A stretch of 28,136 nt of DNA from a virus: positions 1 to 28,136 of the IMG/VR virus record IMGVR_UViG_3300022929_000153; one strand, 5' to 3'. Numbering within the stretch: position 1 is the stretch's first letter; each line of letters begins with the position of its first letter. The notes under the pieces are model-generated. The model was not told where the DNA came from, searched no databases, and saw only the letters and a list, made by a program, of their open reading frames with translations. The position numbers were made by a program, and so were the translations under genes. Shown piece after piece: positions 1-28,136 of the stretch.

Positions 1-879
1 TCCTTCTTCAGCTGTAGGATTTTGCATCCACTGGCTGTTCCATTTTGATATAGGTAAAGATGCTTTTACGCCCAGTAGTTCTTCTTTTTTCCAAAACTCT
101 GGCCATAAAGGTTTTTCAGAATCTGGCAAAATTGCAGGAAACTCAACAACTTCCCATTTATCAGCATTTTCGTCGCCTTGTTTATTTAAAACTTTGCCAA
201 CCAGGTCTTTTGTGCTCCATCTGGTCATTACTATCACTATGATTCCGCCAGGCTGCAAACGCTGTCTTGGACCAGAGGTATACCATTCGTAAGCCGATTC
301 TAATGCTTTCGGTGACATTGCATCTTGTTCAGAATGAGGATCGTCAATAATTAATAAATCCGCACCACGACCTGTAATAGCACCACCGACACCAGCAGCA
401 AAGAACTCGCCTTCCTGGTTACTTGTCCAACGACCAGCTGATTTGTTATCGGCTTGTAATTGTAGATCTGGAAAAACATGCTGATAATCATCACTGTCAA
501 TAATGTTTCTAACCTTACGACCGAAACGTACAGCAAGTTCAGCGGTGTGAGTTGTTTGAATTATTTTAAGATTACCACGTCTGCCCATCATCCAAGCAGG
601 AAAAAAAGTTGATGCAAACTCTGATTTTGAGTGTCTTGGTGGCAAACATACTATTAATCTTTTGAGTTTGCCGTCGGCTATTTTATTGAATTTATCAGCA
701 ATAATTTTATGATGTCGGCCTTCTATAAAATCTGGCCACATGTGTTTTATAAAGGTTATAAAATCTTGCTGGCAAACGTCTTGTTTTTCCAGTTGATCAT
801 ATCTTTGTAATAATGCAACAGCCTCAGCTTTGTCTTGTTCAGACAAAATATCAAAATCTTTGAATTGAACATCACTCAT
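1..879 (-). CDS. terL: Terminase large subunit, C-terminus cut by window edge
   Basis: ATPase/nuclease motor that packages phage DNA into the prohead. The open frame runs from an ATG at 879 off the left edge (293 codons seen). Residues 80-86 (PPRHSKS) are the Walker A variant typical of phage terminases, following RLIVCL; residues 174-182 (DLLIIDDPH) are the Walker B motif and acidic pair. An ITGRGAD segment just before Walker B is also family-typical. The RNase H-like nuclease domain lies mostly outside the window. No good Shine-Dalgarno precedes the ATG; instead the arm of an inverted repeat ends 4 bases upstream. It is the last gene seen of the leftward late block, after lysozyme. Identification is firm from motifs; the exact terminase clade is not determined. 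Confidence 0.93.
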   Translation of the reverse strand, partial: MSDVQFKDFDILSEQDKAEAVALLQRYDQLEKQDVCQQDFITFIKHMWPDFIEGRHHKIIADKFNKIADGKLKRLIVCLPPRHSKSEFASTFFPAWMMGRRGNLKIIQTTHTAELAVRFGRKVRNIIDSDDYQHVFPDLQLQADNKSAGRWTSNQEGEFFAAGVGGAITGRGADLLIIDDPHSEQDAMSPKALESAYEWYTSGPRQRLQPGGIIVIVMTRWSTKDLVGKVLNKQGDENADKWEVVEFPAILPDSEKPLWPEFWKKEELLGVKASLPISKWNSQWMQNPTAEEG

Positions 880-964
880 AAGCGAGCTGAGAAACAAGGT
901 AGCGACGATAAAATATGCAACTCAGCTCTAAGCGATAAACGCCTAGGCGTAGTATTACACACAC
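880..964 (-). promoter_or_regulatory. Structured leader between lysozyme and terL
   Basis: The 85-base gap holds an 8-base inverted repeat (GAGCTGAG at 884-891, CTCAGCTC at 921-928), a direct repeat AAGCGA (880-885 and 930-935) and a perfect 12-base palindrome ACGCCTAGGCGT (939-950). In the leftward transcript one hairpin arm ends 4 bases before the terL ATG, so it could hide the initiation region. No ORF fits here. Function (translation control, RNA processing, or DNA site) is inference. Confidence 0.4.
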
Positions 965-1408
965 TTATACTTCGTGCCATTCTTTACCCTCGAATAGTAA
1001 AGCCTCCGCCTCTCTTCTTCTAATTAAACCCTGGAGTACCTTTCCTCCAGCTTTATTCCAACGCTTAATTTGCGCTGGCACTTCTTCGTAATTACCTTCA
1101 TTTAAAACGCGTAACATGGTAGAGCTGCTTAAATTTGATGGCCCTAAATTAAATGTCCAGGAAACCAAAGCATCGTATTGATTTTGCTCTAATGGCACTT
1201 TTACAGCTCTAGTAACAGCTTCTTCAAACTTTGATACGTCGTCCATAAGCAGTTCGTCTGCTTCTTCTTGAGTAATTTGCATATCCATGGTTACACCGTG
1301 AGTGGATCCGTAACCTATTGTCGGCACTCCTGCTGCGCAGTGATATGCTTTAAGTTCGCATCCTTCAAATTTTTTAATTAATGCTAGTCCTTCTTGTGAT
1401 ATTTTCAT
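965..1408 (-). CDS. Endolysin, GH24 (T4/R21-type) lysozyme
   Basis: Muramidase that cleaves peptidoglycan at the end of infection; 147 residues, normal length for R21-type endolysins. The GH24 catalytic signature is complete: Glu15 (KKFEG), eight residues, Cys24 in the Asp/Cys position, five residues, Thr30 (PTIGYG). A Cys at the second position is a known family variant. The C-terminal IKRWNKAGGKVLQGLIRRR segment is also typical. The start is the ATG at 1408, with GGGAGA about 8 bases upstream and one base after the preceding nuclease gene; a longer in-frame start inside that gene is unlikely. There is no signal peptide or SAR-like N-terminus, so it probably needs a holin for release. It follows the spanin pair and nuclease in the same operon. 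Confidence 0.92.
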   Translation of the reverse strand: MKISQEGLALIKKFEGCELKAYHCAAGVPTIGYGSTHGVTMDMQITQEEADELLMDDVSKFEEAVTRAVKVPLEQNQYDALVSWTFNLGPSNLSSSTMLRVLNEGNYEEVPAQIKRWNKAGGKVLQGLIRRREAEALLFEGKEWHEV

Positions 1409-1409
1409 A

Positions 1410-1790
1410 TTAGTAGTCTCCCCATATTTTTTCTTTTTTGCCACCGAAGTAAGGTACTGCATGGCCTTCTTTACAAAGTATTTCACAAATATCGTCTCCT
1501 TCTTCTGTGTAAGGTATTCCCAGGATTCTTCCGTATTTACCTTTACCTAAAGATTTTAGTTTAAATTTACCTACACACAACTCTTTCAGTCGCTCTTTTG
1601 CTGCAAGTCCTAGTTTTTTTTCTGCTAAGTCTCTCGTTCTTGATTCTGGAGTATCAATGCCGTGGAGTCTTACTCTTTGCTTGTGTAGTTTTACTGAAAA
1701 ACCAAGATCTAATACAACGTCTATCGTATCACCGTCAACAACACGATCAAGCTCTGCTCTATATACAAACGCGTCTGGTCCTTTACTCAT
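1410..1790 (-). CDS. Staphylococcal nuclease (SNase-like) homologue
   Basis: A 126-residue thermonuclease-fold protein expected to cut DNA or RNA with Ca2+. The SNase signature residues are all present: Asp21 in VVDGDT, Arg41 and Glu49 in RVRLHGIDTPE with Asp46 between them, and Arg88 in GKYGRILG, matching Asp21, Arg35, Asp40, Glu43 and Arg87 of the staphylococcal enzyme. There is no signal peptide, so it should act in the cytoplasm, perhaps degrading host nucleic acid, though its place inside the lysis genes is odd. The ATG at 1790 overlaps the end of the spanin lipoprotein gene by 8 bases; its stop lies one base before the lysozyme ATG. Close homologues occur in many marine phages (general knowledge). 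Confidence 0.9.
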   Translation of the reverse strand: MSKGPDAFVYRAELDRVVDGDTIDVVLDLGFSVKLHKQRVRLHGIDTPESRTRDLAEKKLGLAAKERLKELCVGKFKLKSLGKGKYGRILGIPYTEEGDDICEILCKEGHAVPYFGGKKEKIWGDY

Positions 1791-2151
1791 TTTCTTGCTC
1801 CTGGCTTACTGTTACTTTTCTATAATACACGACAACTTCTTTGAGTTCATTGATGTATCTTTTGAGCTCTTGCATGTTATAAGCCATAAGCTCATAGTCG
1901 GGTACGGACATAGCAAAAAAAACAACTTGTCCTTGTTCTTTTTCTACTCTAGCTAAAAAATCATCTAAGTTTTGTTCCGATACAACATACCAATAAGGTT
2001 CTTTTAGATCTATTTCTCTTGGTAGTATTGGTTGAACTATTTTACGTTCAACAGGTTTTGTAATTATTTCTACTTTTTTAGTTGGAATTAGGCTGCAACT
2101 GCAAGCCATCATCGAGATTGTCAATACTGCGACTGTCTTGTTCAATGCCAT
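1783..2151 (-). CDS. Outer-membrane spanin (Rz1-like) lipoprotein
   Basis: Probable o-spanin: an outer-membrane lipoprotein that pairs with the inner-membrane spanin to disrupt the outer membrane. 122 residues with a hydrophobic signal (MALNKTVAVLTISMMACSC) and Cys residues fitting a lipobox. The rest is charged and helical. I chose the ATG at 2151, with a perfect AAGGAGGT five bases upstream, over an in-frame TTG one codon earlier. The gene begins inside the 3' end of the preceding coiled-coil membrane gene in another frame (74-base overlap), the classical Rz/Rz1 arrangement. It is longer than the lambda Rz1 and only moderately proline-containing, so the assignment rests on context and lipobox, not on detailed similarity. 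Confidence 0.68.
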   Translation of the reverse strand: MALNKTVAVLTISMMACSCSLIPTKKVEIITKPVERKIVQPILPREIDLKEPYWYVVSEQNLDDFLARVEKEQGQVVFFAMSVPDYELMAYNMQELKRYINELKEVVVYYRKVTVSQEQENE

Positions 2152-2473
2152 CAAATACCTCCTTTGTGGCTTTATTTACTCTTGGTTCAATTAACCCTGG
2201 CTTTGCAGCAGCTAATTTAGATAGGTTGTGTCTTTTAAATATATCTAAATATCTATTCATTTCATTTTGTATTTCTTGTGTTTTAGATTGAAGATCTATT
2301 AAACCTTGTGTTTGTAATGCAAAATCTTTTTCTAAAGATTCTATTGCTTTTTTTTGTTCTGCATCTCGTAACTCGTACGCTTGATTGATGCTTACAAGAT
2401 TTTTATTCTGCATGTAGAGAAAACTACTTACAAGAATGAGAACGCCTATTACTCCTAATAATACTTTACTCAT
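2078..2473 (-). CDS. Inner-membrane spanin (Rz-like)
   Basis: Probable i-spanin: a type II membrane protein with a long periplasmic coiled coil. 131 residues; residues 4-20 form one transmembrane helix (LLGVIGVLILVSSFLYM), followed by a heptad-rich helix of about 60 residues (for example LEKDFALQTQGLIDLQ) and a low-complexity tail. Topology and the out-of-frame overlap with a downstream lipoprotein gene are what is expected for Rz/Rz1. The ATG at 2473 directly abuts the stop of the adenylate cyclase gene. Without a search I cannot exclude another coiled-coil membrane protein. Confidence 0.68.
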   Translation of the reverse strand: MSKVLLGVIGVLILVSSFLYMQNKNLVSINQAYELRDAEQKKAIESLEKDFALQTQGLIDLQSKTQEIQNEMNRYLDIFKRHNLSKLAAAKPGLIEPRVNKATKEVFDGIEQDSRSIDNLDDGLQLQPNSN

Positions 2474-4207
2474 TTAAACCGTCCATATTTTAAGTTCGTC
2501 TTTTTTACCTTTTACTTTTATAGGTTTTAGAGACTTTAACACAAGTTTGCAATTTTTTGCAGTTTCTTGCCCAACTAAAATATCCACACCAACTTCTTTG
2601 GTCGCCGACTCTAACCTTGCGGCTGTATTAACTGGATCACCAATTGCTGAATAATCAAACCTAGTATCGGATCCCATATTTCCAATTACTGCGTAACCAG
2701 AGTTCACACCGATACCAATTTCAACGCCAAGATTCGCCATTTTTATTTTGTCTTGAATTTCTTTTGCACAAAGCACTGCTGCTTGTTCGTGTCCAGGCAT
2801 ATCCAAGGGTGCGTTAAATATAGCCATCATTGCGTCTCCTATATATTTATCAACCATGCCATCATAAAATTTCACTGTATCGGCTTGTATCGTCAAAGTT
2901 TTGTTCATAATCTCGGTAACTTCTTCTGGTGACAATTTTTCACTTAATGATGTAAAGCCACGAAGATCTGTAAATAAAAACGTACAATATTTTTTCTCTC
3001 CACCAAGTTTTAGTAGATCTGGATTATCCTGGAGCTGCTTAACTTGTCTTGGATCCAGATAATGTTCAAATTGTTTTTTGATTTGTTGACGTAATAAATA
3101 CTCTTTTCTAAACCGTAAATAGAAAATAACGCTGCCAATGACAAATTCGGACACTAAAGTCCATGAAAAGTCCAATAAAATGCCTTTTTGGATGCTAAAA
3201 ACGCCTAAGAAGCCCGTCAAGGCCATGAAAATTAGTCCGAAGGCCAATGCCTTGGTCATAGTGAGATATGCGCATACAAGCGAAACTGTGAGCACAAAAA
3301 TCGCGAAAATCAAAATTTCGGCCGCTAAAGCCCAATCTGGAATTTTTGGAGAGTTTTCAATCAAAATTGACTCGGCTAAAGCTGCTTGAACTTTATGTGG
3401 ACCAAGTAATCCAACAGGAGTTGCAACTTGTGGCATGACTCCAGGAGCGTCAACCGATATAAATACAAATTTATTTTCTACTTCCATATCTTGCAAATTA
3501 GTTTCTGGTGTTTTTACCCAAGAGATCCATTTGCGGCCAAGACGATCTACATCTACAGGAGGTAGTCCCTGGACAGTAATTTGTTGCATGCCGTTTTCGT
3601 CACCTTTGATGATGTAAGTTTTAGATCCTGCCAAAACTTTCAATACTTCGGTTCCATAAGATGAAACAAAACCATCTGGAGTTTGCATTAATAAAGGTAT
3701 GCGCCTTACAAGATTGTCTATTTCGGTGGGAGCCGATGACAAGCCTTGAGGGATTAGGGTATATTTGTGGCTGTTCTGGACAACTCCCTTAGACATAATA
3801 CCACTAATATTTTCACCAAGTAAAACAGTACCACTGGTAGATGGATAAATACCGTTATCGTATTCAAACATTGCTAGAACGCTGGGACTATAACTGAGTG
3901 CTTCTAAAAACATATCATCGCCACCGAATCTATCTGCTTGTGGAAAAGATACTACCCAGCCAACACCCATAGCTCCTTTGTTTAAAAGATCAACATGTAT
4001 TTGTGCTAGCTCCTGGCGAGGAAAGGGCCAACCACCAGATTTTTGTATGTCTTCCTGGGTTATGTTAAGAATGACAAAATTACCGCTTGGCTTATATTCT
4101 TTTACAAAGGTATCAAAGGTTTGTAGTTTTAAGATCTGTAAAGGATATAACTGAAACAACAGTGGCAGCGCTAGTAATATAAAAGTTGTGAATATTGTTT
4201 TTTTCAT
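2474..4207 (-). CDS. CHASE2-domain class III adenylate cyclase
   Basis: Membrane-bound nucleotide cyclase predicted to make cAMP from ATP. 577 residues: N-terminal signal-anchor (4-24); periplasmic CHASE2 sensor (about 28-285) with the GGWPFPR motif at 58-64; three membrane helices (about 290-363); linker; C-terminal cyclase domain (about 405-577). All active-site residues are visible: metal Asp414 (FTDLRGFT) and Asp458 (YIGDAMMAIF); adenine-selecting Lys454 and Asp518 (FDYSAIG); transition-state Asn527 and Arg531 (VNTAARLES). The Lys/Asp pair argues for ATP rather than GTP. The ATG overlaps the FecR gene stop by 4 bases. FecR next to CHASE2-cyclase is a familiar bacterial pairing; inside a phage lysis block it is unusual. 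No frameshift or missing residue is seen. Confidence 0.93.
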   Translation of the reverse strand: MKKTIFTTFILLALPLLFQLYPLQILKLQTFDTFVKEYKPSGNFVILNITQEDIQKSGGWPFPRQELAQIHVDLLNKGAMGVGWVVSFPQADRFGGDDMFLEALSYSPSVLAMFEYDNGIYPSTSGTVLLGENISGIMSKGVVQNSHKYTLIPQGLSSAPTEIDNLVRRIPLLMQTPDGFVSSYGTEVLKVLAGSKTYIIKGDENGMQQITVQGLPPVDVDRLGRKWISWVKTPETNLQDMEVENKFVFISVDAPGVMPQVATPVGLLGPHKVQAALAESILIENSPKIPDWALAAEILIFAIFVLTVSLVCAYLTMTKALAFGLIFMALTGFLGVFSIQKGILLDFSWTLVSEFVIGSVIFYLRFRKEYLLRQQIKKQFEHYLDPRQVKQLQDNPDLLKLGGEKKYCTFLFTDLRGFTSLSEKLSPEEVTEIMNKTLTIQADTVKFYDGMVDKYIGDAMMAIFNAPLDMPGHEQAAVLCAKEIQDKIKMANLGVEIGIGVNSGYAVIGNMGSDTRFDYSAIGDPVNTAARLESATKEVGVDILVGQETAKNCKLVLKSLKPIKVKGKKDELKIWTV

Positions 4208-5307
4208 CCAGAAGATTGCCTTATAGTAATAGTAGAGGTTGAGGCTCCGTTAATTTGAACAGTTTTTGATACACCGTCTTGAATAAATATAACCGTGTAA
4301 GAATTATCGCCGTTGACAATGACCTGCGCGTTTTGATTTACCAAACGCATAAGTTTTACTTGAGATCCTTGAATCAGTGTGGTGATTTGTGTTTCTGGAT
4401 CTTGGCCTATATTAGTTCCAGATACTTGTATACCACTTGAAAAATTAGTTAAATTGTCTTCTTCTTTAGCTATACTAAGTTCATCTAAAACGTCTAAAAG
4501 ATCTTCTAAAAAATCTACACTTAATAGATCTATATCCAGTTCATCAAAAGATATATCTTCATCTTCTTGCAAAAAATCCTCGGCTAACAAATCAACATCA
4601 AGCTCAGTAAATTCCAGGTAGTCGGCTTGTTGTGTTTGTTCTTCTTTTTGGTTAGTAAGATCTTCTTTTGGCGGTGATACAATCAACATGTTATCAATAA
4701 AATCTAAAGTTATATCTAAAGTGACAGCTTTACTTGGTGGGTTTTCATAAACCGATGTAGTAGTTGCCTGGTAAGGTTTATTAAGTACGGTTTGGCCCAT
4801 GGCAGTTTGTACTACTATTTCACCGCTTGCATCACCAAATTCATCTGGTAAAAGTATGATCAAACTTTTACCCGTTTCGTCAACCGTACAAACAAAATCG
4901 GTGCCCTGGACAAAAATTTGTGAAGTAGGTGTTGAGAGGGTTATATTTTTTTTGTTAAGTTTGTTGGCATTACCACTAATAAACCTTATGGTACCGCTTG
5001 CAAATTGCAGTGCCATTTTTGACTTATCGGGATTTGGATCATACACATATTCGTTGATCAGAAGCTCAGAGTGTTCGGTGAGCTTTACAGTAGATTCGTC
5101 TAAAAAAGTTATAGCTATTCGGCCAGATGCTGTCTCAACATTATCTAAAGAATTTATGTCAAAATCTAATTCTGCATTATAAGGTTGATCTCTTACTACC
5201 CTACCAAAGCCTTGTAACTCTGTTATGTCTCCAATCGTATCAGCATGTAGTGGTTGTGCCACCATCACTTTGCACAACACAAATATTGCTGTTTGACGTA
5301 TTCGCAA
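4204..5307 (-). CDS. FecR-domain periplasmic protein with acidic repeat tail
   Basis: Exported protein with a FecR domain, probably acting in the periplasm as ligand or partner of the CHASE2 sensor encoded next. After the signal peptide (ending PLHA before DTIG) the FecR core shows DNVETASGRIAITFLDES, ALQFASGTIRFISG and LSTPTSQIFVQGTDF, all family-typical. The second half is acidic with an internal repeat (ELDVDLLAEDFL, then ELDIDLLSVDFLEDLLDVLDEL), and the C-terminus is beta-rich. The start is uncertain: an ATG at 5373 gives an unusually long leader and a 134-base overlap with the curlin gene; TTG at 5307 gives a normal 22-residue signal peptide (chosen); ATG at 5265 leaves almost none. The stop overlaps the cyclase ATG by 4 bases. 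Confidence 0.85.
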   Translation of the reverse strand: MRIRQTAIFVLCKVMVAQPLHADTIGDITELQGFGRVVRDQPYNAELDFDINSLDNVETASGRIAITFLDESTVKLTEHSELLINEYVYDPNPDKSKMALQFASGTIRFISGNANKLNKKNITLSTPTSQIFVQGTDFVCTVDETGKSLIILLPDEFGDASGEIVVQTAMGQTVLNKPYQATTTSVYENPPSKAVTLDITLDFIDNMLIVSPPKEDLTNQKEEQTQQADYLEFTELDVDLLAEDFLQEDEDISFDELDIDLLSVDFLEDLLDVLDELSIAKEEDNLTNFSSGIQVSGTNIGQDPETQITTLIQGSQVKLMRLVNQNAQVIVNGDNSYTVIFIQDGVSKTVQINGASTSTITIRQSSG

Positions 5308-5965
5308 TAATAGAGAGCCAATCGCGCGCCAAAGTTGACGACTGTATAATATTAAATGTGTTGCTGCTTCCATCTAAATCTAAATTGAAATAGCCAGAAT
5401 CAGAGGCTGTGGTGCCAGAGTAACCGCTGGCTGTAAAATTAATGGTGTTACTGCTACCGTTGACATCCATATAGTTTACAGCGTTTTCGTAATCAATATC
5501 AAAATCAAACTCGTTTGAGTCACCAGTTATGATCCAATCTAGATTAAGATATGAAGTGTCGGCATCTTCTGCTAATTTAATATCAGCCTCGTTGCTAGAT
5601 CCCGTTACATCAATATTAAGATCTATATAATCAGCTGTAATCAAACCAGTTGAGTTCAACAATAGATCCCAGACATTACTATCACCCTCAAACTCAAAAA
5701 AACCAGTAAAGTTTCCGCCGTCAATAGCGTCCGATCTAAAAATATTTGAAGATCCAATTTGGTTTATATCTAGTGTCATAGATGCACCATCAAGATCTAA
5801 AGCGGTCATTGTTCCAGACACTGCTGAGGTTCCGCCGATAAGGTTGGAGCTGCCGAGCTGTTCAAGATCAATGCTAGCATTAGAGCCGCTTTGATCAACA
5901 TAAATTTCGTTATCAGCCAGGACTGATAAACTAAAGAGCAAAGAAATGAGGTACCTATTCACCAT
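5240..5965 (-). CDS. Curlin-repeat (CsgA/B-like) secreted protein
   Basis: Predicted amyloid-like fibre subunit or adhesin exported through the CsgG-type pore encoded just upstream. 241 residues with a clear signal peptide (cleavage after SLSVLA). The first repeat, VDQSGSNASIDLEQLGSSN, fits the curlin pattern Q-x(3)-N-x(6)-Q-x(4)-N. Further strand-turn-strand units centre on GSSN or GDSN (about eight: QIGSSNIF, EGDSNVW, TGSSNEAD, TGDSNEFD, NGSSNTIN, DGSSNTFN, TSNSNICV); the Gln positions decay after the second unit. A pair of Cys (ICVVQS and the final TTC) lies at the end. ATG at 5965 overlaps csgG by 11 bases. It could alternatively be a non-amyloid beta-solenoid, but context favours a curli substrate. 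Confidence 0.8.
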   Translation of the reverse strand: MVNRYLISLLFSLSVLADNEIYVDQSGSNASIDLEQLGSSNLIGGTSAVSGTMTALDLDGASMTLDINQIGSSNIFRSDAIDGGNFTGFFEFEGDSNVWDLLLNSTGLITADYIDLNIDVTGSSNEADIKLAEDADTSYLNLDWIITGDSNEFDFDIDYENAVNYMDVNGSSNTINFTASGYSGTTASDSGYFNLDLDGSSNTFNIIQSSTLARDWLSIIANTSNSNICVVQSDGGTTTTC

Positions 5966-6806
5966 AGTATTTCCAATAATTTCGCTCGCGACCTTGTTTA
6001 ATTATATCTACAATACCAATTTCTATGGCGCTTTGCAAAGCGATCGACTTGCTTTCATTCATAGCATTTCCTGTCTCTAATTCTACTAGCTCAGTGTCGT
6101 TTGCAATAAAACGGAATACGTCATTAGAAAGTCCAACCGATAACAAAGTTTTAGTCGTTAAGTTCTCTAACAATATTTCACCCGTGCTAACCGATACAAC
6201 TCGTATTGCAACCAATACTTTGTCTTCTCTGTATTGCTTACTAGTTCCTATACCGAGGTACCTGGCACCTGCTCCGCCTGTAAGCAAATTAGTGTTGTAA
6301 TCAATAATGCCGCCTTCAATAATTAGACCAGCAAAAAGCAAAGGTAGTTGCTCAGATTTTTCGTCGAACTTTTCTCTGGTTGATCTTATAATCTGTCTTT
6401 CTTTAGTTATGTGATCTATACCGACTCTCTCAACTACACGAAAAAACCCAGATTGTTTTAGGGCACGAATTAGATAAGCCTCTGGAGCTTGAGTCATAGC
6501 TGTACTAAAACTGGCATATCCGTCTATTGATTTTCTTTGGCCTGTATAATCACCAAATTTATAAACAGCCACAATCGGTTGTACTTTAGCCAGGGGTACG
6601 TTTTGTATTTCTTCGGTTATAGGTTGATTATTAAAAGCGTCTTCGGAAAAACATTTTGCTTTCCCGATAACTGTAGCTAGGTCTTTATAGTCTTCTTCTG
6701 GATTAAATATACAAGGAGACACACGTTCATAATGTGTCCAGTTTGCACAACTAGCCACCAAAGCCAAAGTCGCCAATAGGAATAGTGATCTCGGTAGTTG
6801 TTTCAT
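5955..6806 (-). CDS. csgG: CsgG-like curli secretion pore lipoprotein
   Basis: Outer-membrane lipoprotein expected to form the nonameric curli export channel. 283 residues against 277 in E. coli. Lipobox LVASC puts the acylated Cys at residue 20. Recognisable family blocks in order: VAVYKFGDYTGQRK, FSTAMTQAPEAYLIRALK, FFRVVERVGIDHITKERQII, GLIIEGGIIDYNTN, TGGAGARYLGIGTSKQYRED, VAIRVVSVSTGEILLENLTT, KTLLSVGLSNDVFRFI, LQSAIEIGIVDIIKQG. In the constriction loop the Phe of FSTA is kept, while the preceding Asn of E. coli is Ser, with a one-residue insertion. Residues about 25-70 with extra Cys are not in E. coli CsgG. ATG 6806 lies 56 bases inside csgF without a clear ribosome site, so translation is probably coupled. 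Confidence 0.95.
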   Translation of the reverse strand: MKQLPRSLFLLATLALVASCANWTHYERVSPCIFNPEEDYKDLATVIGKAKCFSEDAFNNQPITEEIQNVPLAKVQPIVAVYKFGDYTGQRKSIDGYASFSTAMTQAPEAYLIRALKQSGFFRVVERVGIDHITKERQIIRSTREKFDEKSEQLPLLFAGLIIEGGIIDYNTNLLTGGAGARYLGIGTSKQYREDKVLVAIRVVSVSTGEILLENLTTKTLLSVGLSNDVFRFIANDTELVELETGNAMNESKSIALQSAIEIGIVDIIKQGRERNYWKYYGE

Positions 6807-7272
6807 CTAAAGTATTATAAATGGTTAAAGTAATATATGTCCCATCACTGGTCCAACTTATAATATTATCAAAGAGCTCAAAAGATCCTGTTTCTTCTGG
6901 ATTTTCACCAAATAGCTGATCAACTATTTGTCTTGATATTTGCGCAAATATTCTGGACTCAAGGTTTTTAGTAAACCTAGAAACGACTGAGTTTTCTTCG
7001 TCTCTTTTTCTTTGGTCTTCCAAGGCTTTCAAGTCTGCTCGGAGCTGTTCTTTACGCGTATACTCTTGTGATTCTACAGTCAAATAATGTGAGCTGGTGC
7101 CAATCCCAGAAAATGAAGGTGATTTAAAATGAAACTTGATTTCGTCAGCTTTTAAGTTTTCTACAAAAATACCGATAATTAAAATTATGCCAATAAGCAT
7201 TATTGACCATAGCACTTTATCTTTTTCGCGTTGTTCTTTTGCTAATTGTCTTTTAGTCTTTTCTTTGATCAT
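6751..7272 (-). CDS. csgF: CsgF-like curli assembly protein
   Basis: Periplasmic/surface factor that in curli systems inserts into the CsgG pore and couples export to nucleation. 173 residues. An uncleaved-looking basic N-region (about 17 residues) is followed by a hydrophobic stretch (SIMLIGIILIIGIF) and a likely cleavage after ENLKA. The mature start, DEIKFHFKSPSFSGIG, matches the CsgF N-terminal signature F-x-F-x-x-P-x-F-x-G that plugs CsgG. A central helix (QLRADLKALEDQRKRDEE) and a C-terminal beta region (ITLTIYNTLDETTTEITIP) follow the family plan. ATG 7272 has GGCGGATAG just upstream and overlaps the previous gene by 20 bases; a longer GTG start is less likely. The 3' end overlaps csgG by 56 bases. 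Being next to csgG makes the call strong. Confidence 0.85.
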   Translation of the reverse strand: MIKEKTKRQLAKEQREKDKVLWSIMLIGIILIIGIFVENLKADEIKFHFKSPSFSGIGTSSHYLTVESQEYTRKEQLRADLKALEDQRKRDEENSVVSRFTKNLESRIFAQISRQIVDQLFGENPEETGSFELFDNIISWTSDGTYITLTIYNTLDETTTEITIPIGDFGFGG

Positions 7273-7603
7273 CTCTATCCGCCTTAGCCAACCTGTCGGT
7301 GTGCATAAGTTGTGGTACACCTAATATAGTCTTAAGAAGGGTATCTTGTCTAATTATCTCGTTGTCTACAGATCTTACTCTGTCTATAAGAGCCACTAAA
7401 ATACCGTGTTGTGAATCTAGTTTTTGGCCAAGTCGTTGTTCTATTTCTGATATTTGTGCAGAAACTTTTTCATCAAGTACATCAACTTTAGTTTCCATAC
7501 CATCAATAATTTTATTGATCAGCTTCCAGATAAATAAACCTAAACCAATAGCTGCTGCTATGGGAAAACCTACTTCGTTTATGAGTTGTACCGCGGAGTC
7601 CAT
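7253..7603 (-). CDS. Membrane-anchored coiled-coil protein, holin-like candidate
   Basis: 116 residues: one N-terminal transmembrane helix (about residues 10-30, VGFPIAAAIGLGLFIWKLI) followed by a long amphipathic coiled coil (DVLDEKVSAQISEIEQRL) and a charged tail rich in Asp, Arg and Lys. Similar small proteins with a glycine/alanine-rich N-terminal helix sit near lysis genes in many phages, and some are called BhlA-type holins; that is inference here. ATG 7603 directly abuts the previous stop. It is immediately upstream of csgF, so the curli-like genes are translated from the same message. Confidence 0.6.
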   Translation of the reverse strand: MDSAVQLINEVGFPIAAAIGLGLFIWKLINKIIDGMETKVDVLDEKVSAQISEIEQRLGQKLDSQHGILVALIDRVRSVDNEIIRQDTLLKTILGVPQLMHTDRLAKADRDDQRKD

Positions 7604-7786
7604 TTAGATCAGCTCCGCAATTACAATAGCTCCTACAATAAATGGATAAACGGCCCAGATCATGTTTTCAAGTTTATCAAAACGTTTTGATCCATCCTCA
7701 AGTCTTTTATCAATACTTTTATATAAAGCTCTACACTCTCTTTCGTGAGCTTCGATTTTATTTAAAGCATCTTTTACTGTTGCCAT
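7604..7786 (-). CDS. Small XhlA-like protein with C-terminal membrane helix
   Basis: 60 residues: N-terminal helical, charged part (KIEAHERECRALYKSIDKRL) and a C-terminal transmembrane helix (MIWAVYPFIVGAIVIAELI). The layout, with Y-x-x-I-D-x-R-L-x-D-G before the membrane helix, recalls XhlA-type haemolysin/holin-associated proteins. It starts at an ATG that shares a base with the previous stop (TAATG) and ends directly before the next ATG. Function in lysis is inferred from topology and neighbours. Confidence 0.6.
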   Translation of the reverse strand: MATVKDALNKIEAHERECRALYKSIDKRLEDGSKRFDKLENMIWAVYPFIVGAIVIAELI

Positions 7787-7977
7787 TAGTCACTACCTGT
7801 ATTGTCATAAAATTTTTTTGGTCTGCCTCTTTTCTTAACCCTTTTGGTAGTATAGGCTTCATTGACATCTAGAGTAGATTTATCATCTGCAACATAATGT
7901 CCTTTTTTGTTTCTGGCTCTTACTTTTACTCTTTCAGTGCCAGTAACCTTATCCCAAAATTTAGCTAAAATACCCAT
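7786..7977 (-). CDS. Small basic protein of unknown function
   Basis: 63 residues, strongly basic, with a KKRGRPKKFYDN segment near the C-terminus that resembles an AT-hook (R-G-R-P) and could touch DNA minor groove or nucleoprotein. No membrane helix or signal. The ATG is one base after the previous stop and the stop overlaps the next ATG (TAATG), so it is a genuine operon member. I do not recognise a family; an AT-hook in a late-block gene is the only functional hint. Confidence 0.6.
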   Translation of the reverse strand: MGILAKFWDKVTGTERVKVRARNKKGHYVADDKSTLDVNEAYTTKRVKKRGRPKKFYDNTGSD

Positions 7978-7978
7978 C

Positions 7979-8140
7979 TTAATTACCTTTGTCTTTAGCC
8001 TTCATTATGTTTAGTGCTAATAGATCTATAAACTTATAGAGTTTACCAATCCAGGCATCATCCTTTGGCGTAGGTGTAGTAGCTGCGATTAGAGATGCAA
8101 CTGTAACGATTGTGGTTACCCACATAATTATATCTGCCAT
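7979..8140 (-). CDS. Small membrane protein, holin-like candidate
   Basis: 53 residues: one hydrophobic helix (IIMWVTTIVTVASLIAATTP, about 4-23) followed by PKDDAWIGKLYKFIDLLALN and a basic tail. One N-terminal membrane segment, short length and position at the head of the holin-like/curli/lysis series fit a small holin or antiholin; proteins of this form recur in marine phages. The ATG at 8140 shares a base with the previous stop (TAATG). Below usual ORF length cut-offs but supported by overlap on both sides. Confidence 0.65.
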   Translation of the reverse strand: MADIIMWVTTIVTVASLIAATTPTPKDDAWIGKLYKFIDLLALNIMKAKDKGN

Positions 8141-8334
8141 TATTCATCTTCCTCTGGTTGTGGATCTTCTTCAAGATCCTGGGTTTCTTCTGGATCAGCA
8201 AACTCTTTGAGTTGCTCAACCACCTCTTTTCTTAGTATAGCAACAGACTCTAGTTCTTCGCCATTCCAAGTACCTCTTTTTGCTGCTACATCAATGAGCT
8301 GTAGCATGCCTAATAAAAATTGTTTTTGATCCAT
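8140..8334 (-). CDS. Small acidic-tailed phage protein
   Basis: 64 residues, predicted helical, with a strongly acidic C-terminal half (PEETQDLEEDPQPEEDE). GGAGACGATA before the ATG at 8334 gives a strong ribosome site. It starts a run of tightly overlapping genes that continues to lysozyme. No recognised domain; the acidic tail may mediate protein contact. A GATC at its start (8328) is the last before the GATC-free block. Confidence 0.6.
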   Translation of the reverse strand: MDQKQFLLGMLQLIDVAAKRGTWNGEELESVAILRKEVVEQLKEFADPEETQDLEEDPQPEEDE

Positions 8335-8363
8335 TATCGTCTCCTTGTTTTATATTATTAAAA

Positions 8364-8708
8364 TTAACTACTTAAAGTTTTAGTGACGCTAGACGGACTA
8401 ATCTTTTCAGCTATTTGTGCGTCTAATCCTGACTTAAGACTGGTTACTTCGTCACTACCCATGGCAGCTTCTACCCAACCTTGTACATCACTAGCTGTTA
8501 AATTAGACCATAAAGTAAAACTAGATAAATCACTAGTATCTAAACCTTGTGTTCCATAAACAGTAGCTGTCTGATTATTACCATTGCTATCTTGATTAGC
8601 GTCATCTTCTGCGGTTAGTCTCCAATGCACGTTGTGTACTACGTTAGACTTAGAGCCTACAGTTTTAGTATCACAAGTATTTACATCCCAAGTATATGAT
8701 ATTGCCAT
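8364..8708 (-). CDS. Conserved small phage protein near tail fibre
   Basis: 114 residues, no signal or membrane helix. N-terminal AISYTWDVNTCDTKTV then beta-rich part, and a C-terminal segment (TASDVQGWVEAAMGSDEVTS) predicted helical. Proteins starting with this kind of TWDV segment are common in marine phages beside tail-fibre genes, function unknown to me. AAAAGGAGAATAAAA before the ATG at 8708 is a good ribosome site. It sits in the 2.6 kb block without GATC sites, so it may have travelled with the tail fibre. Confidence 0.65.
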   Translation of the reverse strand: MAISYTWDVNTCDTKTVGSKSNVVHNVHWRLTAEDDANQDSNGNNQTATVYGTQGLDTSDLSSFTLWSNLTASDVQGWVEAAMGSDEVTSLKSGLDAQIAEKISPSSVTKTLSS

Positions 8709-8710
8709 TT

Positions 8711-9016
8711 TTATTCTCCTTTTTCTAATAATTCAAGTTGCTCTTTTGGAAAATAATTGTGAGCATCTTGTTGTTGTATTATTCTTAATTTTTTCAATAA
8801 TTCTTTATCGTCTGAAATAATTGCATCTATTGAGTTGTAACCTTTTTCTATGGCTACTGCAACTCTAAGACCTCCGTTATAAAGTTGGTCGTTTAAAACT
8901 AAAATTGGATGAACTATCTCTTGTTTAAGTAAAGTATAAAACCTATTAAAACGAGCAAATTTAGGAGCAGCATCTAAAGCTGTTTTGCTACCTATTTTTA
9001 AATCTTTAAAACTCAT
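8711..9016 (-). CDS. ParB-like-fold small protein, possible tail-fibre companion
   Basis: 101 residues from the ATG at 9016; a TTG at 9064 would add 16 residues and overlap the tail fibre gene by 20 bases, and neither start has a clear ribosome site. The centre, VHPILVLNDQLYNGGLRVAV followed by AIEKGYNSIDAII, resembles the ParB/sulfiredoxin pattern (I-x-V-x-x-x-G-x-R-x-x-x-A-x-x-x-G), which suggests an NTPase or nuclease fold. That is a weak similarity by eye. Placement right after the S74 tail fibre and inside the GATC-free block suggests co-inheritance with the fibre. Function unknown. Confidence 0.55.
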   Translation of the reverse strand: MSFKDLKIGSKTALDAAPKFARFNRFYTLLKQEIVHPILVLNDQLYNGGLRVAVAIEKGYNSIDAIISDDKELLKKLRIIQQQDAHNYFPKEQLELLEKGE

Positions 9017-9044
9017 AGTATGTGTTTTATACCCGTAATTTTTT

Positions 9045-11333
9045 TTAGTTTTTAAATGTTTCAATTTCTTTTTTTAATTCTTCTATTTGTTCTTGTTGTT
9101 CTTGTATAGCTTTGATTAAATAAGGTGTAAGTTTTCCGTAATCAATACTCCAAGGGTGTTTTTTAAAATCTTCTTGTCCCTCTACAACAACATTAGGTAT
9201 GATTTCATTTAGTTCTTGGGCAATCATACCAGTGGTAGTTATATCGTTACCTATATAATTAAAGTCTCTTACTTCTATTTGTTTTATTTTTTCTAATTGA
9301 CTTCCTGTGTCTACAATATTTTCTTTTAGTCTTCTATCTGAAGATGTATTAAATGAAACTGTTTGATTACCTGTACCACTAATACTTCCTTGAGTAGCAG
9401 TTTGGTCTGTAAAAAGAACATAATTAGCTGAAGTATATGAAATATCTGAATCAAAAGATAGTTCTAAAATAACAGAACCTCCTTCAACAGAGGTATCTTG
9501 GTCAGCAAAAACAACCATAGGGAAAGCTGAATTTGAACCACCTGCTACACCAAATTTGTTTACATTACCTGCTGTACCAATAGCTCTAGTTGTAGTTCCT
9601 AAGAGCATGATTCCATCAGCATCAATACGCATTCTTTCTGTATCGTTGGTATTAAATCTTAAAGAACCAGTTGACCTTCCATCACCATCAATACTTGTAT
9701 ATGCTGCTGTTGCAGAATCTTGTTGTAAAAATCCTAATCTTGCTAAATTATTTGTACTATTGTTTCTTAAAGCTATAGCATGGTTACCACCAGCAGTACC
9801 TGATTGAACAGTCAATGGATAGCTTGAAGTAACCCCAATTCCAACGTTGCCTGAAGCATCAATACGCATTCTTTCTGTATAAGAAGTAGTATTAGCAAAA
9901 ATTAAATTATCAGCAGTTGCATACATAGCAGCTTCTACATTGCCAGCATTATCAGTCCAAGCTAACCAACCTTCATTACCACCAGCACTTCTTCCTCTTA
10001 GTTTTAAAGCATTACCACCTGAAGTTGCTTGTATTTCTGTTGCAAAATCTGTTGGAGTACAGCCAACTCCTAATCTACCTGAACTATCAATACGCATTCT
10101 TTCTGCAAAATCTTCAGAATTATCTGTTGAAGTGTGGAAAGTTAAATACCCAGGAGCATCGCCTGAAGCTGCAATAGCATCACTACGCCCTATTATTCCA
10201 CTAGTAAGAAAACCTGCTGACCTAAATTGTATGCCAGAACCTCTATCTGCAGCATTTGCAGTATTATTACTAACTAAGTTATATACCACTCCGCTTCTTT
10301 GACCTTCTACAAAAATTCCTGCTAATGCATCTGAAGTTCCATTTGAGCCACTATCAACTTTTAACTGATATGTTCCTGCGGAGGTGTCTCCGATTGCTAC
10401 TTTGCCTGAAGAATCAATACGCATTCTTTCTGAACCATTGGTATTAACAGTAAAAGTATCGGCAGATTGAAAACCAAAAAAAGTATCTGTATCTCCTGTA
10501 TGATAAATGCTTGCTGGTATTACTAAGTTATTATTAAAAATAGCTGTACCAGCATCTGACATATCAAGGGTAAGGGCGGTAACATCAGCCCCACCATCAA
10601 TACCTCTGAATATTAAATCGCCATTGTTTTGAGATGAGCCGATTGTAAAATCAGAACCACTTAATAGAAAATTACCATGAGCAGTTCCACCATCTTTAAA
10701 AAATATATCCCCACCATCAGCATCAAGAGTAATATCTCCTGCTACATCTATAGTTAAATCGCCAGCATCTGAAATAGTAGAACCATTTATTGTTATATCG
10801 TCTACTGTAAGTGTTGTAAGCGTACCAAGACTTGTAATATTAGGTTGAGCTGCTGTAGTAAGAGTACCAGCTAAGTTTGTTGCTGTTAAAGTTCCGCTTG
10901 TATTAAGATCAGTAAAAGCGTCAACAACTGCTGCCCCAGATCCTGCTCCGTCTGAATAAATTACTTTTACATCTCCGTTAGGTATAGTTACGTTAGCTCC
11001 GCTACCTTGAGATATGTTGATTGATTGAGATCCAGATGTTGCGTTTTCTATAATCCAAATCTTTGATACGGTATTAGGTGCAATCGTAAGAGTCCTGGTA
11101 GCTGTTAAACTAGCTCCAGATGTTACTTTTAAATACAGACTTCTAGCTGGATCTGTTGCTCCGTCTGCTATTGTTGTTGTTGCATCTGCGTCTGATCCGA
11201 ATGAAGCCTCAGTACCGTAGCTGAAAGCTTCTGCTATTAATTCTAAATTGGTATTGGTTTCTGTACCCCAAGTACCACTGGATTCACCAGTGCCAATTTC
11301 TTTTAATCTTAAATCGTTTGTATATTCAGCCAT
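9045..11333 (-). CDS. Tail fibre with C-terminal S74 intramolecular chaperone
   Basis: 762-residue virion protein that binds the host surface. The N-terminus (EYTNDLRLKEIGTGESSGTWGTETN) is the segment marine phages use to attach fibres. The shaft is beta-rich with repeated ERMRIDSSG-type units (about five, each followed by VGIG-like strands). Residues about 660-762 form the S74 chaperone: SSDRRLKENI, TTGMIAQELNEIIPNVV, IDYGKLTPYLIKAIQEQQEQ, ending in a coiled coil. In the family the Ser-Asp at SSDRRLKEN is the self-cleavage site that releases the chaperone after trimerisation. Base usage changes near residue 142: everything downstream to 8332 lacks GATC, suggesting exchange of the receptor-binding part. 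Confidence 0.93.
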   Translation of the reverse strand: MAEYTNDLRLKEIGTGESSGTWGTETNTNLELIAEAFSYGTEASFGSDADATTTIADGATDPARSLYLKVTSGASLTATRTLTIAPNTVSKIWIIENATSGSQSINISQGSGANVTIPNGDVKVIYSDGAGSGAAVVDAFTDLNTSGTLTATNLAGTLTTAAQPNITSLGTLTTLTVDDITINGSTISDAGDLTIDVAGDITLDADGGDIFFKDGGTAHGNFLLSGSDFTIGSSQNNGDLIFRGIDGGADVTALTLDMSDAGTAIFNNNLVIPASIYHTGDTDTFFGFQSADTFTVNTNGSERMRIDSSGKVAIGDTSAGTYQLKVDSGSNGTSDALAGIFVEGQRSGVVYNLVSNNTANAADRGSGIQFRSAGFLTSGIIGRSDAIAASGDAPGYLTFHTSTDNSEDFAERMRIDSSGRLGVGCTPTDFATEIQATSGGNALKLRGRSAGGNEGWLAWTDNAGNVEAAMYATADNLIFANTTSYTERMRIDASGNVGIGVTSSYPLTVQSGTAGGNHAIALRNNSTNNLARLGFLQQDSATAAYTSIDGDGRSTGSLRFNTNDTERMRIDADGIMLLGTTTRAIGTAGNVNKFGVAGGSNSAFPMVVFADQDTSVEGGSVILELSFDSDISYTSANYVLFTDQTATQGSISGTGNQTVSFNTSSDRRLKENIVDTGSQLEKIKQIEVRDFNYIGNDITTTGMIAQELNEIIPNVVVEGQEDFKKHPWSIDYGKLTPYLIKAIQEQQEQIEELKKEIETFKN

Positions 11334-11353
11334 ACGTTATGTCCTCTAAATTG

Positions 11354-12145
11354 TCACGCCGCGTCTCTGCCAGCGTCTATTGTAGTATAGTTTGGAGATT
11401 GACTTGTCGCAACCTCAGAATAGCCAGGTGTTTGCGAAGTCGTAATCTCTGAATAGTTCGGTGTTTGATCGGTATCTATCTCGCCGTAAACCAAAATAAA
11501 GCCTGGAGCGGATGTAATAGATACTCCAGTAACATCTACGTCTGCTGCGGCCGTCGGTGCAATAGATCCGTTGGCACTTGTTATTGCCTGGCCAGTAAGT
11601 TGAATGGTAATACCAAAGGTAATGGTTGGTGTGCCCAGAGCAGAAGTTGCGGCCTGGCCATCTGGAGTAACATTGGCAGCTGCATTGGTAGTAACAGATC
11701 CGACGGCAGAAGTAATAGATCCAGCGGTGGTAACTGATACATCGGCATTGGCTTGCGGTGTGATGGAGCCAACTGCGCTGGTGGCTGCTACACCCGTTGG
11801 TGTGACATTAGCTATACCAGTAACAGTAAGAGATCCAACACCAGTGGTGGCTGCTTGACCTGTAACCGATACATCTGCTGCCGCGGCTACCGTCGGTGCT
11901 CCTAGAGCTGCGGTAGTTGCAATACCTGTTACCTGGACAATAGCTGCTGCAATGACTGTTGGTGCGCCAACACTTGCAGTTGCTGATTGGCCTGTCGGTG
12001 TGACATTAGCTTCAGCAACTATGGTGACGCTGCCGACGCTTGAGGTAATAACACCTACGGTTGTTACTTCTACAGGTAACGGCGTACCCCAGGCTGCTTC
12101 ACCCCAGGATCCTCTACCCCAACCTGTAAGAGTATTGTTGCTCAT
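11354..12145 (-). CDS. Repeat-rich structural protein
   Basis: 263 residues. The N-terminus (LTGWGRGSWGEAAWG) is a Trp-Gly motif common at the start of marine phage virion proteins. Residues 46-220 are eight imperfect units of about 22 residues with the pattern A-N/D-V-x-V/P-T-G-x-A-x-T-x-x-V/L-G-x-x-T. Residues 225-257 are three exact-length 11-residue units (TSQTPGYSEVA type). This should be an extended beta-strand fibre, perhaps a tail or head decoration. The ATG shares a base with the stop of the 46-residue gene (TAATG), with no other ribosome site. Almost no charged residues in the repeats. Role inferred from composition and from lying just before the tail fibre. Confidence 0.75.
   Translation of the reverse strand: MSNNTLTGWGRGSWGEAAWGTPLPVEVTTVGVITSSVGSVTIVAEANVTPTGQSATASVGAPTVIAAAIVQVTGIATTAALGAPTVAAAADVSVTGQAATTGVGSLTVTGIANVTPTGVAATSAVGSITPQANADVSVTTAGSITSAVGSVTTNAAANVTPDGQAATSALGTPTITFGITIQLTGQAITSANGSIAPTAAADVDVTGVSITSAPGFILVYGEIDTDQTPNYSEITTSQTPGYSEVATSQSPNYTTIDAGRDAA
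11375..11473 (-). repeat. Three 33-base tandem units in coding sequence
   Basis: Encodes three 11-residue units (TDQTPNYSEIT, TSQTPGYSEVA, TSQSPNYTTID) at the C-terminus of the repeat-rich structural protein. Unit length is constant while bases differ, so it is selected at protein level. Confidence 0.8.
11486..12010 (-). repeat. Eight ~66-base tandem units in coding sequence
   Basis: Encodes residues 46-220 of the structural protein as eight degenerate 22-residue units, each with a V-T-P/V-T-G turn and an A-T-S-A-V-G turn. One unit has an extra residue. DNA identity between units is moderate. Confidence 0.75.
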
Positions 12146-12285
12146 TAGCCGAGGTTGTCTCTTACTTCTTCGAGCTGCGTTTTAATTTTGTTAAGATCTT
12201 CTCTGACAGGATCTGTCATAAAATCCAGTGTTAGCATTGAATCGATTGTCGCGATAGCGCTTATTATTTTTTCTCTGTCGGTCAT
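12145..12285 (-). CDS. 46-residue phage protein
   Basis: A small helical, charged protein (begins MTDREKIISAIATIDSMLTL, ends LEEVRDNLG). It begins 5 bases after the stop of the RelA/SpoT-domain gene, and its stop overlaps the ATG of the repeat protein. The tight packing on both sides supports it as a real gene; GAGG lies about 10 bases before the ATG. No family recognised; could be a small chaperone or scaffold for its neighbours. Confidence 0.6.
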   Translation of the reverse strand: MTDREKIISAIATIDSMLTLDFMTDPVREDLNKIKTQLEEVRDNLG

Positions 12286-12289
12286 TGTG

Positions 12290-13630
12290 TTATTCTACCT
12301 CGAATATATCTACATCATTTGGGTTGTAGTTTTTTGTAAATTTTTGTAAACTATTATTGATGGAAAAATTTGATACATTATATTTTGCGTGGGAAGATGG
12401 TCCTGCTGTACTAACACCAGTCGGTGATGGTGATCTAGGATATTTTATATCTCCAGGTGCATCAAACTGGTCATTAGCAGAACCAAGCCAAGTTGCAGAC
12501 TTTTTCGTCGACGGCTCAAAAATGTCAAAAACATCGTTTGAAAAAACGTTTGGTGTCATTGGAGCTGATCTTCCAGAACTTCCAGCTGTAACATAACCGC
12601 CCTGGGCAAACTTCTTTACTTCTGATTTATAGAAATCTGGATCTATTTGATCCTTAGCTTCTTTGAATATTGTCTGCATTTCTTTATTCAAAGCCTCACC
12701 TTTAAGTCTTACATTTCTACTAATTGATGCTAATTCTTTTGAATCTGTTGGCATGCCTTTAGGAAACAAAGATCTAAACTCTTCGTAAAGCACATGGTTT
12801 TTATCACTAGCTCTCCACATAGGTGCGGTTATAATACCTACCTCGGCTACCAGGTTCTCACCGTTAGATCCAGTAAACTGAACGTTGAGCTTACGATCAA
12901 CAAAACCCTCTGGCTTTATATCGCGGCCCTTATCAAACAACTTATATTGTTTTTTCATAAGATCTACAACAGCTTCTTCTTCGGCTGGTGTATTAACCAC
13001 TATTCTAGTTCTAATTGGATCTGTCAGCTGCGTTACATCTTTGTCGTATTTGAGTCTGCTTTTTTCAACCATTCTAGGTATTTTTTTAACAGTTCCTATT
13101 TTTTGACCTGTAGCTGCATCAATCTTTGTAGTAAATTCTGGCAAAGTAGTTTCTAGGTTAAAACTTTTTGCAATATCGTCTATTTGTTGATTGAACTCTG
13201 GAGCCAATCTAACTGCACGATCGTACATCTTATTTGCGTCAGCTACAGGATTACCTGTATAAAGATCTTCCTGGTGTCTTGTTATTGCGTATCTTGGGTT
13301 GTCTGTTGGTAAACTTTGTATACCTTTTTTAAGCGGTTGTTTTGCAAGGTTTGCAAGCTCGCCAATTAAAGGTACAGCTGCGAGTCCAGATAAAGCTGCA
13401 ATACCAAGATTGCCAAAGCCTTGGCCAATATTACCTTCACGAAATTGTCTTGTTGCGTCGCGACCATACTTACCAGCTGCGGCAATATCCATGGCCATGC
13501 CTGGAGGAGTAAAGCCTGCTGCTACTTGGCCAAGAAAAGGTACGTTTTGCTCATAGCCTTCAACTGCAAGATCTAATAGATCTTTGTCGGCCGCACCACC
13601 TTCCTGGAATATGTCAATATCTTGATACAT
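12290..13630 (-). CDS. Probable ejected virion protein with RelA/SpoT-like domain
   Basis: 446 residues. N-terminal third is Gly/Ala-rich and partly hydrophobic (GFGNLGIAALSGLAAVPLIG, 71-90), as in phage proteins that pass through membranes. Residues about 135-290 read as a RelA/SpoT nucleotidyltransferase fold: basic segment with KKIPRMVEKSRLKY (182-195), metal Asp204 in LTDPIRTRIVV with Arg207/209, a Phe-Val-Asp segment in place of the GYxSLH motif, and the second acidic residue Glu263 in VAEVGIIT, then H279 and a YEEF helix. This is the ATP:nucleotide pyrophosphokinase core of (p)ppGpp synthetases and of polyvalent phage proteins. The C-terminal 100 residues are disordered. No signal peptide. 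Enzymatic activity is inference; the GYxSLH part is degenerate. Confidence 0.7.
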   Translation of the reverse strand: MYQDIDIFQEGGAADKDLLDLAVEGYEQNVPFLGQVAAGFTPPGMAMDIAAAGKYGRDATRQFREGNIGQGFGNLGIAALSGLAAVPLIGELANLAKQPLKKGIQSLPTDNPRYAITRHQEDLYTGNPVADANKMYDRAVRLAPEFNQQIDDIAKSFNLETTLPEFTTKIDAATGQKIGTVKKIPRMVEKSRLKYDKDVTQLTDPIRTRIVVNTPAEEEAVVDLMKKQYKLFDKGRDIKPEGFVDRKLNVQFTGSNGENLVAEVGIITAPMWRASDKNHVLYEEFRSLFPKGMPTDSKELASISRNVRLKGEALNKEMQTIFKEAKDQIDPDFYKSEVKKFAQGGYVTAGSSGRSAPMTPNVFSNDVFDIFEPSTKKSATWLGSANDQFDAPGDIKYPRSPSPTGVSTAGPSSHAKYNVSNFSINNSLQKFTKNYNPNDVDIFEVE

Positions 13631-13661
13631 TCCATGATTATAACCAAATCTCTAAGATTTT

Positions 13662-14450
13662 CTATTCGTGAAGGCCTTGGAATTTTCTCTTGAGAATCCT
13701 CTGGACTTTGTGATACGGAAAGTCCTCGTATCCAGGGTGAGAATTTTGGATCTGAGTCGCTATCTTCCTGGCACCCAAACCTCTCTCTCTAAGCGCTTTG
13801 ATATGTCTTAGGACCGCTTGTTCCTCTGGAACTGGCACCAGCTTAGTTCTTCTTCTGCTACCAGATTCGTCGTATTCTTTTTTATAGCCAAAAGGTGTCT
13901 TGCCACCGATCGAGTAACCTTTTTCTGCGTAGACCAGCTTGCCACCGTTAAGCCTAGACATAATCATTTCTCTCTCGATCTCGGCGAACTGCGCCATGTT
14001 GGTCACTAGGTTTTGGTTAGCTATTCTGGTCATATCCATTTTTGCTGCTAGGCCCGTTTGTTCTTTTTGTTTGGGTAGAACCACTGGTATGTCTGCAAAC
14101 ATATCGCAGAAGTAAAGTGTGATCCCAGTCTCTTCCAGAGTAGGAATCATGTTGACCATTTCTAAAAAGGATCTTGCAAGCCTGTCGAGCTTGGTTGCTA
14201 CTATCACGTCGTTTGCGTCCATAGTATCGGTCAGCTCCCTGGAGCCTGGCCTTTCGAGTAATGGCTTCATGCCACTTATCCCAGCGTCGGTAAAGAACTT
14301 GTCAACTTTCCTGCCGCCAAACTTGTTGGCCACAAACTCTTCAATCGACTTCTTTTGCTCCTCTAGGGAAGATCCATCCCTGGCCTGTTGCTCAGACGAT
14401 ACTCTGATATAGCCGTAGATATTGTTTACTTGTTTTCTTGGTTCAATCAT
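13662..14450 (-). CDS. Serine recombinase (resolvase/integrase family)
   Basis: Site-specific DNA recombinase of 262 residues. N-terminal resolvase domain: YGYIRVSSEQQ (catalytic Ser18), VIVATKLDRLARS with the conserved Asp-Arg-Leu-Ala-Arg, and the IEREMIMSRLNGG helix. C-terminal part (PFGYKK, then EEQAVLRHIKALRERGLGAR) is the Recombinase/HTH DNA-binding region, shorter than in large serine integrases. It may integrate the phage genome, resolve, or invert a segment; no obvious att core or invertible segment with paired repeats is seen nearby. ATG 14450 has GGAGG six bases upstream and overlaps the preceding gene by 8. It is the last of five genes in a leftward early-type operon starting near 15.69 kb. 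Confidence 0.92.
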   Translation of the reverse strand: MIEPRKQVNNIYGYIRVSSEQQARDGSSLEEQKKSIEEFVANKFGGRKVDKFFTDAGISGMKPLLERPGSRELTDTMDANDVIVATKLDRLARSFLEMVNMIPTLEETGITLYFCDMFADIPVVLPKQKEQTGLAAKMDMTRIANQNLVTNMAQFAEIEREMIMSRLNGGKLVYAEKGYSIGGKTPFGYKKEYDESGSRRRTKLVPVPEEQAVLRHIKALRERGLGARKIATQIQNSHPGYEDFPYHKVQRILKRKFQGLHE

Positions 14451-14592
14451 GTTTTCCTCCAGTTATTGTTCCGCTTGTTGCATATTTTGGTAAAACTATT
14501 TCACCAGTAGACACTGCTACAAGTCTTTTACCTTTTTTGTGTTTTGAAACTATGCGTGATTTTGATAAAAAAAACATTGGTTTAAATTTCAT
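14443..14592 (-). CDS. Small basic protein upstream of the recombinase
   Basis: 49 residues, basic (KSRIVSKHKKGKRLVAVSTG), no known domain. The ATG at 14592 follows AGGAGGCAGC and overlaps the previous stop as ATGA; a longer reading is possible but lacks this ribosome site. The end overlaps the recombinase start by 8 bases and carries the recombinase ribosome site (GGAGG) inside its last codons, so their translation is linked. It may be an accessory factor of the recombinase; this is a guess from position. Confidence 0.6.
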   Translation of the reverse strand: MKFKPMFFLSKSRIVSKHKKGKRLVAVSTGEIVLPKYATSGTITGGKHD

Positions 14593-14942
14593 GCTGCCTC
14601 CTGTAGATATTGATTTTTGTATTCTTGAAGTTTTTTTATAACCTTGGGCCCTGTATTTTTCTGCCAAGGTGAATGAGTATTGTTGCTTAGGTGTTTAATT
14701 ACAGTGTCAATAGTATCTAGCTTGTAGTCTAGCTCGGTAACATTGTTACTTTTTGAAACGCAGGGAGATCTGAGTCCGATACTTGGTGCATGGAAAGTAA
14801 ATCCAGCACAAAGTCCTTGTGTGGTATTTGCAAATTCAAAACACATTGCAAGTTTATAGCTTTTTGGAAAGTCTAGGGTTTCATATTCTGGATTCGTGAC
14901 AACCCCGTATTCATTTTTTATATAATCTTTTTTGTTTTTCAT
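14589..14942 (-). CDS. Phage protein of unknown function
   Basis: 117 residues, soluble, mixed alpha/beta, with Cys residues (AMCFEFANTT, GLCAGF, SPCVSK). I do not recognise a family. ATG at 14942 preceded by AAGGAGGCAGC and overlapping the previous stop as ATGA. Its own last codons (QEAA) are encoded by the same SD-plus-start cassette that serves the next gene. Part of the leftward operon ending with the recombinase. Confidence 0.7.
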   Translation of the reverse strand: MKNKKDYIKNEYGVVTNPEYETLDFPKSYKLAMCFEFANTTQGLCAGFTFHAPSIGLRSPCVSKSNNVTELDYKLDTIDTVIKHLSNNTHSPWQKNTGPKVIKKLQEYKNQYLQEAA

Positions 14943-15289
14943 GCTGCCTCCTTAAGTAGCTTTTTGTATTTTCTTATGTTCTTTGGATTATCCAGTTCTG
15001 CTTTTACCATTTTGATAAAAGCTCTGGGATTTATTTTTGGAAAATGAAAACTTTTGAAGCCAGTCATTGATATGGGCGACGGAGCTTCTCTTTGTAGCGG
15101 ATCTTTATACCTGGTTGTATAAATTTCTGCGTGATCATTGTTGTAAATGGTTCCATCATCAAACTTTGTCCAGGTGTGATGCTTACAAAGATCTATTCTT
15201 ACAGTAACCTTGTCCTTGCCATGGGACCAGGTAAACTTGTCAATCGTCTTGTATTCTCTGTTAGATTTATGTTTGACTATCTCGCTCAT
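14939..15289 (-). CDS. Phage protein of unknown function
   Basis: 116 residues, basic, with several His (KHHTW, FHFPK) and a C-terminal Lys-rich helix (NIRKYKKLLKEAA). No family recognised. ATG at 15289 follows AAGGAAACAGC and overlaps the previous stop as ATGA. Ends in KEAA, encoded by the AAGGAGGCAGCATGA junction. Member of the same leftward operon. Confidence 0.7.
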   Translation of the reverse strand: MSEIVKHKSNREYKTIDKFTWSHGKDKVTVRIDLCKHHTWTKFDDGTIYNNDHAEIYTTRYKDPLQREAPSPISMTGFKSFHFPKINPRAFIKMVKAELDNPKNIRKYKKLLKEAA

Positions 15290-15651
15290 GCTGTTTCCTT
15301 AAGATTGTTTATCTCAGAGATAAGGTCTTCTTCCGTACCTCTCCATGTTGGGTGGTCGGGACCATCGAAAGGTGAGTCCACCACCTTGATATCTGTAATG
15401 TAATCAAACGAACCTCTTAGTCCGTTATGCCTGTTTACATGTTTCATAACTAGAGCAGCGGCTGACGCTTCTGTAAGAGAAGGGACCTCGTACATATATT
15501 CATCGTCCCAAGGTTCTTGAGTGACTTCAAAGTATACACAATACTCTGAACCACTCTTGAACTTATGAAAATTAGTTCCATACTCCTCAAGGTTTTGGGT
15601 TTTAATAATATACCATCTGGCATTTCCGTCTATGATTGTGTTCAAACTCAT
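15286..15651 (-). CDS. First gene of leftward recombinase operon, unknown function
   Basis: 121 residues, acidic, with aromatic-rich beta segments (SEYCVYFEVTQEPWDDEYMY) and a helical C-terminus. No family recognised. ATG 15651 follows AAGGAGGCAAC, 35 bases downstream of a predicted promoter -10. Ends in KETA at the repeated SD/ATGA junction. As the first gene on the message it is probably expressed early. Confidence 0.7.
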   Translation of the reverse strand: MSLNTIIDGNARWYIIKTQNLEEYGTNFHKFKSGSEYCVYFEVTQEPWDDEYMYEVPSLTEASAAALVMKHVNRHNGLRGSFDYITDIKVVDSPFDGPDHPTWRGTEEDLISEINNLKETA

Positions 15652-15686
15652 GTTGCCTCCTTATTTAATTTGTTACTCACAATACA

Positions 15687-15714
15687 ATAATAACAAATTC
15701 ACAAATATTTGCAA
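15687..15714 (-). promoter_or_regulatory. Leftward promoter of the recombinase operon
   Basis: Reading leftward: -35 TTGCAA (15714-15709), 16-base spacer, -10 TATTAT (15692-15687). The TTGCAA hexamer is its own reverse complement and is shared with the rightward promoter. Confidence 0.5.
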
Positions 15715-15737
15715 CTATTTATAACTTATAGTATATT
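15709..15737 (+). promoter_or_regulatory. Rightward promoter of the RHH operon
   Basis: -35 TTGCAA (15709-15714), 17-base spacer, -10 TATATT (15732-15737), 27 bases before the RHH gene ATG. Shares its -35 hexamer with the opposite promoter, so binding of polymerase or a regulator to one should exclude the other. Confidence 0.55.
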
Positions 15738-15764
15738 GATTTTAAATTAATTTACGGAGTAATT

Positions 15765-15941
15765 ATGAAACTTGATTTTAATCTTAAGAAACCAAATACA
15801 ACAACGGTTCAGTTTAGAATTGATCCAGATACTAAAAGACAGATGAACGCACTAAAAAAACACTACGGTGTGCGTACGGGCCAGCTGATCAAAAAAATGA
15901 TCCAGGTATCCTTTTCAGCTGTAGAAGGAGAAATAAAATGA
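15765..15941 (+). CDS. Ribbon-helix-helix DNA-binding protein
   Basis: 58 residues. A strand TTVQFRIDPDTKRQM followed by two helices (NALKKHYGVRTGQLIKKMI) matches the MetJ/Arc ribbon-helix-helix fold, which binds operators as dimers. ATG 15765 follows ACGGAGTAATT. First gene after the divergent promoter, so the natural candidate to repress one or both promoters at 15.69-15.74 kb. Its stop overlaps the next ATG (ATGA). Confidence 0.75.
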   Translation: MKLDFNLKKPNTTTVQFRIDPDTKRQMNALKKHYGVRTGQLIKKMIQVSFSAVEGEIK

Positions 15942-16156
15942 GTGAGCCTAAACATGTAAAGAACTGGTTGTATCCAGTAATGAAAGAAATATTTATGAAG
16001 TTTCTTGTCAACAAACACAATAAGCCGTACAAGGATATTGCGATCTCAGAAATGACTGAATCCGAAATCGAGCTTTGGCAGCAAGTCGAGGCCATGAACG
16101 GGACTAAGGTTGGAGTCATTTTTAAAACAGATCCAGAGAAGAGGGTGTTGCATTGA
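15938..16156 (+). CDS. Small protein of unknown function
   Basis: 72 residues, helical N-terminus (HVKNWLYPVMKEIFMKFLV), then TESEIELWQQVEAMNG. No family recognised. Strong ribosome site GAAGGAGAAATAAA before the ATG at 15938, coupled to the RHH gene by ATGA overlap. Confidence 0.65.
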   Translation: MSEPKHVKNWLYPVMKEIFMKFLVNKHNKPYKDIAISEMTESEIELWQQVEAMNGTKVGVIFKTDPEKRVLH

Positions 16157-16392
16157 TAAAAGAGGTTGAGCAAATAAAAATGCGTAAAGATCTTCAACAC
16201 TTAAAAAATAACTTTGGTTTTAGTAATGTTTCATTAGCAAAAATTTTTGGTTGTGGTGAAAAAATAATTAGAGACTTCACTAGCTCAGAAACAAAATTTT
16301 TGAGCGATAGATCTTTTAATATTATTTACACAAAACTCCAGGATTTAAAAAAAGATATAAAACAAGCTGAGGAGTATGTGCCAAATGACTGA
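16153..16392 (+). CDS. Helix-turn-helix-like small protein
   Basis: 79 residues from a TTG at 16153 that overlaps the previous stop as TTGA, with GAGGGTG five bases upstream; an ATG at 16180 would give 70 residues. The segment LQHLKNNFGFSNVSLAKIFG followed by CGEKIIRDFTS resembles an HTH of the Xre/Cro type (V-S-L-A-K-I-F-G turn). It may be a phage regulator. The rest is a basic/acidic coiled helix (LQDLKKDIKQAEEY). Confidence 0.6.
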   Translation: MIKEVEQIKMRKDLQHLKNNFGFSNVSLAKIFGCGEKIIRDFTSSETKFLSDRSFNIIYTKLQDLKKDIKQAEEYVPND

Positions 16393-16606
16393 GGACCATT
16401 CCAAAGAAAAGTTTGCAGCTGACATAACTAAACTTATCATAATGTTTATGAAACATATTACAGCTGTAAAAAATCTGGAAGGTTATTATTTATCAAACAA
16501 GTCAGCAATCAACCAGGTAAAAAAAATTGACCAGGACAAACACGATGAATTGATCCAGGCATTTAAAAATAAAAAAGCAGAAATATTGGAGAAAGAAAAT
16601 GGATAG
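16385..16606 (+). CDS. Small helical protein, unknown
   Basis: 73 residues, helical and charged (FAADITKLIIMFMKHITAVK, KKIDQDKHDELIQAFKNKKA). Start chosen at ATG 16385 because GAGGAG lies about 10 bases upstream; an ATG at 16376 is almost on top of that site. Overlaps its neighbours by 8 bases on each side. No family recognised. Confidence 0.6.
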   Translation: MTEDHSKEKFAADITKLIIMFMKHITAVKNLEGYYLSNKSAINQVKKIDQDKHDELIQAFKNKKAEILEKENG

Positions 16607-16745
16607 GAGAACACAAACAAGTATGCGTTTAAAAACAGATACCTTAGAAAAGTTAAAGTGTTTAAAAAAAGAAAAAAAATTATCTATGGCCAGAGTTCTG
16701 GCTATGATTGTTGATTATTATACGGAGAAAAAAAATGAAACTTAA
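16599..16745 (+). CDS. Second small ribbon-helix-helix-type protein
   Basis: 48 residues: strand RRTQTSMRLKTDTLEKLKCL then helix KKEKKLSMARVLAMIVDYY, the Arc-like beta-alpha-alpha pattern. ATG 16599 overlaps the previous stop by 8 bases; TTGGAGAAAGAAA supplies the ribosome site. Below usual ORF cut-offs but its frame, ribosome site and fold agree. Overlaps the next gene by 11 bases. Confidence 0.6.
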   Translation: MDRRTQTSMRLKTDTLEKLKCLKKEKKLSMARVLAMIVDYYTEKKNET

Positions 16746-16932
16746 TTTACCAAAAAAAAATAGTCTTACAGAAAATTTAAGTGTAAGAGTTAGTCCAAAA
16801 ACAAAGAAAAATTTTACTGAAATTTTATTGTTTTATTCACAAGAAACAGATCTTAAAGTAACAAGCGCTGAGGTCATAAAGCAACTTATTAATTTACATC
16901 ATCAAGAATTATTTGGAGAAAGAAAATGCTAA
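16735..16932 (+). CDS. Third ribbon-helix-helix-type protein
   Basis: 65 residues. Strand LTENLSVRVSPKTKKNFTEI and helices (LLFYSQETDLKVTSAEVIKQ then LINLHHQ) fit RHH. ATG 16735 preceded by ACGGAGAAAAAA. The N-terminal MKLNLPKKN resembles MKLDFNLKKPN of the first RHH protein in this operon, suggesting an old duplication. Adjacent tandem RHH genes could form hetero-oligomers; inference. Confidence 0.65.
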   Translation: MKLNLPKKNSLTENLSVRVSPKTKKNFTEILLFYSQETDLKVTSAEVIKQLINLHHQELFGERKC

Positions 16933-17087
16933 AACTACTTAGAAGACTAGATAGATTTCTGGACAGACACTGGAGATCTACTCACGACAAAATTGTTGCA
17001 TTATTTGACAGACGCAAGGATCCAGTGGATATTGATTGGTTGAACATGCACAACGATATGGCGGAGAGAAAAAATGACAATAAATAA
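16926..17087 (+). CDS. Small basic protein, unknown
   Basis: 53 residues, Arg/Asp-rich (MLKLLRRLDRFLDRHWRS, then DKIVALFDRRKDPVDIDWL). GGAGAAAGAAA before the ATG at 16926; overlaps neighbours by 7 and 14 bases. No family recognised. Tight packing supports it. Confidence 0.55.
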   Translation: MLKLLRRLDRFLDRHWRSTHDKIVALFDRRKDPVDIDWLNMHNDMAERKNDNK

Positions 17088-17295
17088 GCATGAACTAGAG
17101 ATTGCGCGGGTTGCCAGGCGATTTCGCGAAATTTGTAACGAGCACATTATGGAACTAGAAGATCAGATGCCCAGGGCAAACAATCCCTTGGAGCGTGATG
17201 ATCTGGAAAAACAAATTGATGCTATGCACGAACTAGCCGACCAGGCTAATTCCAGAGCAAAAGCAATGATCGAGGATTATTATGCCAATCAATAG
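17074..17295 (+). CDS. Small helical protein, unknown
   Basis: 73 residues, almost fully helical and charged (EIARVARRFREICNEHIMEL; then ERDDLEKQIDAMHELADQAN), likely coiled coil. ATG 17074 with GCGGAGAGAAAA upstream. No family recognised. Confidence 0.65.
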   Translation: MTINKHELEIARVARRFREICNEHIMELEDQMPRANNPLERDDLEKQIDAMHELADQANSRAKAMIEDYYANQ

Positions 17296-17380
17296 AAAAA
17301 ATATACCAGCACACTTGCAGTATCTAAGCGATTCAGCTCTTAGAACATTAATAGAGCTGCATAAGCCTAGATCTATCTAA
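17282..17380 (+). CDS. Possible 32-residue protein ending the operon
   Basis: MPINRKNIPAHLQYLSDSAL followed by a short helix (RTLIELHKP). ATG 17282 overlaps the previous gene by 14 bases like other junctions here, but has no clear ribosome site (GAGGATTATT is the nearest). Its end overlaps the stop of the opposing oxygenase gene by 8 bases. Uncertain. Confidence 0.4.
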   Translation: MPINRKNIPAHLQYLSDSALRTLIELHKPRSI

Positions 17381-17927
17381 AAGGCGGGCCAGTAAACCAG
17401 GCAACGACCACATAACGGTCGCCTTTGGTTACAGGTTTGACCTGGTGCGAGATAAATGAGCTAAAAGCGACTATCTCTCCCATCTTCAAACGCGTACAAC
17501 TAGCGTTATCACTGGTACGAAAGCAGATTTCGCCGCCTTCGTATTCATCGTTTAGCATTAAAGACATACTGATCTTCCGATTGGCAGCTGTTCCCTCTGG
17601 TCCTATGTCGATATGATAGCCGTAGCCGTTACTCGGCGATTTATAGTGCAAAATTTGCGCTGTCTCGATTCCAGATATGTCGTATCTAAAATATTTATTC
17701 GCAGAAACCGCGACTCTGTTAAGGATCCTATAAAGGCGGTCCTCTTTAGCGTCAATATAGCGCACCTCAACGTCTCTTAGATCTTTATTTTTTGTTTCCG
17801 CGTTCTTGTCGTGTACCATTCCAGGCTCTGGATCCGTTTCAACCAGGTAATCTAAAAAGAGCTCTACTTCGTCTTGCGTGACAGACAGGCCAGTAACACC
17901 ATGATTAGGCATTAAATCGGCCGTCAT
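17373..17927 (-). CDS. 2OG-Fe(II) oxygenase, prolyl-hydroxylase type
   Basis: 184-residue dioxygenase of the P4H/PiuC-like group that couples 2-oxoglutarate decarboxylation to hydroxylation. Iron ligands and cosubstrate residue are visible: His105 and Asp107 in GYGYHIDIG, His161 in SSFISHQVKPV, Arg171 in KGDRYVVVAWF, the last motif being typical of the PKHD branch. The segment YEGGEICFRT is the usual strand before the second half of the motif. Substrate unknown (protein side chain or nucleic acid). ATG 17927 has GGAGG four bases upstream and overlaps the nuclease gene by 23 bases. Common in marine T4-like and other phages. Confidence 0.88.
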   Translation of the reverse strand: MTADLMPNHGVTGLSVTQDEVELFLDYLVETDPEPGMVHDKNAETKNKDLRDVEVRYIDAKEDRLYRILNRVAVSANKYFRYDISGIETAQILHYKSPSNGYGYHIDIGPEGTAANRKISMSLMLNDEYEGGEICFRTSDNASCTRLKMGEIVAFSSFISHQVKPVTKGDRYVVVAWFTGPPFR

Positions 17928-18324
17928 ACTTCCTCCAATTTTTTTTCAGCACATCAAGCCAATCTTCTATCGCCATGACGCAAATCTTGTCGTTTTCTTC
18001 TGGCCAATCCAGGTTCATGGCATAGAGCGGTACGCATACTCGGATCGGTCTGCGGTTGAATTTAAAAATAAGAACAGGGATCCTCCCTTGTGAGGAGCTG
18101 CAAACTTGATCCCACCAAGCGGACTTTAGCCACTCGCCGTCTTTATAGCTTTTACACTCAACCGCATGAAAGGGTATATCCAGATCACACTGGCCAGCTT
18201 CCTGGTATTGGTCCAGGTTGCGTTTGGTTTGAAAATCTATGCCGTTGTCAGTAAAAAAGTCGTTAAGGATCTTCGCAATGTTGCGCTCGAATTGTGCTCC
18301 CTTGTTTCGACTGTTTATCGGCAT
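17905..18324 (-). CDS. PDDEXK nuclease, Holliday-junction-resolvase-like
   Basis: 139 residues. NKGAQFERNIAKIL provides the N-terminal Glu13; Asp47/Asp49 (CDLDI) and Glu56-Cys-Lys58 (HAVECKSYKDGEW) complete a PD-(D/E)xK active site, with a TRP-rich helix after it (WLKSAWWDQV). The G-x-x-F-E-R-x-x-x-x-x-L start is typical of Hjc-type resolvases and phage relatives, so it may resolve branched DNA before packaging. ATG 18324 lacks a strong ribosome site; a possible TGn-containing -10 sits 6 bases upstream, raising the possibility of a leaderless start. Followed directly by the oxygenase gene. Confidence 0.75.
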   Translation of the reverse strand: MPINSRNKGAQFERNIAKILNDFFTDNGIDFQTKRNLDQYQEAGQCDLDIPFHAVECKSYKDGEWLKSAWWDQVCSSSQGRIPVLIFKFNRRPIRVCVPLYAMNLDWPEENDKICVMAIEDWLDVLKKNWRKYDGRFNA

Positions 18325-18360
18325 TGATAAAGTTTCTCAAAACTTGTAAAAAATTGCAAA

Positions 18361-20001
18361 CTAATTTTTTATAGATCCAACGCCTTTGTCGTTATCTGGA
18401 GTATTATCTTCAATGCTTAAAGCTGCAATGCCACCAGCGCCTGCGACGGGTGCAAAGGAAAACATCTGGTCTTTAAACTTCTGCCTGGCTTTTGTTTTTG
18501 AAAAGTCAGTCTCTGGATCATTCTTAATTACCTTGAGTCCGCGTTTTTCCAGGATATCTATCACTTCTTGGCTAGTCCTGGGCGGAACTATAGCGCCAGC
18601 AAACTCTTCAAAACCAACAGATCGCATGGGTTTGGCTTCTAGGTATTCGACATTTCGAGCTGCGTTTTTTTTGAAAACCTCGGTTAAATTATCAACTATT
18701 TGTTTTTGTTTTTGTGGAACAATGTCATCAAGCAAAGAAGTTATACTCTTTTGCACGGCGCTTCGTATATCTTTGCCATCTTCAAGAGCATAACCAACGC
18801 CAAGCATAATGTCCTCTGTATCAAAATATTTATCTGTGCCATCTAGTGATGATTCAAGAGCATCATATACATCGCCCTCTAAATCTGAAAAATAAGGATT
18901 ATCTTCGATTCTGGATCTTTGGCTTTTTATATCTTCAAGATCTGTCATTTTTTCGCTCATAAGTGCGCGTAATCTATTTGGTCCAAATGTTCCTATACCA
19001 CCCTCGCCACCACGCTGAGTTTCTTTGATCATGTTTTGAGTTGCATTTTCCAGGGTGTAAGGTTTTGTAACCATGGTTTCTTCAAAATCATCAAAGGTTT
19101 GGAAAACACCTTCCTGGCTTAGATATTTATCTTTTTCTTTTGCTACCCAATCCCTGTATGCACTTCCACCTGGCTTTACATTTACATAATGAGCTGAGTC
19201 TAAGCCTAAATCTTGAATATATTTTATTTTTGCTATATCTGAGTCAAAAAATCTTTCAAGTTCTTCTATTCTATTTTCTGGGTAATGTAGATTGCCTTTT
19301 TCTAAATTTCTTAATGAATCCGCAGCATCAATTACATAAGCGCCTGTATATGGCCCTGTATAAATTTGTTCCATTAAATCTTTATCACTTAAAAGATCTT
19401 TATAATCTTTGGTAAGCTGTTCGGCAGCTCCTTCTTTTGCCAGGCGTATCTTTTTCGGTGCTCTGGGCGTATAAGCATCGGCAGAGTAAACCGCGTTTCG
19501 CGGATCTACAGCGGGATCGAAATTTTTTGGCTTAGCGATCAGTTGTATCTGGCCAAATCCTTTAAGCGGCACGTCGGCAGGTTGAACCGCTAAACTTGGA
19601 GACGGGATTCCTCCCATCTGGTCAAAACTTTTTATAGCGCTTTCGTTGGTATTGTGCACGAACATCATGTCTTTTGGCTGGTCTAGGGATCCTACGCCTT
19701 TTTTAGCTGCCTGTTTTCCGATCGCTAGGGTTCCTTTGACAGCTGTACCAGCTGGTCCCAAAGCATCAAGTGAAGATAAAGCCATGCCGAGCTTATCATC
19801 ATCGTATTTGGCTATCTCTCCAGATAGAAACGGTATGAATTGCGCTATGCCTTTGAGCGTATCGCGGCGACGCGAAGCAGGTGAGGGAACCATAGGCCTG
19901 GTGAAGTAAGAAGCGAGTGGTCCAGGTGCATCTATGCGAGGCGGTAAAATAGCACCTACGTCTTCGGTAGTGTCAAATACGTTTACATCCTCTGTTGCCA
20001 T
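18361..20001 (-). CDS. Polyvalent-type protein, probable ejected effector
   Basis: 546 residues. N-terminal Pro-rich part and a Gly/Ala-rich hydrophobic segment (about 76-100), then residues about 111-185: DMMFVHNTNESAIKSFDQMG, GIPSPSLAVQPADVPLKGFG, QIQLIAKP, NAVYSADAYTPRAPK. This H-N-T...GG-I-P-S-P-S...F-G-x-I...Y-S-x-D-A-Y-T-P arrangement is a domain I associate with phage/plasmid polyvalent proteins that enter the host with the DNA; its activity is not certain to me. The remainder is helical and charged, ending in a small hydrophobic stretch (FAPVAGAGGIAALS). ATG 20001 has no ribosome site but an extended -10 exactly 6 bases upstream, so the transcript should be leaderless. The C-terminal 80 residues resemble no family I know. 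Confidence 0.72.
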   Translation of the reverse strand: MATEDVNVFDTTEDVGAILPPRIDAPGPLASYFTRPMVPSPASRRRDTLKGIAQFIPFLSGEIAKYDDDKLGMALSSLDALGPAGTAVKGTLAIGKQAAKKGVGSLDQPKDMMFVHNTNESAIKSFDQMGGIPSPSLAVQPADVPLKGFGQIQLIAKPKNFDPAVDPRNAVYSADAYTPRAPKKIRLAKEGAAEQLTKDYKDLLSDKDLMEQIYTGPYTGAYVIDAADSLRNLEKGNLHYPENRIEELERFFDSDIAKIKYIQDLGLDSAHYVNVKPGGSAYRDWVAKEKDKYLSQEGVFQTFDDFEETMVTKPYTLENATQNMIKETQRGGEGGIGTFGPNRLRALMSEKMTDLEDIKSQRSRIEDNPYFSDLEGDVYDALESSLDGTDKYFDTEDIMLGVGYALEDGKDIRSAVQKSITSLLDDIVPQKQKQIVDNLTEVFKKNAARNVEYLEAKPMRSVGFEEFAGAIVPPRTSQEVIDILEKRGLKVIKNDPETDFSKTKARQKFKDQMFSFAPVAGAGGIAALSIEDNTPDNDKGVGSIKN

Positions 20002-20007
20002 GAGCTG

Positions 20008-20037
20008 ATTGTAACAAGTGATATGGTCGCAGGTAAA
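20008..20037 (-). promoter_or_regulatory. Extended -10 promoter giving a leaderless transcript
   Basis: Reading leftward: -35 TTTACC (20037-20032), 18-base spacer containing TG at 20016-20015, -10 TACAAT (20013-20008). With the usual 6-base gap the +1 is 20001, the A of the ATG of the polyvalent-protein gene, which has no Shine-Dalgarno. Confidence 0.55.
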
Positions 20038-20392
20038 GTCGGGCCATAGGAATCCTTTGCATTGCAAAATTTTTTGCACAAAATTTTTTTGCGTTGAGTT
20101 TTTCTGGTGATTCAATGTATCAAACCTAGTTATATTTATAACTGTTATCGGCCGCTGCTATATGGGGTGGTAGGGGTTCCAAAAAATGCGGATCCTACGG
20201 AAAAAAGCGGTTCCAAGGGACTCCTATTTGTTACGCGTTGCTATTGTGAGCACAAGTTGTACATAGTTGCACAAAAGAATACATGTTTACATACGCAAAA
20301 TAGCACGTTATATCAATGACTTACGACGATATTAAGATTTTTCCCAGATTTTGGCGCTTAGATCGGGAGACCGCGAAAACATGGCCACACAT
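20038..20392 (-). other. Noncoding interval between terminase small subunit and polyvalent gene
   Basis: About 355 bases with no convincing ORF on either strand. Contents: GCAAAATTTTTTGC and ACAAAATTTTTTTGCG (20060-20092), A/T-tract units likely to bend DNA; two GGTTCCAA copies (20175-20182, 20209-20216); an imperfect dyad TTGTACATAGTTGCACAA near 20255-20272. The interval follows terS in transcription order, so a packaging-start site or an origin are possible. Nothing here proves either. Confidence 0.4.
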
Positions 20393-20902
20393 CTATTTAT
20401 CTTTGGGAGAATAGTCGTCGACATTAGCGCCGAGCAACTGCCCTAATCTTTCCTTGATCTGCTCTCTGGACATCTTCTCCAGGTTAGCGTTGATGTTTAT
20501 ATTCTGGGATCTATTGATGGATAAACCAGCGAGCTGATTGAGCTCTTTAATCGCTGACACTGCGGCATTGAACTGGCCGTTCTCGTACGCGCTCTCCATC
20601 ACCTTCCACAACATCGTGCCTGTCTTCTGCGGGGTGATCGCATACTTTTCTGCCAATTCGTCCTGCTTAATTCGTATCGCCTTAACCACGTTCGGATAGT
20701 CTTTACCATTGAGCAGCTTACCTGCGCTTGCGCTTGGGAACTGATACCCAGCTTTCCTGGCAGCCTCGGTCATACCACACGCACCTTCGGTGTAATGCCA
20801 AACAAAGCTGGCCTGCATTTCAGTCAACCCGTGTTCGTCGTCCTTCTCAAACTGAACTGGCGCATCCACTATCTTCTGATCTGTCTTCTTCTTCTTTGGC
20901 AT
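20393..20902 (-). CDS. terS: Terminase small subunit
   Basis: DNA-recognition subunit of the packaging terminase, 169 residues. N-terminal basic tail (MPKKKKTDQK) and an HTH segment typical of the Terminase_2-type family: LTEMQASFVWHYTEGACGMT, EAARKAGYQFPSASAGKLL, then a central coiled coil (ALAEKYAITPQ to AVSAIKELNQLAGL) for ring assembly. ATG 20902 with AGGAGAG upstream; a longer frame start at 20929 lacks a ribosome site. It lies about 19.5 kb from terL, in the replication half, which is unusual for a phage where the two are normally adjacent. Transcribed leftward after the primase and two tiny genes. Confidence 0.82.
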   Translation of the reverse strand: MPKKKKTDQKIVDAPVQFEKDDEHGLTEMQASFVWHYTEGACGMTEAARKAGYQFPSASAGKLLNGKDYPNVVKAIRIKQDELAEKYAITPQKTGTMLWKVMESAYENGQFNAAVSAIKELNQLAGLSINRSQNININANLEKMSREQIKERLGQLLGANVDDYSPKDK

Positions 20903-21022
20903 AATCTCTCCTATTGTAAACCAGTGCACAGTGTAGAGTGCATAGCTGTTCTATTATACCTATTATGTAACGCGTAAGAGGCCATTCTTATAGCCAATAT
21001 TAATAATAATATATATATATAC

Positions 21023-21111
21023 ACTATACCCTTATATAGTATAAACCCAGTAGTAGCAAGGGATTGAGACAGGGTACAGCTAATTTTACTATACCCTTTG
21101 CTATACCCTTT
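21023..21111 (+). repeat. CTATACCCTT direct repeats upstream of terS
   Basis: Three copies of CTATACCCTT (21024-21033, 21089-21098, 21101-21110); the last two extend to CTATACCCTTT and are spaced 12 bases start to start. The first forms an inverted repeat with TATAGT (21023-21028, 21035-21040). The interval 20903-21118 is otherwise AT-rich with a TATAAT-like hexamer (20958-20953, leftward). Could be iterons of an origin or operator sites. Confidence 0.45.
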
Positions 21112-21118
21112 TTTGCCC

Positions 21119-21247
21119 TTATTTGCCATTGATATGCCTGTCAGCAATAATCACAGCCAGGCCGACTAAAATAAATGAGCAAGCCAGGACTAAAAAAAAG
21201 GTAACAGCTGCACTGCATAAAATCACCTTAATCGTCTCTAATATCAT
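21119..21247 (-). CDS. Tiny single-pass membrane protein
   Basis: 42 residues: MILETIKVILCSAAVTFFLV then LACSFILVGLAVIIADRHIN, one long hydrophobic helix with a short charged tail. ATG 21247 overlaps the preceding 59-residue gene by 20 bases and has AAGG about 9 bases upstream. Overlap and membrane profile support a real gene; function unknown. Confidence 0.5.
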   Translation of the reverse strand: MILETIKVILCSAAVTFFLVLACSFILVGLAVIIADRHINGK

Positions 21248-21407
21248 CGTCTTTTACCTTGTATTTATCCCAGTATCCAGGATTGGGCGGACTGATCTTT
21301 GTATAAACCAACTTGCGATTGAGCAAGATTTCATACAACGCCTTCTCCACATCCTTGTATCCAGGATCTTCTTTTTCTATTTGTAGATCTATTTGTATTC
21401 GTATCAT
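21228..21407 (-). CDS. 59-residue protein downstream of primase
   Basis: Mixed-charge protein (starts MIRIQIDLQIEKEDPGYKDV, ends KYKVKDDDIRDD). Its ATG immediately follows the primase stop without a gap and the end overlaps the next tiny gene, typical of genes in this operon. The DDIRDD acidic tail could contact a replication protein; that is speculation. No family recognised. Confidence 0.6.
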   Translation of the reverse strand: MIRIQIDLQIEKEDPGYKDVEKALYEILLNRKLVYTKISPPNPGYWDKYKVKDDDIRDD

Positions 21408-23573
21408 TTAAAATTTACTCGAGTAGTCTGTAAAATCACTGTCACCCTCAGCTGCGCTGTAGTCCAGATCATAGATCTTCTTGCCATTAGATCGTCTAGG
21501 CTCGATGCCTCTTCCGTGTAAGACACGGGCCGCTTCTTTGAAGTCTGGCATCCTTGGCGACTTAATCCCAAGATCCCGCAAGAGCTTAGTCATTTGTACA
21601 GGCTTGGCATGTTCGCTATCAAAGTCTACATGCTCCAGGATTAGATCTTCTACACTTGATTGTGTTCTATATTGTTCGTTGCTATCTTGCAAGAGCTCAC
21701 GCTCATCTGGTGATAGAAACCAGTTCTTTTGTCCAGGCACATACATCGTCTCTTTGACCTGCGCCCAGAGCTGTTGCATGTTGACACCGTGATTGACATT
21801 GATATCTCTAACCGCGAGTACCCAGAATCTTCGATTGCCCGACGTATCCGTCAAGAACTCGCGTGCATTAACAGAAGCGTAAAACGCTGTCCTGCGCTGA
21901 TAGGTCGTAAAGGCTCTATCATAGGGTAGCCTTAGTTCGTCCGTCTTCGCCGTCACAAAGGCCTTGAGCTGATCTATGTCCGACTTCTTAAAGGTAGACT
22001 CGATCTCGCCTAACTCTACAATCCAATGACTAACCGCTCGCTTGACAGAGTCCTTGTCAGAAGGGTTAAGCGTTGCACCCTCTAAGAGCCAACCTTTATT
22101 GTAATCACATAGGCGCTTAAACCATAAGGTCTTACCGAGTCCTTGCGCACCTTGCAGCACGAGTATGCCTTCGAGTTCAACGCCATTTGTTTCATAGGCA
22201 GCTGCTACACAGCTGATCAACCATTTCTTTAATAACATATCGCGAAGCTGCGCGGATTCCTCTGTAGTCAGCGAATTGAGAAAGTCTGGCAGACGGTCCT
22301 GGCCATCCCAGGGAACCGAGTCGATCCATTCTTTTACTGGATTATATTCTCGCGCCAAGACTTTGAGATAGTCGCGAACTTTAGTGTGCGGGATCCCCAT
22401 GTTAATACAACGATCTTCGATCTCAATCAAACTGGCTTCCTCATGCATATCGGCAATAAACTGCATTTCTGGAATGTCTATTTCCATCTTCTTTTTAATC
22501 ACGTTATAGCGAACGTCTACGCCGTGGACTTTGAGGACACCGCCAATGTTATCTTTAGTATTAAGAAAGCGTCCGCTTGCAGATCTAACAAAGTCGAAGT
22601 CAACGGGCACGTCTAACTTTTGCAAGACCACCTCACCTTCGGTAACAGCAACTTCGTTTTTATGGTCGTTGTAATCGCCTTTTGTTTCGGGCATCTGGAC
22701 TTCGGCGTAACCGCCTTTCTTATTCACATAGGCTGCCGCCTTCATAGCTTCCTTCTCGCCTGTTTTACTATCATCGTTATCGGCGACAAAGACGTGTTTG
22801 TGCTTGGGAAAATACTCGTACATGACCTCAGCTACTGGCGTAAGATTATAAGCATCGAACGCGACGACCACTGGCTGGGAGCGGTCAGCGTATATAGAAG
22901 CAGCCGTAGCATAGCCTTCGGCATAATTGAGGGTATCTGAGCTATTGAATATTTCTCTGCCGAGAAGAAAAAAGCTACCGCTTTTTTTAGAACCAGTAAG
23001 AAAACGCTTAGATCCATCGCCCGCGATAAACTGTAGACCAACGATAGTGCCCTGCTTATCTTTTAAAGGTATCACCAGATTATCGTGCTGATCTTTTTTT
23101 AAACCGTAGGACAGGACTTGCTTGCGCTCCAGGTATTCATGCTTAACCACATCTTCACACCTCGCCCAGATAGACTGCGAACGCTCTGCGGCCTGCGTAT
23201 ATTTTTCAGCTGTCTTAACCTCAGCGGCGCGTCTTAACTCCTCGATCTCCGCCTTCTGCTCTTTAGTCATTCGATACTTCTTACTATTCTCTGGCTTCCA
23301 AGTCGCCGTGGGTTGGTCCGTGCTGACACGGTAGTCGCCAATTCTGCCATAGGGTAGACTCTGATCTAACCAGGCTTGATACCAACCCACCAGCTTCCTT
23401 TGGTTACCAATGTTGATGTACGCTCGACCAATGGAGCCATCGGTAACCAATCCCTTATTGGGATCTGGTTCATAGCCATGAGTGGCTAGGAAATCTGTAA
23501 ATTGTGAGGTGTAGTCTTTACTAAATGGGGTTTCAAAATTTTTGTTGTTTGGTCGCTTTATTTTTAATGACAT
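21408..23573 (-). CDS. TOPRIM/VirE-type primase-helicase
   Basis: Bifunctional replication protein, 721 residues. N-terminal region (to ~200) with GLVTDGSIGRAYINIGN may hold the primer-synthesis or DNA-binding part. TOPRIM domain about 200-310: Glu219 in NYAEGYATA, Asp265 and Asp267 in VFVADNDDS, TKGDYNDH. VirE (virulence-associated E) ATPase about 410-610: Walker A GAQGLGKT (475-482), Walker B-like WIVELGEIE (517-525), and GNRRFWVL (579-586) supplying sensor/finger arginines. C-terminal winged-helix-like tail. ATG 23573, with AAGGATGATTG upstream; an upstream TTG is less likely. It has its own leftward promoter overlapping that of the SSB gene. It primes and unwinds DNA at the phage fork. 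Confidence 0.92.
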   Translation of the reverse strand: MSLKIKRPNNKNFETPFSKDYTSQFTDFLATHGYEPDPNKGLVTDGSIGRAYINIGNQRKLVGWYQAWLDQSLPYGRIGDYRVSTDQPTATWKPENSKKYRMTKEQKAEIEELRRAAEVKTAEKYTQAAERSQSIWARCEDVVKHEYLERKQVLSYGLKKDQHDNLVIPLKDKQGTIVGLQFIAGDGSKRFLTGSKKSGSFFLLGREIFNSSDTLNYAEGYATAASIYADRSQPVVVAFDAYNLTPVAEVMYEYFPKHKHVFVADNDDSKTGEKEAMKAAAYVNKKGGYAEVQMPETKGDYNDHKNEVAVTEGEVVLQKLDVPVDFDFVRSASGRFLNTKDNIGGVLKVHGVDVRYNVIKKKMEIDIPEMQFIADMHEEASLIEIEDRCINMGIPHTKVRDYLKVLAREYNPVKEWIDSVPWDGQDRLPDFLNSLTTEESAQLRDMLLKKWLISCVAAAYETNGVELEGILVLQGAQGLGKTLWFKRLCDYNKGWLLEGATLNPSDKDSVKRAVSHWIVELGEIESTFKKSDIDQLKAFVTAKTDELRLPYDRAFTTYQRRTAFYASVNAREFLTDTSGNRRFWVLAVRDINVNHGVNMQQLWAQVKETMYVPGQKNWFLSPDERELLQDSNEQYRTQSSVEDLILEHVDFDSEHAKPVQMTKLLRDLGIKSPRMPDFKEAARVLHGRGIEPRRSNGKKIYDLDYSAAEGDSDFTDYSSKF

Positions 23574-23596
23574 CAATCATCCTTGTTTTTTGTGTG

Positions 23597-23625
23597 TTTA
23601 CTTCTTTTATAAAAGTGTATAGAAT
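23597..23625 (+). promoter_or_regulatory. Rightward promoter of the SSB operon
   Basis: -35 TTTACT (23597-23602), 17-base spacer, -10 TAGAAT (23620-23625). The 10-mer TATAGAATAT (23618-23627) is also at the promoter of the RHH gene at 27.5 kb, suggesting shared control. Its -10 overlaps the -10 of the leftward primase promoter. Confidence 0.55.
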
Positions 23626-23652
23626 ATTACCCAAGTTTATGATAATTTGCAA
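23624..23652 (-). promoter_or_regulatory. Leftward promoter of primase operon
   Basis: Reading leftward: -35 TTGCAA (23652-23647), 17-base spacer, -10 TAATAT (23629-23624), about 50 bases before the primase ATG. The two divergent promoters overlap, so use of one should exclude the other. Confidence 0.55.
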
Positions 23653-23673
23653 ACACTCGGAGGAAAATATATT

Positions 23674-24420
23674 ATGAGTTTGACAATAAGTAGCGACGGT
23701 AGCGGCGATAGCTTACCAAAATTACAAAAGGGTATTTACTTAGGTACCTGTTTTAGAATTGTAGATCTTGGAACCACGGACCAAGAATACAAAGGCGTAA
23801 AAAGTAAAAAGACCAGAGTCCATATTACGTTTGAAATAACCAAAGCACTGGATCCAGAAACCAATGCTTGCACTATGCAAGACGAAAGGCCATTTGCAGT
23901 ATCCAGGACTTACACTGCATCCTTGTTTGAAGCAGCTGCTCTTAGAAAGGACCTGGAGAGCTGGAGAGGCAAAAGTTTTACTGAGGAAGAACTGGGAGGT
24001 TTTGACATAAGTAAACTGCTTGGGTGTACGGCCAGAATAGAAGTGGGCCATACAGCACCGACTGAATTTTCAGAAGGTGGCAATCCCAAGATTATGAATT
24101 TGCAACGACCAGACGGCGGGATCCAAATAGTTGATACGGTTAATGAAAAGCAATCCTTTGACCTGGACGTTTACTGCGACGAATTTAGAGGTAAGTCCTC
24201 AGCTGATAGTAAGGCCATGTGTGACATCTTCGATGCACTACCGCCCTGGCAACAAACCGACATTGAAAGCAGCTACGAATACAAAGCAGCTAACGGCAAC
24301 TCGGAAGAACCTTCAATGAGCGACGAAGTAAGCGCCTTGACTGAGCAAGCAGAAGCTGAAAACTCTGCTGATTGGGATGAACCCAAGAAACCACTTACCG
24401 AGGACGATATACCGTTTTAA
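23674..24420 (+). CDS. Phage single-stranded DNA-binding protein, SSB-tail type
   Basis: 248 residues. An OB-fold-like N-terminal part (LQKGIYLGTCFRIVDLGT; KKTRVHITFEITKAL) followed by a second region (LLGCTARIEVGHTAPTEF) and a long acidic, disordered C-terminus that ends in DDIPF, the tip bacterial SSBs use to dock repair and replication proteins. It should coat ssDNA during phage replication. Similar proteins with DDIPF are known next to recombination genes in phages. ATG 23674 with TCGGAGGAAAATATATT upstream (spacing 10). First gene of the rightward operon; followed by a structured 88-base gap. Confidence 0.8.
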   Translation: MSLTISSDGSGDSLPKLQKGIYLGTCFRIVDLGTTDQEYKGVKSKKTRVHITFEITKALDPETNACTMQDERPFAVSRTYTASLFEAAALRKDLESWRGKSFTEEELGGFDISKLLGCTARIEVGHTAPTEFSEGGNPKIMNLQRPDGGIQIVDTVNEKQSFDLDVYCDEFRGKSSADSKAMCDIFDALPPWQQTDIESSYEYKAANGNSEEPSMSDEVSALTEQAEAENSADWDEPKKPLTEDDIPF

Positions 24421-24425
24421 AGTTT

Positions 24426-24507
24426 TTGATGGGTAGCACCTCCGTACTTCTCACATTCTCGATCCCCCCTAAAAGATTGAGTCTAGCTACCCATCAACTC
24501 GATTGAT
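24426..24507 (+). promoter_or_regulatory. Structured leader between SSB and the next gene
   Basis: A perfect 12-base inverted repeat, TTGATGGGTAGC (24426-24437) with GCTACCCATCAA (24486-24497), encloses a 7-base stem with one G-U (CTCGATC 24458-24464 with GATTGAG 24475-24481, loop CCCCCTAAAA). The arm ATCAA (24493-24497) could instead pair with TTGAT (24503-24507), just before the next ATG. CACCTCC (24437-24443) resembles the anti-Shine-Dalgarno. The next gene has no ribosome site of its own, so control of translation is plausible. No U-run, so not a classic terminator. Confidence 0.5.
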
Positions 24508-24508
24508 T

Positions 24509-24778
24509 ATGTACAAAGATAAAGCAAACGAAATAGCAGAGCTCCTGGACATTAAAGGCAATGCCTACAATAGTCCAGAGGCCTTCTTTACTCAGCTGTC
24601 TAAAACTTGGAGCTCCATGCTTGGCATAGAACTAACGCCATCGCAATGCTGCGCTATGATGATCGCGTTTAAATCATGCCGCATCGTCAACAATCCAGGA
24701 CATGAAGATACAGCTGACGATCTGGTTGGTTACAGCTTAATAATGACTGAGCTAACCAAAGAACAAAACCCATTTTAG
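24509..24778 (+). CDS. Small conserved phage protein of unknown function
   Basis: 89 residues (MYKDKANEIAELLDIKGNAY; LTPSQCCAMMIAFKSCRIVN; GHEDTADDLVGYSLIMTEL). This pattern of a helical protein with HEDTADDLVGY is a recurrent phage family (DUF6378-like by recollection) with no known role; in other phages it lies near replication and recombination genes, as here. ATG 24509 has no ribosome site; a TTG two codons upstream is less likely. It follows the structured leader. Confidence 0.7.
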   Translation: MYKDKANEIAELLDIKGNAYNSPEAFFTQLSKTWSSMLGIELTPSQCCAMMIAFKSCRIVNNPGHEDTADDLVGYSLIMTELTKEQNPF

Positions 24779-24786
24779 GAGCGACA

Positions 24787-25554
24787 ATGAAACCAGGAAT
24801 ATATGAAGACATACCTTATGAAGAGTATGCAGAGATCCCAGCATTTAGATCTCACGATCTAACCGCGGTCATAAAATGCCCGTACAGCTGGAAGAATCAA
24901 AAAGAAATGGTGCAAACACCCGCACTGCTTGAGGGCCGAGTACAACACACAGTGTTCCTGGAACATCATAAGTTTGATGAAGAGTTTGTGATCATGCCAA
25001 AATTTGATCGCAGAACCAAAGCAGGCAAAGAAGAGTATGAAGATTTTATGGCCACTGTCCAGGACAGAACGGCCATCACCCAGGACATGTATGACATCTG
25101 CATGGAACGCCGTGAAGTAGTAGCCGAGTATATTCCAGCTGCTGATCATAAGGCTGAGTTGACGTTAGTATTTGAATGGTGCGGCCATCCTTTTAAATGC
25201 AGATTGGACTGGTACGATAACCAAGATGTTTGGGATCTAAAAACATGCCGTGACGCTTCACCTCGAGGCTTTAGAGCAGCGATTAACAACTTCAACTATC
25301 ACATGCAAGCGGCACTATATGTCGAAGGCTGTAGAGCTTCTGGCTTGCGAGCTGACGGATTTAACTTCTTGGCCCAGGAAAAACAATTTCCTTATCCTTA
25401 TGGTGTGTATCGTTTATCCGATGAAGCGCTTGAATATGCGAAAGCCAGGAATGAACAGGCCTTGGATTTATTGCTCAGATGTAAAGAGCAGAATGATTTT
25501 AAACCCTACAACCTGGAAGGGATCCAGACTGTAGAGTTATCGGATCTTTACTGA
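24787..25554 (+). CDS. PDDEXK exonuclease (RecE/exodeoxyribonuclease VIII-like)
   Basis: 255 residues. His54 in LLEGRVQHTVFLEHH, Glu124-region, Asp141 in CRLDWYDN, Asp150-Leu-Lys152 in VWDLKTC and Gln174 in YHMQAALYVEG form the PD-(D/E)xK signature of RecB/RecE-type exonucleases with the G-x-x-x-H helix and QxxxY motif. It should degrade the 5' strand of duplex ends to load a recombinase or the SSB. Directly downstream of the SSB-like gene, as in phage recombination cassettes; no recombinase (Bet, Erf, RecT) is visible next to it. ATG 24787 is preceded by TTAGGAGCGACA. The stop overlaps the opposing gene by 7 bases. Confidence 0.88.
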   Translation: MKPGIYEDIPYEEYAEIPAFRSHDLTAVIKCPYSWKNQKEMVQTPALLEGRVQHTVFLEHHKFDEEFVIMPKFDRRTKAGKEEYEDFMATVQDRTAITQDMYDICMERREVVAEYIPAADHKAELTLVFEWCGHPFKCRLDWYDNQDVWDLKTCRDASPRGFRAAINNFNYHMQAALYVEGCRASGLRADGFNFLAQEKQFPYPYGVYRLSDEALEYAKARNEQALDLLLRCKEQNDFKPYNLEGIQTVELSDLY

Positions 25555-25898
25555 ATGTGATCAGCAAGTTTGTGCGGTCCATAATCGTCGTTGAACCACT
25601 CTAAACAACCTTTTGAATAAGCGTCCGCACACCAGGTAGTTCTTGCATGGTATTTGTGATCAAACACACCAGCGTCTTTTAGTTCGCCAAACGCCTTGTA
25701 GTATCTTTCAGATTTAATCTCGGTAGCATCTTCTCCGTGTTCATAGAAATCATAGGCCATGTGAAGATCCGCTTGCGCTGTCAAAAACTCTTTGACAAAA
25801 TCTTTGTATTTATTATCAAAAGGAATGACCTCACTGGCTTTACCCAAGCCGCCAGCTGCGCAATCTCCCTCTTTAGCTCTTAAACAAAATTCAATCAT
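25548..25898 (-). CDS. Unknown acidic/aromatic phage protein
   Basis: 116 residues with many Asp, Glu, Tyr and Trp (YKDFVKEFLTAQADLHMAYD; YGPHKLADHIQ), no signal or membrane helix. ATG 25898 after AAGGAGGTAAT. Last gene of the leftward small-gene set, ending convergently with the exonuclease gene. No family recognised. Confidence 0.65.
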   Translation of the reverse strand: MIEFCLRAKEGDCAAGGLGKASEVIPFDNKYKDFVKEFLTAQADLHMAYDFYEHGEDATEIKSERYYKAFGELKDAGVFDHKYHARTTWCADAYSKGCLEWFNDDYGPHKLADHIQ

Positions 25899-25907
25899 AT
25901 TACCTCC

Positions 25908-26132
25908 TTAATATAAATGTGCACCCCAGTAAATACCGATAGGACTTAAACCATACTTTTTCGTATCATGGTTATGCCAGGCACCGTCTCTGATATTGTG
26001 CTCTAAGTGCATAACCTCTCTGCCATCGTCCCACTTGATCGTCACATAACCGTCGTTATGATTAGCGATCACTTTTCCTTTGTCGATCGGAATACCAGCT
26101 CCCCAGTATCCCGTTACTTTTGCGTCAATCAT
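25908..26132 (-). CDS. Small beta-rich protein (SH3/Tudor-like hint)
   Basis: 74 residues: VTGYWGAGIPIDKGKVIANH then DGYVTIKWDDGREVMHLEHN. The G-x-V-x-x-x-x-x-G-x-V-x-I-x-W-D-D-G-x pattern suggests a small SH3-like/KOW beta barrel; binding partner unknown. ATG 26132 follows AAGGAGGTGGTGTA and shares a base with the previous stop (TAATG). Confidence 0.62.
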   Translation of the reverse strand: MIDAKVTGYWGAGIPIDKGKVIANHNDGYVTIKWDDGREVMHLEHNIRDGAWHNHDTKKYGLSPIGIYWGAHLY

Positions 26133-26341
26133 TACACCACCTCCTTGCAGTTGCATTTTAAATAAACAGTCTTCTCTGGCACTGGATTGCCAAAGCAATC
26201 CTCAAAAGTGATCTTTTTTTTGCCAGTCCCAAGACATTCTTTGCACATGTTGTCATAGACTTTTGCAAATCCGTCTTTGAGTTTTTTTGCCATGGCTTTA
26301 TCTTCGTTGCCATTTGCGTCATAACTAATTACTTCAAACAT
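26132..26341 (-). CDS. Small Cys-rich (zinc-finger-like) protein
   Basis: 69 residues. CKECLGTGKK and LKCNC are two CxxC/CxC pairs separated by a beta segment, like one DnaJ zinc-binding module, so a zinc ribbon is likely. ATG 26341 has GGAGGGATTGTA upstream; its first base is shared with the previous stop. Function unknown; may bind nucleic acid or a host protein. Confidence 0.65.
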   Translation of the reverse strand: MFEVISYDANGNEDKAMAKKLKDGFAKVYDNMCKECLGTGKKKITFEDCFGNPVPEKTVYLKCNCKEVV

Positions 26342-26583
26342 TACAATCCCTCCTTTGTGTAACCAAGGTAGTTGTAAACACCCTTGGCTCTTTTTCTTAA
26401 CATTTTTCTCACTTCCGCAAGCTCTTTCTCAGTACATTTCAAACTGGCTTTGCCAGTGGTGTAATCAATATCTTCTAGTGCTTCCTCCCAGTACCCAGTA
26501 AGCAATTCGTCGATCTTGTCTAAAATCAACAACTTGGCATACTTGTTTGGAGTAACTTTCTCACCGTCAATCCATTTCAACAT
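26341..26583 (-). CDS. First gene of leftward small-gene set, unknown
   Basis: 80 residues, charged and helical (MLKWIDGEKVTPNKYAKLLI; CTEKELAEVRKMLRKRAKGV). AAAGGAGGTTGTTTG before the ATG at 26583. A predicted promoter with the TTGCAA element lies about 50 bases upstream. No family recognised. Confidence 0.65.
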   Translation of the reverse strand: MLKWIDGEKVTPNKYAKLLILDKIDELLTGYWEEALEDIDYTTGKASLKCTEKELAEVRKMLRKRAKGVYNYLGYTKEGL

Positions 26584-26630
26584 CAAACAACCTCCTTTGT
26601 TTTGTTTTCAATTAAAATTCCCACATAGAT

Positions 26631-26659
26631 ATAATGCCATAAGTTGCAACTATTTGCAA
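26631..26659 (-). promoter_or_regulatory. Putative leftward promoter with doubled TTGCAA element
   Basis: TTGCAACTATT occurs twice in tandem (26644-26664). Reading leftward, -35 TTGCAA (26659-26654), 17-base spacer, weak -10 CATTAT (26636-26631). The 16-mer TATTTGCAACTATTTA (26651-26666) is repeated exactly at 15706-15721, and CAATAATAAC (26671-26680) at 15685-15694. Confidence 0.45.
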
Positions 26660-26688
26660 CTATTTACACACAATAATAACAGTTTTTT

Positions 26689-27402
26689 TTAGTCTAAATA
26701 ATGGAATAAATCAACGGTCCTTTGCTTGTCGCAAAGCCAAAAAACCAGGAGATATCTGTCGCCGCTTTCAACGGGTAACCCTTTGTGTAGGTTGTTGAAA
26801 CTTGGGAACATAAGCGCATGGCCAGTGGGCAAGGGTGGGACCTCACCGTAATTATGAAACTCAGTGCCGCCACCTTTATACTTGCCAGTATTCAGTGGGA
26901 CCACAACTGATATATCTGCCGATTCATCGTGATGCCAGGCACCTTGTTTTTTATCTTTTAAATTATAGTTAGCGATCTGTATGCTTGCAGGATCACTACA
27001 ATCTCTTTGCCAGATTGCATTAAAGATAGGATTAAGAACTGTTTGGACCACAAACCACATAGTTCGATACAGCTCTGGTACTTGTTCTTTTAGTACGATT
27101 TCTGGGATCTGTCGATATACATCTTCGTCCTGGTTACCTTCAAACCCTATTTCTTTTTTCATGTGCTCGATTTCTCTGATCAGCAAAGTGCAGAAGTGTC
27201 TGCGAAACAATGGGAATCTGTAGATCTCTGGATAGATCTTTTTAACCAGGTCATGGATTGGAGTTTTACCCATATCTTCCAGGCCGTTACTGGATTTGTA
27301 TTTAATGATCTGCGGCACACTGTCTTCGACAGCTTTTTGCGTCTTATGATTAATCATCCAGTTGGACTGCATGCTCAACAGGTAATCTTTCAATTTGTAC
27401 AT
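26689..27402 (-). CDS. Second 2OG-Fe(II) oxygenase
   Basis: 237 residues. The double-stranded beta-helix core is in the C-terminal half: His157 and Asp159 in AWHHDESADISVVVPL, GGGTEFHNYG, PTGHALMFPS, His206 in NNLHKGLPV and Arg216 in SGDRYLLVFWL, the complete Fe(II)/2-oxoglutarate set. The N-terminal 140 residues are helical and unlike the first oxygenase in this window. Substrate unknown. ATG 27402 lacks a Shine-Dalgarno but has TGATATACT exactly 6 bases upstream, so the transcript should be leaderless. Separate from the small-gene set that follows. Confidence 0.87.
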   Translation of the reverse strand: MYKLKDYLLSMQSNWMINHKTQKAVEDSVPQIIKYKSSNGLEDMGKTPIHDLVKKIYPEIYRFPLFRRHFCTLLIREIEHMKKEIGFEGNQDEDVYRQIPEIVLKEQVPELYRTMWFVVQTVLNPIFNAIWQRDCSDPASIQIANYNLKDKKQGAWHHDESADISVVVPLNTGKYKGGGTEFHNYGEVPPLPTGHALMFPSFNNLHKGLPVESGDRYLLVFWLCDKQRTVDLFHYLD

Positions 27403-27408
27403 GAGTTT

Positions 27409-27417
27409 AGTATATCA
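27409..27417 (-). promoter_or_regulatory. Extended -10 promoter giving a leaderless transcript
   Basis: Reading leftward: TG (27417-27416), one base, -10 TATACT (27414-27409), then AAACTC and the oxygenase ATG. No -35 match. The 6-base gap makes the A of the ATG the predicted +1, as at 20.0 kb, where the sequence before the ATG also ends CTC. Confidence 0.5.
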
Positions 27418-27436
27418 GATATAAACTAATAATTTC

Positions 27437-27465
27437 TTGTATATTTGTGTAAATTTTTATAGAAT
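27437..27465 (+). promoter_or_regulatory. Rightward promoter of the 27.5 kb RHH gene
   Basis: -35 TTGTAT (27437-27442), 17-base spacer, -10 TAGAAT (27460-27465). Contains the same TATAGAATAT 10-mer (27458-27467) as the SSB promoter. Confidence 0.5.
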
Positions 27466-27508
27466 ATACCAAACAAAAACATATATACAATATATACGGA
27501 AACAAACA

Positions 27509-27685
27509 ATGAATAACGAAGGTAAAGAAATTAGAAAAAGTTTAGCGGTAGATCCTGCTACTTATGATCTATTGAATGAGATTTGCCAAACCGAACATAG
27601 ATCTAAAATAGATCAGCTCAAAGTATTAATACAAAAAGAACATAGAAGATTAGCTGCAATAAAAGAACATGAAGAAACTATTTAA
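27509..27685 (+). CDS. Ribbon-helix-helix protein
   Basis: 58 residues: strand EIRKSLAVDPATYDLLNEI, helices QTEHRSKIDQLKVLIQKEHR, the RHH pattern with a long basic second helix. ATG 27509 preceded by ACGGAAACAAAC. First gene after a divergent promoter facing the second oxygenase, so a possible regulator of it. Fourth RHH-type protein in the window. Confidence 0.68.
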   Translation: MNNEGKEIRKSLAVDPATYDLLNEICQTEHRSKIDQLKVLIQKEHRRLAAIKEHEETI

Positions 27686-27908
27686 AACCATGGCCAAAAA
27701 AGAAAAACAAATACCACAATCCTACAGGCCAGTCCTGGAAGCTCAAGAAGTAATAGATCTATACAGTAGACTTACTTTACATCAACAGGCTGCGCTTATG
27801 AGATTAATATCCAGAAACCTGGAGGTTCAGATAGATGGCGAAACCACTATGGGATATGATCTAAACTTTGATGTAGTCGGAGCGATAATCAGAGCGTCTG
27901 AATCTTAG
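27669..27908 (+). CDS. Small protein of unknown function
   Basis: 79 residues (start MKKLFKTMAKKEKQIPQSYR; then VLEAQEVIDLYSRLTLHQQA), helical centre and a beta end. An ATG at 27690 would give 72 residues; neither start has a clear ribosome site, but the 17-base overlap with the RHH gene suits ATG 27669. The stop overlaps that of the opposing HNH gene. Confidence 0.58.
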   Translation: MKKLFKTMAKKEKQIPQSYRPVLEAQEVIDLYSRLTLHQQAALMRLISRNLEVQIDGETTMGYDLNFDVVGAIIRASES

Positions 27909-27920
27909 ACTCTTTTTTTC
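27891..27920 (+). terminator. Weak intrinsic terminator
   Basis: AGAG-TCT pairs with AGA-CTCT across a 2-base bulge (27891-27913, 7-base loop), followed by seven T (27914-27919 plus 27913). It overlaps the last codons of the rightward gene. The stem is short, so only a modest candidate. Confidence 0.35.
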
Positions 27921-28136
27921 CTAGCAGTTTTAGTTCTAGCAAAAGATCTATTCTTAGTCTTTGACATAGATCTAAGATTACCGTTTTTATTATTTAATGG
28001 ATTGCCATCGCGGTGATGTATGTCTTTGCCGTCACCCTTTTTTGCCTTGCCCATCTTGATAGCCAAGCGTCTGGCTTTGTTTCTTGCAGATCTACGTTTT
28101 ATTTGTTCTGGTCGAGAATGATAGTTAGCATACTCT
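27905..28136 (-). CDS. HNH endonuclease-like protein, N-terminus outside window
   Basis: 76 codons seen, open at the right edge. KDIHHRDGNPLNNKNGNLR is the HNH zinc/metal finger core (D-I-H-H, then N-P-x-N-N, N-L-R), followed by SMSKTKNRSFARTKTARKKR, a basic tail. Small free-standing HNH proteins of this type are common in marine phages, some acting as homing or packaging nickases. The stop at 27907-27905 overlaps the opposing gene's stop. The start lies beyond the window. Confidence 0.82.
   Translation of the reverse strand, partial: EYANYHSRPEQIKRRSARNKARRLAIKMGKAKKGDGKDIHHRDGNPLNNKNGNLRSMSKTKNRSFARTKTARKKRV

Follow-up and report, generated by a model that had tools for sequence, protein, structure and literature searches.

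The 28,136-base record of an uncultivated marine virus (IMGVR_UViG_3300022929_000153, referred to here in its entirety as the window) encodes a phage-borne curli-type unit, consisting of a pore, CsgF, a fibre-like subunit, a FecR-domain protein and a cyclase, within its lysis block, and this unit was conserved in many viral contigs, in keeping with the first-pass annotation of the window. Modules of this kind are already known; the window is a new lineage member, to which a position pattern across phages and a correction of one gene are added here. At a probability of about 0.6, we consider the unit to be a functional, late-expressed curli-type (type VIII) secretion module that decorates the infected cell with fibres just ahead of lysis. 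What phage curli genes do has been described as a mystery since 2020, and a near-fixed, overlapping link to lysis genes, found here in one lineage, predicts that they act late, just before lysis.

Gene string and components of the module

From position 8334 to position 965, the minus strand of the window contained 14 consecutive genes, and every junction between them was an overlap or a gap of 0-1 nt. In order, these were four small genes (7604-8334), a 116-aa protein, csgF, csgG, a curlin-like gene, fecR, a CHASE2-cyclase, two spanins, an SNase-like nuclease and a lysozyme. Pfam matches and the junctions confirmed that five genes, csgF to the cyclase, form one overlapping string directly before the spanin pair and lysozyme; the span first given for them, 4204-7272, covered csgF to FecR but left out the cyclase (2474-4207). 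Genes arranged in this way would presumably be co-transcribed; promoter and terminator scans of the window stayed at chance level.

The lysis genes, all on the minus strand, began one base past the cyclase stop with an Rz-like spanin (2078..2473; phrog_739, E = 1e-11), which was overlapped by a second Rz-like spanin (1783..2154; phrog_812, E = 4e-12), followed by the SNase-like nuclease (1410..1790; Pfam SNase, E = 8e-13) and the phage lysozyme, or endolysin (965..1486; Pfam Phage_lysozyme, E = 6e-51). The gene for the terminase large subunit (1..897, minus strand, truncated by the contig end) came 67 nt after the lysozyme gene. It was closest to that of the HTVC023P-type podophages, with 62% identity to 023Pt_psg01, 58% to HTVC027P and 57% to HTVC023P (56-62% is also given for the three). 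No nucleotide-level match of the window to any phage record was found, and comparison of 24-kb stretches matched only one other window protein, to a distant (35%) terminase small subunit in HTVC027P.

Identical junctions were present in independent contigs (L001, L003, L018, L026 and others) from different metagenomes, and dN/dS was 0.02-0.19 across all six module genes. Every module gene is under purifying selection. The worry that the join might be an assembly chimera is answered by the recurrence of the junctions, and ratios this far under 1 are not those of decaying passenger genes, so that either explanation is scarcely credible.

The csgG gene (5955..6806, minus strand; Pfam CsgG, E = 2e-45) is predicted to encode an outer-membrane lipoprotein pore. 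The profile match of phage CsgG to the solved E. coli CsgG reached 1.8e-66, and the lipobox reads VASC, with Cys20 invariant. It overlapped csgF (6751..7272, minus strand; Pfam CsgF, E = 4e-17) by 56 nt; the csgF reading frame extends to 7320, and its relatives suggest a start at 7272. The N-terminal CsgF motif FxFxxPxFxGxG, which corresponds to the peptide by which E. coli CsgF binds CsgG, was largely kept in 15 phages, and a direct profile match to solved CsgF was weak (E 0.42). As first noted, CsgE was absent from the window by domain search and CsgC and CsgD were not seen either; nor was CsgE found in any of 12 phage records (the window and 11 related). Because the curli systems of bacterial alphaproteobacteria also lack CsgE (PMC3521004), its absence is no bar to membership of the curli/type VIII group. 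The window shares CsgG and CsgF homologues and putative Sec-exported curlin repeats with the E. coli curli system (csgBAC-csgDEFG), and differs from it in having no CsgE, no visible CsgC or CsgD, an additional FecR and cyclase, and a divergent fibre subunit.

That subunit is predicted to be a secreted, curlin-like (CsgA/B-type) repeat protein (5240..5965, minus strand), on the basis of GxxN motifs, an AlphaFold model and annotated homologues. The Pfam curlin repeat match fell under the cut-off (E = 0.0037, 17.6 bits versus 20.7). There were eight GxxN motifs, compared with a mean of 2.1 and a maximum of 7 in shuffled sequences (n = 5000), and two of the eight were strict QxGxxN curli repeats. 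The model was an all-beta repeat (pLDDT 84.6) whose best viral structural match was an annotated phage curlin protein (TM 0.81), and the protein was homologous to the 'curlin-associated' protein of HTVC008M. Foldseek against the PDB returned nothing significant for the model, and the VIA-align 2 matches listed were generic beta-helix and beta-solenoid proteins, with no curli structure among them; the top match, SufD (Z 17.5, 3.4 A over 202 residues), is taken as a shared shape only. The gene gave dN/dS of 0.035-0.052 where dS was estimable. A separate CsgB-type nucleator and a second curlin gene were absent from the window.

The FecR-domain protein (4204..5307, minus strand; Pfam FecR, E = 1e-9) has an apparent signal peptide; signal peptides and membrane segments were assigned by eye throughout. 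Judging by its relatives, its start is probably the TTG at 5307 rather than the ATG at 5373. Its dN/dS was 0.025-0.082, and its AlphaFold model was poor (pLDDT 59) and was left out of the analysis. The motif QxGxxN occurred within the last 60 residues in 10 of 38 distinct FecR tails, versus 3% in shuffles. The possibility that the C-terminus is a hidden curlin repeat was not supported, as a profile built from 219 curlin units gave the tails scores no higher than those of shuffled sequences. The CHASE2-class III adenylate cyclase (2474..4207, minus strand; Pfam E = 6e-23 for CHASE2 and 7e-18 for the cyclase domain) overlapped fecR by 4 nt and had dN/dS of 0.10-0.19. Its catalytic residues D414, K454, D458 and R531 were invariant in 14 phages, and N527 nearly so.

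Position and counterparts of the module

The position of the module was compared in two sets of contigs, one anchored on csg genes and the other on the lysozyme without use of csg genes, and the two sets agreed. The cyclase was followed by the lysozyme on one strand at 89 loci, representing 88 distinct contigs (L003 and L020 are the same contig). In the lysozyme-anchored set, the cyclase was present in 48 of the 49 contigs that extended 2.5 kb or more upstream and csgG in all 15 that extended 7.5 kb or more; cyclase and lysozyme shared a strand in 54 of 54 cases, at a distance of 431-1420 nt. The interval between the two genes was occupied either by spanins, in some cases together with the nuclease, or by a small membrane-type gene of 155 aa (phrog_1544, unknown function). 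Proximity to the lysis genes is almost fixed in the window's lineage, and the pattern is a statement about one lineage, as the contigs were picked for similarity to the window. The small membrane-type gene occupied the place of recognisable spanins in some members of this lineage.

Other phages carried the module elsewhere. In a second uncultivated group (L004-L019), there was no window-type lysozyme near the module at any of 14 csg-anchored loci, and in HTVC008M and Melnitz it lay between replication and tail genes, away from lysis genes. The expectation that the module always lies between holin-like genes and spanins therefore held for the window's podophage lineage and failed for HTVC008M, Melnitz and the second group.

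The unit had seemed undescribed at first reading, but the cultured Pelagibacter phage HTVC008M (NC_020484) and Methylophilales phage Melnitz (MZ577096) carry an annotated module, and such modules are discussed in three papers (PMC9599517, PMC9004378, PMC7029224). The order in both phages, csgF-csgG-curlin-fecR-curlin2-CHASE2 cyclase, is that of the window with an extra curlin, and their CsgG proteins were 44% (HTVC008M) and 39% (Melnitz) identical to that of the window over the alignment. A curli cluster was described in pelagimyophages, with sibling capture as a proposed role (Zaragoza-Solas 2020, PMC7029224). Wittmers et al. 2022 (PMC9599517) reported the module, FecR and cyclase included, in nine HTVC023P-type podophages, the type to which the window terminase is nearest, and found transcripts of its components in metatranscriptomes; holin, lysozyme and endolysin go unmentioned in the main text. 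The window has the gene order of that module, csgF-csgG-curlin-fecR-(curlin2)-adenylate cyclase with one or two small genes ahead, and lacks the second curlin, an absence that the published module allows.

The first-pass annotation had named a high-identity copy of the five-gene order in a bacterial chromosome as evidence against a phage unit. All five genes did occur in the same order and in one tight string in Hyphomonas sp. TMED17 (NHBW01000006, a 705-kb contig; locus L163, 9420-15443), at only 33-43% identity to the window. This operon was flanked by metabolic genes and, unlike the phage module, had no small membrane gene in front; its curlin was 504 aa long with 19 GxxN motifs, spaced mostly 22-26 aa apart. 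Among 385 alphaproteobacterial genomes sampled, only this one gave a strong, full-length FecR match, and no fecR-cyclase neighbours were found at 20 curli loci in 19 genomes of its family. Since one bacterial operon holds all five genes, the FecR-cyclase pair may have been acquired together with the curli genes rather than added by phages. In the CsgG tree the Hyphomonas copy formed a long branch adjacent to the phage clade, a placement that does not allow donor and recipient to be told apart. Matches in other bacterial metagenome-assembled genomes (L157, L160, L162, L195 and probably others) looked like misbinned phage contigs and were left out of the bacterial count; L160 and L162 carried phage-type genes, and L195 had the lysis block of the window.

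Proposed function and alternatives

In the mechanism proposed here, CsgF, CsgG and the curlin-like protein would be exported through the host Sec system. CsgG would enter the outer membrane, where CsgF would plug and guide it, and the curlin-like beta-repeat protein would leave through the pore and assemble into fibres at the surface of the infected cell before lysis. The FecR-domain protein, once secreted, and the CHASE2 cyclase, in the inner membrane, may act as an envelope-sensing pair that raises cAMP at this late stage. The likely benefit is that fibres would retain debris and adjacent cells around the burst, or would shield the cell against competing phages. Late fibre export is the simplest reading because intact pore, plug, fibre and signalling genes are all under purifying selection in a lysis operon, and phages that differ in type keep these genes together. 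Such timing may not apply to all of them, because the module of HTVC008M and Melnitz is not beside lysis genes. Several observations point away from fibres: there is no CsgE and no separate CsgB-type nucleator, strict repeats make up only two of eight motifs, and Melnitz-infected cells in culture did not clump (Buchholz 2022, PMC9004378), in a study in which the fibre genes were unrecognised.

For Melnitz, the same authors suggested a lysis function of the pinholin or secretin kind (PMC9004378), and the CsgG-CsgF pore could accordingly have been repurposed as a lysis aid, or as a gated channel in the outer membrane by which the envelope is depolarised or opened as infection ends. The fusion of the module to the spanin-lysozyme string in the window's lineage would fit such a role, as would its first gene, which encodes a small membrane protein marginally similar to holins or YvrJ. 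Yet the window already has a two-gene spanin set, a lysis pore has no need of the equally conserved fibre, FecR and cyclase genes, and in other phage types the module lies apart from lysozymes of the window type (14 of 14 second-type loci, HTVC008M and Melnitz). The lysis pore is possible, less supported than fibre secretion, and on balance unlikely. Also improbable is that the site flanked by the small membrane genes and the spanins accommodates late-region cargo in general, so that location reflects late expression of any surface cargo and is silent on lysis. One relative, L139, has two large secreted-looking proteins there instead of curli, and other phages have the module in other contexts; L139 was, however, the only such relative found, and all other lysozyme-anchored loci with enough DNA held the same module, pointing to a closer association than would be expected at a site where cargo is exchanged.

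It has also been proposed that CsgG acts during infection as a channel through which large nutrients are taken up (Zaragoza-Solas 2020, PMC7029224; Wittmers 2022, PMC9599517). The lack of a CsgE gate in the 12 phage records is consistent with this, but bacterial alphaproteobacterial curli likewise lack CsgE (PMC3521004), the conserved fibre gene and CsgF are left unexplained, and a lysis-linked position is late for uptake; we regard this role as very unlikely. The link to lysis thus makes uptake less likely and aggregation, shielding or lysis control more likely. A bolder and rather unlikely reading is that the curli module has been drawn into the core of the lysis programme in the window's podophage lineage: the fibres and the pore would come into play in step with spanin and lysozyme, either binding lysing cells to their neighbours or with the pore setting lysis, and cAMP from the FecR-CHASE2 pair might tune the timing.

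Small genes in front of csgF

The first gene of the phage curli module (7253..7603, minus strand) encodes the 116-aa protein, which has an N-terminal hydrophobic segment and a coiled coil. Its homologues, roughly 80-120 aa long and present in two copies in L007, preceded csgF in 75 of the 80 loci having 1 kb upstream, and one lies just upstream of csgF in both HTVC008M and Melnitz. Wittmers et al. 2022 (PMC9599517) placed a 'histidine kinase', sometimes two, before csgF. No kinase domain was found in the protein preceding csgF, and no HATPase_c domain was found in the 12 phage records (the window and 11 related, including HTVC008M and Melnitz). From its position and its doubled copies, the 116-aa gene is probably the gene labelled as the kinase, and it is more likely that this label is at fault than that the window falls outside the pelagiphage T8SS module. 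Correcting the supposed histidine kinase takes a misleading part out of the published model.

Small membrane-type genes do flank the module on this side, as first annotated, but their description as holin-like is a weak label. Only the 116-aa protein matched a holin, and marginally (phrog_4898, E = 7e-4), with a weak YvrJ similarity in addition, and it travels with the curli genes. This gene belongs to the curli module and is by itself weak evidence for a lysis block, for which the spanins and lysozyme are the solid evidence.

The four small genes that start the string, on the same minus strand, include a 60-aa protein with a C-terminal hydrophobic segment and marginal XhlA/hemolysin-like similarity (7604..7786; phrog_1193, E = 0.026), a 63-aa protein conserved in podophage relatives (7786..7977), and a 53-aa small membrane protein (7979..8140; phrog_9685, unknown function, E = 2e-11). 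The last is a possible holin, and in related phages it is found again near lysozyme or module genes.

Phage-type curli modules in bacterial bins, and a csgG-like stretch in another record

The phage-type curli module was also found on contigs of metagenome-assembled genomes (L157, L160, L162, and L195, and probably L158, L165-L168, and L171) binned as Pelagibacter, Synechococcus, Sphingobacteriales, Flavobacteriaceae, and Rhodobacteraceae. Because replication or recombination genes of phage type were present on L160 and L162, and L195 carried the lysis block of the window, these contigs look, from their gene content, like misbinned phage sequences. A csgG-like stretch at 295-942, nearly half the length of the 1.5-kb record OR851715.1 (named Salmonella phage S.Kent 1-2-1), is probably host DNA.

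The curli site and the FecR terminus

In L139, a podophage related to the window, the curli site between the small membrane genes and the spanins lacked curli genes and instead encoded two secreted-looking proteins (L139:467-4181), one of 374 aa that was Asn/Thr-rich and an acidic one of 744 aa. The FecR proteins of the phage modules were closed by a conserved QDG...ITIxQ stretch (window 4204-4400), whose resemblance by eye to a curlin repeat was not supported by a profile test.

Recombinase-like and oxygenase-like genes

The window, whose TerL relatives are lytic HTVC023P-type podophages, contained a serine recombinase/integrase-like gene (13662-14450; phrog_95, phrog_125), possibly indicating a temperate lifestyle or an invertase. 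It also encoded two 2OG-Fe(II) oxygenase-like genes (17373-17927 and 26689-27402), of a type that has also been reported to be frequent in HTVC023P-type phages.

Follow-up and report, generated by a model that had tools for sequence, protein, structure and literature searches.

The gene at positions 2474–4207 (minus strand) of a 28,136-base virus record, hereafter the window, encodes a CHASE2 receptor-type class III adenylate cyclase of 577 aa that lies inside a phage-borne curli export cassette. The window is another instance of a published phage curli/FecR/cyclase cassette and not, as the initial annotation had it, a new type of host takeover. Two features are new as far as we searched: one clade of phage cyclases, together with FecR and one or two small membrane/coiled-coil proteins, occurs with either curli or a type-I-secretion-like system, and in the window's lineage the cassette abuts the spanin, lysozyme, and terminase genes.

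Terminase, endolysin, two spanin, tail-fibre, and primase genes mark the record as a phage fragment. In the cyclase ORF, which starts with ATG, Pfam assigns residues 11–305 to CHASE2 (5.8e-23, over the cut-off) and residues 406–574 to Guanylate_cyc (PF00211; 7.1e-18, 65.3 bits against a cut-off of 21.9), the only Guanylate_cyc match in the whole record; these matches bear out the claim that this phage encodes a complete class III cyclase. An AlphaFold model built from 30 aligned sequences is confident over the full length (mean pLDDT 90.3), and fold superposition of residues 370–577 (VIA-align rows) fits the cyclase domain to P. aeruginosa CyaB (3r5g; Z 25.6, rmsd 1.5 Å, 174 residues), its near structural matches including both adenylyl and guanylyl cyclases. 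The model contains four membrane-type helices (2–18, 293–314, 317–340, and the start of 348–380) rather than the three first described, one before CHASE2 and three after; this is the layout of CHASE2 receptors and would place CHASE2 outside the cytoplasm and the cyclase domain inside. All six class III residues that had been named are indeed present: Asp414 and Asp458, which we take to be the two metal-binding residues, Lys454 and Asp518, presumably the adenine-type pair, and Asn527 and Arg531, presumably the transition-state pair. Judged by its sequence, the ORF is an apparently intact CHASE2 class III cyclase, the likely product of which would be cAMP.

The genes of the window from position 7603 down to 1 are all encoded on the minus strand, with overlaps or very short gaps between them, in the order small protein, CsgF, CsgG, curlin-like protein, FecR, cyclase, spanins, SNase-like nuclease, lysozyme, terminase. 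The first is a membrane plus coiled-coil protein of 116 aa (7253–7603; phrog_18771, 4.8e-16) in which a single hydrophobic stretch and a coiled-coil-like tail can be seen by eye; it bears a weak likeness to holin family phrog_4898 (6.8e-4) and has no kinase match in Pfam at E up to 1. CsgF, a curli export/anchoring factor (6751–7320; Pfam CsgF, 4.2e-17), and CsgG, the outer-membrane curli export pore (5955–6806; Pfam CsgG, 2.2e-45), precede a curlin-like repeat protein, the putative fibre subunit (5240–5965; Pfam Curlin_rpt, 0.0037, below the cut-off), which has seven G-(S/D)-S-N repeats (counted by script) and matches curlin-annotated genes of phages HTVC008M and Melnitz at 35% and 32%, respectively. 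The FecR-domain protein (4204–5373; 389 aa as called, start unsure; Pfam FecR, 1e-9; phrog_37870, 8.8e-64) is encoded by a gene that overlaps the curlin gene by 134 bases and the cyclase gene by 4; its model (mean pLDDT 53) is reliable only at about residues 90–225 and poor outside the FecR domain. Right behind the cyclase stop codon starts an Rz-like inner-membrane spanin (2078–2473; phrog_739, 1.1e-11), overlapped by an Rz1-like spanin (1783–2154; phrog_812, 3.8e-12) and followed by the SNase-like nuclease (1410–1790; Pfam SNase, 8.2e-13; phrog_452, 5.3e-35), the phage lysozyme, or endolysin (965–1486; Pfam Phage_lysozyme, 5.6e-51; phrog_7, 1.9e-66), and the terminase large subunit (1–897; phrog_38, 1.5e-69), which continues past the end of the record. 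On a plain reading, these genes would form one late transcript. Flanked without a break by curli export genes on its upstream side and by lysis and terminase genes on its downstream side, the cyclase has the appearance of a late gene belonging to a surface-fibre cassette.

A search of 50,697 phage records with the cyclase returned nine matches, six of them over at least 80% of its length. Two of these six are records of HTVC008M and four are records of Melnitz, and in both phages the gene is annotated as a cyclase; exactly the same six records contain the small protein. MT838110 is a further match; matches in Acinetobacter "phage" MD-2021a were dropped, the locus being bacterial housekeeping sequence (mfd, isc genes). 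The survey thus recovered the same cassette, with its genes in the same order, in named phages, and PMC9599517 (2022) describes it, FecR and curli included, so the claim of novelty does not hold. According to that paper, pelagiphage curli clusters include genes for FecR and adenylate cyclase along with one, or in some cases two, called "histidine kinase", with T8SS in nine podovirus genomes and curli genes in myoviruses as well. The curli part of the phage cluster was also reported in PMC7029224 and PMC9004378, and the three papers offer differing guesses as to why amyloid-export genes occur in free-living aquatic phages.

The window shares with the pelagiphage cassette (HTVC008M gp014–gp019; PMC9599517) the order CsgF–CsgG–curlin–FecR–(curlin)–cyclase, its curlin repeat falling below the Pfam cut-off, but lacks the second curlin gene and has the 116-aa non-kinase protein where that account places the histidine kinase(s) first. 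We file it as the same kind of cassette, the kinase gene being the difference. A phrog_18771 protein, single or doubled, stands at the published kinase position in the window and in loci L002, L003, L090, and L169, and those scanned are without a kinase domain; our guess is that the published "kinase" is this small protein. In the Melnitz curli cluster (MZ577097; PMC9004378), FecR and cyclase are likewise annotated, and the main text of that paper, in which neither the word cyclase nor the word adenylate appears, reports Melnitz cultures without visible clumping. Melnitz is a T4-like phage whose cyclase, unlike that of the window, has Ser at both 518 and 527. The terminase of the window is 62% identical to that of phage 023Pt_psg01 (MW574966, a PMC9599517 deposit); across three HTVC023P-type phages the identity ranges from 56.9 to 62.4%, and with DSL-LC04 it is 59%. 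The terminase adjoins lysis genes in the window but not in three annotated relatives.

Relatives of the cyclase occur on at least 596 virus contig stretches in IMG/VR (596 of at least 599 pattern-matched). In the 80 closest virus loci among the matches listed, every locus with enough flank contains FecR (47/47), curlin (42/42), CsgG (33/33), CsgF (31/31), and the small protein (31/31). Because these loci had been found through the cyclase, we retested conservation from the terminase and from the small protein. The terminase-anchored set of 80 loci comprised 24 with at least 6.5 kb upstream, 21 with 2.5–6.5 kb, and 35 that were too short. Cyclase, CsgG, and small protein were found together in 18 of the first 24, whereas cyclase and CsgG were absent from the other six; all six cassette-less loci retain spanin and lysozyme, and five of them lack the small protein. 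With 2.5–6.5 kb upstream, 15 of 21 loci have the cyclase and six do not. The cassette is therefore optional in this lineage, and it abuts the lysis genes. Anchoring on the small protein, 23 of 80 loci had 9 kb on both sides; all 23 contain a cyclase, accompanied by curli in 19, by a type-I-secretion-like system in two, and by neither in view in two. In the other 57 loci at least one flank is shorter than 9 kb; 14 of them have no cyclase in view, including L293, where the flanks reach 7.4 and 9.7 kb.

The contact between cassette and lysis genes bears on an idea that extends a proposal of PMC9004378, namely that the CsgG/CsgF pore and the small protein, as a pinholin or holin, take part in lysis, with the cyclase signalling or timing it. 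Direct adjacency to spanins and endolysin speaks for this, as does the weak holin match of the small protein. Yet spanins and endolysin are kept in the 6/24 loci without a cassette, and the absence of the small protein from five of those six indicates that it is not the general holin of the lineage. Elsewhere the adjacency does not hold: the HTVC008M cassette gives way to tail genes encoded on the opposite strand, and the Melnitz cassette is followed by two small hypothetical genes, then opposite-strand genes, with baseplate genes beyond. We consider a role in lysis timing improbable.

The cyclase, FecR, and the small protein also occur with a second export system. In L090, L173, L175, and L176, the genes encode in turn a protein of 1,326 aa whose FecR domain lies close to the N-terminus, a TolC-type channel, a permease-like membrane protein, an HlyD adaptor, the CHASE2 cyclase, and then two phrog_18771 proteins; tail-like and other phage-type genes are also present on these contigs. 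Their labelling as bacterial (a "Rickettsiales" MED657 MAG) was dropped in view of the phage-type genes and the position of the L090 cyclase in the phage clade, as were those of L169 ("Synechococcus" sp. CPC35 MAG), which has phage-type genes by eye and by profile, and L091, whose cyclase groups with phage cyclases. We treated all six as phage DNA mis-binned into bacterial MAGs.

Used as an IMG/VR query, the L090 cyclase retrieved 302 relatives on 303 stretches. The best 80 of these 302 include TolC or HlyD in 33 loci, curli in 7, both in 1, and neither in 41, every one of the last having less than 3 kb upstream; where at least 3 kb was available, TolC/HlyD was found in 11 of 13 loci and curli in two of 13, several loci in this set being near-copies (L183, L184, L221). 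Each of the eight type-I-type loci whose upstream flank reaches about 7 kb or more encodes a FecR-bearing substrate, although three of the eight are near-copies, and residues 9–223 of the L218 substrate match the phage FecR family phrog_37870 (8.7e-33). We take the layout of these substrates to resemble that of LapA-type adhesins with an N-terminal retention domain. The export genes match TolC (2.9e-33), HlyD (1.9e-47), and T1SS permease (6.2e-15) families, all below the NCBIfam curated cut-offs, while Pfam OEP and HlyD_3 score over theirs. The permease has 248 aa and no ATPase part, and a search by sequence found no solved relative. The phage assignment of the contigs with T1SS-like genes draws on their presence in IMG/VR and on one contig that encodes members of exonuclease, glycosyltransferase, and baseplate families; a check of eleven virus records with such genes gave no match to T4 capsid (Gp23). 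In one locus, L179, type-I-like genes precede the cyclase, and the genes that follow it, for FecR, curlin, CsgG, and CsgF, are on the opposite strand; L242, which is cut at the cyclase, has opposite-strand curli genes as in L179. No report of a phage cassette combining type I secretion with FecR was found in the limited collection of literature that we searched, and neither TolC nor HlyD nor T1SS is mentioned in the phage curli papers PMC7029224, PMC9004378, and PMC9599517. What merits follow-up is that a type-I-like system takes the place of curli beside an otherwise shared FecR/cyclase core.

In a cyclase tree of 101 rows, made by a quick method and with one short row (L300) left out, the 62 phage-labelled cyclases cluster with those of L090 and L091 in a single clade (SH-aLRT 99) that excludes the other bacterial rows, and type-I-linked cyclases are nested inside this clade beside curli-linked ones; the outer part of the tree, with its long bacterial branches, is unsure. 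The simplest reading is a single entry into phages followed by exchange of export genes.

Phage cyclases vary little at the catalytic positions. Among 83 aligned sequences, Asp414, Lys454, Asp458, and Arg531 are invariant (83/83), and Asp518 and Asn527 are each kept in 82. In a wider set, 179 of 185 distinct phage cyclases have all six residues, and both Asp518 and Asn527 are gone in the remaining six, Melnitz and five IMG/VR loci. Ser or Gly at 518 and Ser at 527 were noted in the cyclases of L003, L301, L303, L306, L322, and L329; in the six altered cyclases, activity is possibly changed or lost. Such losses, and a locus of the terminase lineage (L381) that has curli and FecR but no cyclase, are what one might cite if the cyclase were a dead or unneeded passenger, either a scaffold or sensor kept for dimerisation or a drifting cargo gene. 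Against this stand the 179 copies with every residue in place and the finding that dN is much lower than dS in each of the 12 pairs compared (e.g. 0.058/0.323 for the window and L005), so that the gene is under purifying selection; we regard the passenger explanation as very unlikely. Separately, residues about 430–505, in the middle of the catalytic domain, are mosaic, a pattern noted for the window against L005 and L007: identity to L005 falls there from 96% to 57%, and identity to L010, L013, and L047 over the same stretch is 74–87%. This pattern suggests recombination within the active-site region.

The pairing of FecR genes with CHASE2 receptor genes is common in bacteria, and examples are on record in PMC5192318, PMC5498481, and PMC9239204. 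The best 80 bacterial cyclase loci, a count in which L090 and L091 remained, include a FecR gene in 44, and in 35 it shares the strand of the cyclase and is no more than 600 bases away. A phage-built profile, used with no bacterial positive control, detected CsgG or CsgF beside the cyclase in none of the 80. When 40 of these genomes were searched with Pfam CsgG, 16 had a match, and in none of these did CsgG and a CHASE2 gene share a contig at a distance of 20 kb or less. In the same 40 genomes, FecR lies within 5 kb of 40 of 72 CHASE2 matches against 0.45 expected, a count that is biased because the genomes were chosen after the FecR result was known. Seven long bacterial FecR partners were scanned and FecR was found in all seven, with extra domains of varied kinds: von Willebrand A in one, Ig-like plus fibronectin in one, and TPR in two, one of which also has a TonB-receptor-like barrel.

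Described bacterial parallels to the window are S. meliloti SMc02177/CyaD1 (PMC5498481) and clusters of Campylobacterota (PMC9239204), where a FecR-domain gene likewise stands next to a CHASE2 cyclase gene; unlike in the window, the bacterial cyclase loci surveyed have no curli genes alongside (0/80). A Burkholderia operon (PMC5192318) also pairs a periplasmic FecR gene with a CHASE2 membrane receptor and is tied to biofilm formation, but its output is a histidine kinase/response regulator rather than cAMP, and its FecR carries LysM. FecR thus appears to be an input domain that is built into envelope proteins and would be read by CHASE2 receptors. The suggestion in the initial annotation that the neighbouring FecR protein is a natural ligand or regulator of the cyclase holds in part: FecR is adjacent and, given the 35/80 bacterial loci, a plausible periplasmic partner, but as a ligand it is only a candidate, and in S. 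meliloti the FecR gene smc02177 next to cyaD1 was dispensable for signal perception (PMC5498481).

We somewhat favour the view that the cyclase serves as signalling subunit to a surface-fibre export cassette carried by the phage. The cassette would be made late in infection, the fibre protein would leave through an outer-membrane pore of CsgG and CsgF, and periplasmic FecR may monitor the condition of the envelope or export machine. CHASE2 would read FecR and switch the cytoplasmic cyclase, and cAMP, acting via a host receptor, might tune fibre display or the state of the cell before lysis. The fibre and its export system would be the exchangeable part (curli or type-I-like), with FecR, cyclase, and small protein constant. 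The synthesis of cAMP, the FecR–CHASE2 contact, and the target of cAMP are steps that we infer. In favour of this view we count the conserved gene order, the exchange of export systems, the single phage clade of cyclases, the bacterial pairing with FecR, the Burkholderia biofilm operon, and the kept catalytic residues with purifying selection. Speaking against it are the six phage cyclases without Asp518 and Asn527, the small-protein loci with no cyclase in view, L381, the sub-threshold curlin match, and the absence of clumping in Melnitz cultures.

No cNMP-binding domain was found in 30 phage records, which are mostly fragments, HTVC008M and Melnitz being complete; cAMP, if made, would therefore act through the host. 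This null result and the intact catalytic residues also fit host takeover, in which phage cAMP would reprogram host metabolism via a CRP-type regulator of the host, the curli genes being mere neighbours. Takeover nevertheless accords poorly with a cyclase that is accompanied in different phage groups by FecR, the small protein, and an export system, that has no full-length stand-alone relative among named phage records, and that in the window lies within a run of curli export, spanin, endolysin, and terminase genes, which suggests late expression. We think it unlikely.

A more general version of the signalling-subunit reading, which we advance tentatively and think less probable than its narrower form, is that the FecR, CHASE2-cyclase, and small-protein core is an exchangeable module that would report the state of whichever surface fibre the host exports, be it curli via CsgG/CsgF or a large adhesin-like protein via the type-I-like pump, where FecR is fused to the exported protein; coupling export to cAMP, it would amount to a virus-run secretion checkpoint. 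If one signalling core does serve two unrelated export systems, then the function to look for is regulated surface-fibre display and not one specific to curli or lysis.

Elsewhere in the window, no tRNA or Rfam family was found. A serine recombinase/integrase-type gene lies at 13662–14450; the terminase of this fragment resembles those of marine podoviruses. Between opposite-strand genes, a run of small plus-strand ORFs of 32–79 aa, with no Rfam match, occupies 15765–17380, and a 2OG-Fe(II) oxygenase-type gene (phrog_61, 9.1e-26) lies at 17373–17927.
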